A DNA stretch of 64,000 bases, taken from Dictyophora rubrovolvata (lineage: Eukaryota > Basidiomycota > Agaricomycetes > Phallales > Phallaceae). A program made the translations under genes and the position numbers. The stretch is taken from contig CP114118.1 in NCBI GenBank assembly GCA_029959195.1, positions 186,001 through 250,000 on the forward strand. Reading direction: 5' to 3'. The notes beneath the pieces were generated by a model. The model was not told the DNA's origin, did not search any database, and was given only the letters and a program-made list of their open reading frames with translations. Shown here piece after piece: positions 1 to 64,000 of the stretch (position 1 is the stretch's first letter; each line of letters begins with the position of its first letter).

Positions 1-552
1 GAAGAAACGACAACGAGAATGAAGTGGAAAAGCGAAAAAGAGTGATGTAAGCAAAGGCGCCAGCGGTACGTGTGACAGGGTGTCCAGGGATATCAACATC
101 CATGTTAAAGTATATCATCCTTACGCACATTTTCGTCCCTGTTTACAGTTGGTGGAGAGCCTAAATACGTCAACGGGACAGCATTGCCAGGGTCACCGGT
201 AGGTCTTGAATCTTGATGAACCCTAAGAAATACGATATGCCTGAAAAGTTTTATTTCTTTGATTACACTGGCAGAACAAATTTCATCCGAATACCTACAT
301 CTCGGAACTCTTAGGCTTCTCCCTCCCAGATTGTTATGTTCTCACAGACTGGGACATGTTTGAAGTTAGAATTGCGGAACAACGTCATCATCAGAACAGG
401 TGAAAGAGAATACTCAGGTCTTTCAATTAGACAACTGAATCCCGAAAGATAGGGGGCGCTATATCTGTTGCAAAAAGTATTTAAACCGCTTCCAAACAGC
501 CTATCTCCTCACTCATTCAACCGACGTTTTCCCTCAAACCTCAGACATCAAC
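1..552. other. Upstream non-coding stretch
   Basis: No coding region is supported here. The last 80 bases hold the likely core promoter of the micro-exon gene that starts at 553; the rest shows nothing recognisable. Confidence 0.5.
476..487 (+). promoter_or_regulatory. TATA-like box of micro-exon gene
   Basis: The string AGTATTTAAACC lies 66-77 bases before the ATG at 553. A pyrimidine-rich leader follows. The spacing matches that of the TTTAAATA boxes in front of the aspartic peptidase genes further along the window. Confidence 0.4.
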
Positions 553-1408
553 ATGCAATTCAAATCTGCTTTCTTTGTTACTCTTTTCTCAGTTCTCCTG
601 CTGTCTGTTGTTGCTTCCCCCGGTACGAATCTTACCAGTTTTGGATTTGTTGTACACTTGCTCAATGAATTTAAAAATTCGTTCATAGTTCCGGAGAATG
701 GTGAGTTATTTAACTAGTGGCTCAAGCGTTCTCCATTTTCTTAATTACTTCTCCTAGACTTTGTATCAAATGGTACGCTTAATTCACTGATGAATGCTTT
801 CATCATCCATGATATATGATACTTAGCTAATCCTTCAGTACCCGCTGACGTCGAAGGTGGTGAGTATATTGACACCTATGACAGACGAAAAAACCAAATG
901 CTCACATTGTTTAGAAAACATTGGTGAGATGATAGAACACTGAGCAAATCAAAATGATATTCAATCGTTCTCCCAGTTTCCGATAATCTCAAACGCGGCG
1001 GGCGTAAGTATACTGACCTCTAACGTGTGTCAGAATTCATGTACTTATGTTACTTAGTTTTTACTTTCCCACTGTTAAACGATGGCGGCGGTGAGTCCGA
1101 CAGTTCTAAGAAGGTTTGTTTGATCTAACCATTATTCCAATTGAACTAATTATAGGTAAGTAAAACGTTAGAGATCTACGGAATACATCATTCTGATTCC
1201 GTTTGATGATCCCGTACTTACCGGTAGATAGTAAGTAGTTTATCTTGACCATTGGTTTTGGCTACTGATTTTCACGTAACATTCCCCAGAATTCGTGAGT
1301 GCTCAGTTCATGTCATTTTTAGCTGGCTTATTAAATCACATACGTATACTATTCAGTAATGTTTTGACCTCAAAACCTCGAGTTCCCCGGTCAAATCTCC
1401 TGGAGTAG
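553..1408 (+). CDS. Small secreted protein made of micro-exons
   Basis: I do not recognise the family. Exon 1 (553-700) encodes a clear signal peptide (MQFKSAFFVTLFSVLLLSVV, then an AS-P cleavage region) and a short mature start ending VPEN. It is followed by candidate exons at 758-772, 839-859, 915-923, 977-1003 and 1058-1090, of 15, 21, 9, 27 and 33 nt. Each is flanked by AG and GT and all are in phase 1, so each can be skipped without changing frame. The introns are about 50-66 nt. A terminal exon from 1290 would run to TAG at 1408. At 1155/1156 an acceptor AG abuts GTAAG with no exon between. The fifth micro-exon encodes DNLKRGG, a possible KEX2-type dibasic site. Total length is about 124 aa. 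The signal-peptide exon is firm; the last exon is least certain. Confidence 0.55.
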
Positions 1409-4156
1409 CACTTCGAAAATTTCTCCTTTCTTTTTGTAATATTGACTGTAGAAGATCTTTGACTTGTATGACTTGTACCAAGTACGAATAAATTATTGAG
1501 CCAATGTTTTACACAAATCGGTCCGGAATAATTCCTATTATGATTCGTGCTATGTAGCCAAGTCGCACACATCCCAGTGGACCCAGCCTTGTAAATAACT
1601 CAAATTATTCTCTCCTTCATATATCTCTTAACAAACCCTTCATATGACCTTTTTAAATCAAGTCTCGATATCGATTTCCGTATTAGATATCAGTATTACG
1701 TATTCGACCACGTCTTTCCAGAACTTTCCGTACTTTTAAGTTCATCGATTAAATCAAGCTATGCACTCGTCATTAATTAGTCACGAGTCATGATCACTAA
1801 TAGGGTCAAAGTTTGCATCATATCTGAATCTTATCTAAATTAAACACCAAACCACCCAAAGTTGCATCCTGCTGCACCGCATTCTGGCGCCCTCCTATCC
1901 GAATTTGTGAACAAAGAAAGAAATCAGTACCTATAGTTATGTACGTTAACTTCAGTAATTCTGGTGTCCCTTCAATACCGATACCGGTGCGGCGGTGCAT
2001 GTAAGTTATCGCCTCGGCCACTGCGGACATGGACAAAATTAGTTCGCGATGATTTGATTTTAGTCCGAGCTTATACACATCCATCTAAGCGGAATCGGTA
2101 CCGAGCTACTCAGCCACAACGCCTTTGTAAAGTAGATCACACCAAATGTGGGTAAGTATAATGTCCACATACTCAATAGGTCCACGTGACTTGGAGCGCT
2201 TCTGAAAAATCGAACCATCTCCCTATTATGCATCATGATGGATAAGGCTACGTTGATGCTACGGCTGCCTTAAAATAATCTCTGCTGAGTAAAACCAGTC
2301 GAGACTGCACCGGACAACCCACGGACGTCGTGGGCAATACATAGAGTTTCGTTGAGTCATCGGAACACGCTCCGATCCTCAGAATTTCGATAATTTGACA
2401 GATAAACAAAAAAGAAAATGTACTGCGAGACGGATTGACAACAACGACGGTAAATATAGTGATAACGGTGATTCTTAATCGATAATCATCCAACGTCCTT
2501 GTTATTGGCGAAATATTCCACTCGCCATTCTTGGTAGACGTATCCTTGATACAAATTTTATTTCTATCATGCGATCAAAATCAACCATTTGCAATAAATA
2601 TTTCTCGGATCGATAGCTGTATACCGAATGTAGACGCACTTGAAAACGTTGATTATTGATTATGTTTTAAAAATGCCGCAAATCACAACAATTATGGACC
2701 CACGTGTATACTGCCAGTGTGATCGCGTGTGGACATCTGTCGGAAGATTAAAGTGGAGTGTCGGAAGATTAAATGCCGTAATTAAGTGCCACACTTTGCC
2801 GACAGATCGAGTTTACCTTACCGTCAGTGCCGAAAGTTCGAGTTGTCAGGAGCATTAAAACATCCGTGTACGAAGATCCGCCGGATGGTTGAGATATAAG
2901 GATGTGGTAAGTATGACTAACTCAAACTACACCGGCGCAGCCTACTTTCCTGGATTGTTGTTTTTGCAGTCGGATTCATTTGAATTCCGAATTCCCGAAG
3001 CTATAATAGGCCTCGACTCTGAACACACTCGTTCATCTGTCATCTAAAGGTTGAGTATAGCGAACAGCTTTGTGTTACAGCTCTGGTAGTGAACGTATTC
3101 CTCCAAATTGATTTGCAGTGTCTACGTCCTAAGTAAAACAACAAAAGCAGTTTGTTCCTTCTTATGTCTCCCGCTGAGTGCTTGAGCGCTCCTTTCACAT
3201 CAACATCGATAAGACCGTGTACAAGGTGGCAGTACGGTTTACCAGGTTTTGTCCTTAATTGACGACTCGAGACTTGAATGAATAATAAACAAGCCCATTT
3301 AGCCAATAGGAAACGATACAGCTATCAAGTTCTACCACAGAATTTGAATCCACTACAAGGATGATTGTTATTTGACTAAGGTTAGATTAGAAGTAGTACG
3401 CCCTGTCGGCTTTATCCACCGCAGTACGTGAGTCGATTGATGACTAGGCTGGTCCTTGAGGTACAGCAATAAGGTAGATCTGCGAACCAAAGGCAGATAC
3501 TAAGAATTCAGAAATTCCAAGCTAGGAATCTGTTTCGGATATTCCGGATATTCATTTCTTTGAAAAAATGAGCGAAAGAGGATCGAAATACGAAATTGAT
3601 CAGACTGTCAGTAACACAGGTAAAAGGTTATAGAATAGGGTATTGCTGAAATCGTACGTGCAAGCTTCAAGAGCTCAACCAAGTGCTTTTCGTCGCTGTC
3701 ACATCCGACTGCAGCTGCGTCGGTCAACTGTTCGAAAGATAGGTCGGACCCCAAAGCCATACAACTCCTGTTCGGTCGGCGCTGTTCTCTTTGTTGTTTT
3801 TCAAGGAACTTGTTTAGCAGGTTCAAACTTGAAATGAGTCAGCGCGCTTTCATAAGCACTGTTAGGTTGAAAAAATTTTCTTTTATTTCTGTCTTGGGAG
3901 ATTACCTTCGTCTCTGAATTCACTGTTTGCCTTTAAACAGAAATACTGATAACTTGGAATGGATAACCTGTGAATATTATTTAAATTCATGGGCATATCA
4001 AGTGAGGGTATAAAACCATGATTCGAGGTGCTACATACCTAACAAAACTTCCTTTTCTACGCAAACCATTTTCACTCTGCCACTTTGACTGTCAACTATT
4101 TTCAACGTAAGTCACCTCTATGCTTGCACCACTGCTTCCTATAACATAGAATTAAG
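1409..4156. other. Gene-free stretch
   Basis: Short ORFs on both strands lack codon structure or recognisable motifs. A short direct repeat of TGTCGGAAGATTAAA occurs at about 2739 and 2760. A TATA-like GTATAAAACC at 4009-4018 and a probable 5'-UTR intron (GTAAGT after 4106 to CATAG before 4150) belong to the cysteine-rich gene at 4157. A 72-codon minus ORF at 3608-3826 could be real, but nothing supports it. Confidence 0.4.
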
Positions 4157-4685
4157 ATGTGCTACTTCATCATCGAATGCAACACTCACTACATGTCGTG
4201 CAACCACGTTTCAGGGGCTGTCAAACACAACGTCTCCTGCGGTAGCCCAAACTGCACCAACAGTAATGCGCATTCCTTATCATGCCAACAAGGAATGCGA
4301 GCACAGTGTGGAACTTGCAGAGGACAAGGCGTCGCGTGCGAACGTCATCACATTTGTCGAGCTATTGGTGAAACCACCTATCGTCCTCGCAATATAGTCC
4401 ATGGATATTGTACTAGCTGTGTCAACTACACCAACCTGTGAGTAATTTTATGTTAGAAAGTCCGAGCAGACAAGTCGGATATTTTTTAGGCAAGGCCGGA
4501 TTTGGAGGACGAGTCTGGAGTGCCACAATCATTACAAGCTCGGTCTTACATGGGCGCCTCGGACTTTCCAGGCTGACGAAAGTTTTTCACAGACGATAAA
4601 GCACGAAGAACCTGCGATGAAACGTAAAGAAACGGAACTGATTTGCTATGAACATAATTTGATGGACACGGAACATACCATGTAA
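4157..4685 (+). CDS. Cysteine-rich protein, copy 1
   Basis: I do not recognise the family. Exon 1 (4157-4437) encodes about 94 aa with roughly 14 cysteines and several histidines, starting MCYFIIEC. It has no signal peptide. Blocks shared with the gene at 8419 are HYMSCNHVSGA, a C-x4-CT pair, NAHS, GMRAQCG-x-CR, RHH-x-C and YR-x-RN. A GTGAGT donor at 4438 and TTTTTTAG acceptor at 4489 give an exon 2 open for 65 codons to TAA at 4685, rich in Glu, Lys and His. The Cys/His spacing suggests a metal-binding or disulfide-rich fold, but no named zinc finger fits. A TATA-like box lies about 140 bp upstream, followed by a likely 5'-UTR intron. Exon 1 is well supported by its paralogue; exon 2 is less sure. 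Confidence 0.65.
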
Positions 4686-5280
4686 TAACGGTCAATGCCG
4701 TTCGCCATTAATCGCCTTGTAATTTCAATCACGGATTGGACTGTAACATTGATTCAACCCAATTAACAATTTGCGCTCACCCCTGAAGTCTTTTAGGACG
4801 TCAAACACATTGAAGCAGAGCCCAGACACGGATGTGGTGAAAAAGCATCTCAAATTACTATCATAACCGATAAGACACATATACATTAGATGATCTATGA
4901 GGCGGTTCAGCGAAAGAAAAAGAATAATATCACACGCAAATCACTCACGAGTGACGGGAGCCTTGTTGAAGTTTCATAGATGTATCTTAGCACAATTTCA
5001 GATGATCCATCAAGAATTAAACCATCCAAACTCAAAAGTGAGATTTGTTCTTCCAGCGTTTTCCATAGTAAAACTAGGCAGAGACTGAGCAGATATCGTG
5101 CACGCCCGTCGTCTGGGAACTGGATGAAAAGATGGAAGCTGCGCAGTTTGAAATGCGAGCTTTATAAAACAGCTGATGTAATTACATAATTACATAAACT
5201 TATTTGAGGCCGCGATCTCTGAAAAAGCTACGCAACACCGAACTCATTTCTTCTCTCCAATATTTCATATCCACTTTTTA
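4686..5280. other. Gene-free stretch upstream of peptidase copy A
   Basis: No gene is seen. The last 60 bases contain ACGCAACACCGAAC, close to ACGCAACGCCGAAC before peptidase copy C, so the promoter region was duplicated along with the gene. Confidence 0.4.
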
Positions 5281-7095
5281 ATGTTTTCATTTTTCGCTGT
5301 TATCTTCCTTCTCAATGCTGTTTTGGCATTACCTTCACCACGTCCTATTCAAATAATAGATGATCTGGTTTCAGTGTCCGATATTCGCCGTATAAATGCA
5401 ACTGAAGGGATGCGTAGAACGCTTGAGGTGCGGGCATAGAGGCAATAAACCTCTCCATGTGTACTAACATAATCCACAAAAAAACAGACCGGTCGTACTC
5501 ATGCTCAACATCTTATTCAAGAGGCGCAACAAAGGGCACGAAAAAAGGGCCTCTCCAATCAATTTGAAGGCTAGACAACAGTTCGTAAACGAGACATTCA
5601 GCATCCCTATCATCTGTAATATAGTAAGCTTATGTGTTTTTAAACGTACTTTTTTAATTTGAATGCCCACCATTTCAGTGTTATGCCTCGGTTGGTATCG
5701 GTACACCCCCTAAGCAATATAACCTTTCCGTGGATACGTAATTACTCGCGATGTTTGCATTGTTGAGCAAATATTGATGTTGTTTTGCTAATGTAGTGGT
5801 TCGTCCAACACCTGGGTTGGATCCCGCAGAACATTCGTTACAACTTCATCCACAGTATAGACCGGCCGAAGTGTATCAGTGAAGTACGGCGCTGACTCTT
5901 TCGTGAGTATTGGCTTCTCTTTCACGAACATGTCTCACTGATTCCGTCAAGTACGGAATTGAAGGTATGTCCCGTCATCTAGGTTCTGCGATTAACAATA
6001 CCCTCCCCAAGTTAATGACACAGTTACCCTGGCACCCAACTTCAAGATGTCGACGGAATTCTTGGCTTTGGTTCGTTACCGGTAAAAGGTTTACATCAAC
6101 CGAACAATATATAGGACTTAGAGATTTGACTCGGAACAGTTTGAGTCCGAATATAAACGGTGTAGTTCCTACCGTGGTTGATGTAAGTTTTCAAAACGGT
6201 TCCAACTTGACCGAAACATAACACTATCACACAGGGTTTGAAAGATCAAGGTTCGAATTATAATCCCATCAGATAATCAACACCAATAACGCAGAAGTTT
6301 TATAAGGTTTCATTGATACCAGCGTTATTGGCATTTCGATTCCTGACGCGTCAGGTTCTGGCGTTGGCAAAATTATTTTAGCGGCATTGACTCAACCTGA
6401 CAATTCACTGAAGAACCCCCATCACTAATGCTCCATCGGCGAGTGGATTCTGGGCCGTAGACGAAAGTATGACGTGCGTAGCCTCGAACAATCATGATTC
6501 ATGACTCTTCCAGTATGAACGGTTTCATAGGTACGGCCCAACCACTATCCTGCCAACCTGGGTGAGACTCATATATGTATATATTATTATTCTGAGAATA
6601 TGTTGTGACTTTGTTTTAAAAAAAGATGTGGGGAGCTCACGACATTTGATTGCTACCGATGCTTTCAAGGCTTATCAGGACGCAACGGCTGCAGATCACC
6701 CCCGAACAGTTTGCAAATTTCGAAAACATGGATATTGCTATCTCAGGGGTTAGTATCACATGTTTTGGTTGAATTTCATTATTCAGTTAGATTATTCTGA
6801 AGGTTATGTATTCTTTGACACTGAATGCCCAAACCTTTCCACCTTCATCTAATGCGGACATTGGTGGCGACCCAGATGGTATTTACTTGATCTAAATAGC
6901 CTTGGGAAAACAGCACCCAAGGCCTTGGTTCAATTATGGGTGTGAATATCCTGTACGCAACATTTATTCGTAATACGTTATTCCAATACTTAAGTTTGCT
7001 TACGCGGGTATTTTAGGTCGCGCTTCTATACTATTTACAACTCTGACGATGACGTTGTTGGCTGGGCTCCTAGCATTTTCACAATTTCTACTTAA
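5281..7095 (+). pseudogene. A1 aspartic peptidase, copy A (decayed)
   Basis: This is a polyporopepsin-like pepsin-family gene by collinearity with the copies at 18530, 27932, 54552 and 61195. It starts with a signal peptide (MFSFFAVIFLLNAVLA), has the propeptide, the first active-site exon (VDT, then GSSNTWVGS) and a recognisable C-terminal lobe ending DDDVVGWAPSIFT. It is a host gene and is broken in several ways. A TAG lies in frame shortly after the first catalytic motif (SSTV then stop, near 5859). About 75 bp is missing between TVTLAP and DGILG around 6030. A frame change near 6415 separates ISIPDASG from APSASGFWAVDE. The second catalytic motif reads DVG instead of DTG (near 6628). The promoter motif still resembles copy C. 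It flanks the cysteine-rich pair. Confidence 0.8.
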
Positions 7096-8418
7096 TTGAT
7101 GATTGATGTCGCAATAATCAAAATATTATATATTTATTTATTGATGTACAAGAGGAGAGCAAGAAAAAGAAAAAACCAGAACACAATTGCACTGACACAT
7201 AAACGCCACATGGACAGCCGACAATTAAGATGAAATTTAGGAACAAAGCTGACTCGATCAACATATCTTCAGGATGCCGAGACGGAAAACAAAGTAAAAG
7301 TCTTTAGACTCAGGTAATTACTAATACTATCATTTATCACTGGTAAAATTGTCTCTGACTCGAATTGCAATCGAATAATAACAAAAAATACAAACCAGCT
7401 TGCTCAAAGAATGTGCTTTGGGCAGATCTTGGCTTCAACTATCTCCATTGGACAAGAAAGTTCGAACTAAATGTGAACTCAAAAGAGTGGGGCACGAATG
7501 CAAAACAATGATATCACATCCTTGGTATTTACATATACTTGCATATAATATCTCAGTTTTCCCGTCGATTCGTGTGTCCCACGATAAAGTGAAACTTTCT
7601 TTAAAACAATGGGAGACGAGCGCTGCATTATGGTGTTCGGGATGACGTTGTACGTGTCGTATTTTGGCAATGCGCATGCTTCTGTTGTGATCCGCCAAAC
7701 GATGGTCCAAAGATGTGCACCAAACATCGCTAAATATAGTCAAATCAAAAGATGTGGCCTTATAAACGTTTTCACAGCATCTAAAGCTACCATGAGTATT
7801 GTATTAAGTCTATGGGTTAACTGGAGGCCAAGATTTTCCCCGATCTCGCATCGATAGTTCTACGAACAAGGGGATATCCTACCATGCAAGATAAAAAACG
7901 GGTTTTAGGTCTTGTCTCGGACATTGGTTTCCTCCATAGAGCGCAGCACAATCTGAAAGGAAAGGAAACGCTATTGATCAAAATATAGTTTGTTGCCAAA
8001 AAGCAGACGGATCATCAACTTGACTGAGTGTCTTCATTGTATTGTTTGCATCCCAGTTACCGAACGGCGCCAAAATTTGTTTAGAAAACATATCCAAGTC
8101 CTGCTCTAATGGTGAATGACAGCACATGCTCCAGCGCTGTTGGCACAATATGTATTTTTGTTTTCAAGACAGCTATACTCCTTCTAACCCGCACAGCTTG
8201 TGGAGATGGACACCTGCTGGAGGTTTTTTGTTTCATGGAATTCGGTATATCCCGATGTTAAGCATGAAAAGCATGAGAAGTATGAGTATAAAACCATGAC
8301 CACAGATACAGCACACACCAAGCAAATTCCTCTTTCGTGTATTTCCTCTCAACCATCAACTTTACTGCAGGCTAACATCTTCGTTTTTGTCATTATACGC
8401 TCTGGCTATTAACCGAAG
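7096..8418. other. Gene-free stretch
   Basis: Overlapping short ORFs on both strands around 7400-7860 are not convincing as genes. A TATA-like GTATAAAACC at 8286-8295 is nearly identical to the one before the first cysteine-rich gene and marks the promoter of the second. Confidence 0.4.
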
Positions 8419-8697
8419 ATGTGCTATCATATTATCGCATGCGATTCTCACTATATGTCTTGCAACCACGTCTCTGGAGCCACCCATTATGACATGCCCT
8501 GCAACAATCCAATTTGCACAGACGGTAACGCACATTCCTCGCCGTGCCATCGAGGAATGCGAGCACAGTGCGGAAATTGCAGGAGGCTAAATGCCGCATG
8601 CGCGCGTCATCACAGTTGTCAACCCATCCACGAAACACAGTATCGCGCTCGCAACGTAATCAACAAGTACTGTGGACCTGATTGTTCCAGATGGTGA
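8419..8697 (+). CDS. Cysteine-rich protein, copy 2
   Basis: This is a paralogue of the gene at 4157, same strand and about 4 kb away. The 92-aa product begins MCYHIIACDSHYMSCNHVSG. It keeps almost every Cys and His of copy 1: CTDGNAHS, GMRAQCGNCR, CARHHSC, YRARNV and a final YCGPDCSRW. No signal peptide is visible. The ORF ends at TGA inside GGTGAGTG, which could also be a splice donor. An acceptor near 8809 would only add one residue (Arg) before a stop, so the protein ends here either way and lacks the Glu/Lys-rich tail predicted for copy 1. The function is unknown; a role in metal binding or nucleic-acid interaction is only a guess. Confidence 0.65.
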   Translation: MCYHIIACDSHYMSCNHVSGATHYDMPCNNPICTDGNAHSSPCHRGMRAQCGNCRRLNAACARHHSCQPIHETQYRARNVINKYCGPDCSRW

Positions 8698-10626
8698 GTG
8701 TTTTGGTATTGGAATTGTTCCAAGTGACAGCTGGGCTTGGACTGTTCTGCTGCCGTCCATGGCAGCGCACCACGCATTGAACAAGTATAATTGATAAAAC
8801 ATTTTGCAGGCGGTAGATCAAACAAACTGATATGAATTAAATGAAATAAAAAAAACCGATGAAAATGGAACTTGCCACTTACCATTGCCTAGATTTTAAA
8901 ACTTGTAACCACGTATTTACATCATAAGACAATTGGACTAATCAGTCGTGCTCATCTTTGAAATAACGTCTAAACTAAACATCAACCCCTTGAAGAGAGG
9001 ATTTTGATTTGCTACTACTATCTGTCGAGATCAATGTTAGCGATGGTAAAATTTTGAACATATGTATACCCACCTGAGACCACATTATTGGCGTAGATGA
9101 GCACTGGAAACCCATCAAACATAGTCTGGACAACCAGAACACCAAGGGAAATGTATACTATAAACAGCATTTCTTCGCTGCACCATCCTGAATCATATAA
9201 AATGCTGAAAGCTCTGGAGCCCAGGTTCTCATGACGCTCGCTGCTCAGTAAAGAGAGAAATGAGTGCTGGAAGAAGACATAATATAGTTGTCACAGCGGC
9301 TTAGAAACTGCTGAAACGATATTAGTAAAAACGAGACAATAAACAAAATAGCACGGGAAGCTCAAACTTCTTCACGAATTTCAAACGACGAGATGAGGTG
9401 AATCCATAGTTGTGTGCGTATGTGTGTATGAATCTGCAGTCCTAAAGGCCGGGCCCTATGCGTCGAGACTGTTACTTGGGCCTTCTCGTTTGTGTTCCTC
9501 TTCCTGTAGCTCCTTGTCTCTGCCAAAGGTGAAATTATCCTAACCTTTTCGCTTCGCATATGGTTTGATCTAGTTTGTCGTGTGGGGTTCATGCGTCGTC
9601 CCGCGTTTGTTCTCGTGCCGGGCCTGTCCTCCTTGCCATTTTTTCTCCCGTTCGAAGACTCCAGATGGTTTTTCAATCGCATTCGGCGCTGCCAGCAGTG
9701 CTTCTCTTGAGGCGGTATTTATCGTATCTCGGGCACTAAAACCATGATTAAAGGTAGGTTATACAGAGACTAGCCGTGTGGATATTTGTGAATCCTTAGG
9801 GCCTTTTGTCTAAAATCATGATTACTGTCACAGGGAAATCAATAATCAATAACCACGTTTAGCGAAGGTCTGGACTAGAGTAATAGACCATTGCGCGTCG
9901 GTGCATCTCGTGTAGCGGGCCATTATTGTTTAGGTTGGTGCGCGGCGTACCAGGGCGATGCATCTCGTGGCGTCGTATTTCCAATTATAGTCTGCTTTTG
10001 GAAGTTTAGCAAAGACTTTGTGATGCGCTAATCAAAATTGACGGGGCAAAAATTAGACACGTGGCAATGCCATGATACGAGCTGTCAGCAGTTAGACAAT
10101 TGGATGATCAATGGTATACGCAGTTTTATCGGCACATGGTCGCCCTGTTCTTGAAACTTGATTAGCGCAACCTTCATGAACGTATCAGTACAGCTTCCAA
10201 TGGTTTATTTAAAGAGTGAACCAACCGAGCTCAAAAGCTGTGGAGGATAAGCTATGCAGTGCACTCACATAGAACTTGTACACGTGAAATCTCGGATTCT
10301 CATAACGGTTTTTCATAACTTCAACTTGGGGTATTATATATTGCTACGTTATGTGATTTTTTTCTTGCTTTCGAGACGTTAAATACCTAATTAATAGGGG
10401 GGGTGCTAGCGGCTCAAAAATCAGCTTTTCATGCTTTCAAATTGATAAGGCTTGAGCAACTTGATACTACAGTGGTATCGACATGAATGTCTTGTCAAGA
10501 TCCCGCCGGAATGATGCTAATATTATAACCGAGATGCAGAAAGAAGCATCTGTAAAATATCTGGCATTCGAGCCGCGCCACTGTCAAGCCCGGATATGGA
10601 TCGAGTAAAGGGGAAAGTGAATATTC
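8698..10626. other. Gene-free stretch
   Basis: No supported gene. A basic 106-codon minus ORF at 9362-9682 has no recognisable motif and was not called. Short repeats of GCATCTCGTG occur near 9902 and 9960. Confidence 0.4.
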
Positions 10627-11052
10627 TCAAAACGCTTCAGCTGCTGTGATGTACAAAACTACAAAAAAGGTTGCGTAAAATATAATAAAAACGCTATTGC
10701 ATATCGCGTTGCTCTCACCATTATTCCCTCTTACAAAACAATCTCCATACCGATTTGTCACTTTCCCATTAACATACTCTTCAGTCTGTTCCAAAGCAAT
10801 GTTCATATAGCCATCCAGACACGATAATACGCCTAACCAAGAGAAGTTAAAAAATGACAAGTGTTAGAAAACGCATGGCCATAACCTCGGAGACGAACCT
10901 CGATAATCAACACCAGAAGTAAGCCTGACAATGACTTTCTTCCCGACAACTCCTTTTAGAAAATCGGTTGGTGAACCGCCTGTATAACTCGATGGAGGAT
11001 GGGGAGGCTGAGACGTTTCTGCGGGTGGAGATGGTGGTGGTGAAGCATCCAT
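10627..11052 (-). CDS. LSM6: U6 snRNA-associated Sm-like protein LSm6
   Basis: LSm6 is a subunit of the heptameric LSm2-8 ring that binds the U6 snRNA 3' end in pre-mRNA splicing and of LSm1-7 in cytoplasmic mRNA decay. Three exons are read: 11052-10899, 10832-10729 and 10658-10627, with phase-1 junctions. Exon 1 gives a Pro/Ser-rich leader, then FLKGVVGKKVIVRLTSGVDY (Sm1 motif). Exon 2 gives LSCLDGYMNIALEQTEEYVN and the Sm2 signature FVRGNN. Exon 3 gives VLYITAAEAF. These blocks are almost identical to LSm6 across eukaryotes. The N-terminal leader of about 28 aa is longer than in yeast but common in basidiomycetes. The gene is divergent from MRH4, with 138 bp between the two starts. Confidence 0.95.
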
Positions 11053-11190
11053 TGGGCGGGTTTTGATTACCTAAGATCGATTATGTAACACGCGCAAAGC
11101 TGGCATTCCGCCTTTTGTGAAAACTTTCGGCGGCGGCGTTCCTGTCCAACACACAACGCAACAGGCAAATAGGTTGTTTTGAATGGGACG
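11053..11190. promoter_or_regulatory. Divergent LSM6/MRH4 promoter
   Basis: Only 138 bp separates the LSM6 start on the minus strand from the MRH4 start on the plus strand. No TATA box is obvious. A GGCGGCGG tract at about 11131-11138 is the main feature. The arrangement implies a shared bidirectional promoter. Confidence 0.5.
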
Positions 11191-13652
11191 ATGCAGCGCA
11201 CGGTTTTGAGCTCACTTCGGTATTTTTCTGGCTTTGCACAGAGACCGCCTTATTGTGCTTCGCTGCACACCACGGCTTGCGTGTTTAAAGGCAACAAAAA
11301 GAAGGCTCAAAGAAAGGCGAAACCTGCGAAACCTGCGCCACGAAATCATATTAACAGTGAATAAATCATAATGTACTCGTAGCAAGAAGGAAACTCATCC
11401 TTAACCTTCTGTTTCAGCTCCATCCGCAGGATCCAATAGACTCGTTAAATCACTGAAAGACGTTTCTCCTTCTGGCAAATTCGTGCTTGGAAAACATTCT
11501 GCGAAACGACAATCGATTATAAGTCCCAAATATGCACCTCCTGACTTAGATCAACAGCCTACTCCGGTGGATCCATGGCGGGAGCTGGCTCAGCCGCAAA
11601 GGCCTAAAGAGTTTGAGCGCGAGGCTGCTCCGCATGAAGGGAGGATACCCAGTGAACAATTGAAAAAGTCCGTAATCAAATTTCTTAATTTATACCTAGC
11701 GATGATAACGAATCTTTATCGTTCCCTAGTCAACCATCTCGACCAAACTCGCGACCCCTGCGATCCTTCCGAAGTTATCCGCCATCCGACCGAGTATCCT
11801 GGAGTAACCGTTTTACCAGTCAAACATCCCCACCACGCGAATTAATACAACCCAAAACGTCATCAAGTCTCTTATCCAAAAGTACCACGCGAACACATCA
11901 GAATGGCGCACCTCCCTCTACCTCTACACCGCCCCGGAACAGGCCGTCGGACAAGAAGCTATCGTCCGCACTGGAAGAAGACTTTGATCAAGGGGACTCA
12001 ACAGTACCAATAACGGATTTACCCGAAAAATTCTCTTCTCCGCCTTTGCTCTTCGGACTTTTACAGTCTGTTTATGAAGTGTTGGGACCCAGCGCCGTCC
12101 CATCTCCCATTCAAGCTCTATCCCTAAAGCACCTGTTCGCTCACCCCCCACATATCCCTTCCAAAAACAAACCCGCCCAAGACTTTATAACTTCACCATT
12201 AAAATACCCTTGGAATCAACATCTATTAGCGTCGGAAACTGGATCCGGAAAAAGCATCGCTTATTTGCTACCAATGCTCCAGTATCTGAAGTTAACTGAA
12301 CATAACCCCGCTCCACTACCTTCCGATTCATTGCTTCCAGAAGGCCCAGTTCTTCTAAGACCACGAGGTCTCATCCTAGCACCCACACACGAACTATCCC
12401 GCCAACTATCATACTTCACCAAGAGCCTCTTGCACAACATCAAACTCCGCGTACAATGCGCCTCGCAAGCTAACACCGCCAGTTCATCCCATGGTACGAA
12501 CAGTACCACGAGCCAGCTCAAGCGCGCTTTGGAGGCTAACGAGATTGATACTGAGAAGACGAGCGTGTCATCAGCCGCGGAGGAGAGCGACGGCGAATTG
12601 ATTATCGAGAGACGAACTCATCCCGTTGATATATTAGTGGGAACTCCCACGCGTTTGTTGGAGATGGTGAGAGGAATAGGTTGGGATCTCAAAGATCAGA
12701 TTCAGGACGATTGGGATGAGGCGCGGAAACAACGTGCTCGGGATTGGGTTCCTGGTCCGCCCAAGCTGAGTCTTCGGAACGTCGAGTGGGTTGTGGTTGA
12801 TGAAGCCGACGTTTTATTCCGTAAGCACACTGTTTTATAGACCGACTCAAGATCTTGAAATTATTTATTTATTTAGATACTGAATTTGAGCGAGTAACGC
12901 GATCTCTCCTAGCCGATATCGCCCAAGCGCGGGGCTACACCCACCCATCCTTCTCAGACCTAAAATCTGCTCTCCCATCAACACTAAACATTCAAAATCC
13001 CATAGCTCCCGTCAACTACCCTTTCCATCTCCTCTTCACAAGCGCAACAATTCCCATTTCCTTAGGTGCCTACCTCACCCAAAATCATCCCAAGCTCACT
13101 CGTCTCGCATCTCCTAAGCTTCATCAGCTCCCTAAAACGCTCAACGTCGAATATTTTACGTATACTAGCGGGAACAAGAACGCAGAAGTGGATAAAGTCG
13201 TAAAAGCTCTGTGGTCTAAAGAAAAAAATGCGGTGCGGAAATCAAAAATGCTCATCTTTTGCAATAAGAGCTCGAAAGTCGATGAGCTTTACGAATTCCT
13301 GGAGGAGAGGGGTGTCAAATGTCTTGCTCTTACTGGGTCAAGTTCCACGCGATACCATAATTCCAATCGCCATTTGGAAGGTTTCCTAAAAGGAAAAGAA
13401 GGGGAACAATACCCTTTAGATCCCAAGATTCTGATTACCACTTCCTTACTTTCGCGTGGGCTCGATTTCTCACCTTCTATCAAATATGTTATCATCCTTG
13501 ACGAACCCCGCAATATGATCGACTTTTTGCATCGTGCTGGCCGGTCTGGAAGGGCTGGTAACGAAGGACATGTTATCATTTTTACGAAGCTTACTGGGCG
13601 AGGGTCGGGTAGTGCTAAAGAGATGAAAAAGAAGGTTGATGCGTTGACGTGA
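11191..13652 (+). CDS. MRH4: Mitochondrial DEAD-box RNA helicase Mrh4
   Basis: Mrh4 is an ATP-dependent RNA helicase needed for mitochondrial large ribosomal subunit assembly. Four exons are read (11191-11356, 11418-11667, 11700-12820, 12877-13652), about 770 aa. The N-terminus is a basic mitochondrial presequence with few acidic residues (MQRTVLSSLRYFSGFAQRP). A long low-complexity linker follows. Helicase motifs in order are: motif I ASETGSGKS, Ia APTHELSRQ, Ib GTPTRLLE, II VVDEADVLF, III TSATIP, IV IFCNKSSKVDEL, V TTSLLSRGLDF and VI HRAGRSGRAG. The long gap between Ib and II and the variant motif spacing fit the Mrh4 family rather than cytosolic DEAD-box proteins. The second intron would be only 32 nt. 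The true ATG is at 11191; the upstream in-frame codon at 11179 is TTG. Confidence 0.9.
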
Positions 13653-14148
13653 TTATCGATATGAGAATAGATTAGACGCATCTTAGGATTTAATAATATT
13701 ATCGCCGTTCTGCCAGTTTGCACCTCAGCCTGGTTTAGATATACAGTACAACGGTATTATCGGGCAAGGGAATAGCGTTACAGCAAAATTTTGTTTTTCC
13801 TGATGACAGGCGCAACCCTCCGTCTCATTCATTGAGCTTCAGAACACCTTGGCGGCCTGCCTTAAGTGCATCCACCACGTCAGTGACATTACCATCCCCA
13901 ATCTTCTTACACCGCGGTAGCGGGTGTCCATAAGTTTGATAGATTCAGACGAAAACGAAGCAGACAACAAAATGTTTTTTTAAGCAAACCAGTAAAACTC
14001 AGAGCACAAGTTTTTGAGTCGAAAACGTCTTAATTCTTGCATGAATCACGCATTACGCTCTGGAGACTGCAACAAACGTGACTGTGACTGTCACAATTGC
14101 TCATTTTCTGTTTGAACCAGGTTCAACCAACCGTGCAACAAGAAAAAA
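13653..14148. other. Intergenic
   Basis: This is the spacer between MRH4 and the F-box-like gene. Nothing recognisable was found apart from probable terminator and promoter sequence. Confidence 0.5.
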
Positions 14149-15867
14149 ATGGAGCTGCGTTCTTCTTCGTTCACCCTTTTTCCTTACGATATCCTGAGAG
14201 AAATAATTATCTACGATTCCGTGTATACAATGGAAACCGACGAATATTACGAGCCCTTGTTACATTTTCAAGTGGTATCACCTCCCATAGTCGCGTCGCA
14301 CGTCTGCCGTTCGTGGAGACTCTCTCTCCTATCTGATTCCACCTTGTGGACATGCCTTTCTATTCCGGATATGAAGCCAAGTGGCATAATGGAGTTACTT
14401 CGACGATCTAACACTTCTTTATTGAATGTGTTTCTCATCCTGAAACCTTCTCGCAAGATGGAGTATTACGACATGCTCTCTTCCCTTTTTGAGCAGATGT
14501 GTCGATTCAAAATATTGTACATACGCATGCAGGCTACTCCTTGGAGATGGTACAAATTCGATCCTCTCTACGAATTGTTCGATCACGTCTTTGCATACCT
14601 ACTACGACCCGCACCGAGACTTCAAATGTTCTTTCTTTTGTATTTGGACTCTTGCCTCGAGCTGGGTGACACGTATCTAGACCCATTGTTCTCGGGGATT
14701 GCTCCCAATCTTAAACACGTATACCATATACTCTCCCCCGATTTAGGAGAAATTAGCCAACCTCTGTTCCATGATTTATTCGAGCTTCATCTCTACCTCC
14801 CTAAGTGCACTCTAAACTTTGATCGTTTCTTCGATTTCCTCGAACTATCTCCCCGTCTCAAACTGTTACATATTAACGCCGATTGGCACACGCCGGATTT
14901 CGCGTCGGTACCCGTCGAATACCCTTCTAACCGCAAAGTCAACTTTCCAAACTTTAAAGGGCTTGTCCTAGAGGTCGCGAATAGCATGGTCGAATTGATG
15001 GGCTTGATTTTGGAAACAGTGACGTCCCCCCAAGATCCCAAATGGCAGATTACTGTCCAACCCTACCAACTTGAAAATTCGTCGCCAGTACGTCAATATC
15101 TGTCCCGAGCGCGTTTCACATCCCTGACTATCTGGTTTGCTGATTCTGACGCCATACAATTGCTTCTCGAAGAAGATTTCGCCTCAAATTATATCAATCA
15201 ATTCGATGGCAGTACACTAAGGTGCATCCTCGAGGATGTCTGGAAACTGATAGATCTTTGGAATCCGTTAATGAGATATATTGAATCATCTTATATCACT
15301 CACTTGAGCCTCAACGTCGGATCGAAACGCCTGGGCAAGTCAGAGTTGTTCGGGTGTCAATTATTTCCAACAATTGTCGCTTCGATGCCGATGAGAAATT
15401 TAGAGTCCTTAGCTATCAAGTATGAATATACGCTCACCTCCTATAATGACGGGCCATCTTTGTCGTTTTTATCGGAGCTGCTCCCGAATCTGGAAAAAAT
15501 CACGGCTTCGGAATATAATACGAGTACCACAATGGCTGGCGATATAAATCCTATACAAGATCTCGATTTGGATTTGATCTCTATTGATTCAGAAGAGGAT
15601 CTCCCGTCTCCCGATATAGATGTGATAACTTCATCCATTACGTCTGCCATTCCATTCCCCCGTTTACACGAATTACACGTGGAGTTGGAGGCTCCTTTGA
15701 AAGTGGTAGATGCAATCATGCTTCGTACTTGTTCCAGCTTGCGGCAAGAGGAAGGATATCCGTTAAAAGTATCCGTCCGTTGTGGAGAGATGAAGGAAGG
15801 TGTTGAGTTCATACTACAATCACAGGATACTGGTGATATTCATGTCTCCGTTAGTCCCCCCCCTTGA
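14149..15867 (+). CDS. F-box-like / leucine-rich domain protein
   Basis: This is an intronless 572-aa ORF. The first 75 residues look like an F-box: LFPYDILREIII, then a loop, then PPIVASHVCRSWRLSLLSD and LWTCLSI, matching the L-P-x-x-I...V-C-x-x-W...LW pattern of the large mushroom F-box families. The remainder is leucine- and hydrophobic-rich with irregular repeats (for example LFELHLYLPKC, LKLLHINADW, LESLAIKYEY), as expected of a degenerate LRR substrate-binding region. F-box proteins link Skp1-Cul1 ubiquitin ligases to targets; whether this one does is inference. The C-terminal part carries an acidic segment (DLDLDLISIDSEEDLPSPDI). The start has an AAAAA leader before ATG. Sister genes of this type are usually numerous and fast evolving. 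Confidence 0.75.
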   Translation: MELRSSSFTLFPYDILREIIIYDSVYTMETDEYYEPLLHFQVVSPPIVASHVCRSWRLSLLSDSTLWTCLSIPDMKPSGIMELLRRSNTSLLNVFLILKPSRKMEYYDMLSSLFEQMCRFKILYIRMQATPWRWYKFDPLYELFDHVFAYLLRPAPRLQMFFLLYLDSCLELGDTYLDPLFSGIAPNLKHVYHILSPDLGEISQPLFHDLFELHLYLPKCTLNFDRFFDFLELSPRLKLLHINADWHTPDFASVPVEYPSNRKVNFPNFKGLVLEVANSMVELMGLILETVTSPQDPKWQITVQPYQLENSSPVRQYLSRARFTSLTIWFADSDAIQLLLEEDFASNYINQFDGSTLRCILEDVWKLIDLWNPLMRYIESSYITHLSLNVGSKRLGKSELFGCQLFPTIVASMPMRNLESLAIKYEYTLTSYNDGPSLSFLSELLPNLEKITASEYNTSTTMAGDINPIQDLDLDLISIDSEEDLPSPDIDVITSSITSAIPFPRLHELHVELEAPLKVVDAIMLRTCSSLRQEEGYPLKVSVRCGEMKEGVEFILQSQDTGDIHVSVSPPP

Positions 15868-16395
15868 AAGCGAGTAGGTATAATGTATGAAATCATGTTA
15901 AATCAATAATCAAGTGTATGTCTAAATGTGTAATCTATTGTCCTCTACGAATCATAACCAGGAAGTCGTCTGTCTTAGGCTGAAAAACAAAAAATGGAAT
16001 AACCTGACGCATGAACTTGAATCTTGCTTAAATAATGCGCGATTTTCAATAAAATGTAATGATGGTATGGTGTGTGACAATGCGTTACGCACTCCTTGAC
16101 CACAAGCACATAGTCCACATGCACCCACACAACAAGCATTTCAACTGTTCTTTGCTGCCGACGACGATGTCGAGCGCGAGCCAACTAGCCGTAAACGTTA
16201 CAGTGGCAGTCAAGAAAACATCGGAGTGACATACATATAATTATTTACAGCGTATAACGTGCGACTATTAAAAGCCATTGAACAAGCCTTAATGACGTTG
16301 ACCTTTTGTGCCTGCCTTCCTGTGGACTAACCTGGCTGAACTGAAGGAAATTTTTTCAAAGGCCGCTGAATGCCCAGGAGCATGGTCCCGCGATC
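15868..16395. other. Intergenic
   Basis: No gene is supported. A minus ORF at 15975-16184 has no motif. Confidence 0.5.
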
Positions 16396-18106
16396 ATGTT
16401 ATCTCCCGACCCTATTAACAAAGTCTCTCATGCTGTCTCTTTTTCTGGAGAAGACAAGAAAGGGTCAAAAAAGAATCCCAAGAAGAAATCCGATGCCGTT
16501 GTTACAATCGCTGGCAGAACCATAACGATGAAAATGGACGCGCTTGACACGCTTTTTTATTTAATGGCAGAGCGACATCGTATCTACAGGAAACGCACTG
16601 CTGGACTGCCATTCCCGTGGACAAACGATCCGGTGCTCCTCGATAACAGGTTTTGCAACGTTTATCGCGTTTTGGATCGCGGAACGCAGTACGTCGTGAA
16701 TGAGGTCATCAACAAAGGACCTCTCGATCACCGAGAGACGTGTTTTCGCGTTATGTTGTACAAACTATTCAATCGGATTCCTACTTGGGAGTATATCGTT
16801 CAAAAGCTCGGTACGCCTACTTGGGAAACGTTCGACATAGCCAAGTATGGCAGAGTTCTTCGTGCACGCCTGTTGTCCTCACCCATCTACACCAGCGCAT
16901 ATCAAATACCGGCTCCGAAATTGGGTTACACGACATCCTATATGAACCATTTAAGACAACTTCAAATGATGATGGACGATGATGTACCTACATTGTTATT
17001 GCGGAAAACGAGCTTAAAGGACGCTTTTAAACTCATCGAAAGTTATCCGGGAATGGGTCCTTTCCTCGGCTTACAGTAAGAAATCGCTTGATTCATCACC
17101 TTAACACATCTTTCCCGACGTTATATCCAATAGACTACTTCTGGATCTTAACATGACGTCGCAACTCGACTTCTCTGAAAGTGAGTGGGTAACATGCGGG
17201 CCAGGCTCGCGAAACTATCTCCGACAAATATTTGGCAACGACGTCTCGGGTATTGAAAACGAGGCAATTGCTTATCTGCACATTACCCAGAATGACCATT
17301 TCGAGCGGATGGGTATTACAGATCCTCCTTCATTATCTCCCGACCGACCTGGAGTGTCGTATGTTGATATCGAGCATTCATTATGCGAGTGTCATAAATA
17401 TGTTAGGCTGCGAAAACAGCTTGGTACGGGTATGAGGTCGAAGAAGGAGGAATTCAAGCCGAACATTAAAGATGAGGCGAAGGTCAAAATGGATGAAACG
17501 AAGCCTGACGTGAAGAAAACAAAAGTTAAAAGGGAAATAGCCCCCGAAACGGGAACCAAATTAAAAGCGAAAGAGGTCATCAATATCATACTGCCGCCAG
17601 AACGTGAAGTAATCGTTATCTCAGACTCCGAAGATACACCGCAGCGCGAAGTGATCATCATCTCAGATTCTGATTCGAGCTCAGACTTATCGGACGTGGA
17701 AGAAATCTCGGATCCACGAATTCCCATATTTTCCAACCCGAATCAGGCTTTGGTCGACGAGGACATTTACGGCTTTGAAGATGGCGAAGGCGAAGGCGCT
17801 GATCCGGGCCGATATGTTGACGACGATACAGATTACGAGGTTTCCCGGATCGTAGCAGATCGCCGAACGGCGAAAGGAGGATGGGAATACAAAGTGCGGT
17901 GGACCGGGTATGGGCCCGAAGATGATATGTGGTTGCCTGAGCAGGAATTGCAGAATGCTCCGTCGATTTTGAGGGAATGGAGGGTGTCGAGACGAACTAG
18001 GTTACAGAGGAAGATGAAGGCAAAGACGAAGACGAAAACGAAAACAAAGGGTATTGGTCGGAATAAATCTGGTTTGAAATCACGGATCAAAAATTTTTCG
18101 GTTTGA
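16396..18106 (+). CDS. HMUDK-helical (aGPT-Pplase-like) domain protein with SIMs and chromodomain
   Basis: Two exons (16396-17075 and 17134-18106, intron 58 nt) encode about 550 aa. Residues about 45-325 match what I recall of the 5-hmdU DNA kinase helical / alpha-glutamyl-putrescinyl-thymine pyrophosphorylase-like domain of mushroom fungi: AERHRIYRKRTAGLPFPWT, RFCNVYRVLDRGTQYV, FRVMLYKLFNRIPTWE, YPGMGPFLGLQ, then across the intron LLLDLN, FSESEWVTCGPGS and VDIEHSLCECHKYVR. This fold was predicted to act on hypermodified thymine in DNA. A charged Lys/Glu linker follows, then two SUMO-interaction-like motifs (EVIVISDSED, EVIIISDSDS, about 382-409). A chromodomain lies at about 460-510 (EYKVRWTGYGPEDDMWLPEQ), then a Lys/Thr-rich basic tail. 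The domain order suggests a chromatin-bound DNA-base-modification or silencing factor. That role is inference. Confidence 0.8.
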
Positions 18107-18529
18107 CCGAATTGCGTTTTTTTGAGTTATTTTTGCTTCTTTGCTATTTGAACTGCTGTTCATTTTAACCGGAAGGTTAGTTATAATAATGTATTTAGTG
18201 CTTAAGCTTGTCACATATTGTACATGTAGATATTTGGAGCAGGGAGGAAACGACACCGAAGACGCATCTAGTTTAGTCCCACACTTTAATTTCATCTCTC
18301 TAACTCTATCCGACCCTCACCTAGTACCCTTCAAAATATAATGTTCTTCACACCCCACTTTTCAAGTTGCAAACCGGCCAGCTTACAAAAGTCGCGACTT
18401 AGGTTGATCTGAAATGATGATGGCAGGCCCGTCGAAAAATCAAGCCCAAGCGAGCTCATTTTGATTCATTGTTCATAATTAGATAAATAATGTCCTTACA
18501 CATACAACAATGATGTTCTCAGTGTGAAT
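18107..18529. other. Intergenic between convergent genes
   Basis: This is the convergent 3' region of the chromodomain gene and peptidase copy B. Nothing further was seen. Confidence 0.5.
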
Positions 18530-20547
18530 TTAATTCGTAACAGCATTTGTGAATGGAGTAGTAGCAATACCAACCTGATTGTTGTCAGCGTCGTAAACAG
18601 TAAGGTAGCGTCTCCTAAAAAAGTCCCGCACATACAAAAGTGAGTAACGGAATAGGATATTATTATTGGTGAAGAAACTGCCGTACAAGAAAGGCACTCC
18701 AAAAATGACATCAGAACTGCCTGAATTGCTGGGTTTTCCACCGTCGATTACGGCCAAGAAAAGATCCCCAGGTTTTGTATTAAGTGCTGATTGAAGTTGC
18801 GCATCAGCTGTCAGAGTGAACGAATTCTTGGGGGAAAATCCAATTAAGTGATTACATATAATCGAGAGACATGATACTCACCCCTCCGATTACAAAATTT
18901 AGAGGCTTTAAATTAGGTAGCTGGTCGGGTGTGATCTTCAGAAGACCGGTACTGGGGTCAGTTGTAGCCCCTGTTACAGTCTTATATTTCTGAAAACCGT
19001 CGGAGGCCATTACGACAGATGCAGTTCCCGTATCTTCAAAAAAAAAAATCCACGTCAAAACCTCAGAATTAAACACCAAAAGTATGTCGTACCCAAGAAA
19101 CCAGCCACGTTTGTCAGGATCGGGGTACCTCCGTAGCTAATATTCAGAATGTTTATGCCCCTGATTGAGAGCTGTAATCATTCAAAGGTACGCACTTCAC
19201 GTCCGTGTCTACACCCCAAAATCTACTTGAGGGTTCTTTAGTCGTGATGGGAACAAAATGAACTGATCCCGTTATTTTACTCGCGTCAAAGCCGCCAAAT
19301 GTAATTTCACCGTTCGTTTGAGATATTGTCGTGAATGGTTGCAACGAAACGCTAAACTGTCTGTTAAGGATAATACCTATGGGAACTCTGTTATTGGCGT
19401 TATCTATCCGATGAGATCATAATTCAGACCATTGTTTTTCATAGTCTGTGTGAATGATGTTACATTCCGATCACCAACCTGCAATTTTTTAAAAAAAAAA
19501 CTTACCTCAAGCACAGTGTCGATTATAGTGCTTGGACTTCCAATCAAACTGCCTTGAGTGAGTTTAGCAGGTCCTATATATATATATTGTTCGATTGGTG
19601 TTCAGATCTAACTTCTAAACTGTAACGAACCAAGACCAATAATTCCGTCAATGTTGTCAACTAACGAATTAGGTTAATGTCTTCAAATCTTTCGAGGAAA
19701 CAGAAGGGACTCACCCTCAAAACCTGTGCTATTAAATGCGGCACCGATGCTTTGTCCTTTAACAACAATATTTGATGGCAGAGTAATTGTCTCAAAAACT
19801 GGAATGGCGTAATATGAAATAAATATTGTGAGTTATAAATGACCGGACCAAAAAATACCTTCTTTTCCGAACTTGACAGAATCAGTGAATTAGTACAGAT
19901 ACTGTCGGAAGAAATTTGGTACTCACGAACGAGGAACCCGAAATGTATGACACCGACACATTTTCGCCAGTTTCTTGTATCGGTGAAGTTAAAACGAGCG
20001 GTGTGCGGGCTCCCGCCCAGGTGTTGGATGAACCGCTATATTAGCGTAATATACATATAAGATAGGTATCTGTTTGAAGATGGAAAATTGCGAGTATTTA
20101 CGTATCCACGAAAAGGGTAACAGAAGAGCTACCGATGCCAGCGGACATAGTGTATATTAACTTGATGAAAAGGCGGGGCATCAGGTAAAAAACGAAAGGT
20201 ACATCAAAACGGAAATCCCACCCCCTGATCGGTAATGGGGACGCTGAGGGCGACAGCTGTGAGAGTTTGTCTAGCCTTGAGATTTGCCTTTCTTTTGGCC
20301 AGCTCGACGAGACGACGAGCACGAACACGATCAGCCTATTTTAATGCACATTTTTCAAAGAAATTAAAGAAAGAGGTTTATATGGCGCCCCTTTGCCTCG
20401 TACCTCAAGCGCCTCGCTCGTCCCAACAGCTACGTTTGAGCGGCCAGTAAGAGGCAACGAAATTACAGGTTCTCGAACAACCACTGGAGGTGAAGGTAAT
20501 GCCAAAACGGCAGCGAAAAGTAGAACAAGAGAAAAAATTGAACGCAT
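18530..20547 (-). CDS. A1 aspartic peptidase, copy B (intact)
   Basis: This is a secreted pepsin-family endopeptidase, polyporopepsin-like. It reads from ATG at 20547 (MRSIFSLVLLFAAVLALPSP, signal peptide) through about ten short exons to NAVTN-stop at 18530. The propeptide exon has a basic run (ADRVRARRLVELAKRKA). The first active-site motif is VDT, intron, GSSNTWAGA. The flap region reads VSYISGSSF. Further blocks are TITLPSNIVVKGQSIGAAFN and ITFGGFDASKITGSVHFVPI. The second active site is FLDTGTASVVMASD. The C-terminus is FGVPFLYGSFFT, then FRRRYLTVYDADNNQVGIA. Both catalytic DTG motifs are present and I saw no interruption. It is the most divergent of the five copies in the window and the only one on the minus strand. 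A TATA-like GTATAAATTA (minus strand) lies about 75 bp upstream. Confidence 0.85.
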
Positions 20548-22712
20548 TAAAAAGTGAATAAGAATATGAAGAGGGACAAAATAAGGGGTTTTGCCGTTCG
20601 TTTGGCAGCCCCCATGTAATTTATACGCACCGCACGGGCATGTGCCCGCCCGGCCTCGTCTGACCGTGCTGTGTGCAGTGCCAACACAACCTATCCCGCA
20701 GCGCAGTACCCTTGCATCCTGCAAGGGCTCACCCACCCCGTAGAATTTGCTTCCACCTTACGCTTATTTGTATTTGATTGTATGTATGTATAAATTGATT
20801 TTTGTAACTCCGCTAATAGTCGGTCTTTGTTGTTTTTCCTCGCGGCTTATTATCTCCCGCCGTTCTATCTCCTTTCCTTTCAAAGAGTGTGTTTATTCTA
20901 TTTTTCGTTTCCACTCATTGCATTATCTGTCTGCTATCAACCAACATCCTTCGCGACGCGCAGTCTCCGCGGCTCCTATCCGCTGCGGTCCGATCCTCAT
21001 TCATTTCGAATGCGTCTGTCATGTGTTACTTCAAGCTTAGTTCTCAATTGTCATGTACATGAAGAACTACTATGCAAAGGCGGCTCCTTGTCCTTCATCT
21101 TAACATTAGATCGTTTCCGTTTCTGCGTATTATCATTTGTGTAAAGACAACTATATAAACTTTCCAGAAATACAATTGGACCGGTTGACCAGTCCATTTT
21201 GAGTCCATTTAGGTAGCCTATACATTTCTTCCGCCTATTCTCTGCAATAAACTCAGCATCTAATCTTGGATCTTGATTTTGTTGGAATATGATCAAAGTT
21301 TTCCAAGGTGGCAAAACTTGCATTGCCGAAGAAGCTTGAATTCTCGTGCATGTAAGTATACATATGTGCGTCGTGCACTTTTTTTACATTAGAATTGTCA
21401 ACCGAACTTGCTAATTTCACTGTACGTTACTCATTTCCCATATTATTTGACTCCTTTCTACTGACATATTTACTCCTCAGCAATTCCAAGCCGTTGCGCC
21501 GACCGATCATGTGTCTTCTAACTTTTATGTTTCTCTTTGCCGAGCAGTGGGCATCGTGAGATCTGAGAACCTGGGCTCAGAACTTTCAGATAGAGTGTAG
21601 CAATTCAAAATGACTCGGATACAACTAGGAAATGCAGCTCGGGTTTCGGAGTGGGTGTCTTCATACTGAATTCTTTAGCTGAACGTCCTTCCCAATTTAA
21701 TTATAAACTACTGTCGTAGTCTTATTACAAAATATGTTAGTATATAAATACTTCAATCAGACAGACAGTGAGTCTACTATCGAGCTGGGATTTTTGTGAC
21801 AACTCCACATAGAAAATTTAAACATTAGCTCTGCTGCTGGTTGTGTAGCGAGAGAATATCACAATGTATTTCATCTCGCTTATTTTCGACGTCTTTTGCC
21901 GTTTGTTTTGAATCAAGAGTATGACAATGTGAGTGAAAGTCGGACCGTGAGCACCACCTCCTCCCATTGACCCATCATCTGACATCGAGAGCTGCTTTCC
22001 GAGAAATGCGACGACGTGCACTGCGTATGCCTTTCTTGGTTCTAAAATTTACTCGGAGTTCGACTAACACACGAGGCGACCGTGCCTATCATGTTAAAGA
22101 CTGCGGGACTGCGGGAGTGCGCACGATTCAAACTTCTTGTTCCAATACAGCAAGAAGATCTTCTCGCGAACGTGCGTTTGAAAAATCACAGCACTAACAG
22201 CAATAGAGATTCCGAGTCCCGTCGTAGGACGTAGGCCGTTCGCTCCTTCTGGAGATCAAATCCAGTCGACGCAGCCAGACCCACGCTGGTCACTTCAAGT
22301 TCACGTCAGTCTAGCTTCCCGATAGTATAGATCCACCCTTCAAAGTTGGCGTGAATTCTTCCGATTGGTTCGCAGGTACATAGCAAGTACACTGCACACC
22401 TCTCGCTTGCCTCGCCTGTCATTATTGCCAGTGTAATAGTACTTTCGAACTTGCTTTGGATTAGATTCGTTAGTGTGAAAGGCACTGCATTATTTTTGCA
22501 TTCCTTTCTGACCGCAGTGATGTCACCATATGCTTGTCCATATACGGAAATACGCGAAGATTGTATTCACGCTCCGATGGTACTGTGACAATGACAGTGA
22601 CATTTGCACGCTAAAGCCTTAATGTAGGCAAGTTCATATAAAGAAAAAAGTTTTGTTTGACAGCGCAGCTAACGTTTCCTCGCTCCGCTCAGGCTGGCAG
22701 ACTTCAGTCTCT
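20548..22712. other. Gene-free stretch with two promoters
   Basis: This spacer lies between peptidase B (-) and the MFS gene (+). It holds the B promoter, including a 25-bp block at 20651-20675 shared with copy C. Short ORFs around 20750-22200 are not supported as genes. Confidence 0.4.
20651..20675 (-). promoter_or_regulatory. Promoter block shared by peptidases B and C
   Basis: On the minus strand this reads CACACAGCACGGTCAGACGA followed by GGCCG. The same block, with three or so changes, lies upstream of copy C at 27768-27792 on the plus strand. It sits about 105-130 bp before the ATG of B and about 140-165 bp before that of C, so it is probably a regulatory site and not just shared leader sequence. 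Confidence 0.45.
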
Positions 22713-25366
22713 ATGTCCAAGTCCCGTTCCGAAAATCCTCCCGAAAATGTCGTTTCTGTAGATCTTCAAGCTCTCCCCGAGCAAGCAGGTCAAGCTACGA
22801 ACCCAGACTCGGAGACTGAACGACATGACGATGTGAAACACACAAACTCTTCGTTTTCGACAAGTCCAAGGAAGAAACCATCATCTGGACGTTCTTATCA
22901 ACTCAGGTTGGGCATAGCGCTGGCTCTCCCCGTGTTCCTCGAGACATTGGACTATACCAGTACTTTATTTTCAGTATTTTATGAACACGCCCTCACCTCT
23001 GTTTGATAGTTGTCGCGACAGCCCAGCCACATATTGCTGTATGAAAACCCAATAAGACCATCCTCATAAATTTGTGCTAACCTCGAACACTATCAGTCCG
23101 CGTTCAACCGCTTAGACCTTCAGAGGTTCGTGACTAGACTTACCGTAGAAATATATTTCAATTTACTTTCAAAAAGCTACATTGGAACGATCTATGTTCT
23201 CACTTCCACAGTCTTTCTCCCGATCTTCGCCTCTTTAGCCGATATTTTCGGTCGTCACTGGGCCTTACAACTATCGATGTTTTTCTTTTTGATAGGGTCT
23301 GCTATCAGCACAGGAGCACAGGTAATTGCCATTGACCTACTTTTAAAGAAACTAAGTCAATATACCCTGTCTCGAAAGAACATAACCATGGTACTGGCTG
23401 GTCGCGCCGTTGCCGGCATCGGCGCAGCAGGATTAGTTACGGTGAGATTTTCGAGCTTGGTAAATGAAATTCAGGGATGAGGTTCGCTAAATAAAACTTT
23501 TTTTTCACTCAAGGTCGTCCGAGTTATAATAGCTGATTCCCGTTCTTTGAACACGAACAACACTCAAACTGCGATTATCGTTCTTCTTTATGCGATCGGT
23601 TACAGTGTGGGTCCGGTAATCGGAGGGGCTCTTACTACTGTCAGTTTCAGATGGGTATTTGCTATCAAGTGAGATAGGTTTTCCCCGTCTCATTATATAT
23701 TTTTTACCTCACTTTTTGCATATCAGTCTCCCTTGCACCGCAGCGTCCATCGTTTTAGCTTTCGTTCTACTACGAGGCTACGTAAAACCGGCTCAAGTTC
23801 GACACGTAGTCAAGGACAGCAGTGACAATCCTGATTATACTACCCAAGAAAGCATGCTCTCCAAGTTTCAAAGAGTAGACGTTTTGGGAGCGCTTCTCTT
23901 CATTAGCGGTGGTATTCTCATACTACTTGGTCTTAACTGGGGTTCTACAACCGTCTGGAACGATGCTAGAGTCATCGCGACCCTCGTTGTTGGGAGTTTA
24001 CTTGCCGTGACTTTCGTTTTCTGGGAATGGTTCGCCGAACTTCCCTTGAACGACGAACAAGATAGGGATAATAGCAACGGAGCTGAAAAGGTTGAAGCTG
24101 AACGTTATTCCCCGCTTCTTCGTCGTTTTCGACCGTCTTGGTTCCGGCCTGAAACGATGATTCCGCTAGAGGTGTTTAAGAATTACGATATCTGTGTGAC
24201 ACAGTTTGCTGCTTTTGCGTCTGGAATGGTCATGTTGGCACGTTGCTCTTGATCCGCCGCCGACGCGCTTTAGAGCCTGATTTCTTCTTCTTTTCTCAGG
24301 TCAACTTTTATTTCCTTGCGATCTTCTTTACTATCGTATTGGATAAATCTGCGAATCAAGCTGGTGTACAGCTCATATACTTCGCACCTGGCATGGTTCG
24401 TCTTGATTTAGACAACGGTTTTATCCATACTTGATAGTGTATTTTATCTTAGGGCGCTGGGACTTTCATTTCTATTTACATGATCAAATTCTTCCGACAG
24501 GTACTACTTCAATTTAAATCACAAAGGTATCATGGTTAACTTCTCTCCCTGCAGCCCAAATATGCCATCATTGTTGGTGGTTTCGTCGTCCCCATTGGAC
24601 TAGGCCTACTCTCTTTCGCAATGGAACGCAACAATCAACAACTGGCTGATGGTTTTCTTGTCGTTTGCGGTGTCGGTATAGGACTTGGATTTGGTCCGTT
24701 GGCCACTCAAGCCCGATTTTCCCAGCCCGAAAGCCGAGTTGCCATCGTCGTAGGTCTCAACCTATTCGTAAGTTCACGATCCACGAAATCGTGCATCTTT
24801 TGCTTAAAAATTCTCAAATTATACAGTTTCGGACATTTGGAGGAACAGTCGGTCTCGCACAGTGTAGTGCAGTCTTGAACGCCAAAGTCCGCACAATACT
24901 AACAGACCTTGCATTCTCCGGTACATTAACACCACCAGAAATAGCTCAAGTTGCTTCATTGGGCGATATCAGCTCTATTCAGGCTATTTCGCAGCTGCCG
25001 CCTTTTTTACAACAAGCCGTAAGAGACGCATTCAGAGAGGGGGTGCGATGGGCCTTCATTTCGCTCATACCATGGACTGGCGTTTCCGCCATATTGGTTT
25101 TGTTTTTGTCGAATATTCCGGATAGCGATCTCCGAGCTTTGCAAAATGGGACACAAGATCCGGCAAATCGTCAGGATGACAGCGAGGGTAGTACTACTCA
25201 GGCTCAGGATCGGCCTGGAAATAGAGTAGCATCTAAACCCAAGGCTTATCAGCCGATTAGCTTGCTTATTTGGCATGTGAAGAGGTATTTTAAGGAAAGA
25301 CGGGAAGCTCAAGCTAGGGCACGCGTGGCTATTACTCAATGTACTCAACAGGCTGCCTTGGTTTAA
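22713..25366 (+). CDS. MFS transporter, DHA2-type (14 TM)
   Basis: This is a major facilitator of the drug:H+ antiporter-2 type, a plasma-membrane or vacuolar exporter. It begins MSKSRSENPPE at 22713 with a long hydrophilic N-terminus (a TTG upstream at 22653 is not a start). TM1 reads LGIALALPVFLETLDYT, then across an intron VATAQPHIA. Conserved blocks follow: YIGTIYVLTSTVFLPIFASL, ADIFGRHWALQLSM (motif A), VLAGRAVAGIGAAGL (motif B region), GYSVGPVIGGALT (motif C, antiporter signature) and FRWVFAIN. The second half continues with FFTIVLDKSANQAGVQLIY, GGFVVPIGLGLLSF, GVGIGLGFGPLATQARF and a final TM near LIPWTGVSAILVLFLSNI. About nine exons. One intron near 24240 seems to need a GC donor. The substrate is unknown. 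Confidence 0.85.
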
Positions 25367-25679
25367 TCGTCAACTGATGGAACGAATTTTGTTGCGTAAA
25401 TCCCCGTAAATTCTTGCTCTAGTATGTTTTGTGTATGTTACGTATATCTTGTATAGTATCTACTAGTAAGAATTATATTATTGATCATACCCGACATACA
25501 TTGATAATAAAATTCAAACGTTGCTGTTTTCTGGTTCAATGCAATGTGTGATGGAATAGTTTAGACTTTTCGTTAATATTATACATGAGATTTAATCATA
25601 TCAATACACTTCCAGTTTAAACACGTATCGAGTGGATTAACGAGATCCAAAACGTCTCGAAAATCGACATTCTGACTCT
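25367..25679. other. Convergent intergenic spacer
   Basis: This is the shared 3' region of the MFS gene and the small glycine-rich gene. It is AT-rich with nothing else recognisable. Confidence 0.5.
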
Positions 25680-26058
25680 TCAGGAGTACTGCTCGTCTTT
25701 GATTGGAACGTCTTTGCCTGTTTGAAATGAATTGTCTAGAGCTGAGCCCACAAAGGTGATTGATTCTCACCAGTCACTTTTTTGACCCCAGTTCTGATGG
25801 CGTCGCTTATCTTCTCGGTAGTGCTATGACTCTGGAGCGTTCACATGAACGACTGCTGCTAGTACTCTAGGACAAAAAGCACACCTCTTCATGTCCAGCC
25901 CGACGTTCAGCATAATCGACGCTTTTGTCAAGCATGTCACCATTGCCAGTTTGACCGGTCGTGTTGCCACCCATTCCCATTCCCATTCCCGTTCCGGCTT
26001 GATTACCAGTACCACCATATTCGCCGGCACCGGTTGTGTAGTTTGTGTCTGATTGCAT
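25680..26058 (-). CDS. Small glycine-rich hydrophilic protein
   Basis: Three short exons are read on the minus strand from ATG at 26058. Exon 1 gives a Gly/Met/Thr-rich N-terminus (MQSDTNYTTGAGEYGG, then GMGMGMGG) and the block DKSVDYAERRAGHEE. A donor inside GGTGTGC and an acceptor CATAG at about 25830 lead to TTEKISDAIRTGVKKVTG. A last exon gives GKDVPIKDEQYS and a stop at 25680. The end matches a small protein type I recall from many basidiomycetes (D-K-x-V-D-Y-A-E-R-x-A-G-H ... I-S-D-x-I-R-T-G ... T-G-K-D-V-P-I), of about 85-90 aa, with no assigned function; a stress or hydrophilin-like role is a guess. No signal peptide. The conserved blocks across two introns make the gene likely real. 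Confidence 0.7.
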
Positions 26059-26788
26059 GATGATTTGTTGATTCAAGGGTTGGATAATGCCGCAGTAAAA
26101 ACGCTGAAGCAATGTTTATATATGAGGTTTGTTGATAGATATGACGTCAAAAAGTACGTGCATAGTAGAGGCAGAGGCCTTTATGCCACCCGCTCCACGC
26201 TTTTTGGTGCAGCACTCCACAGGTGGCTTGTGATTTGAAAATTATTCAGTGACTTCATCATGATGTGTTCCTAATCGATTTATCAGTCTGGGCCCGTTTA
26301 TCATGAAATAGAGACTGGGTGCCTAAACCCAACCTCCGAGTCTCCGACTAAAAGACAAAAACACCTGAAGAGGGTCGTCTAAGTCTTGGCGCTTGGCGCG
26401 AGCATGTGTCACGAAGTGACCCTCATGTGGAACATTGTGGACCGGTCACCTGCTCCAAGTCAACTCCAACTGCTAAGTGCTTTACTTTTGTTTTCGAGGA
26501 AAACGCTACTGTTTTTTCTCGAATCTTCAAAACGTTCGTTGTCTGCCTCGCAGTCAATGTTAGATCAACGCCAGTCTTCGGTTGTTTTTTTCTTTTTCGT
26601 CTAACACTGCTCTAGCCTCTGGTGTCTTTGAACTAATATTCAAAATATCTCTTAGACCCGATCAACACTTACTCATTTCAAGTTATCAAGGTATTGTATT
26701 TTTTATGCCATTTTAATTTCTTTCGTCTTCGCATGAGTCACTTAGCTCCTATCCATCTTCCTGGCTGTTCTCAACTGTCTTATGTCTC

Positions 26789-27457
26789 CCCCAGCAAAGT
26801 TTAGGCGCTCGATACTAAATCGAGTAACCAAATTTCTGCGCATGTCGTCAACCAATGAGACGCATCCAAGGCTCTTCTCGCTCGATGATCACCCTCTAAT
26901 TATACGTTATATGGACGGTAGATCAGATTAATGGTATGGTCTGATAGATCAGTGGGATGTGTGAAATTATCTCTTTCAGACTGTCTTAAGTTCAATCCCC
27001 GGTGCCCTCCTGTTTTTTTGCCGTTGCACGAAGGTGAATAAGTTATTCAGTTAAAGCTTCTCTTGGGAAATTCAGACCACTTGAATTTAACCTTGAGTCA
27101 AAATCTCTCATTTTCATGATTTTAGTGTTTGAAGTCCTTGATCTCTAGCTGGAGGAGGTTCCCTGTAAGTACAGGGTCTTGTACCAGCTTGTACTTTGTG
27201 TCAAGAGCTCCAAAAAGAGGCGGTCTGAAATTTAAACGCTTCACTTGTGGTTGCTTCAAAACTTCCTTCCCGGATTCTTTTACCTTCTTTGTTATATTCA
27301 TAAAAGACTTCCTCATTATTTACATTGAACTTTGCATGCACTTTTTCTTAAAAAAGTTTAATCTTGCTGTTCGCGAACTATAGCCCTCAACGAAAGGCAG
27401 GCGTGCGAACTTTTAGCCGAACTTGGATGAGCGCCTAAACTTTGCTGGGGGAGACGT
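26789..27457. repeat. Inverted 28-bp repeat pair
   Basis: The segment at 26789-26816 (containing CCCCCAGCAAAGTTTAGGCG) recurs in inverse orientation at about 27430-27457 (CGCCTAAACTTTGCTGGGGG). The first arm is preceded by CCATCTTCCTGGCTGTTCTC, which recurs in direct orientation at about 27585-27604 next to the tandem repeat. The two sites therefore share a rearranged sequence family. Confidence 0.6.
26936..27015 (+). repeat. tRNA-like / possible SINE head remnant
   Basis: An A-box-like TAGATCAGTGGGA at about 26945, a 5-bp TGAAA/TTTCA stem around a 7-nt loop, a B-box-like AGTTCAATCC and a following T7 run resemble a Pol III promoter and terminator. The acceptor, D and T stems do not pair, so a working tRNA is not supported. 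Confidence 0.25.
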
Positions 27458-27467
27458 AGGGCTGCTG

Positions 27468-27702
27468 CTGTTCTCAAATCGAAACGTTCTCGTAATATGG
27501 AAGGGTCAAAAGCTACCTGTCGGTAGGCACCCAAAGTCAACGTCATATTGAAGGAAATGAAACCTAGATGTTCTACCCACCTGTCCATCTTCCTGGCTGT
27601 TCTCAAATCGAAACGTTCTCGTAATATGAAGGGGTCAAAAGTTACCTGTCGGCAGGCACCCAAAGTCAACGTCATATTGAAAGAAATGAGACCTAGATGT
27701 TC
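27468..27702. repeat. Tandem duplication, 106-bp units at 129-bp spacing
   Basis: Units at 27468-27573 and 27597-27702 have the same length and differ at about six positions. Each begins CTGTTCTCAAATCGAAACGT and ends CCTAGATGTTC. They lie shortly upstream of peptidase copy C. They show no coding signature. Confidence 0.8.
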
Positions 27703-27767
27703 GAAAGCCCGAATAAGTAGCTATACTGCCGTAGTCGTAATACTGTCTCTCGCACTATTTCCTGGGG

Positions 27768-27792
27768 GACACAGCACGGTTAGGCGAGGCCG
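27768..27792 (+). promoter_or_regulatory. Promoter block shared by peptidases C and B
   Basis: GACACAGCACGGTTAGGCGA followed by GGCCG matches the block upstream of copy B. A TATA-like CTTAAATAAG follows at 27863-27872, about 60 bp before the ATG at 27932. Confidence 0.45.
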
Positions 27793-27931
27793 TACGGACA
27801 GGGGTGACCAGTACGCATGTGATGCAAATAAACAGCTTATCAAAAGGCGATGAACCGACGGGCTTAAATAAGGCCACGCAACGCCGAACCATGATTCCCA
27901 TCTTTTCCCTCCAGTACTTTATTCCCTTATA

Positions 27932-29821
27932 ATGTTTTCAGTTTTTGCTTTTATCCTACTTCTCAATGGCGTGTTGGCATTACCTTCACCTTTCCGAATA
28001 ACAGATCCTTTGGTTTCGAGGTCCGATACTTCCCGTACACAAACAGGTCAAGCGCTTGAGGTGCGTATTAACATAATCAAAGGAAACACAGAATAAAACA
28101 GGCTGATCTTGCTTGGCACCAAAAAAAGGCTACCAACTTGAAGGCTCGACAACAAATCATAGAGACCACCTTCATTGTCCCCATGAACTGTACAACAGTA
28201 AGCTCTTGTATTCCTGTTTCTGTTTTGAATGTGCATTTAAATTTGAGCGCTCGCTGTTTCAACAAGACTAATTGCGTTGTTTCGGCTGGCATCGGTACAC
28301 CCCCTCATTATTATAATCTCCTCGTGGATACGTAAATACTTGTGATACTTACTTTTTCGGGCAGATATTGACTTTACTTTGCTAATGTAGTGGTTCGTCC
28401 AACACCTGGGTGGGAGCTGGCCAAACGTTCGTTTCAACTTCATCCACAGTACAGACTGGCCAAAAGGTGACAAAGCAATATGGCATCGGTTCTTTTGTGA
28501 GTATCGACCTCTATACCGAGCCTGTCCTAATTCACTGATTCTTTGAAGTCCGGAAATGAAGGTATTCTTGTTATCTATATGATTCTATGATTAGTGATAC
28601 CTACTTTATATTACTCTTCCCTAGTGACTGATACGCTTTTTCTGGGACCGAGCCTTATGATCAAATCACAAAGCATCGGCATTGCGAGCGAAAGCGATGG
28701 TTTCGAAGGTAAGTCAAACCGATTTCTTCAAAACCTGAAATCATTGAATTCATTAAAAAATTGAAGGTTTCGATGGAATTCTTGGGATTGGTTCGTCATC
28801 AGTAGAAAGTTTACATCTGAAAATCAACAGAACAATATATAGGACCGACTGATCTCACTCGGGGCAGTTTGAGTCCGAGTACAAGCGCAGTGATTCCTAC
28901 TGTGGTTGACGTAAGTTTTCAAACAATTCAAACTCGATCGAAACATAACATTACCACACAGCAAATGAAAGCTCAAGGTCGGAATTATATTTTTATTCCC
29001 ATTGTAACACTGACACAGGTTTTACAGGTATTGCTTCTGCCATCGTTGGCATCTCTATCCCACCAGCTGGCGAATCACAAACTCTTCCTGGTCAATTGAT
29101 GTTTGGCGGAACTGACCCGACCAAAGTTAGTGGGAATATTCAGCTGTTTCCCACTAGTACATCAACAGTTGCTAGTGCCAGCGATTTTTGGGCTTTAGAC
29201 GCGGACATGACGTACGTAATTTTGCAAACAACTATGTCTCTTCGGGTCAGCATGAACCTTCTGAATAGGCTCGGCTCGGATCATATCCTGTCAAACATGC
29301 CTATTGTTATGGGTAAGGCATGAATCTATTATTTTGAGAATTTCGTGTGACTTTTTAAAGATACGGGAACCTCAAATTTTCAGCTAGCTAGCGATGCCTT
29401 TCTGCGTTATAAAGATGCAACGGGAGCTACAGTCGACTCAGCTACCCAGTTTCTGAAACTCACCTCTGACCAGTTCGCATCGTTACCAGATTTGATCATC
29501 ACTGTCTTGGGGGTGAGTGCTACGCATTTTGGTTGAAATCTCATCATTTAGTTTATTTCAAAGAATAATATCTCCATACCCTCGAGTGCGCAAAAGTTAC
29601 CATTTTCCGATGGGTCAACCGATGTTTTCTTGTCCGCAACCACCCTTGGGACGAACAGCAGCCAAGGTTTTGGTGCCGTCCTTGGTATTGCGATGCTGTA
29701 CGGCAATATTATATTCATAATATTTCATTCCGTTACTCAAATTTTGCGTGGGTTTTTTAGGTCGCACTTGTATACTGCCTACGACTCCGATGGTCTCATT
29801 GGTATTTCTCTTAGCAAATAA
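27932..29821 (+). CDS. A1 aspartic peptidase, copy C (probably intact)
   Basis: This is a secreted polyporopepsin-like endopeptidase. A signal peptide starts at 27932 (MFSVFAFILLLNGVLALPSP). The propeptide exon includes LAWHQKKATNLKARQ and the mature region starts near CVVSAGIGTPPHYYNLLVDT. After an intron the first active site continues GSSNTWVGAGQTFVS, followed by QYGIGSF (flap). Further blocks are LFLGPSLMIKSQSIGIASE, FDGILGIG, GQLMFGGTDPTKVSGNIQL and ASDFWALDADMT. The second active site is D, intron, TGTSNFQLASDAF. The C-terminal region has FSDGSTDVFLSATTLG and SHLYTAYDSDGLIGISLSK before the stop at 29821. Both DTG motifs remain and about ten introns can be placed without a disruption. 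The C-terminal end is slightly shorter than in copies D and E. Confidence 0.8.
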
Positions 29822-30499
29822 TGTTGCTCATTAAAGGTGCAACTCACATGATTTTTGTGTATACAAACACGGGTGATATATATTTATTATACTGTACAAA
29901 GAAGAAACACATCATTGAAAGGCCCCTATACAAAGCAGGGAGTCCGTGCATTCTTTTTTACTTTAAGTATTATTTGAAAAAATTGATGAAATAATAATGG
30001 TGCCGCTTACGATGAGGTTCCCAATGCAATGAGCAAACATTGGACAAACACCAGGGCCAGACTCGATACAAAGCTCTCCAGCTTTGTGTCGAAATGCTGT
30101 TGTACTCCCGACTGCGGTGCTTCGGTGCTTCGGCAGTTAACGAATTGACGTAGGCAGCTTATTTAATGAACCCAGTGATGGAACAATTCTTGTACTTTTT
30201 CAAGATGTAACGAGAATCAAGAGAAACACTAACATAAACCAAAAGAGAGAATAGCACAAATTACATTTAATTCTACACATCTTTCAGTTTGGAAAGAAAA
30301 TCACAAAAGAATGATAAGAAATTGATCCAAAGTAAAAGACTCTTTTGATCCGAACAAGTTTCCCAACTGGCAGACCTGAGACAAACTCCGAGGTGTTTCA
30401 ATAGGCGCATTTTTTTACTACGAATTTCACCATGATTCTGGTCTTCAAGGACGAAAAAAAAAGATCAATCGTATTTGACGTCACGGAAGTGGTACTGAA
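29822..30499. other. Convergent intergenic spacer
   Basis: This lies between the 3' ends of peptidase C and the OPT gene. Nothing recognisable. Confidence 0.5.
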
Positions 30500-33400
30500 T
30501 TAGAGAAACACCCACCCAAAGAATCCTCTATCGGGCAAAGGCAGAAATGGCGTTCCAGCGGCATCGTCATTGGTGAAAGGAACTCTGCATTAAAAAAATC
30601 AGAAGCCCCCCCACGCTAAGATTTCCCGATGCACGCCGACTCACGTATTTCCCCACCAGGATTGAATACTGTTAAGACCTATGGTACCATCCTTTGGAAA
30701 TTGGAGACTACAATTGATATGAATGTGTTCGGTCGGTACTGCCACATACAAAAAGTGAAAGTTACCAGAAGAAAATAACGACGGCAGCCATGGCAACACC
30801 ACTGTCCAAAGCAGCAGACAAGACGTCTAGAAAGAGCCCGATGTTAGTTGTGAAAAGGAATATATCAGGTCCAGGAATAGAACGGACAATTGTATTTTGT
30901 CCACCAACTGAAATAACGTCTGCGGATTACATATTGGAAACTGAAATTACGCGTTAAGCTTGTAACAAAAAAAATGTTATTAACACGCACGCAAATCCAA
31001 CCAAAGACCATGGGACGTAGTTGACTGCAGTTGCTGGGGGTATCAGGCCGGTCCCATTGAAGATCACTGGGAAGCTATAAATTTCAAAACGTTAGCATTA
31101 AGAAAATGAGAATTGAAGGGAAGCTTACTTAATATATTTGACGAAGGAATTGGGGTATTTACGGGTGATGAGGTAAGGAATGACGGGGACTATAGCACCG
31201 ATCAAGAAAAAGAAAACGAGAGCTGAAAAGAGGAAAGGAAGTTAATTGTCGTAAACGGCAATGTCTGAATTCACTAACGATAGAAAATGAAACCCTTTGA
31301 GAATTGTAGACCGGGTCCGATGACACCCCAGATAATGGAGGCTGTGCCAAACACACTCGTCGATGGGCAGATGAAACTATGGTTTTTTATCATTAATTAC
31401 ATTACAACGGGGAATAAAGTTGATTCACCCGTCTTTTTGTGCTGGATCACAAATGTCTTTGATGTTCGCGAACATCCATGCCTGGACACCGAGTTGTGCT
31501 GTACCAGCAACGACAGTTGCAACGATCTATTCAGCGTCGTTGAATGAGATTTGTTAAACGATATTTGATAAACCGGATAGTACCTGACACATGAACATTG
31601 AACGTGGCGGGACCTTCATGTAATGGCCGAGTTTGAAATCTGCCGCGAATTGCAAAGCTTGCACCATAGTGATATAACCCCAGGTCTTGAACATCATCAT
31701 AGCTAAAGAGCAAAGGAGGGCGATTCAATAAAATATGTACTAGACAAGGACCGAAAAACAAATCTCATACCAATTGGACGACCCGGGAGGGCGTATCCAA
31801 TAACAAGTTCGGTGATAACGCTATAAATGTTGCGTAAAGAAAAACGCTGAATGACAGCATCAAATATCAGAAAGTCACGAACTTCAATCCAACTTGTTGG
31901 TTAGTGATGGCTTGGATCATTCCAATCGGAATAATGTAAACGAATGCTATAAAGAGATTTTACATGCGGTGAAGCAAAGGACTGGAAGAAACATACCAAT
32001 AACCAAAGCGAGAACAAAGGCCCAAACAGGCATGTTGGTAGGCCAGAGTTCTGTCAAAAGTGAGGGTTGAATGCGATCAAGAACAGATGAAATTTCCCAC
32101 TAACCAATGGACAAGATACCGAACACGAACATGGACAAGAATGTGATGGCATACCACCTGTTCCGATATCATAGTAAAATAACTCAAAAAATTGCATATT
32201 AATCATCAACGTACCAATCTGGAACCTGAGCATAACGAGACATCAACCTGGCATGGATATCAGGCTGTTCGGCCAAACTCCGACGAGCTTGAATCCAAAT
32301 CTGCTTCCTGAAATACAAAACAGCATGGACAATTGTGGCGGTGATACTGGCAAAGCTCAATCCGTAGCTAATTGCAAAGCTGGCAGATAGGAAAAGAGGC
32401 GAGTAGGCGTGGTATTTTTCCATGTTGATGGTTAAATCGTCGTTGAGAATAGCAGTAACGTTGTACGGCGCGCCGGTGTTGTCGAATGAGTGATTGGATA
32501 GGATGGGGAGATGTCCTGTGAAGAAAACATTGGTGTAATATAGGATCGGACAGAGGATCCAGAAAAAAACGACAAAGCCGGCAAAGACGTTGGCTATGAG
32601 GGCATTGAAGCCCATTAGTACGGCACAGAAAGAATATAGGTGATATACCTTCTGCCCACCAAGGAGAAGCCAGGGGAGAACCGATGTAGGCAATCTGAGC
32701 CCAACTGTAATTAGATAGAAAGTTACAGTAAGTATTAAATGTTCCTGGTAGAGTTTTGTAACGTACTCAAACGTGAGAATACTACGTTAGATGATTAGCT
32801 AAAGACAGATCACTTATTGCAAATGACGCGCCTCATCCCAAGACCGTGATTATATCCGAATAACTGGTTGATAACCTTGTTGTTGGGAGCAATCCATGTA
32901 ACCCAAGAAAAGACAGACAAGCCGATGAAAAGATACCCAGGCACAAAGTCTAAATAGAGGATACATTCCCAGAAAGTGGGTTCAGGCATTACGGACAACG
33001 AAACAGTATACGCACACCAGAAGAAACTCCCCAAAAAGGCGTAGAGGAAAAAGCGTTCACGAGAGACGCCACCATGACCACCAATACCAGCGTACTGTAA
33101 TTAAATGCAAATTCAATAAGAGCCTTTTTGACGAAGGACGGAGCCATATACCTCCTGAGAATGTAAAGTGTTGAACAAAGCGCAATACACCAAATTGGCA
33201 GGCCAGACTATCTGACAGTTAGGAAACCTTTGATTAATTTGCTTCGTGCCTTTCAAAACTTACTCATGGAAGGAGGAGAGACTAAAAAGCGACGGCAGAT
33301 ACCACCAACAGAGAAACCTATCAATTGTGTAGAAAGCACGACCATCCATTGATCTAGGGGGGAAAAGAAAAAGGTACTGTCAATCTTGGTCGAAGATAAC

Positions 33401-34240
33401 GTTTGGCAACTACATACAAGCAAAGTTGAATTCCTGGGCGTAAAATACACGTTGAACGGCGATAATATCAGTAGCATAAGCACTTTGATAAGCAACAGTG
33501 GCCATCATGGTAATAAGTCTATAAAGAAAAGGCTTCGTAAGAACCTGGAGACAATCTTTACTATGATCTACCCAAAACTCACACGTGCTCTTTAATGGAA
33601 AAGGGACCGGGGTTGAGATCCATACCCAAAAAGCGCCATTTAGGGGTCACACGAGCAATAAAGCAGCCGAGGGGATAGGAAAGCAGCTGGGAACATAAGT
33701 TACCGATGGTGACAGCGGGGAAACGGAAGAAATAGAATTGGTTAAGGCCTATCCATACGATGAGGACAATAAAGGTAACATATACAGATACATGTATCTC
33801 ACCGGGTATGAGGATAGCAGAGAGTAAACCAATGATCCATGCACGCAGTGTTCCACAAGGCCTAACCGAAAGTCTTTAAAAACGTACACTAAAATAGCAC
33901 ACAAACAGTTGTACATCTCTGGGTCATCCGTGTTGGCCACCGCACTACGCACTTCCGGGTATGGACTTTGGAGAAGAAAAGGATCAGCCTAAGTGGTGTA
34001 GATGATTTATGATCAATAACTTGCCTGTCATCCTCGAGTTCCATGTGATCCCTGTCGAGATTGGGGTCGTCAAAGAAGGCACCCGCTACTTCCTACAAGC
34101 GAGCTTAAAGCTACGACTTGACACAACTTTAAGGTGAGATTGCTTACGCTAATGATCACATCGTCGACTTGGAAATTCTTCTCGGTATCATATTTCTCGT
34201 CTTCATTGTATCCCGCAGGCATTGCGAAGATGTCAGACAT
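30500..34240 (-). CDS. OPT-family oligopeptide transporter
   Basis: This is a proton-coupled transporter of small peptides (and in some members glutathione or metal chelates) with 12-16 TM segments in the plasma membrane. The gene reads 34240 to 30500 on the minus strand in roughly 18 exons. The N-terminus is acidic ([18 protein letters not shown]). Conserved OPT blocks are: [130 protein letters not shown] and, near the end, [20 protein letters not shown]. The last exon ends GFFGWVFL-stop. An upstream in-frame ATG at 34330 is possible. It stands beside several secreted peptidases, whose peptide products it could import; this functional link is inference. Confidence 0.85.
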
Positions 34241-35522
34241 AGCGAGAAACACGAAGCGGGCAACCTTGGGACGGGCGGGGAAATCTAAATTATGAGCATT
34301 TGTATGGAGCCCGGGATTGCCACGCCGCAAAAAGAACCCTTTTTAAGGGGCTCTACTATCATGTATTAATATTTTCAGGTCGGCATCGTCCTTTTCTCGG
34401 AAGACAGGCTATAACAAACCATGAGCGAAAATTCGCCTTTTCAGGATCTTCATAGATTGGGGTAAAAAAAAGTCCTATCGGCGTACACATTTACATAGAA
34501 ATGTGTCACCTTCGTGTACATTTTTTTCTTGGTAGGAATGTCTGGATGAACAGTCAGTCGTTACATGTTCAAAAATGGTTTTCCCTCGATAAGGGACGTC
34601 ATTGAAAGAAGCCACTGATAATTTATCTGCACCACATCCCTGGGCTTCAGGTCTGGTTGCCCTCAGGAACTTAGGGAAATTGCGCGATATTGATACTGCA
34701 GCAGAATGATCGGGGTATGATATTGAACTGGCACGCGGGTGACCACTGACATACATACATTATGTATGAGATAACGATGCTTGCCCCTGTTTCCCTTGCG
34801 AGAGGAAATGAACATTTGACGGGACTTAAACACAACCCTGGATATCACGTTACGATCAGCACTATGTATCATAAAGACGCTTACAAGGATACTAAAATGG
34901 AGGGTATTTCGCAGCGTTGGCTAAAAGTCGGCTCTCTTGACTGTCTTTCCAGGGTTGGGAGAAAACGACACTGAATAGGTGAATGTGTTTTTCAGATGCT
35001 CAAATACCATCTCAGATACCCCAGTAATATTGAATATTGAGCACTGATCGAGATCGATCGAAGGTCGCCAATCTAAAGAGCTCGTTCCGAGCTGTAATAG
35101 ATAGATAACGACACAATTAGTACGTAGAAAGCCGGAAAAACTCTAGTTTTTCCAGAGCAAAAAGACTGTCTTAGACTTACTCAAACGCTATCAATTTGCG
35201 AAGCAAGCTCTTGGGAAAATCCGAACCAAACAGGAAGACTCGGATTTCAACGAGATTCAATGTTGAAACTGAGCTTGAAAATGTTTGATTACTAAGTGAT
35301 CGTGTGTGAGTTTGGTCAGTGTAAGCGAAATTGCCCATGATATGACCAGTCGCTAAGGGACACTAGATTGCATATGCAAAATTTGAAAAACAGATCGTTT
35401 ACACAAACGTTCACCTGGTACTCGCCTGTATGTACTTTGTATGTACTCGGACCTTTGACAGAAGATAACTTTAAATTTAACGCAGCACTGGAAATCGGAA
35501 ACGAAGATATGTATACATAAAA
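34241..35522. other. Gene-free stretch
   Basis: This is the spacer between OPT and GH31, holding the OPT promoter and the GH31 3' region. Short ORFs at 34475-34974 have no support. Confidence 0.45.
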
Positions 35523-38500
35523 TCAACTCCACGTGAGCCTAATACTAGCCCGGCTCAAACCGATATTAAGTCCTTCCCCATTCTGATCTCCGATAACCAG
35601 TCTCTCCTTATCGCTTTCATAGGTCCATGCATCCCCTTGCAATGGCACCTCATCAACGCGAATCATCGAAGGACGAGAGGGCACGCCGAGGACCGTCACC
35701 TGATTCAACGTCTGCCCAATGTCAAATGACCCCTCATCCCGCTGAATAAGAACGCTCTGATTTTCAGCTCTGAATGTCAACGTCACATTTGGAGTAGGTG
35801 GAAGACTGATTCCATCGTCAATGTAGGCATTTCCAAACGCGGACCCCGAAGAATCGAGTGAGATGAGCAACGAATACGGTCCTGCTTTGGTTTCCGTGGT
35901 TGTATATGCAGGTGACGCGTGTAAAAGCAATGCGGCACCTGAGCGTATATGAACTGGTATGTGACCTAGTGGAGCTGGAAGAGTTACGTTGCTTCCATTG
36001 GACGTGTTCACCGCATCATGAGTCCACCAGTCCCTCCAAACCGTTTTACCTTGGCCGGGGAATGCGCCTAAGTCAATCAGGGTTCATACCGTCAAAGCGA
36101 AGTCAATTCATTGAGTTAAAGTGGAACCATTACCTTGCACGCTCGACACGTTAGGTTCTAACACTGGTGTAACGAGAATATCTCGACCAATCATGAACTG
36201 TCTATCGAGGTTGAACAATTCTGGTTCCTCCGGGAACTCCCAGAATAACGGTCGCACAGGAGGTGCACCGAACCGCGACGCATTTGCAAAGAGCGTATAC
36301 TGAAAGAATTGTGATTATCAACCATGATAACGATGTAAAACAGTTTTCATAATTACCCAGTAGGGCAACATAGCGTATCGTGCAGCAATAGCCGTCCGTG
36401 ATGCATTGGCTACACTGTCCCATCTATAAGGCTCTTGTGAGATCGCACCACGTTCATTGTGGTTCCTATAGAATGGATGAAAAGCAGAAAGCTATAACGT
36501 CATAAAAAAAGTCAGCATCACGGCTGAAAGTAAATTTGACAGATAGGAAAATGAATATCGATTTTGGATATTGTCACCGAATCATCTCAACGTCCCGAAC
36601 AATGGAAAAAATCATCTACTCACCATCATCCACCTTCCAAGTAACTCTTCGTCTGTATTACCATTGAATCCACCAGTGTCAGCCCCTACCATTGGTATTT
36701 GGAAGAGTTGGAACTGCAGTACGCCCTGAATGGAGTAATACATGTATTGCCATTTACTGAAGTTGTCTCCGAGCTGGAGTGCAATCAAAAATCAAAACTA
36801 GCCTAGCTCGCCTGCCAAAAAGGAAAAATGCGTCTTCTACTTACCCAATGCCCAGTCCATTTTCCCGACGATGGGAAAGTCGACCGACTGATAAGAAAAG
36901 GACGTTGACCAGGATGAATAGACAAGAGGGCATTATGTGTAGCCTGGTAGAAGGATGAATAAAGTATCGGTGTATAATAATCCAGCTTTATAAGATTTTT
37001 ACCTTTTCTTCCATCATACCCCACATATTATGCACATCAAGTTCCACATATCCGGTATGATGTGTAGCATTCGTCGCAAGAGTATTAATAGAAAGCGGTC
37101 CATCCCCATTATGAATAGCATAAGGAGGGACATTGATGAGAGGTTCATTCACCGTGTTGAGCAGAAGCGCAGCACCAAGTTTTGATCCGTCTCTTGTCGT
37201 GGAAGATAAATCCCGTTTAACCACGCGTTTGTCGCCTTGCTCAATTGAGTGACGAGCGAGCGACTCCCGTTCGTTGACATATTCTCTCGCGATGATATCT
37301 GAAACGACGGAGCTTGAAGTAGATCCCGCGCCGTAGGTTAATGTTCCGTTGACGGTTATATTTCCGCTTGGGCCAGATATAGTGGAGTTATAGCTGGCAC
37401 GAAGAGTAACGACACAGACGGAAAGAAATTAGAATGTGATTAGGTCTTGAGTTGAAGCAATGGCTCACCCTTCAGGATAGTCTGTAACTGGATTACCAGG
37501 ATCGCCAGGCAAAACGCGGAACGGAACCGGAGTGGTACTTATGTTAATACCAGATCCACTATTCAAATAATCACACGCAAGAGAGCCAGGTCAATTACGA
37601 AAAATCATGCCAATAGTTTTAATAAACTTACCACGATCCATCGCAGAACGAGCTGATTTCCTATTCCGTAGTAAAATTAATCACATTGACGATCGTCACC
37701 GCGAAAGACAAAGACTTACATTCATGTCTAACCAGATTCCGGAGAACATAACACCGCTATCACTCCAATTCTTCAAAGCTTCTTTCCAAACACTCTCTGC
37801 ATTAGGAGCGAACCAATCAGGAAAAACCTATTTTTGTACATATCTCATTTTTTCAGTTCAAAGACATTAATCATAAAATTTGACATACGGTGTACCCAGG
37901 CCATACTTGTCCTATGTATTGCGAGCCGTCCGGATTTTTGATCCAAACATCCCTGTAAGAAAAGTTTCGAAACGTGTAAATGAAACGGATGACAGGTGCT
38001 CACAGCTCAACACCTTTAGTATAAGGATCGTACTATGAGAGCAATCAAAAGATGTACTATCAGGAAAAAACAAGGAATTACGAACGATATCAGTGTTATT
38101 GACTTGGTGAGCAACAGCCGCGTCAACAATAGGTATATCTAAAAGAGGAATCCGATCAATAACAAATCTTAAACGAGAAAAAAATAATCAAGTACAGTGC
38201 TGATTGTTCGCATGCTATAAGTACGTTAATAGGTTGAGATTCCGTTGGAAAAGCTTATTATTGTGGACGTACCAACTCGTCAATGAACTCTTTTACTTGA
38301 GTAATCGGGAAGCTAATGGGATCCGTGGTGAAATCGCGGATAGCATGATAAAGATCAATATCATTCCACATTACTAAAAACGGCAATCAAAATGGAGGAA
38401 AGGAAAGGAAAGCTGCACGGTTCACATACCTTCTAACGGAACATTAGCCTCGCGCATCATCTCGACTTGAAGTTTCGTATCACTGATATTAGGGTATCCC

Positions 38501-40192
38501 CATCTAGGGTGAACGGTCGTTAACCAGGCAGAATCAAATACAGGGGGTAACTACAGCAGTAGAGTCTTACCGGCATAGATGGAACCCAAAGGCCCAGTAT
38601 GGTATCCACAAGGATGTCCCAACAACCTCGGAATATTGCTCAGCAACTTTCTGAGGAGTCGGACCAGAGAAGAAATAAAAGTCGAGGGTACCGCCTAAGA
38701 AACGATACTCTATCAACGACTTGGGTGTCGAGTTATCCTGGGATTGAGGTGTTTGGAGAAGAATGTCGGCGCCGTTTGAGCTATTGAAGAGAATGAGTTT
38801 TTAATGTAAAGCAAATGGTTGAAAAAGATATGGCTATTGCCTACTTTAGTATGAATACACCATGGCTTGAGGATGTCTCTGTTTTGGCATCGAAACGGTG
38901 TTCAAGGTATATGGGATGGGAACCATACCTAGCGAAGGAGGTTGGTATTGATATTACAAAAGTCAACATAAAAACATACATATTTTCATCTACAGGATCC
39001 GCGACATCACGAGCCCATGTTGTCTGGACGGTGCCCGACCCACCATTAGCTCCAACGTCTCTCCTAATCCCGCTACTGGCGATAACTTCACCCAACCCAT
39101 AAACATTGGCATTATAGGGCAATGCAGAAGCCAATTGCAAGTATTGATCTTCGAATATGAGTTGGAAGTTATTCAAAGCCGTGGAATTATCTGTTAGTGG
39201 ATGTTGCGCAGGTATAGGGGTTGAGGGAAGTGACGAAACGCGCGTGTCAAAGAGAGGTTCGCCGTCGCTATCGTCTCGTCTCGTAATCCAAAACGCAAAC
39301 GGATTGGGTGTATAGTTAAAAACCAAATCTGAAGTGTTCTCGAAAGATTGTGAGGGAGGAGATGGGCGAGAAATAATGGATTCAGGTATTTGGAATTGTG
39401 TTTGTTGGGTGTCGTATATATGGACGTGTAACCTGGCAGCGCAGCAAATCAGAAGCTGAGTGAAGTGCAGCGTAACACAAGATGTACCTTGTGTCTGTTT
39501 CATGAGTTACTTCAATAGTTAAATCTTTGGTATCGACGCCGAACGCGTTGCATTCGTCTCCAGCTAGTTGTAGGCGTGCGCTCAAACCCATAGTAGATTC
39601 AACCAGGTCCGTCAAAGTATATCCTGGACACGTCATTCCCTTTGAGTCAATCAAACGCACGCACAGGATGAAATAACACACCAGGGCACTTGGAGACATC
39701 CCCCGAAAAGGTCCTGACGTTGCTACCATCGCTATTACTGGAGAGCGTAAATCCTTTCACGAGGTTTTGAGATATTTGAGACACCGAGAAGCTGAACTGG
39801 CTCCCTAGCATCAACAAGAGGGCGGTAATTGCAGCCGTAAGCATTATGGAAAATACAGCTTTGACAGAACAGAATTCTGGCTGTATTTGGTTTTTGGTTG
39901 TTTAATTGCACAGGGTGCTGGAGACAAGGATAACTGTTTAACTTACTGACTTTACCAAATCACCACGCCAGCGATGAGACGTTGACTCAACCACCTGAGG
40001 CGCTCTTAAATCACCACGAGGTCCATTTAAATGAGGGTTTGAATCATGAATTACGTCTAAACCCTTGAACTTATTTTCTCCGTTGGCTGTAGGGGTGCAA
40101 ATGGGATCATCGCGTGACTGGTCCTCGAGGCGGACGCTATTACCGCTAGACTCTAGATCGGATGACCATGACGTCGATAGGCGTGGCCACAT
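35523..40192 (-). CDS. GH31 alpha-glucosidase, possibly type II membrane-anchored
   Basis: This is a glycoside hydrolase family 31 alpha-glucosidase that releases glucose from the non-reducing ends of malto-oligosaccharides. Many exons run from 40192 or 39844 to 35523. The N-terminal GH31 region includes [20 protein letters not shown] and [15 protein letters not shown]. The catalytic nucleophile motif is GIWLDMN, intron, [10 protein letters not shown] (near 37740-37640). The acid/base region is [14 protein letters not shown], intron, LGDNFSKW (near 36900-36770). The C-terminal beta domain includes [14 protein letters not shown]. If translation starts at 39844, [20 protein letters not shown] is a signal peptide. 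An upstream 85-codon exon from 40192 splices in frame (GDLVKS, intron of about 66 nt, [12 protein letters not shown]), which would put an 80-residue polar tail before that hydrophobic segment and make a signal anchor. A 733-bp copy of part of this gene lies at 56489-57221. Confidence 0.88.
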
Positions 40193-41062
40193 GTGTTAGA
40201 GAAGTATATCTATAAAAAAGAACGTTTGCGCATGAGTTGGTGTGGATCCAAGTTGAAAGACGCTACTTCCGTTCCCCCATTTTTTTGGGTTATGATGTAT
40301 AGCAAGCGCGTGGCATCGCCTTCGTTACAAATGTCAAGAAAGACCAATACAAAACGAGGCTAATGAGACAAGCCAATCATATAATGTTTGTTGGGCTGGC
40401 TGGCAAAGGCGAAGAATGTGATTTGATTTTCGGTGACAGTCGCTTGTTACCGGCCGGCCGCGCGCGCGCGCTCAGTAAAAACGGGAATCAAAAATTTGTC
40501 AGCGGAACTGGGAGTGTCTTAAATGAGCCGTGTTTTTTACGCGGGTTCAGTAGGGTTTTTAGTCGATTAGCCTCGGAACCAGCCCATGTATTATGTCACC
40601 TGCCCATTTAGGACCATTTAGGACAGTAGGAGGTGCCGAGGCGGCACCAATGTCCTGTAGAGCATGGTGAGCACTAGAGACACTCACAGTTCTTTCATGC
40701 ACCATCATCATCTCACTAGATAGTTTTCACATTCACTCACATTAGTTATCATCTGTAGATACTAAGTTGTCACTATCTGGTGTCGACCTAATATACTGCA
40801 ATGATCTCTAAGATGGAAAGATGATTTAATTCGAATGAAAAATGAGGATTAAATACAAAAGGTCTGAGGACCACAATGTAAGCTAAGGACATAATGGAAG
40901 GACTAAAAATGAGGACAAGAAAGGAGTGTCCGTACGGACAAATGAACGATGAGGACAAAGAACCTAAATATACTCTAAACAGGTGCTAGAGACCTCGTGT
41001 AGGGAGCTGCGCTCCCTTACACATCCATCTTTTGCTTTTCTCTACCTTTCCTCCTTAATAAT
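40193..41062. other. Gene-free stretch at edge of retroelement nest
   Basis: It contains a CCGGCCGGCCGCGCGCGCGC tract at about 40450-40470, a perfect palindrome GTCCGTACGGAC near 40929 and a hairpin (GTGTAGGGAGC / GCTCCCTTACAC) near 41000-41025. No gene. Confidence 0.4.
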
Positions 41063-41409
41063 ATGATTACCACTTCGAAAGAGCCCAATATGGTCAATAT
41101 TCTGTCTGAAGGTATGTATAGCGCTCACAGAGCGCACCCAGTTGATATGATGATACCATCCATTCCTCGTCTGACTAATGACACCCCAGCACCCAATGCA
41201 CCAAACCCTAGCCCAGAGCCAGAAACCAATGCCCCATCTGGCCTAGGGCCTACACAATCTCTAACTACATCCATGGTTCACCCAATTCTGACAACTGGAG
41301 GTGTCAGCTGCCAACAATTGTTTTCGACGAATGGCCTACCTGAGGTCCTTCGTCTCATCTCTGGTATATCCAGCAAGGAGAGCAGTAAATTCATTCTCCC
41401 CCCTGCTAT

Positions 41410-41816
41410 TGTCAGGGTACGCTAGTGTCATCCCCTTTCTTTTCTTCCATTTATCTTCAGCTCCTGTCTATTTTATTCATTTCCACATTTCTCATATTTT
41501 ATCCCATCTCTTGTTCTCCCCTTTCCTTCTGTATTCCCATTCTTCTCTTCAACGGGCACTGAGCGCCTGTTCCCATCAGAGCCATGGCCTAGGCCCCAGC
41601 TAAAAGTCTGGGACCGGTGCATATCCGCACCCAGTCCATGAACCGAGGGCCGCATACGACCTTCACTGTTTTTCATAGTATATAGTTAGTAGCCCTAGAG
41701 GAGGGATCCCTAAGTTTGTTCTCTTAGAATCCCCTCCCTCTAGGTAAGTTAGTATTTTTCCAAAATATATTTTTCTTAGGATCCCCTCCCTCTAGTCTGA
41801 GTGAGTAGCCCTGACA
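41410..41816 (+). repeat. Solo LTR of the Gypsy family, TSD GCTAT
   Basis: This 407-bp sequence begins TGTCAGGGTACGCTAG and ends AGTAGCCCTGACA. It is homologous along its length to the 406-bp LTRs at 44511 and 53649. It is flanked by perfect 5-bp duplications GCTAT (41405-41409 and 41817-41821), so it is a solo LTR left by LTR-LTR recombination. It interrupts the gag-like remnant. Confidence 0.9.
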
Positions 41817-43252
41817 GCTATCCCGGGTTTTCTAGTGGGTGTGACACAAACCAGTGAGTCTAACTTCTTGTTTAGCAGACTTCCTATTGGGGGAGCCACC
41901 TATAGTGTGATTGTTGCCTAAGATCAGAGTGACAGGCTAGTGAGCCCATTTCTTTTGAAGGACAGTGGTCCTCCAACCACCACACCCCGTCATTCCCTCT
42001 TTCCTCAGTTGAGGAAGGGGGAGAGGGATAAGGTTTAAGCAGCGTAGTGGCACCAATCCTATTATCCAGTTCTTAATCATGTGCTTCTGAGTGTAGAATA
42101 TGTGATCAGAGCTAACTGTCATTATTTACGGTTGTCTCTCAGAAACTCAGAGAGTAATTACACAAGTGGCATTTCATCAAATACTCTAAGTTGGTTCCCG
42201 ATGGGAACTGTGTACTCGAAGAGAATGATCAGGACTTCGTGATCAATGTGGCAGGTAGCATAACTGAAAAAGCCTCTGACATATCCAAAGAATATAACAT
42301 CAGCCCGATAGACTGGATCAATGTATCCAAGACTGCCATTGAGTGGATCCGTTTTTACCATGGGGAGGAAAGGGCCAAGGCTCTACAAGTGCACTATGAA
42401 TTCATTGCAGCTACAGGGCAAGTGCATGAGTAGTGTGTAGTATTGGAGTATGATGTCTAGCAATGCAAAGCAGCAGCAGTGAACCACAGCCATGACTTAG
42501 CAATGGCAGATAGATTAGTACTAAGTGAGATTATAAATAAGACAATTATTGCAATGGCATCCTCAGTAGCCCTGCCTCGCACACCATCCAAATACAAAGC
42601 AGGCGATGCTGGAACTACCCCAGACAGGCCTAAACATGCTTGGTCTAAAAAGATTCATTGTTTTTGTTGTGACAGATTTGATCACTTATCAGCATGATGC
42701 CGAGCAGAGAAGACCATCGCCAGCAAAATTCCCTTTCGTCTCACCTCCTCTCTGTCAAGGTCCGAATCAATTGATGATCAAGTTCAACAATTCTGTTCGA
42801 GAACAATATTGGATTGAGGAACTTGGCTTCAACTTATGTGTTGTGCCTGCTCCAATAGGTCTGAAATGTTCCTTGATTTGGTTCGATAATGAATGAGCAC
42901 TCATGTGACTGATACTAAGAAGTATGAAGTCAAAATCAAGATCGAGAAAGACTTTAGATATGAGATGAAGTAAAGTCAAGAAATAAGGATAATATTAAAT
43001 CAAACCAAAGTTTGATTTCAAGATGACTCTACTTGGTATTTACAATGAGTTTAAATACATCGAAGTGAGTCAGGGTCAAGAACAAAGAAACTACTTTCTA
43101 GGAAAGAGTTTCTGCTTACATAATTGGAACTCATGCCAAACATGAGGCATCAGATAGAAACGAATGGAAACAAGGAGAAACATGGCTATATGGACGTGTG
43201 AAAGAATCTATCTATAGTATCAGGATCTAGACAAAGTCTAGATCATGGTGTT

Positions 43253-43536
43253 TGTCACAGTATGCTAGCGACACTTTCTGTTTTCCCGTTTTCCCATTCT
43301 CCCATATTCATACTCTTTCTGTGTTTATTCCACCTTTTCTCACTTTCTCATATTCCTGACTATTTCTCGTTTTTAACTCATTCTCGTTTTTGTTCTTTAT
43401 CACTGCAGATTCCATGGGGATCAACCAAGTACCTGTACTTGTAGATATATAGTCGTTTTCCCTAGAGGAGGATCCCTAAGCTTTTTCTCTTAGGTTTTCC
43501 CTCCTCTAGGTGTGTGCCCTGAGTTGCCCTAACAGA
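43253..43536 (+). repeat. Diverged, shortened LTR of the same family
   Basis: It begins TGTCACAGTATGCTAGCGAC and ends TTGCCCTAACA, and contains the family hallmark CCCTAGAGGAGGATCCCTAA. It is shorter (284 bp) and more diverged than the other copies. No target duplication is clear. The AT-rich stretch before it (about 42900-43250) resembles in style the insertion at 46632. Confidence 0.6.
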
Positions 43537-43913
43537 CACTCTCCAAAGAATGAACATGCCATCACCTTGCCTGAAGGCAAGTGCCTCTGCACCAACTGGG
43601 CCAGGTTTGGAGGCTGCCGGCTTAGCTCAAACTGCTCCTTTCTCCACACATGCAGCCTCTGCGGTGAGAACAACCATGGCAACTGTAGTTGCCCCATAAC
43701 CAGATCCTAGGTGGGTGGTGACCCCCCTGGATCATGGTAAGGTGTTATGCGCCAGAACGCACGTACGAAGTCTGTCAGGGCTACTCTCTCAGACTAGAGG
43801 GAGGGGATCCTAAGCAAAATATATTCTAGGAATAATACTAACTCACCTAGAGGGAGGGGATCCTAAGAGAACAAACTTAGGGATCCCTCCTCTAGGGCTA
43901 CTAACTATATACT

Positions 43914-44462
43914 TGTCACGCCCTGTAGTCCAAATCCGGACATATCCGAACTCCATACTCTATTCCGTCCCACTCCCCCAACTCCGCACTCTGCGTTCTT
44001 GTCCGTACCCCGTATCACAGAATTTCCTTATGGGGAATTCTGTCCCACGCACTTAGCAACAAGGTACCTAGATTATATTATCATCATCTTGGCTTGCACT
44101 AGTCAATTCCCACTTTCCCTTATTTGTCATTATCCCCATTTACGTAGTTCCGCTCCCTCCTGTATTTAAACCCCAGCTCCCTCAGCTGTGGATCCACAGT
44201 CTGAATATAATCAGTTTAATCAGTTACTCTCTCATCTCTAGTCTGTCTCGTACTTATCGTTCACGTTGTCGGACTTGTATGTACTTGCGTACTTCCTCGT
44301 ATTCCGAAATCGAGGGATATCATAAGCTGGGCGAGTGGGCGCAACATATAAGTTGAAGCCAAGTCCCTCACCCTGTACTTCAGTACTCCGCCTCCTGTCT
44401 GACCCCGTGGTCTGGACTTCTTTGGAACTATCCGGAATAGCTTCAGGCCACCATACGTAACA
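43914..44462 (+). repeat. Solo LTR of a second family, TSD ATACT
   Basis: This 549-bp insertion begins TGTCACGCCCTGTAGTCC and ends CATACGTAACA. It is flanked by perfect 5-bp duplications ATACT (43909-43913 and 44463-44467). It sits inside the inverted LTR. TATA-like and leader-like sequence (GTATTTAAACC near 44162) is typical of an LTR. Confidence 0.88.
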
Positions 44463-46631
44463 ATACTATGAAAAACGGTGAAGGCCACACATGGCCTTCG
44501 GTTCGTGGACTGTCAGGGTACGCTAGCGTCATCCCCTTATTTTTCTACATTTATCTTCGGTTCTGGTCTATTTTATTTATTTCCATATTTCTCGTATTCT
44601 ATCCCATCTCTTGCATTTCCCTCTCCTTCCGTATTCCCATTTTTCCTCCAATGGGTGCTGAGCGCCCGTTCTCATCAGAGCCATGGCCTAGGCCCCAGCT
44701 AAAAGTCCGGGACCAGCGCATATCTGCGCCCAGTCCATGAACCAAAGGCCACGTGTGGCCTTCGCCATTTTTCATAGTATATAGTTAGTAGCCCTAGAGG
44801 AGGGATCCCTAAGTTTGTTCTCTTAGGATCCCCTCCCTCTAGGTGAGTTAGTATTATTCCTAGAATATATTTTGCTTAGGATCCCCTCCCTCTAGCCTGA
44901 GAGAGTAGCCCTGACAGTAGAACAAACTTCTACCCCGGGACCAGTCATTTCTATCAACGTTCACCTTCGGAAAATTGTCCTCGACAACGACTCGTTCCAT
45001 CTCAAGTCCTTCCTTGTGCTCCATCTATAACTTGACCCTTCCCATCCTTCTTACTGTGCACCTAGGCTATTTTTACTATCATGGAACCCAACCAGGCCAC
45101 TCTGAATCTAGAGCAATGTCTCGCGGCTATGGAACAAAATTTCCTTACGTGCAACACTCGACTCGAACAACTCCTATCTCGTCTCAAACCGTTTCTTCAA
45201 CCTCAACTCCCATCTGACTCTCCATCAGAACCCCCAGTAAACCCTCAATCCACCAATGTTCCCCCAGTCCGAGCATCAGCTCCATCTTTCACACGAGATT
45301 CACGAAATTCTCGTAATACCCATCCCGCAGTGCCTCAGTCCTTTGATGGTGATAGAAACAAAGGACGCATGTTCTGGAACTCTGTCCAGATCTATATGAG
45401 CACATGTAGCAAGGATTTCGTGACCGACCAAGAAATGATCATTTGGACACTATTGTATATGAATGATGGCCGCACCCACATTTTTGCTAATAGCCTGCTA
45501 CAGAAGTACCTTGCAGGTATCATTCCTTTCGTGACTTGGGGAGAATTCCGACTCAAGTTCAAAGAGGAATTTCTGCCCTTAACCGAACGCGATGATGCCC
45601 TCAACCTCCTCCTATCTGGCAGATATGCTCAAGGAGGTCGAACTGTAGAGGATTATGTGGACTCCTTCAATGTCCTCATAGAATGTGCTGGCTTCATGGA
45701 TGGCTTCGCCATCACAACGCACTTTTGACAAGGATTAGACCCGACAATTCAGTCCAAGGTCGCTACCATGCAGAGCCGACCCACATATGAAGATTTCGAA
45801 GGCTGGGTCAAGGCTGCGCGTGTTTTTGACCAAGATAGAAGAGCAAACGAAGCCTTCAGTGCCACTCGACGTCACCAACTTCCAACCCTGTCGACTCCTA
45901 ATTCCTTAATGATGGCTCCTATGTCTTGTCCTAGACTGGCACCCTTCCTGCCTCTAAGACCCACTATCCCCCAGTACCAACCACCTCCATTCCCACCTCC
46001 TAGGCCAGTTGCTCCTGGGTTTGCTGCTGCTCCGCCTAGGCCATCGATTCCAGTTCAACCTCCTCAATAACGTCATGACCCAATGGATGTTGATACCACA
46101 TGTTGACGGATGACCGTGGAATCCACTAGATGTTACCATTGTGGACAAGCTGGGCATCTCATGCGTGATTGTCCTCGCACGCATGACATTCATTTCGTGA
46201 ACACAGACGAGATCGACAACCTTGTCGAACTGCTCCTTGCCCAGAAGGACGTTGCAGAAGTGCAGAGTCGTGCAGGGCCTGGACCAACAGAGGAAGAAGA
46301 GACTCCTGCACCAGTAGCAACAGAGGATTTTCAGGAAGGTGACGAGTGAAGGATACACCCTCGTTGCCGACATTCAATAGATTTGACATTTTGTACATAG
46401 ATCGTGAACAAAATGATGATAGTAATTCGAATCCTATTACCCCTGCTGTATCTCCTAAAAACCCCCCTCTCCCTACACCTTCTTCTACACTGCCACCTCC
46501 ACGACTCTCAACTTCGAAGTGGAAGTCACTACCCTCTGAATATCGACTCGCAGCCACTGCCGGTACTCAGAAACTTGAAATCTCAGTAGAGCTCCAGAGT
46601 ACTGACACAGGAGATTTGATCACCAGCAAAG

Positions 46632-47494
46632 TGTTAAGTACCGATTCTCGGGTATCGGCAACGAATGTATAAATGTTAATAATCGTATTTAATGATGATA
46701 CAAACGTCACCGTAATGTCATAGAGTGCAGTCTCAACCTGAGTGGGTTGTACCATGACAGTCCTCTGGACGTTGGCTCTACTTGTCTTGACGTCATTCGG
46801 GATCTTCGAGTTGTTGTAGAATATTGTTGAGCCAAAGCTCTAAGAAGTCTAAAACGATCTGGTAGAATAGATCGTCGACTAGAAAGCAGAAGAACAAGAG
46901 ATGGAAGAAGTAGTGGATCCAACGCCGGAATGGCGTTGTCGCTACGGACAGTTTAGATTTAAAGCGTTTGGAAATGACTGAAGTGCTATTGGGAAATGAA
47001 GACTATATTGAGATATCAAACTAGGTTCAATATTAAGTCTGAAGAGAAGTCTAGCTACAAAGTATAGGAGGCTTTATATACAAGTATGCTAGAGATTTGA
47101 ATCTCAGTTCAAAATAGATAACAAACTTGAGAATGTATATATGTCATAACATTTTGTGAGTATCATGAGTGTATGCAGGGTCGGTTTGCCATGTGGCAAA
47201 CATGAGGCAACAAGAACAAAGGGAAAGCACATACAAAGACCTATGACCGTCATAGATGATCTCATGCACAGTTTGGGACTAGAATATCGACCAAAGGTCT
47301 ATCCGCAGCTTACTGTAAGTCCTAGGAGGACGACGGCGTCTAGGACTTCGTGAAAACGACAATGAAGTCTGATAAGACTTCCGGTCGTAGTGTCTGCGAA
47401 GCGATTGTGATAAGATAACATTTAAATATGATAAGATAAGGGAATATAATAAGGAATCCGTATCGCTAGTGATGTCATGAATCGGATCATGACA
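46632..47494 (+). mobile_element. 863-bp solo-LTR-like insertion, TSD CAAAG
   Basis: It is inserted between the gag and protease regions of the Gypsy element. The sequence begins TGTTAAGTACC and ends GGATCATGACA and is flanked by perfect 5-bp CAAAG duplications (46627-46631 and 47495-47499). The TG...CA ends and lack of coding capacity fit a solo LTR of a third, unrelated family. It is rich in AAGTCT/AGACTT-type motifs, also seen at about 42900-43250. Confidence 0.8.
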
Positions 47495-48483
47495 CAAAGC
47501 CATGCTTGACACGGGTGCTAGTGGTATGTTCCTGGACCGCGAGTTCATTGAGAGACATCAACTCCCGACTGTCAAACTCCTGAAACCTATTCCTGTATTC
47601 AATGTTGATGGTACACCCAACCAGGCCGGTGCTATCACACATGTGGTCGATCTGGTTATGAGGTATCAGTCCCACTCTGAACGTGTACTATTTGCCGTTA
47701 CCGCACTTGGAAAATATCCCGTATTACTGGGGCTACCTTGGTTCAAGGCCCACAACCTGGTGATTGACTATACTGCTGGAGAAGTAGAACTGACGCGTTG
47801 TAGTCCCCAATGTCGTTCCTGTGCACCCAGCTGGCCTTCGGGTCGTTGCACTAAATGTTCCTTTTGACAGATCCGAATGTCTGAAGATGTGAAGCTTGAC
47901 AACACTGAGGCTGAAGATCCTGACATGCCTGATCTGGCAGACATGGAAGATGAGCTCCAGCTTGAGGACAGCGATTGACTCTTTGGTATTTCGATGGTTG
48001 ACACTGGACCCGAGTTCCATCGCATTGGCGCAACCGAGACCATTTCACAAAGACTTGCTCAAGCTCATGCCAAGAACTCAGATGCTCCAGCCCCCAAGAG
48101 TTTTCACGATATTGTGCCTGAACAATTCCATGACTTTGACGACATCTTTTCCAAAGAATCCTTTGATTCGCTACTGATGTCAAAGAAATGGGATCACCCA
48201 ATAGAACTCGTCTCTGGTTCAGAGCCCAAATCCAGTAAGATCTACCCGCTGTCACCAAAGGAACAGGCCGAGTTGGACGCATTTCTAGAGGAAAACCTCA
48301 AATCAGGACGGATCCGACTCTCAAAGTCACCAATGGCCTCACCGGTGTTGCGCACCAAAATCTTCCTAATAAGGAAACATTCTGATTTTTGGTTCAAAGT
48401 GGAGTGTCAAACTACCAAAAACTTAACCGATACACCACAGCCTCTCGAAATCAAAACCCTTACAAAAAAAAAAAAAAAAAAAA

Positions 48484-49116
48484 ATGGCCGCATTTTCATT
48501 TCACTATACATCATCAATCTCTTTGCCCATTCCAGCATCTCCCACCGAGTCATTACCCCCCTCCGACGATGAATCTATATCACCTTTTCGTTTTTCGCCT
48601 TCCAGTCCAAGGACGTACAATTTGGATCTGCATACGACTCTTTATATCTATAGTTCCCAATATGCGAGTCTCAACATCGACGAAGAAACGTACCTCCCGA
48701 AGTTCCCTCCACCTCTTATTATTCGTCAATGCAGAAGTTCGGATTTGGTTCACCCCGGTCTCATGTTTGGAGAAAAGGTTTATATCGAGGAACGATTAGA
48801 CTGGTTTACAATTATCAACGTTTATTCTACACCCGAATCAGCCGTTAAAGACTCATATCAGATTTGGTTAGTGACACAAGAAGGGTTCGAATTTACATTC
48901 CTGGTTCTAGATGTGCCAAGTCGTTGGGTTGTCATGAAAAACATAAAAATGCAAAAACATAGCCCATATAGACCAGCCAATCTTGTTCCTGTAGATCCTC
49001 AAATGTCTCGTTTTTCACCCCATTCGCCAGAACCAATATCTCTCCCCTCTTCTCCATCCAAACGATCCTTCCGAAAGATCCGACGTGTTTGCTCAAACCT
49101 TCTTGGACGAAATTAG
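48484..49116 (+). CDS. Unknown ORF 1 in nested insertion
   Basis: This is a 210-aa ORF of unknown function with no recognised domain. It starts directly after an A21 run. The N-terminus is Ser/Pro-rich. The core at about residues 45-155 contains LNIDEETYLPKFPPPLII and, later, IWLVTQEGFEFTFLVLDVP. The tail is basic (SKRSFRKIRRVCSN). The core aligns with ORF 2, which follows 105 bp downstream on the same strand, so the two are paralogues. It is intact although the surrounding retroelement is broken. Confidence 0.5.
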   Translation: MAAFSFHYTSSISLPIPASPTESLPPSDDESISPFRFSPSSPRTYNLDLHTTLYIYSSQYASLNIDEETYLPKFPPPLIIRQCRSSDLVHPGLMFGEKVYIEERLDWFTIINVYSTPESAVKDSYQIWLVTQEGFEFTFLVLDVPSRWVVMKNIKMQKHSPYRPANLVPVDPQMSRFSPHSPEPISLPSSPSKRSFRKIRRVCSNLLGRN

Positions 49117-49221
49117 GACAAAAGGCTTGATTAGGATAAGCGATTAGATTTGTATTTCATCTCCTTCTTTCTTTTTGGACATTTCATTAGCGCTTAAAAA
49201 TTTTGGTTAACTCATATCATC

Positions 49222-49764
49222 ATGTCGGACAATAACGATACTCCTACTTCCCCTATTCCCCTTTTTCAACTCCCTTTCTTCCCTTTTGAATATTGTTCTT
49301 CTCTCAGATTCGGACCCAACCCTAATTTCCTCTCACGACTTCGCGTTTACAATACTCTTGTTTCTGAAATTGATGTCGACCCCTCCACAATGCTTCCAAT
49401 TACTCCACAGCCACTAATGGAGATTACTATTCCTTATGACGATCTGGAGATAGGATATCCACGAGCTTTAACCCTGTACGAACAAACCAACGTCAATGTC
49501 ATGGACGAATCGTATGAGTTTGTCGAGTTCCTTTCAACAAATCGTCAAGAAGAATCAATCTGGAGACTGGTCTTTCGTCATCAATTTCAAAGTTATACTC
49601 AATTCTTATTCATAGATGCACCCCTATCTGCCATCCCATCCCCTCCCGACTACTCTGTTGGAAATCAAACCCTCCCTTCCTATTCCGATCTCCAATCCAA
49701 TCTCATTCAAGATCTGGTATTGTTAAGCGTTGCCATAGCCATTATTATTGTGCCACAGCCATGA
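49222..49764 (+). CDS. Unknown ORF 2 in nested insertion
   Basis: This is a 180-aa ORF, paralogous to ORF 1. Shared pattern: I-D-x-x-T-x-L-P-x-x-P-x-P-L (IDVDPSTMLPITPQPL here), a DL about ten residues on, and W-x-L-V followed by F-L-x-x-D-x-P (IWRLVFRHQ, FLFIDAP). The C-terminus ends in a hydrophobic stretch LLSVAIAIIIVP that could be a membrane tail, absent from ORF 1. No known domain was recognised and the function is unknown. Confidence 0.5.
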   Translation: MSDNNDTPTSPIPLFQLPFFPFEYCSSLRFGPNPNFLSRLRVYNTLVSEIDVDPSTMLPITPQPLMEITIPYDDLEIGYPRALTLYEQTNVNVMDESYEFVEFLSTNRQEESIWRLVFRHQFQSYTQFLFIDAPLSAIPSPPDYSVGNQTLPSYSDLQSNLIQDLVLLSVAIAIIIVPQP

Positions 49765-52494
49765 AGAAGAAGATCTCGTCAACAAGAACCAGATCAGTAA
49801 GAAGTTTGGGATGGTAAGATTATAGTTTTGGGTAAGAGGTAGCGCGAGAAGTGCCAGATGGTGATTTTGGTAAAGCTATGCTGGGAATCCGGTTTCATTG
49901 TTTTCTTTTGATCTCTTTTTGTTCCTCTTTTGTTTCTCTTTTGTTTCAACATATTTCTCCTATTCCCCCTAACCACATATGCGATTCCCCTTTTTCTGTA
50001 ATTGTATCCTCCATCGTTTTCTCCGTTTTCTTTTGTTTCTTTGTTCTCTTTTTGTTTCCTTTTGTTATCATGGCGAATGATGAGTGATCATTCTGCTTTC
50101 CTTTATATTTCCAAATGGTATATATACTGCATGTAAATAATTGTAACAGCAGCAATCTACCAGAACGGTTGTCTCAAGTTTAGTTCAGTTTAAGTCAAGT
50201 TCAAGTCAAGTTTCGTCTCTAGTCTATTTCTACGCTCACGTCTATTTCTTTGGATTACTCTGAGTGAGGCCTCGGAGTATAAACTCAACGATTCGTATTG
50301 TCGTTGAAGCCTTACTAACTTTAAAACAGATTATCATCGCTGTATTATCGACGGCGTATTGACTCACCATTTTATCGCAACTCACATTTATCGTCCCCCT
50401 CACACACACACGATCTTAGGATCATCATTTTTTTTGTTGTTGTTGGTTTTATATCGACACACACACACTCGCTAAATATCATATTATTCCCCCACCCTCC
50501 TCCTTACGAAATCAGCACCAGGACCCGCTCCATGGAGACTAGACGGCCTCAAACAAAATATCTTCGTAGTTTTTCCGATTGTACATATAGCTACGACATT
50601 TAGCTATTATCTTCGGATCGTTACACCGGTCTTCTTTATCAAAAAGAAGGATGGTTCCCTTCGTCTCATTCAGGATTACCAGGCTCTGAATGCGATGACG
50701 ATCAAGAACCGTTATCCATTGCCCCTTATCCCGGAACTCATCAATAAGTTGCAGGGTGCCCGCTACTTCACAAAGCTCGATGTTTGATGGGGCTACAACA
50801 ATGTGCGGATAAAGGAAGGCGACGAGTGGAAGGCTGCGTTTCGTACTAATAGAGGCCTTTTCGAACCTTTGGTGATGTTTTTCGGCCTTACTAACAGTCC
50901 AGCCACCTTCCAGACGATGATGAACAAAATCTTTGAGGACATGATCTCAGAAGGTGTTGTCGCCGTGTATATTGACGATATCCTCATCTATACACGAGAT
51001 TTGGAACAACATCATCATATTACTCGACGTGTACTTGAACGGCTTCATGAGCACCAGCTATACCTTAAGGTGGAGAAATGCGAGTTCTGCAAGACCAAGA
51101 TTGAGTACCTTGGGATGGTCATATCCGAGAATACAGTCAAAATGGACCCTGCGAAGGTCTCGGGTGTTAGGGACTGGCCTGTCCCGAGAAACGTCACTGA
51201 AGTTCAATCCTTCCTCGGTTTTGCTAACTTCTATCATCATTTCATCAAAGACTTCTCTTGTATTGCGCTTCCAATGTTCGGTCTGACCAAAAAGGACACC
51301 TTGTTCATCTGGTCCAACAATTGTCAGCAAGCCTTCAATGCACTCAAGCTCTCAATCACTTCGGCTCCCATCTTGCTCATCCCAGACCCTGCTAAACCCT
51401 ACAAAGTTGAGGCAGACAGCTCCGACTTTGCTTATGGCGCAGTTCTCTTGCAGTTATTGGACGAGGACTGTAAATGGCACCCAGTCATGTTCTTCTCGAA
51501 AGCCCTGAGCCCCGTAGAATGCAACTATGAGATTCATGACAAGGAAATGCTGGCAATAATTCGAGCCCTGGAAGAATGGCGACACTTTCTCGAAGGTGCA
51601 AGTCACCCCATCGACATTCGCACTGACCATAAGAACTTGGAGTACTTTATGACCGCTCGCAACCTCAATCGTCGACAAGCTCGGTGGTCAGTCTATCTTG
51701 CTCGATTCGACTTCACCCTCCAGCACATCCCGGGTAAGTCAATGGGGAAGCCCGACAGCCTCTCTCGACGTGCAGATCACGGATCAGGAAAGGATGACAA
51801 CCAAGGGATCACCCTTATCCGACCCGAGATGTTTGCAATCAATGCCCTGCAAACATTCCGTATCTGAGGAGAAGAGGAAGACTTCCTACGTCAGATTCGC
51901 AAGGCCAATCGAGAAGGCAAGCATGAGGATAGCGTCTCCAAAGCCGTCACTTCTCTTTGAGCTCTTGGTGGTCATTCGGTGCATACCAGTGAATGGTCTG
52001 AAGATCAGGATGTTCTCTACTACCGTGGTAAGATCTATGTTCCCAATGTCGAGGATCTATGACAAGAAATTGTTGCACGTCATCATGATACCAAAGTCGG
52101 TGGTCACCCAGGTCGTTTCAAAACTCTGGAGCTGGTCTCTCGAACCTTTTGGTGGCCGGGTATGTCTCGGTACATCCAACGATATGTCGAAGCCTGCGAT
52201 CTCTGCTTGCGTACGAAAATAGCTCGCCACGCACCCTTTGGCAAGTTGCGCCCCACCAAGACACCACACCGTCCTTGGGAGTTCATATCCGTCGACTTTA
52301 TCGTTGAACTCCCAGAATCTAATGGGTATGATGCAATCCTCTCTGTGGTAGATTCGCTAACCAAACAAGTCCATTTCATCCCCACATTCACCACTATTGA
52401 CGCATCTGGTCTCGCGAGTCTATACCTGCAACATGTGTGGAAGCTGCATGGCCTCCCTGACAAGATCATTTCCGACAGGGGGCCACAGTTTGTG

Positions 52495-52707
52495 TAAGTT
52501 AATTAGTCTCTTCCCTAGTGGTCGGTAACGACAACTCTATTACCTGTAAGTTAATTAGTCTACAGGTGTGTAAGTATGCTATGTTATTGTATCGATGTGG
52601 TTTACTCACCTCTTCCCTAGTGGTCAGTAATGACAACTAGGGGAGAGGTGACGTGCTTGTACTACACGTATAGGGCGTGATACTGGCACTTAGTATGCCG
52701 GATTCTA
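52495..52707 (+). mobile_element. 213-bp insertion with hairpin and splice-like borders
   Basis: It is inserted in the integrase region of the Gypsy element. It is flanked by a 10-bp direct repeat ACAGTTTGTG (52485-52494 and 52708-52717). It contains a 16-bp direct repeat (GTAAGTTAATTAGTCT at 52494 and 52546), a second direct repeat starting CTTCCCTAGTGGTC, and a 15-bp hairpin (52607-52621 with 52636-52650, one mismatch). It begins like a donor (GTAAGT) and ends CTAACAG. It resembles a MITE or an introner-like element. Confidence 0.6.
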
Positions 52708-54216
52708 ACAGTTTGTGGCATGCTTCACGAAGGAACTCTCTCGACTCCTTGGAATTCGACTCGCCACGTCCACAGCCTACCATCCCCAAACTGATGGTCA
52801 GACCGAGAGGGTTAATGCAGAAGTTGAACAGTACATCCGACTCTTCACCTTGGAACGACAGGATGACTGGGATAGGCTGCTTCCCATGGCCGAGTTTGCA
52901 TACAACAACCACGTACACTCAGCAACACAAGTGACACCTTTTGAGTTGGACATGGGCCGTCAACCGCATATGGGCTTCGAACCTCGTATCCCCGAATCGA
53001 AAATCGAGTCTGTCAACAAGTTCAAAGACCGTATGTCATCAACTATCGAAGAAGCCAGAGCTGCTATCATCAAGGCCAAGGACGACATGGCCAAGTACTA
53101 CGATTGTAAACGACTCCCAACTCCCGAATATAAGATTGGTGACAAGGTCTACCTCGATGCCAGTGACATTCGCACTACCAGGCCTTCAGCAAAGTTGTCC
53201 CATCGCTTCCTAGGGCCTTTTCCTATAGCAGCAAGAGTCGGCTCTCATTCATATCGCCTACTCCTACCCAAATCGATGTCACAGCTTCACCCAGTCTTTC
53301 ATGTCGTGAAGTTATGTCCGAGAACAGAAGATACCATCCCAGGTCGTCATTCTCGAATCCCTCCTCCTCCCGAGATTCGCGATGATGGAGAACATTATGT
53401 TGTGGAAGAGGTCTTGGATAGTCGAGTCCAACGGAGCAAACTCGAATTCAAGGTTCATTGGGAAGGTTATGGCCCGGAGCATGGGTACCAGAGAAGGACC
53501 TTGCAGCCCCCGATCTCTTGGGTAAATTCTATCAAGAGCATCCTAATGCACCACGTGCAATAAATGGTCTGTTGTTCTGCCCACGGCCAATCCGACCTTG
53601 GGAGAGACTGCAGGCGTCGGGTCGATGCCTGGTTGAAGGGGGGGGTGGTGTCAGGGTACGCTAGCGTCATCCCCTTATTTTTCTACATTTATCTTCAGTT
53701 CTGGTCTATTTTATTTATTTCCATATTTCTCGTATTCTATCCCATCTCTTGCATTTCCCTCTCCTTCCGTATTCCCATTTTTCCTCCAACGGGCGCTGAG
53801 CGCCCGTTCTCATCAGAGCCATGGCCTAGGCCCCGGCTAAAAGTCCGAGACTGGCGCATATCCGCGCCCAGTCCATGAACCGAAGGCCGCGTGTGGCCTT
53901 CGCCATTTTTCATAGTATATAGTTAGTAGCCCTAGAGGAGGGATCCCTAAGTTTGTTCTCTTAGGATCCCCTCCCTCTAGGTGAGTTAGTATTATTCCTA
54001 GAATATATTTTGCTTAGGATCCCCTCCCTCTAGTCTGAGAGAGTAGCCCTGACAGAACGGGTGCTCAGTGCCCGTTGAAGGGAAAAATGGAAATACAGAA
54101 GGAAAGGGGAAGACAAGGAGTAGGATAAAATACGAGAAATGTGGAAATAAATAAAATAGATAGGAACCGAAGATAAACGGAAGAGACGAAAGGGACGGTG
54201 TTAGCGTACCCTGACA

Positions 54217-54551
54217 ACCTCACCACATTCTTTTCTTGTGTATTTTGCTAGGCGTATTATTTCCTTTTTGCGTGTAGTAAAGCTTACACCGTATACTTTA
54301 TTTTTATCTGCTCTGCATAGTCAGGTGTCCAATGTCCTATCATTTTATGCGAGAGTCGTTCGACCCTGCGTCCGGTTTCGTCAGCCCGAACGGACCAGCA
54401 CACTGATCACTGCATTCACAGCCAGACTAGGCTGTACATTCCCATGGGTCGCCGCATGCGATGCAAAGAAACGACGACGAGCTCTGATTTAAATAAGGCT
54501 ACTCAAGGCCGACTTCACCTTCTTCTCCAATTTCCTATCCACTCAGTTTCA
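54217..54551 (+). promoter_or_regulatory. Promoter region of peptidase D
   Basis: The block from 54449 (TCGCCGCATGCGATGCAAAG onwards to about 54510) is about 85-90 percent identical to 61081-61143 before peptidase E. It contains the TATA-like TTTAAATA at about 54488, some 60 bp upstream of the ATG. The rest of the stretch is unremarkable and begins right after the retroelement nest. Confidence 0.6.
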
Positions 54552-56417
54552 ATGATGTTGTCAATTTTGGCTTTTATTCTACTTCTCAATGTTGTCTTGG
54601 CATCACCTTCACCACGTCTTTCTCAAGCAACAGAATATTCGGTTTCGGTGTCCAATATTAGCGGTATTCATGAAGCAATCGAGGTGAGATACAGAGAGGC
54701 AGCATTGTATAAACATCTTCATGCATATTAAAATTAACAACCAAAGGTAAACACTCGAGGCAACCTAGAGGCTAGACAAACGACTATCGATAAAACCTTC
54801 TCCATCCCCATCAAATGTACCTTTGTAAACTTATGTTTTTTGTTCGTTTCAACTGCCTTTTAACTCGAATGCCTACTGTCCCATCTAGGCTAGTTGCTTT
54901 GTTGAGGTTGGCATCGGTATACCCCCTACCAACTATAGCCTTATAGTGGATACGTAAATACTCTCAATATTTACAGTATTGAACAGCCATTAATACTACC
55001 TTGCTAATGCAGTGGTTCACCCGTCACCTGGGTAGGCTCTAACAAACAGTTTGTTGCAACTTCGTCCGCAGTTTCAACTGGCCAAAGCTTGACAGTTGAA
55101 TACGGCACTGGCAACTTTGTGAGTATTTGCTTCTCTTTACCGAGCATATCTTCTGATTCTGTGAAGTCTGGATTTGAATGTACGTCCCGTCATCTAGCTT
55201 CAATCTACGATTAGCAATACGCTCCCAAGTCCTTGATACAGTTACCCTGGCACCGGGCCTTGTCGTCAGCAGACAAAGCATTGGCGTTGGTAATCCGAGT
55301 CCCGCATTGAATTCAGCAGCCCGAGGTGCCGATGGAATTCTTGGCATTGGTTCGTTACCAGTAAAAAGTTTACACCTGAACATCCACCAAACAATATATA
55401 GGACCTGCTGATCTCACTCAGATTGTATTGAGTTCGGATCCAAGCACACTGATTTTTACTGTGATTGACGTAAGTTTTCAAACCATCCTGAGTTCAGAAG
55501 TTAACACTAGCACCGCGCAGAATCTCCAAAGACAAGGTCTCAATAATAATCTCATCAAACCGCTAACGTCACTAACACAGGGTTTCTATAGGTACCATTA
55601 GTTCGCGCACTTTTAGCATTCTCTCCCAACCAATAGGGCTGTCTGACTCTGTCTCCGGTGTAATCACCGTTGGCGGCACCGATTCAACTAACCTTACGTC
55701 TGAAATTGAGTTATTTCCCATCACTCAGTCAACAATTGCGGACTCAGATAGATTCTGGGCCTTAGATATGGGCATCACGTGCGTAATTTGAGCCAACTTT
55801 GGCTCTCTCAGCGCCAACGTTCTGAATAGGTACGGCACGACCAATCTCCTGTCAAACGGGCCTGTTCTCCTGGGTAAGACTTGTATTTGTTGTTCTGAGA
55901 ATTTGATGTGATATTTCTAAAGATACTGGGGCTACCGGGATTTTATTAGCTAGTGATATTTTTGTGGCTTATCAGAAAGCAATGGGGGCTGTACGTGATA
56001 AGTCCGGACTGCTGAGGGTCACACTTGACCAGGCTGGAGCCCTCCAACCTCTCAATTTCACAGCCTTCCAGGTGGGTATTCCTTTTTTTCTTCTTGCATC
56101 TCATAATTCAGCTGGATTATCCCAAAGAATTCGTACTCTTTGTCGGTGAATGCGCAAATACGGGCACGTGCACCTGAGGATGACCCAAACGAAATTTTCT
56201 TACTCATAACCACCATCGAGGAATCCAGCGACCAAACCTATAATGCCGTTCTAGGTAGCGCTTTCTCGTACGACAACACTTGCATTCATAATATTTTATA
56301 TAACTCAAATTTTTTTGTGCGCGCTTTTTTAGCCAGTACTTCTATACTGCTTACGACTCCGACAATCGTCTTGTTGGAATGGCTAATACCGTGTTTACGG
56401 ATTCTGCTGTTAATTGA
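54552..56417 (+). CDS. A1 aspartic peptidase, copy D (probably intact)
   Basis: This is a secreted pepsin-family enzyme. Two adjacent ATGs (54552, 54555) open a signal peptide (MMLSILAFILLLNVVLASPS). The propeptide exon has GNLEARQTTIDKTFSIPIKC. The mature N-lobe reads CFVEVGIGIPPTNYSLIVDT, intron, GSPVTWVGSNKQFVATSS and VEYGTGNF. Then TVTLAPGLVVSRQSIGVGN and GADGILGIG follow. A 3' half includes SGVITVGGTDSTNLTSEIEL, FWALDMGIT and YGTTNLLSNGPVLL. The second active site is D, intron, TGATGILLASDIF. The last exon reads QYFYTAYDSDNRLVGMA to a stop at 56417. Both DTG motifs remain. It is closest to copy E. A fragment of the GH31 gene begins 71 bp after the stop. Confidence 0.82.
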
Positions 56418-56488
56418 CGTCGCGACTACTAAATCGTCATTCTGGATGCAAAAATATTACACATTTATTAAAGAATGCATTACCTTGT

Positions 56489-57221
56489 ACAGACGGAAAG
56501 AAATTAGAATGTGATTAGGTCTTGTGTTGAAGCAATGGCTCACCCTTCAGGATAGTCTGTAACTGGATTACCAGGATCGCCAGGCAAAACACGGAACGGA
56601 ACCGGAGTGGTACTTATGTTAATACCAGATCCACTATTCAAATAATCACACGCAAGAGAGCCAAGTCAATTACGAAAAATCATGCCAATAGTTTTAATAA
56701 ACTTACCACGATCCATCGCAGAACGAGCTAATTTCCCATTCCGTAGTAAAATTAATCACATTGACGATCGTCACCGCGAAAGACAAAGACTTACATTCAT
56801 GTCTAACCAGATTCCGGAGAACATAACACCGCTATCACTCCAATTCTTCAGAGCTTCTGTCCAAACACTCTCTGCATTAGGAGCGAACCAATCAGGAAAA
56901 ACCTATTTTTGTACATATCTCATTTTTTCAGTTCAAAGACATTAATCATAAAATTTGACATACGGTGTACCCAGGCCACACTTGTCCTATGTATTGCGAG
57001 CCGTCCGGATTTTTGATCCAAACATCCCTGTAAGAAAAGTTTCGAAACGTGTAAATGAAATGAATAACAGGTGCTCACAGCTCAACACCTTTAGTGTAAG
57101 GATCGTACTATGAGAGAAATCAAAAGATGTACTATCAGGAAAAAACGAGGAATTACGAACGATATCAGTGTTATTGACTTGGTGAGCAACAGCCGCGTCA
57201 ACAATAGGTATATCTAAAAGA
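56489..57221 (-). pseudogene. Segmental copy of GH31 gene fragment
   Basis: This 733-bp stretch matches 37414-38146 with no net gap and about 14 differences (about 98 percent identity), in the same orientation as the source gene (minus strand). It includes both exons and introns, among them the nucleophile exon encoding GIWLDMN, so it is a DNA-level duplication and not a processed copy. It begins and ends inside the source gene and has no start, so it cannot encode a working enzyme. Confidence 0.93.
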
Positions 57222-57426
57222 TACCTATTAGTAATTATCAGCTAGAGAGTCTTTTTCTAGTCTCGAACCTTCACCCATATGACTCGTCACTCTATTTGAC
57301 GTACTCGGAGTCGTGTCTATCAGAAAATATGCATACCAAAGTTTGAATGCAACGCTTGCCGCGTGGGCAGAGATCGTAGCTAAAGATAACCCGCCGTCGC
57401 TTTTTCTATCCTGAAACTAAACTTGG

Positions 57427-58050
57427 TCAAGTGAGGTTGCCATGATTTAGGCTTTCCTTTTCCACAGCAAAACGACATCCATAACAATGGGCGAATCCGT
57501 TCACATGATTACTATTCCGCCCACCATCGAGTGTCAATATGGTATGAGATTTCCAAAGATCAAATAGGAAATTCAAGCCTTTTTGGGGCGGATCGGTAGA
57601 GAAATAACGTCTGTGGAGGGAAGAAGTTTTCAAGATTGCTCGACATCGACCTTTGTCGTCTCGGAAGGCAGCGGATACTTCGCAAAAGTGCGTGTCTATC
57701 GTGACAACAGTTATAAGCCATAAAAACAGATCCCGGTAGCAATAGTCCCACCTTCGTCGAAAACCCAATATCATGGCTGGAACCTCATCGAAGGTGCTAG
57801 CACCATTGCTGGTGTTGTTTCAATTCATTTTTTATAAATAAAAAGGAGTACCCGAACTTACTCTTTATCGGTGCAATGAGATACAGTTTCAATCACATAC
57901 ATCTTGTTATTCCGTTGTTCATTTTCGTCGTTGACAGCACCAGGAGCATCAGTGACTTCCAAAGAAGTGACCAGCTGAGATGAAAGGCTCTGCACGTATG
58001 CTGAACCCGGCGACGCAGAGTCATAGTCCAAAACATTCGAATGTGATAGA
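57427..58050 (-). CDS. Hypothetical protein, 3' exons only
   Basis: I do not recognise it. The terminal exon (57796-57427) is open for about 122 codons (WDYCYRDLFLWLITVVTIDT, then HFCEVSAAFRDDKGRCR and a Cys-rich end AHCYGCRF). An upstream exon ending at 57862 with GTAAGT joins in frame over a 66-nt intron (NNKMYVIETVSHCTDKD, TFDEVPAMILG). Earlier exons and a start were not found; an ORF at 58196-58459 on the same strand might belong. The residue mix looks coding, but there is no domain match. It could be a gene remnant. Confidence 0.35.
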
Positions 58051-60213
58051 AGTACTTATGTACTGAGGTGGAAGAGGACATCATAGTCACGCGCACATAA
58101 TATCAATTCCTTTTTTTTGGTGGAGCTTAAGACTAGTAGGTTTGGCGAAATCAACCAATTAATCTACAATAATACAACTTATATATTACTTATCATCACT
58201 TTAACGTCAATCTGCGTTTTATCCAAAACCTTGCAATTGAATCAACAACCCAGCAATAGTGCCTCTGACGAGGTTCCCAAACTGATTTCACTAGGGTCTC
58301 GATTTCACTACCAAACTTTCCAGGAATTCCATGACTAATACCGTACATGACCGTTGAGGCCACGACTGTTTTATATCCCGCCGCCGCGGTTACCGTTACC
58401 ATAGTAGGAATGTGCTCTTTCGAAAAGCCCTGGAATACTCGTTGCCTCCGCGGATCCAAGCATTATACTAAGCATTTATGAGAGCTCACCGACACCACCG
58501 AAGCATTCCTTAACAGTCCAATGCGCCCTCGGTATGACACCGCCTCGGCCCTCGGAATCGTGCTTGAAAACGACTTCGCCACAACCCTAGCCTTTACTCG
58601 CCGTTCACTCTCACTGCTCTCACTCATCACTGTTTTGCACCCAGGGGAGATTAGTGCCGGGTTCCAATCTGTTCCAATCGATTGTTCCCATTCGGCAAAG
58701 TGAAAGTGAACGGTCTAATAAGACCGTTTCAGGGTTGGCTTAAAAAGAGAGGACCCTTGTCACGTCGGTAGACCAAAAATAATATGTACGTACTAGGATG
58801 CTGTGAATTCAAATGTTCCGAGAAATTAAGATAGATCAAGAGTGAGGATGACGATGACAAGAAGGGCAGTGTATTTATTGACTCGTATAATGAATTGCGG
58901 ACCTGTCGCAAGTCCTCTACAACTACTATAGGCAGGGATTGAACAAGGGTTGGCTTACAAGGACTCCTAGCATAAATTCTCAACCATTCTCTTCAGTCAG
59001 TCTTCCTTGGAACTGTTTTATTTCCAGTTTGGCTATGTGACCACTGACAAGGGGGGAGATTAGTGCCTGCATGCTCGGTAAAAAGACTGATGGGACCAGT
59101 GCAGGGTTGTCCCAACTAAGTGTACACCTTGTCACGCAAAAACAAAGGATAGATATATATAGTGATAATTACGGTGTAGCTATTAGGGGATGGGTCTATA
59201 CGAGATACGTGGTACTCGTAAGTCCGAGCTCCTCGTAGATAGCTATTATATAATCGAGTATCACGCAGCGTGTATATAGCTATTTTTTTCACCGTAGGCG
59301 CGTGCAGATGCCCGTGTGCGCCCAAATTAAGCGGGAGGCGGGAACCGACAGGGCGGGTTGACTATGGTACAAGAGGCGCAACCGAGGAAAGTTCCATCAC
59401 GTGACCAAGTTCGACAGGCGCCGAACGGCCCAAACCTTTTCTCGACCATCACTACCTCCTTTCCCAACTGCGCCCATCTCCCCGCGCTTGCATCTTTTAG
59501 TAGATGCGAAAATGTGCAGCATTCGGATAGATATGTATGGATGAGGGCCGGCAATGGATCAATAGTAAGCATCTGCCTAGTGAAAAAAATTTTCACCTTT
59601 TTAACATTTTTTTTGTTCATGTACCTCGGTTTTAGCTAGAGTGGACGCTGCAACCTCTCCTCTCCCCTCTCCCCTCTCCCCCTCATACATGGCTCATTTT
59701 TAGGTTTCAGCTCCTCTTTGGCGGGTTTGCTGGGTGGTGGGGGCTGGATGTGACGGTAGGTTTGTAAACCCTAATGCTGGCATATTCCATCAAACATTAG
59801 ATAGATTTTGGTGTAAATAAGTAAATTAGTAAATTTGAAATATCTAAGCTATGGCAGTTGTGCATGGTGCAGATTAAATCGTCAGCGGCGGGAGGACTGT
59901 TCAGATTGAATGTTACCTGCCTGCCCACTCGTTTTGTCGTCTACGCATCTGGTCTCGAAGCTAGCAGCGGGTGGAGACGTTGGAGGGTTTGGTGTGGGGA
60001 GCTACCACCCCGCCTCTACTTAAGGCATTTTCAGCTCATCCCGCCCATATCTCTTAGGTTTGGGGCGGGCGGAATGATAGGTGGGTCGCCGGTTAACTAG
60101 CTTTCTAAAAATAAAATCACTTGACGCCTTTGAAGGGTTTTCATCGTCTACGGGCATGGAAGTCCGAACTCCTTTGCCGAGTGCCACTCTCACGAAGTTC
60201 GTATTCCCTCATT
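58051..60213. other. Gene-free stretch with short repeats
   Basis: GGGGAGATTAGTGCC at about 58646 and 59053, each followed within 30-100 bp by CAGGGTTG and CTTGTCACG, suggests a duplicated element end. A CCTCTCCCCTCTCCCCTCTC tract lies at about 59655-59690, and TATAGCTATT repeats near 59200-59290. No gene was supported. Confidence 0.4.
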
Positions 60214-60528
60214 AGGGGATGTCAGAGTAGGTCGTTTCAAGGCCGTTTTGCTGTCCGTTTCACCCATCGGTCGTTCTCGGTCAGGGATGAATTTTTAAGG
60301 AGAATTTCTAGAAATATTTCTTTAATAAATCATATAAAAATTTTTTTGAGCGACTGTACAATGCATAGGTGAAACGGCGCACGAAACGGTCATCGAAACG
60401 GACGGGCAGCGGGGGTGTTCAGAGTTAAAACGGGATAAGTGGTATTCCCGAGGTATTCCCGACATCTCGAAACGGGCAGCGAAACGGACAGCGAAACGGT
60501 CTTGAAACGACCTACTCTGACATCCCCT
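60214..60528. mobile_element. 315-bp MITE with 48-bp terminal inverted repeats
   Basis: The left end AGGGGATGTCAGAGTAGGTC onward and the right end are inverse complements over 48 bp with two mismatches. Both sides are flanked by ATT (60211-60213, 60529-60531); alternatively the ends are GGGG...CCCC with a TA duplication. Sub-terminal GAAACGG/CCGTTTC motifs repeat inside. There is no coding capacity. The superfamily (PIF/Harbinger-like with 3-bp TSD or Tc1/mariner-like with TA) is undecided. Confidence 0.85.
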
Positions 60529-61194
60529 ATTGTTACGTACTTAGGGAATAAACCCAAGGCCGGACGAAAGCTGGCTTCTTAAACTATGTATGTACAGGAA
60601 TCGAACACGAAAACCTTTCAAGACACATAATTTACAGACTCCTCGTTGATTGCCCTTGTCTTTGCAGTATTGTAGGCCCTGCTTGACCTCGGGTATAAAT
60701 GCCCTACTATGTGTTATAATAAATATAGCATTAGGTAGGTTATAAAGTGTCAGCAAGGCTGAACCACAGGACGGAGCGCACGCCCCCAGCCATGTTGCTC
60801 CATATCACGAAAGTCGCGCAGACGCTGTTGTACTGTGGAATGTATGGAATAAGACCTTATGTTGGCACATCATGCCCGCATGCATCAGTGATCACAGGGT
60901 CGGATAACTCATGAAACTTTTTCATTGTATCGCTATTTACAAGTAGCTGGGGGTCTCTGGATCTAAAACAGTGTTGTGCCTTGGGCCAATCAGTTGGAAC
61001 GGACCACTTCACTAGAGTTTTACTCTGCATGCATGCATCACAGCCAGATGAGCCAGACATACATTTAATTCCTATGCAAATCGCCGCATGCGATGCAAAG
61101 AAACGGCGACAAGTTCTGATTTAAATAGGGCCACTCAATGTCGGTTTCATCAACTTCTTCTTCTTCTCCAATATCCTACTGGTCACTTTTTCAA
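60529..61194. other. Upstream region of peptidase E
   Basis: It holds the conserved D/E promoter block from 61081 with TTTAAATA at about 61120, some 67 bp before the ATG. Nothing else was recognised. Confidence 0.5.
61081..61143 (+). promoter_or_regulatory. Conserved promoter block of peptidase E
   Basis: TCGCCGCATGCGATGCAAAG and the following bases match the block at 54449 before peptidase D, including the TATA-like element. Upstream of it both promoters also share CACAGCCAGA. Confidence 0.6.
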
Positions 61195-62966
61195 ATGTTA
61201 TCCATTTTTGCTTTTATTCTACATCTCAATTCCGTCTTGGCATTGGCTTTACTACGTCCAGAATCTTCGGTTTCGGTGCCTGATATTAATACAAACGGCG
61301 ACCTGATGGCTAGACAAGAGGTCATAGGCGAATCTTTCTCCATCCCCATGAGCTGCAATCCGGTAAAGTTGCTTTTTTTTTGTTTCTACTGTCTTTCTAA
61401 CCCGAATGTGTACCGTTCCACTAAGTTTAGCTGCGTTGTTGAGGTTGACATCGGTTCACCCCCTACCACCTATAACCTTCTGGTGGATACGTAAATACTC
61501 GCGCTGTTTACATTATACAGCTATTATGTAATGCTGACCTTGATAATGTAGTGGTTCAGGCATAACCTGGGTAGGAGCCAACAAACCATATGTTTCAACT
61601 ACATCCACATTTCCAACTGGCCAAAACATATCAATTGATTACGGCGTTGGAAAATTTGTGAGTATTGACTTTTCTTTACCAAGTATATCTTTTGATATCT
61701 TTTGATTCTGTAAAGTTCGGAACTGAAAGTATGTCCCATCATCTGATAGGTTCTACGATTAGCAATACCCTCTCCAAGATCTCGATACAGTTACCCTGGG
61801 AAAGAACTTTGTCATTAACCAACAAAGCATTGGTGTTGCGGATCCGAGTCTCCTAAACAAATTGAATCCCATAGTGGGAAGTCTCGACGGAATTCTTGCT
61901 TTGGGTTTGTTACTAGTAAAAAAGTTTACATCTGAACATCCACCGAACAATATATAGGACCTAATAATCTCACTCGGGGCCTTTTCATTCCGGATATAAA
62001 CGGATCGACTTTTACTGTGGTTGACGTAAGTTTTCAAATAACCCCCCAAGTTGATCGGAAATTAATACTATCACGTAGGAACTCCAAAGACAAGGTCTCA
62101 ATGATAATCTCATCAAACCGCTAATGTCAATAACGCAGAGTTTCTATAGGTACTCTTACTGCTCGCGCCATTAACCTTATCACTCAACCAACTGGCCAAT
62201 CTGGTTCTGCTCCTGGCGTAATCACCTTCGGCAGCACCCAATCAGATAACCTTACGTCTGAAATGGAGTTATTTCCCATCACTCGGTCAAAAATTGGGGG
62301 AGCAGATCAATTCTGGGCCGTAGATATGGGCATCACGTGCGTAATTTGAGACAACTTTGGTTCTCTCAGCATCAACGTTCTGAATAGGTACGGCACGACC
62401 AATCTTCTGTCAAACGGGCCTGTTCTCATGAGTAAGACCCGTATTTATTGTCCTGAGAATTTGACGTGATATTTCTAAAGGTAGTGGAACGACCGGTATT
62501 CAACTAGCTATTGATGTCTTTGAGGGTTATCAGAAAGCAACGGGAAGTGTACCCGATGAAAACGGGCGGCTGGTGGTCACACCTGACCAGGCCGCAGGCC
62601 TCCAGCCTCTCCGTTTCACAGTCTTACAGGCGAGTATTCCTTTTTCTTTCTTGTATCTCATCATTCAGCTAGATTATCCCAAAGAATATATACACTTTGT
62701 CGCCGAGTGCGCAAATACAGCCACGTGCACCTGGCGATGATCCAAACAAAGTTCTCTTGGTCCCAACCGCCGCCACGGCCCCCAGCAACGAAAGCTTTGG
62801 TGCCATTTTAGGTTCCGGTTTCACGTACGACAACATTTATTTTTCACATCACTCAGATTTAATTGTGCGCATTCTTTTTAGGGCATACTACTCTACTGCC
62901 TACGACTCCGACAATGGTCTTGTTGGAATAGCTAGTACCCCATTCACAAATGCTACTGTTAATTGA
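61195..62966 (+). CDS. A1 aspartic peptidase homologue, copy E (second catalytic Asp lost)
   Basis: This is a secreted pepsin-family protein, closest to copy D. It starts MLSIFAFILHLNSVLALALL at 61195. The first intron present in the other copies is missing: the signal/propeptide exon runs directly into DLMARQEVIGESFSIPMSC, with a shorter propeptide. The first active site is VDT, intron, GSGITWVGANKPY. Further blocks are TVTLGKNFVINQQSIGVADP, PGVITFGSTQSDNLTSEMEL and FWAVDMGIT. At the second active site the split codon is A|GT instead of G|AT, giving S-S-G-T-T where D-T-G-T-T is expected. The rest (AIDVFEGYQKATG, then AYYSTAYDSDNGLVGIA) is open to TGA at 62966. A pepsin needs both aspartates, so this is probably an inactive homologue with the frame kept. 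Confidence 0.82.
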
Positions 62967-64000
62967 CTTACTTCACAACTACTAAATTGACATTCTTGAT
63001 GTAAAAAACGCCTATCAGAACATTATATATTCCAAATATAAGCAAAGAAGATCAGAAAGATAGAATCTCTCTTCTGTTCCGTTCTAGCTCTCACATTTGT
63101 TTCGGCTGCTAGTACTGCTTTCCGGACAACCTTAGTTTAGCCTTTGCTTTTTCATACTGACGTCACATGGTTTTCTTTGGAAGACCACGACATTGCCACG
63201 ACGCTTATTACTACTTCACCCCTCCAACACCAATAACCATGCCCGTAGCTCCTGAGTTCTACTCTATCATTTTCTGTTTCAACTTTTCTTTTCTCACTTT
63301 CGTTTTTGGCACTGTCATGTTGGCACACTGTATTTGCGGTTATTGGCAACTGATCTGAGGATCCAGAGTAAATGGATGATTGTACATCCATAGTGAGACA
63401 TTTGCTGCTCAGCGGGGTACCTATCAATAAAAAACCTGCGTCAGCGGTTGAGTTACTAATAGTAGGGCACTAAAAGTGGATACAATAGCAAATGAACATT
63501 CTGCTAGATTCGTGTCTCTTATGCTGTTTTCAGTCGACCGATCATCTGATTCATCTCACCTGCCTATATTGCACCCAGTATGCTTTTTTTGCTTCATATT
63601 GTTCTAGTCGTATTTAGGCTTTATCAATTAATATTTATTCTCATAATTTAATTCATATACAAAATTCTATTATGCTATTAAAGTCGATTGGCCTTTGATT
63701 CACCTCGCGATAATAAGAAGTTAGAAAAGCATGTCGGAAATAAAGAAAACACGTACCAAGGCTTCCACGCGTAGAGACAAATACCACGTGAGAGTGATGA
63801 ACCTGTTAACCAATGTAGAGCAACCAATTTGATAGTTAACCACAAGCATCATACCTTCATACAAACGAGCCCTAAATGGGTGTCGTCAAAAGGACCTAAA
63901 CCTACTATCGGCGATCCGACTGCAGACGACCGAACGTGGAAACATGGCGGCGTGACCAGTTCCTTGTTTAAAAAATAAGTGCTACAAGTTCGATTTGCTC
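62967..64000. other. Gene-free right end
   Basis: No supported gene. A minus ORF at 63152-63427 has no recognisable motif. A gene could begin beyond the window. Confidence 0.4.

Follow-up and report, generated by a model that had tools for sequence, protein, structure and literature searches.

Can a row of exons of only a few nucleotides each, all in one phase, make up the gene of a secreted protein in a fungus? This question is raised by locus W, which is contained in a stretch of 64,000 nucleotides of the Dictyophora rubrovolvata genome (C2:186001-250000; genome size 28.2 Mb, 11 contigs). This whole stretch is referred to as the window, and positions without a contig or locus prefix are those of the window. 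A first-pass annotation had proposed that a secreted protein is pieced together here from symmetric micro-exons. The proposal is well supported by the exon order found in paralogues, by a frame-keeping indel between W and its paralogue P9, and by an excess of synonymous differences in exons 2-4. Taking the account as a whole, we consider it probable that W codes for protein, belongs to a small fungal gene family, and yields a secreted peptide built from micro-exons.

Gene model of locus W

All features of W described here are on the plus strand. The motif TATTTAAA (478-485) is followed 32 bp on by CACTCATTC (510-518), a possible transcription start; judged by their sequence, the two would constitute a TATA box/initiator pair. 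This core promoter (478-518) is shared by the relatives of W in the same genome: TATTTAA or TATATAA stands about 30 bp before CACT in all six aligned copies (W, P9, P10, P8, P1 and P5), and CACTCAT is present in five of the six. Exon 1 (553-622; 70 nt) encodes the putative signal peptide MQFKSAFFVTLFSVLLLSVVASP together with the first base of the next codon, ends at the donor GTACGA, and is alike in the same six copies. Signal peptide and secretion of the product were judged by eye. Downstream of the signal-peptide exon, the model has six exons (12, 15, 21, 9, 27 and 33 nt), a zero-length exon, a 3-nt and a 5-nt exon, and the stop codon.

Exon 2 (689-700; VPEN) has 12 nt in W, P9, P8, P1 and, as read by eye, P5; it has 15 nt in the decayed copy P10, and W and P9 agree at 12 of its 12 bases. 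Exon 3 (758-772; DFVSN) is 15 nt long in three arrays (W, P9, P8) and 9 nt long in P1. Exon 4 (839-859; VPADVEG) is 21 nt long in those three arrays, and was modelled with 38 nt, a length not divisible by three, in P1. A second AG upstream of exon 4 in W would provide an alternative 33-nt form in frame; P9 retains the 21-nt site alone. Exon 5 (915-923; ENI; 9 nt) was modelled in W only, the preceding AG being lost in P9 and no placement being found in the P8 and P1 models. Exon 6 (977-1003; VSDNLKRGG), with Lys-Arg codons at 991-996, measures 27 nt in both W and P9, which share 26 of the 27 bases; it measures 24 nt in P8, and 34 or 33 nt in P1. The fast-changing exon 7 (1058-1090; LFTFPLLNDGG) has 33 nt in W and P1 and 30 nt in P9, where 21 of 30 bases equal those of W; it has no placement in P8. 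The zero-length exon (1154-1161) consists of an acceptor AG (1154-1155) directly against a donor GTAAGT (1156-1161), an arrangement that resembles a recursive splice site. Exon 9 (1228-1230; ATA) has 3 nt in W and 6 nt in P9, P8 and P1; its acceptor, CAG in P9, is displaced downstream by 3 nt in W, which keeps the frame. Exon 10 (1290-1294; AATTC) has 5 nt in W, P9, P8 and P1, is not symmetric, and leads from phase 1 to phase 0. The stop codon TAA (1357-1359) forms the first bases of the last exon, with TAA at the same place in P9 and TAG in P1; no stop exon was identified in the P8 model.

The five exons of 15, 21, 9, 27 and 33 nt (758-1090) were already part of the first-pass annotation. All of them are present with AG before and GT after, every length is divisible by three, the phase is 1 throughout, and the frame is open. 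The earlier list was exact for these five, but it missed exon 2 (689-700), the zero-length exon (1155/1156), the exons at 1228-1230 and 1290-1294, and the stop codon at 1357-1359. The ten introns of W measure 53-72 nt each, and exons 2-7, 9 and 10 all start at codon position 2. The spliced product, MQFKSAFFVTLFSVLLLSVVASPVPENDFVSNVPADVEGENIVSDNLKRGGLFTFPLLNDGGDKF, has 65 amino acids in the model. Cysteine is absent from all four array models (W, P9, P8, P1), and tryptophan from all five modelled proteins (these four and P5). At E 10 no Pfam family matched W or the final models of P9, P8 and P1 (two models for P1), and at E 0.01 none matched P5. Among solved structures there was a single hit, at E 1.5, which was rejected as chance.

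Kex2-processed repeat peptides contain several repeats separated by KR sites, and these sites are conserved within a family. The W family differs from them, since a single KR is present in W and P9. The LKR site had been taken as a hint at proteolytic maturation; the hint is a weak one, for the site occurs in the W and P9 models but is absent from those of P8, P1 and P5.

Comparison with chance expectation

The scan for symmetric chains admitted phase-1 exons between 3 and 39 nt long whose length is a multiple of three, flanked by a YAG acceptor and a GTRHGH donor and separated by introns of 43-78 nt. The longest chain was 6 in W (the scan used the 33-nt form of exon 4), 4 in P8, 4 in P1, 2 in P9 and 1 in P5. 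In the rest of the window it was 1 on the plus strand after position 1450 and 1 on the whole minus strand. Sixty third-order Markov sequences, each 64 kb long and scanned on one strand, had a longest chain of 0 in one case, 1 in 49 and 2 in ten. The symmetric array of W is not a chance product, because W has a chain of 6 where none elsewhere in the window exceeds 1 and none in the 60 Markov sequences exceeds 2. A narrower donor rule, GTRHGY, excludes two of the ten W donors; it gives chains of 2 in W, 2 in P9, 4 in P8, 4 in P1 and 0 in P5, with 2 being reached in one of 60 Markov sequences, and under this rule W by itself would not be exceptional. Strong donors of the form GTRAGW, which account for eight of the ten donors in W, number 8 per 620 bp at the locus versus at most 4 elsewhere in the window, and 20 second-order Markov sequences each peaked at 3-5.

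Across the window and 61 loci (300,848 overlapping bases), three chains of at least 2 were found outside the family, all of length 2 (L040, L044, L046) and all in loci that had been selected by donor pattern; another chain of 2, in L004, belongs to P9. The acceptor AAG, present on a 30-nt exon of L040 and on exon 3 of P9 and P8, is missed by a scan that requires YAG. L040 provides a positive control: at 1420-1770 (region of C3:762339), the frame of a heptad repeat continues across two phase-1 exons, one of 30 and one of 12 nt, whose donors are GTAAGT. By its YSPTSP repeat, we take this gene to encode the RNA polymerase II CTD heptads. Since the micro-exons lie within the heptad frame, exons of this kind appear to be in use in this fungus within the gene of a known protein.

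Elsewhere in the window, a 5-hmdU DNA kinase-like helical domain extends across two ORFs at 16345-18106, the second of which carries a chromodomain. Pieces of a Ty3-type retroelement (gag, reverse transcriptase/RNase H, SH3-like, chromodomain) are located at 45066-53563. The kinase-like gene, the retroelement pieces with a chromodomain and the shortness of the introns would fit a fungal, probably basidiomycete, genome.

Family members in the genome

The relatives of W in the genome are three paralogues with a similar layout (P8, P9, P1), the shorter P5, and two decayed copies. Genome search placed P9 at C3:258757-259524 (minus strand; 80%), P5 at C5:715577-715666 (minus) and the match of P1 at C1:2669849-2670015 (minus). 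P8 (match C2:184374-184639, minus; 70%) is arranged head to head with W, its start codon lying about 1.9 kb from that of W. The decayed copy P10 (C3:388015; L010 6015-6490) carries an internal deletion, and a remnant at L008:1717-2186 consists of promoter and 3' flank only; in both, upstream and 3' flanking DNA is retained and the middle of the gene is gone. A protein search of the genome with the W product led to W, P9 and P10, and one with exon 1 of P5 to P5 and P8; DNA searches with P8, P5 and P1 as queries added P5 and P1. As P1 was missed by both protein queries, distant family members may have escaped.

W, P9, P8 and P1 have a common order: the signal-peptide exon and the 12-nt exon come first, further short ones follow, and after these one of 0 or 6 nt, one of 3 or 6 nt and the 5-nt exon; in W, P9 and P1 the stop comes directly after. 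P5, as read by eye, consists of exon 1, the 12-nt exon and then an exon of 36 or 6 nt, all in phase 1. Exon 4 of P1 is unreadable as symmetric; in-frame models of P1 use either a pair of 38-nt and 34-nt exons, or a 33-nt exon 6 with exon 4 skipped. Exon phases were compared in same-genome paralogues standing in for orthologues, and this comparison did not overturn the proposal. Within the span 553-1310, W and P9 differ by ten indels. The single exonic one (3 nt) retains the frame, while eight of the nine intronic ones are not multiples of three. Because layout and frame are largely retained in copies of the same genome, the W gene is probably real.

The last intron of P9 contains an insert of 1,258 bp (L009 5499-6756). 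An ORF within it (6109-6432) resembles a Pif1/Helitron helicase tail by its motif; it has no Pfam match.

A genome-wide class of such genes was considered as well, and no second family was found in a strong-donor search of the genome. The site pattern of exon 10 gave ten genome matches at one mismatch or fewer versus 14 for the control. Exact matches genome-wide are confined to the four arrays (W, P9, P8, P1) from which the pattern had been derived, and the other six matches were rejected as members, since strong donors around them number no more than 3 per 620 bp versus 7-8 in the arrays. A triple strong-donor pattern matched 19 times in the genome versus 28 times for the reversed control, ten of the 19 being located in W, P8, P9 and P1. 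Chain-scanning of the remaining nine gave three with chains of 2 and none longer; L040, L045, L046 and L048 among them were read by eye, and L040 was decoded. An origin of the array by tandem exon-intron duplication or introner-like spread was likewise rejected: two of 45 W intron pairs reach p<=0.02 against shuffles, which is about chance (pair 2/5 beat all 200 shuffles, pair 3/6 stands at 0.02). Repeats within W, P9 and P8 are short ones only.

Selection on the spliced frame

In exons 2-4, W and P8 show 8 synonymous and 5 nonsynonymous differences at 11.3 and 36.7 sites, respectively (p 0.004; ratio 0.07), and P9 and P8 show 9 and 8 (p 0.01). W and P9 show 2 and 4 in the same exons (p 0.45), i.e., no synonymous excess. 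These tests treat sites as independent and the pairs share branches, which renders the p values supportive rather than exact. The same alignments read in the two wrong frames gave p 0.52-0.98. As the excess is absent in both wrong frames, the comparisons show that the spliced frame was under selection in the past. In exon 1 there is a synonymous excess (p <=0.05) in seven of 15 pairs, namely W, P9 or P10 with P8 or P5, plus P8-P5; there is none in the five pairs with P1, nor when W, P9 and P10 are paired with one another (three pairs). The decayed P10 passes the exon 1 test, so the test reports past selection and not present function of W.

These comparisons bear on another reading of the locus, in which the array does not exist, translation continues from exon 1 into intron 1 to give a secreted protein of 54 amino acids, and the remainder is untranslated. 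The unspliced frame of W does reach a stop at 715-717. However, a 1-nt indel between W and P9 in intron 1 shifts the shared read-through frame, P8 has a stop shortly after exon 1, and the synonymous excess in the spliced frame carries on in exons 2-4. We regard such a read-through product as highly improbable.

Between W and P9, identity is 93% in the signal-peptide exon and 90% in the splice signals, compared with 79.5% in intron interiors (p 0.008 and 0.025, respectively, versus introns). The micro-exons taken together reach 83.6%, which does not differ significantly from the 79.5% of the intron interiors (p 0.37). Exon 7 (21/30) and exon 5 (6/9) lie below intron identity, and exon 2 (12/12) and exon 6 (26/27) above. 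All micro-exons together show 3 synonymous and 13 nonsynonymous differences (ratio 1.48). For exons 6-7 the counts are 1 and 9 (ratio 3.38, p 0.24). Positive selection on the tail was rejected on these grounds, as nine of ten changes are nonsynonymous but the result is not significant, and no constraint on exons 6-7 was detected between W and P9. Because the comparisons of W and P9 micro-exons give no synonymous excess, the alignments demonstrate constraint for exons 1-4 only, via P8; on this evidence the head of the protein was constrained.

A further reading takes W to be a decaying gene or a non-coding RNA in which the micro-exons are now irrelevant. Exons 5-7 jointly change as fast as introns (53/66 bases equal versus 360/453), although exon 6 alone does not; P10 and the remnant at L008:1717-2186 are clearly decayed; and an insert of 1.26 kb has entered the last intron of P9. 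Against this reading stands the synonymous excess of W and P8 in exons 2-4, which appears in the spliced frame only, as well as the stop position and frame retained in W, P9 and P1. An Rfam search of 200-1800 gave no match at gathering score, and therefore no known snoRNA host is indicated and no known snoRNA in the introns of W; the one sub-threshold match (366-429, E 0.42) is located upstream on the other strand. A relic or non-coding locus is thus decidedly unlikely in our judgement, and a coding gene with a formerly constrained head is the reading preferred here.

Possible exon skipping and the zero-length exon

The first-pass annotation had stated that any subset of the micro-exons can be skipped without loss of frame, and computation bears this out: all 128 of 128 skip combinations of the seven symmetric exons of W are open to the final stop, corresponding to 128 distinct proteins. 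The counts are 64/64 for P8 (with a placeholder stop), 64/64 for P1 (in one reading) and 56/64 for P9. It is conceivable on this basis that W is a combinatorial gene, in which varying sets of symmetric exons are skipped and many secreted peptides arise from one locus; exon 5 is in fact absent from the P9 and P8 models with the frame intact. In W the last base of exons 1-5 and 7 is G, and for this reason most junction codons begin with G and cannot be stops. However, in 22% of 300 trials with random exons that had the same lengths and were open when unskipped, no skip combination closed the frame either, so the openness of W represents a capacity and not a proof. Moreover, the strong sites at eight of ten donors would favour constant inclusion, presumably the default for most exons. 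A combinatorial output from W seems rather unlikely to us.

The AG abutting GTAAGT is common to W and P9, and 6 nt stand in between in P8 (ATGAAA) and P1 (AGGAAC). Removed in a single step, the intron of W would measure 137 nt (1091-1227), about twice the usual size. From this arrangement we infer a two-step (recursive) removal of the intron at the zero-length site of W and P9; the mRNA would be identical either way. The change at this site may have been a loss or a gain of 6 nt, the relation of W to P8 and P1 leaving both directions. Counterparts of 1154-1161 lie in L008 and L024; overall, two paralogues carry a 6-nt exon that is of zero length in the other two (AG|GTAAGT).

Combining both aspects, W might be an independently evolved fungal counterpart of the micro-exon genes (MEGs) of schistosomes: a 0.8-kb locus with up to 128 secreted forms, whose exons dwindle to 3 nt and finally to zero length, the zero-length exon being kept as a recursive site. 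If this were true, the W family would capture the step from a micro-exon to a recursive site, or the reverse. We consider this extended proposal unlikely.

The mechanism that we favour for W is less far-reaching. A TATA-type promoter would give rise to a transcript with a signal peptide on its first exon; removal of the 53-72-nt introns would join the phase-1 micro-exons into a cysteine-free precursor of 65 amino acids, from which a secreted linear peptide of about 42 amino acids would be derived. This peptide may have a role as an extracellular signal or in interaction, with a constrained N-terminal PVPEN.F.SNVP and a tail free to change. In W and P9, the 6-nt exon of the P8 and P1 arrays would have shrunk to zero, leaving an intron that could be removed in two steps. 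Owing to the symmetric phase, exons could be lost or shifted over evolutionary time with the protein left intact, and they may also be open to skipping in the transcript.

Relation to known systems

Schistosome MEGs encode a signal peptide, are composed of many short and mostly symmetric exons, form small families, and yield secreted, fast-evolving products (PMC8293314; PMC10526429). A motif with a conserved Trp after the signal peptide is described as well (PMC10526429). W is similar in architecture, with a signal peptide, identified by eye, at the N-terminus on the first coding exon, and with exons 2-7 and 9 of 12, 15, 21, 9, 27, 33 and 3 nt, where most MEG exons measure up to 36 bp and are divisible by three. 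The likeness to schistosome micro-exon genes drawn by the first-pass annotation holds for architecture, but not for kinship. W introns measure 53-72 nt versus about 0.1-5 kb in MEGs, the organism is unrelated, and neither the MEG motif nor a Trp occurs in the W-family models. Alternative splicing shown in transcripts and raised dN/dS are further MEG traits; the dN/dS values here are 1.48 for W and P9 micro-exons, 3.38 (p 0.24) for exons 6-7, and 0.07 for exons 2-4 of W and P8.

Bicycle genes of aphids have many tiny internal exons, nearly all starting from codon position 2, often encode a signal sequence, and have a structure that is steadier than their sequence (PMC9168663). The internal exons of W (2-7, 9 and 10) start at codon position 2 as well. 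W differs from bicycle genes in the lack of a CYC motif (no cysteines in the W, P9, P8 and P1 models), in far fewer exons and a shorter product, and in belonging to an unrelated organism.

Among fungi, the bglA gene of basidiomycete yeasts contains ten microexons below 30 bp in Rhodotorula minuta, the smallest of 6 bp, and a smallest exon of 5 bp in Sirobasidium magnum, with introns of about 60 nt (PMC9142197). Several microexons under 30 bp within one gene and a similar intron length are shared with W. The bglA products, however, are large enzymes with a mean exon near 100 bp, whereas the W product past the signal peptide is encoded almost entirely by same-phase micro-exons. Xlr2 of Trichoderma virens contains a functional switch microexon in a filamentous fungus (PMC11121469), and in rtnA of Aspergillus the loss of a short exon is linked to stwintrons, i.e., introns removed stepwise (PMC6616335). 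Each of these cases concerns a single microexon or complex intron, and the genes are those of a regulator or a reticulon-like protein; W has two introns abutting around a zero-length exon with no nested intron. A functional microexon in a fungus, stepwise introns, and multi-microexon genes in basidiomycete yeasts are thus already in print. A fungal secreted family of same-phase micro-exons was not found among the matches listed in open-licence PMC literature, and may occur in print.

Exons of 3-15 nt tend to escape gene finders, and such genes may consequently be missing from lists of fungal secretomes. If the present model is confirmed, the paralogues of W would let exon loss, acceptor shift and zero-length exons be studied stepwise. 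W works like MEGs and bicycle genes and belongs to neither; upon confirmation, secreted proteins built from same-phase micro-exons would have arisen in fungi besides schistosomes and aphids.
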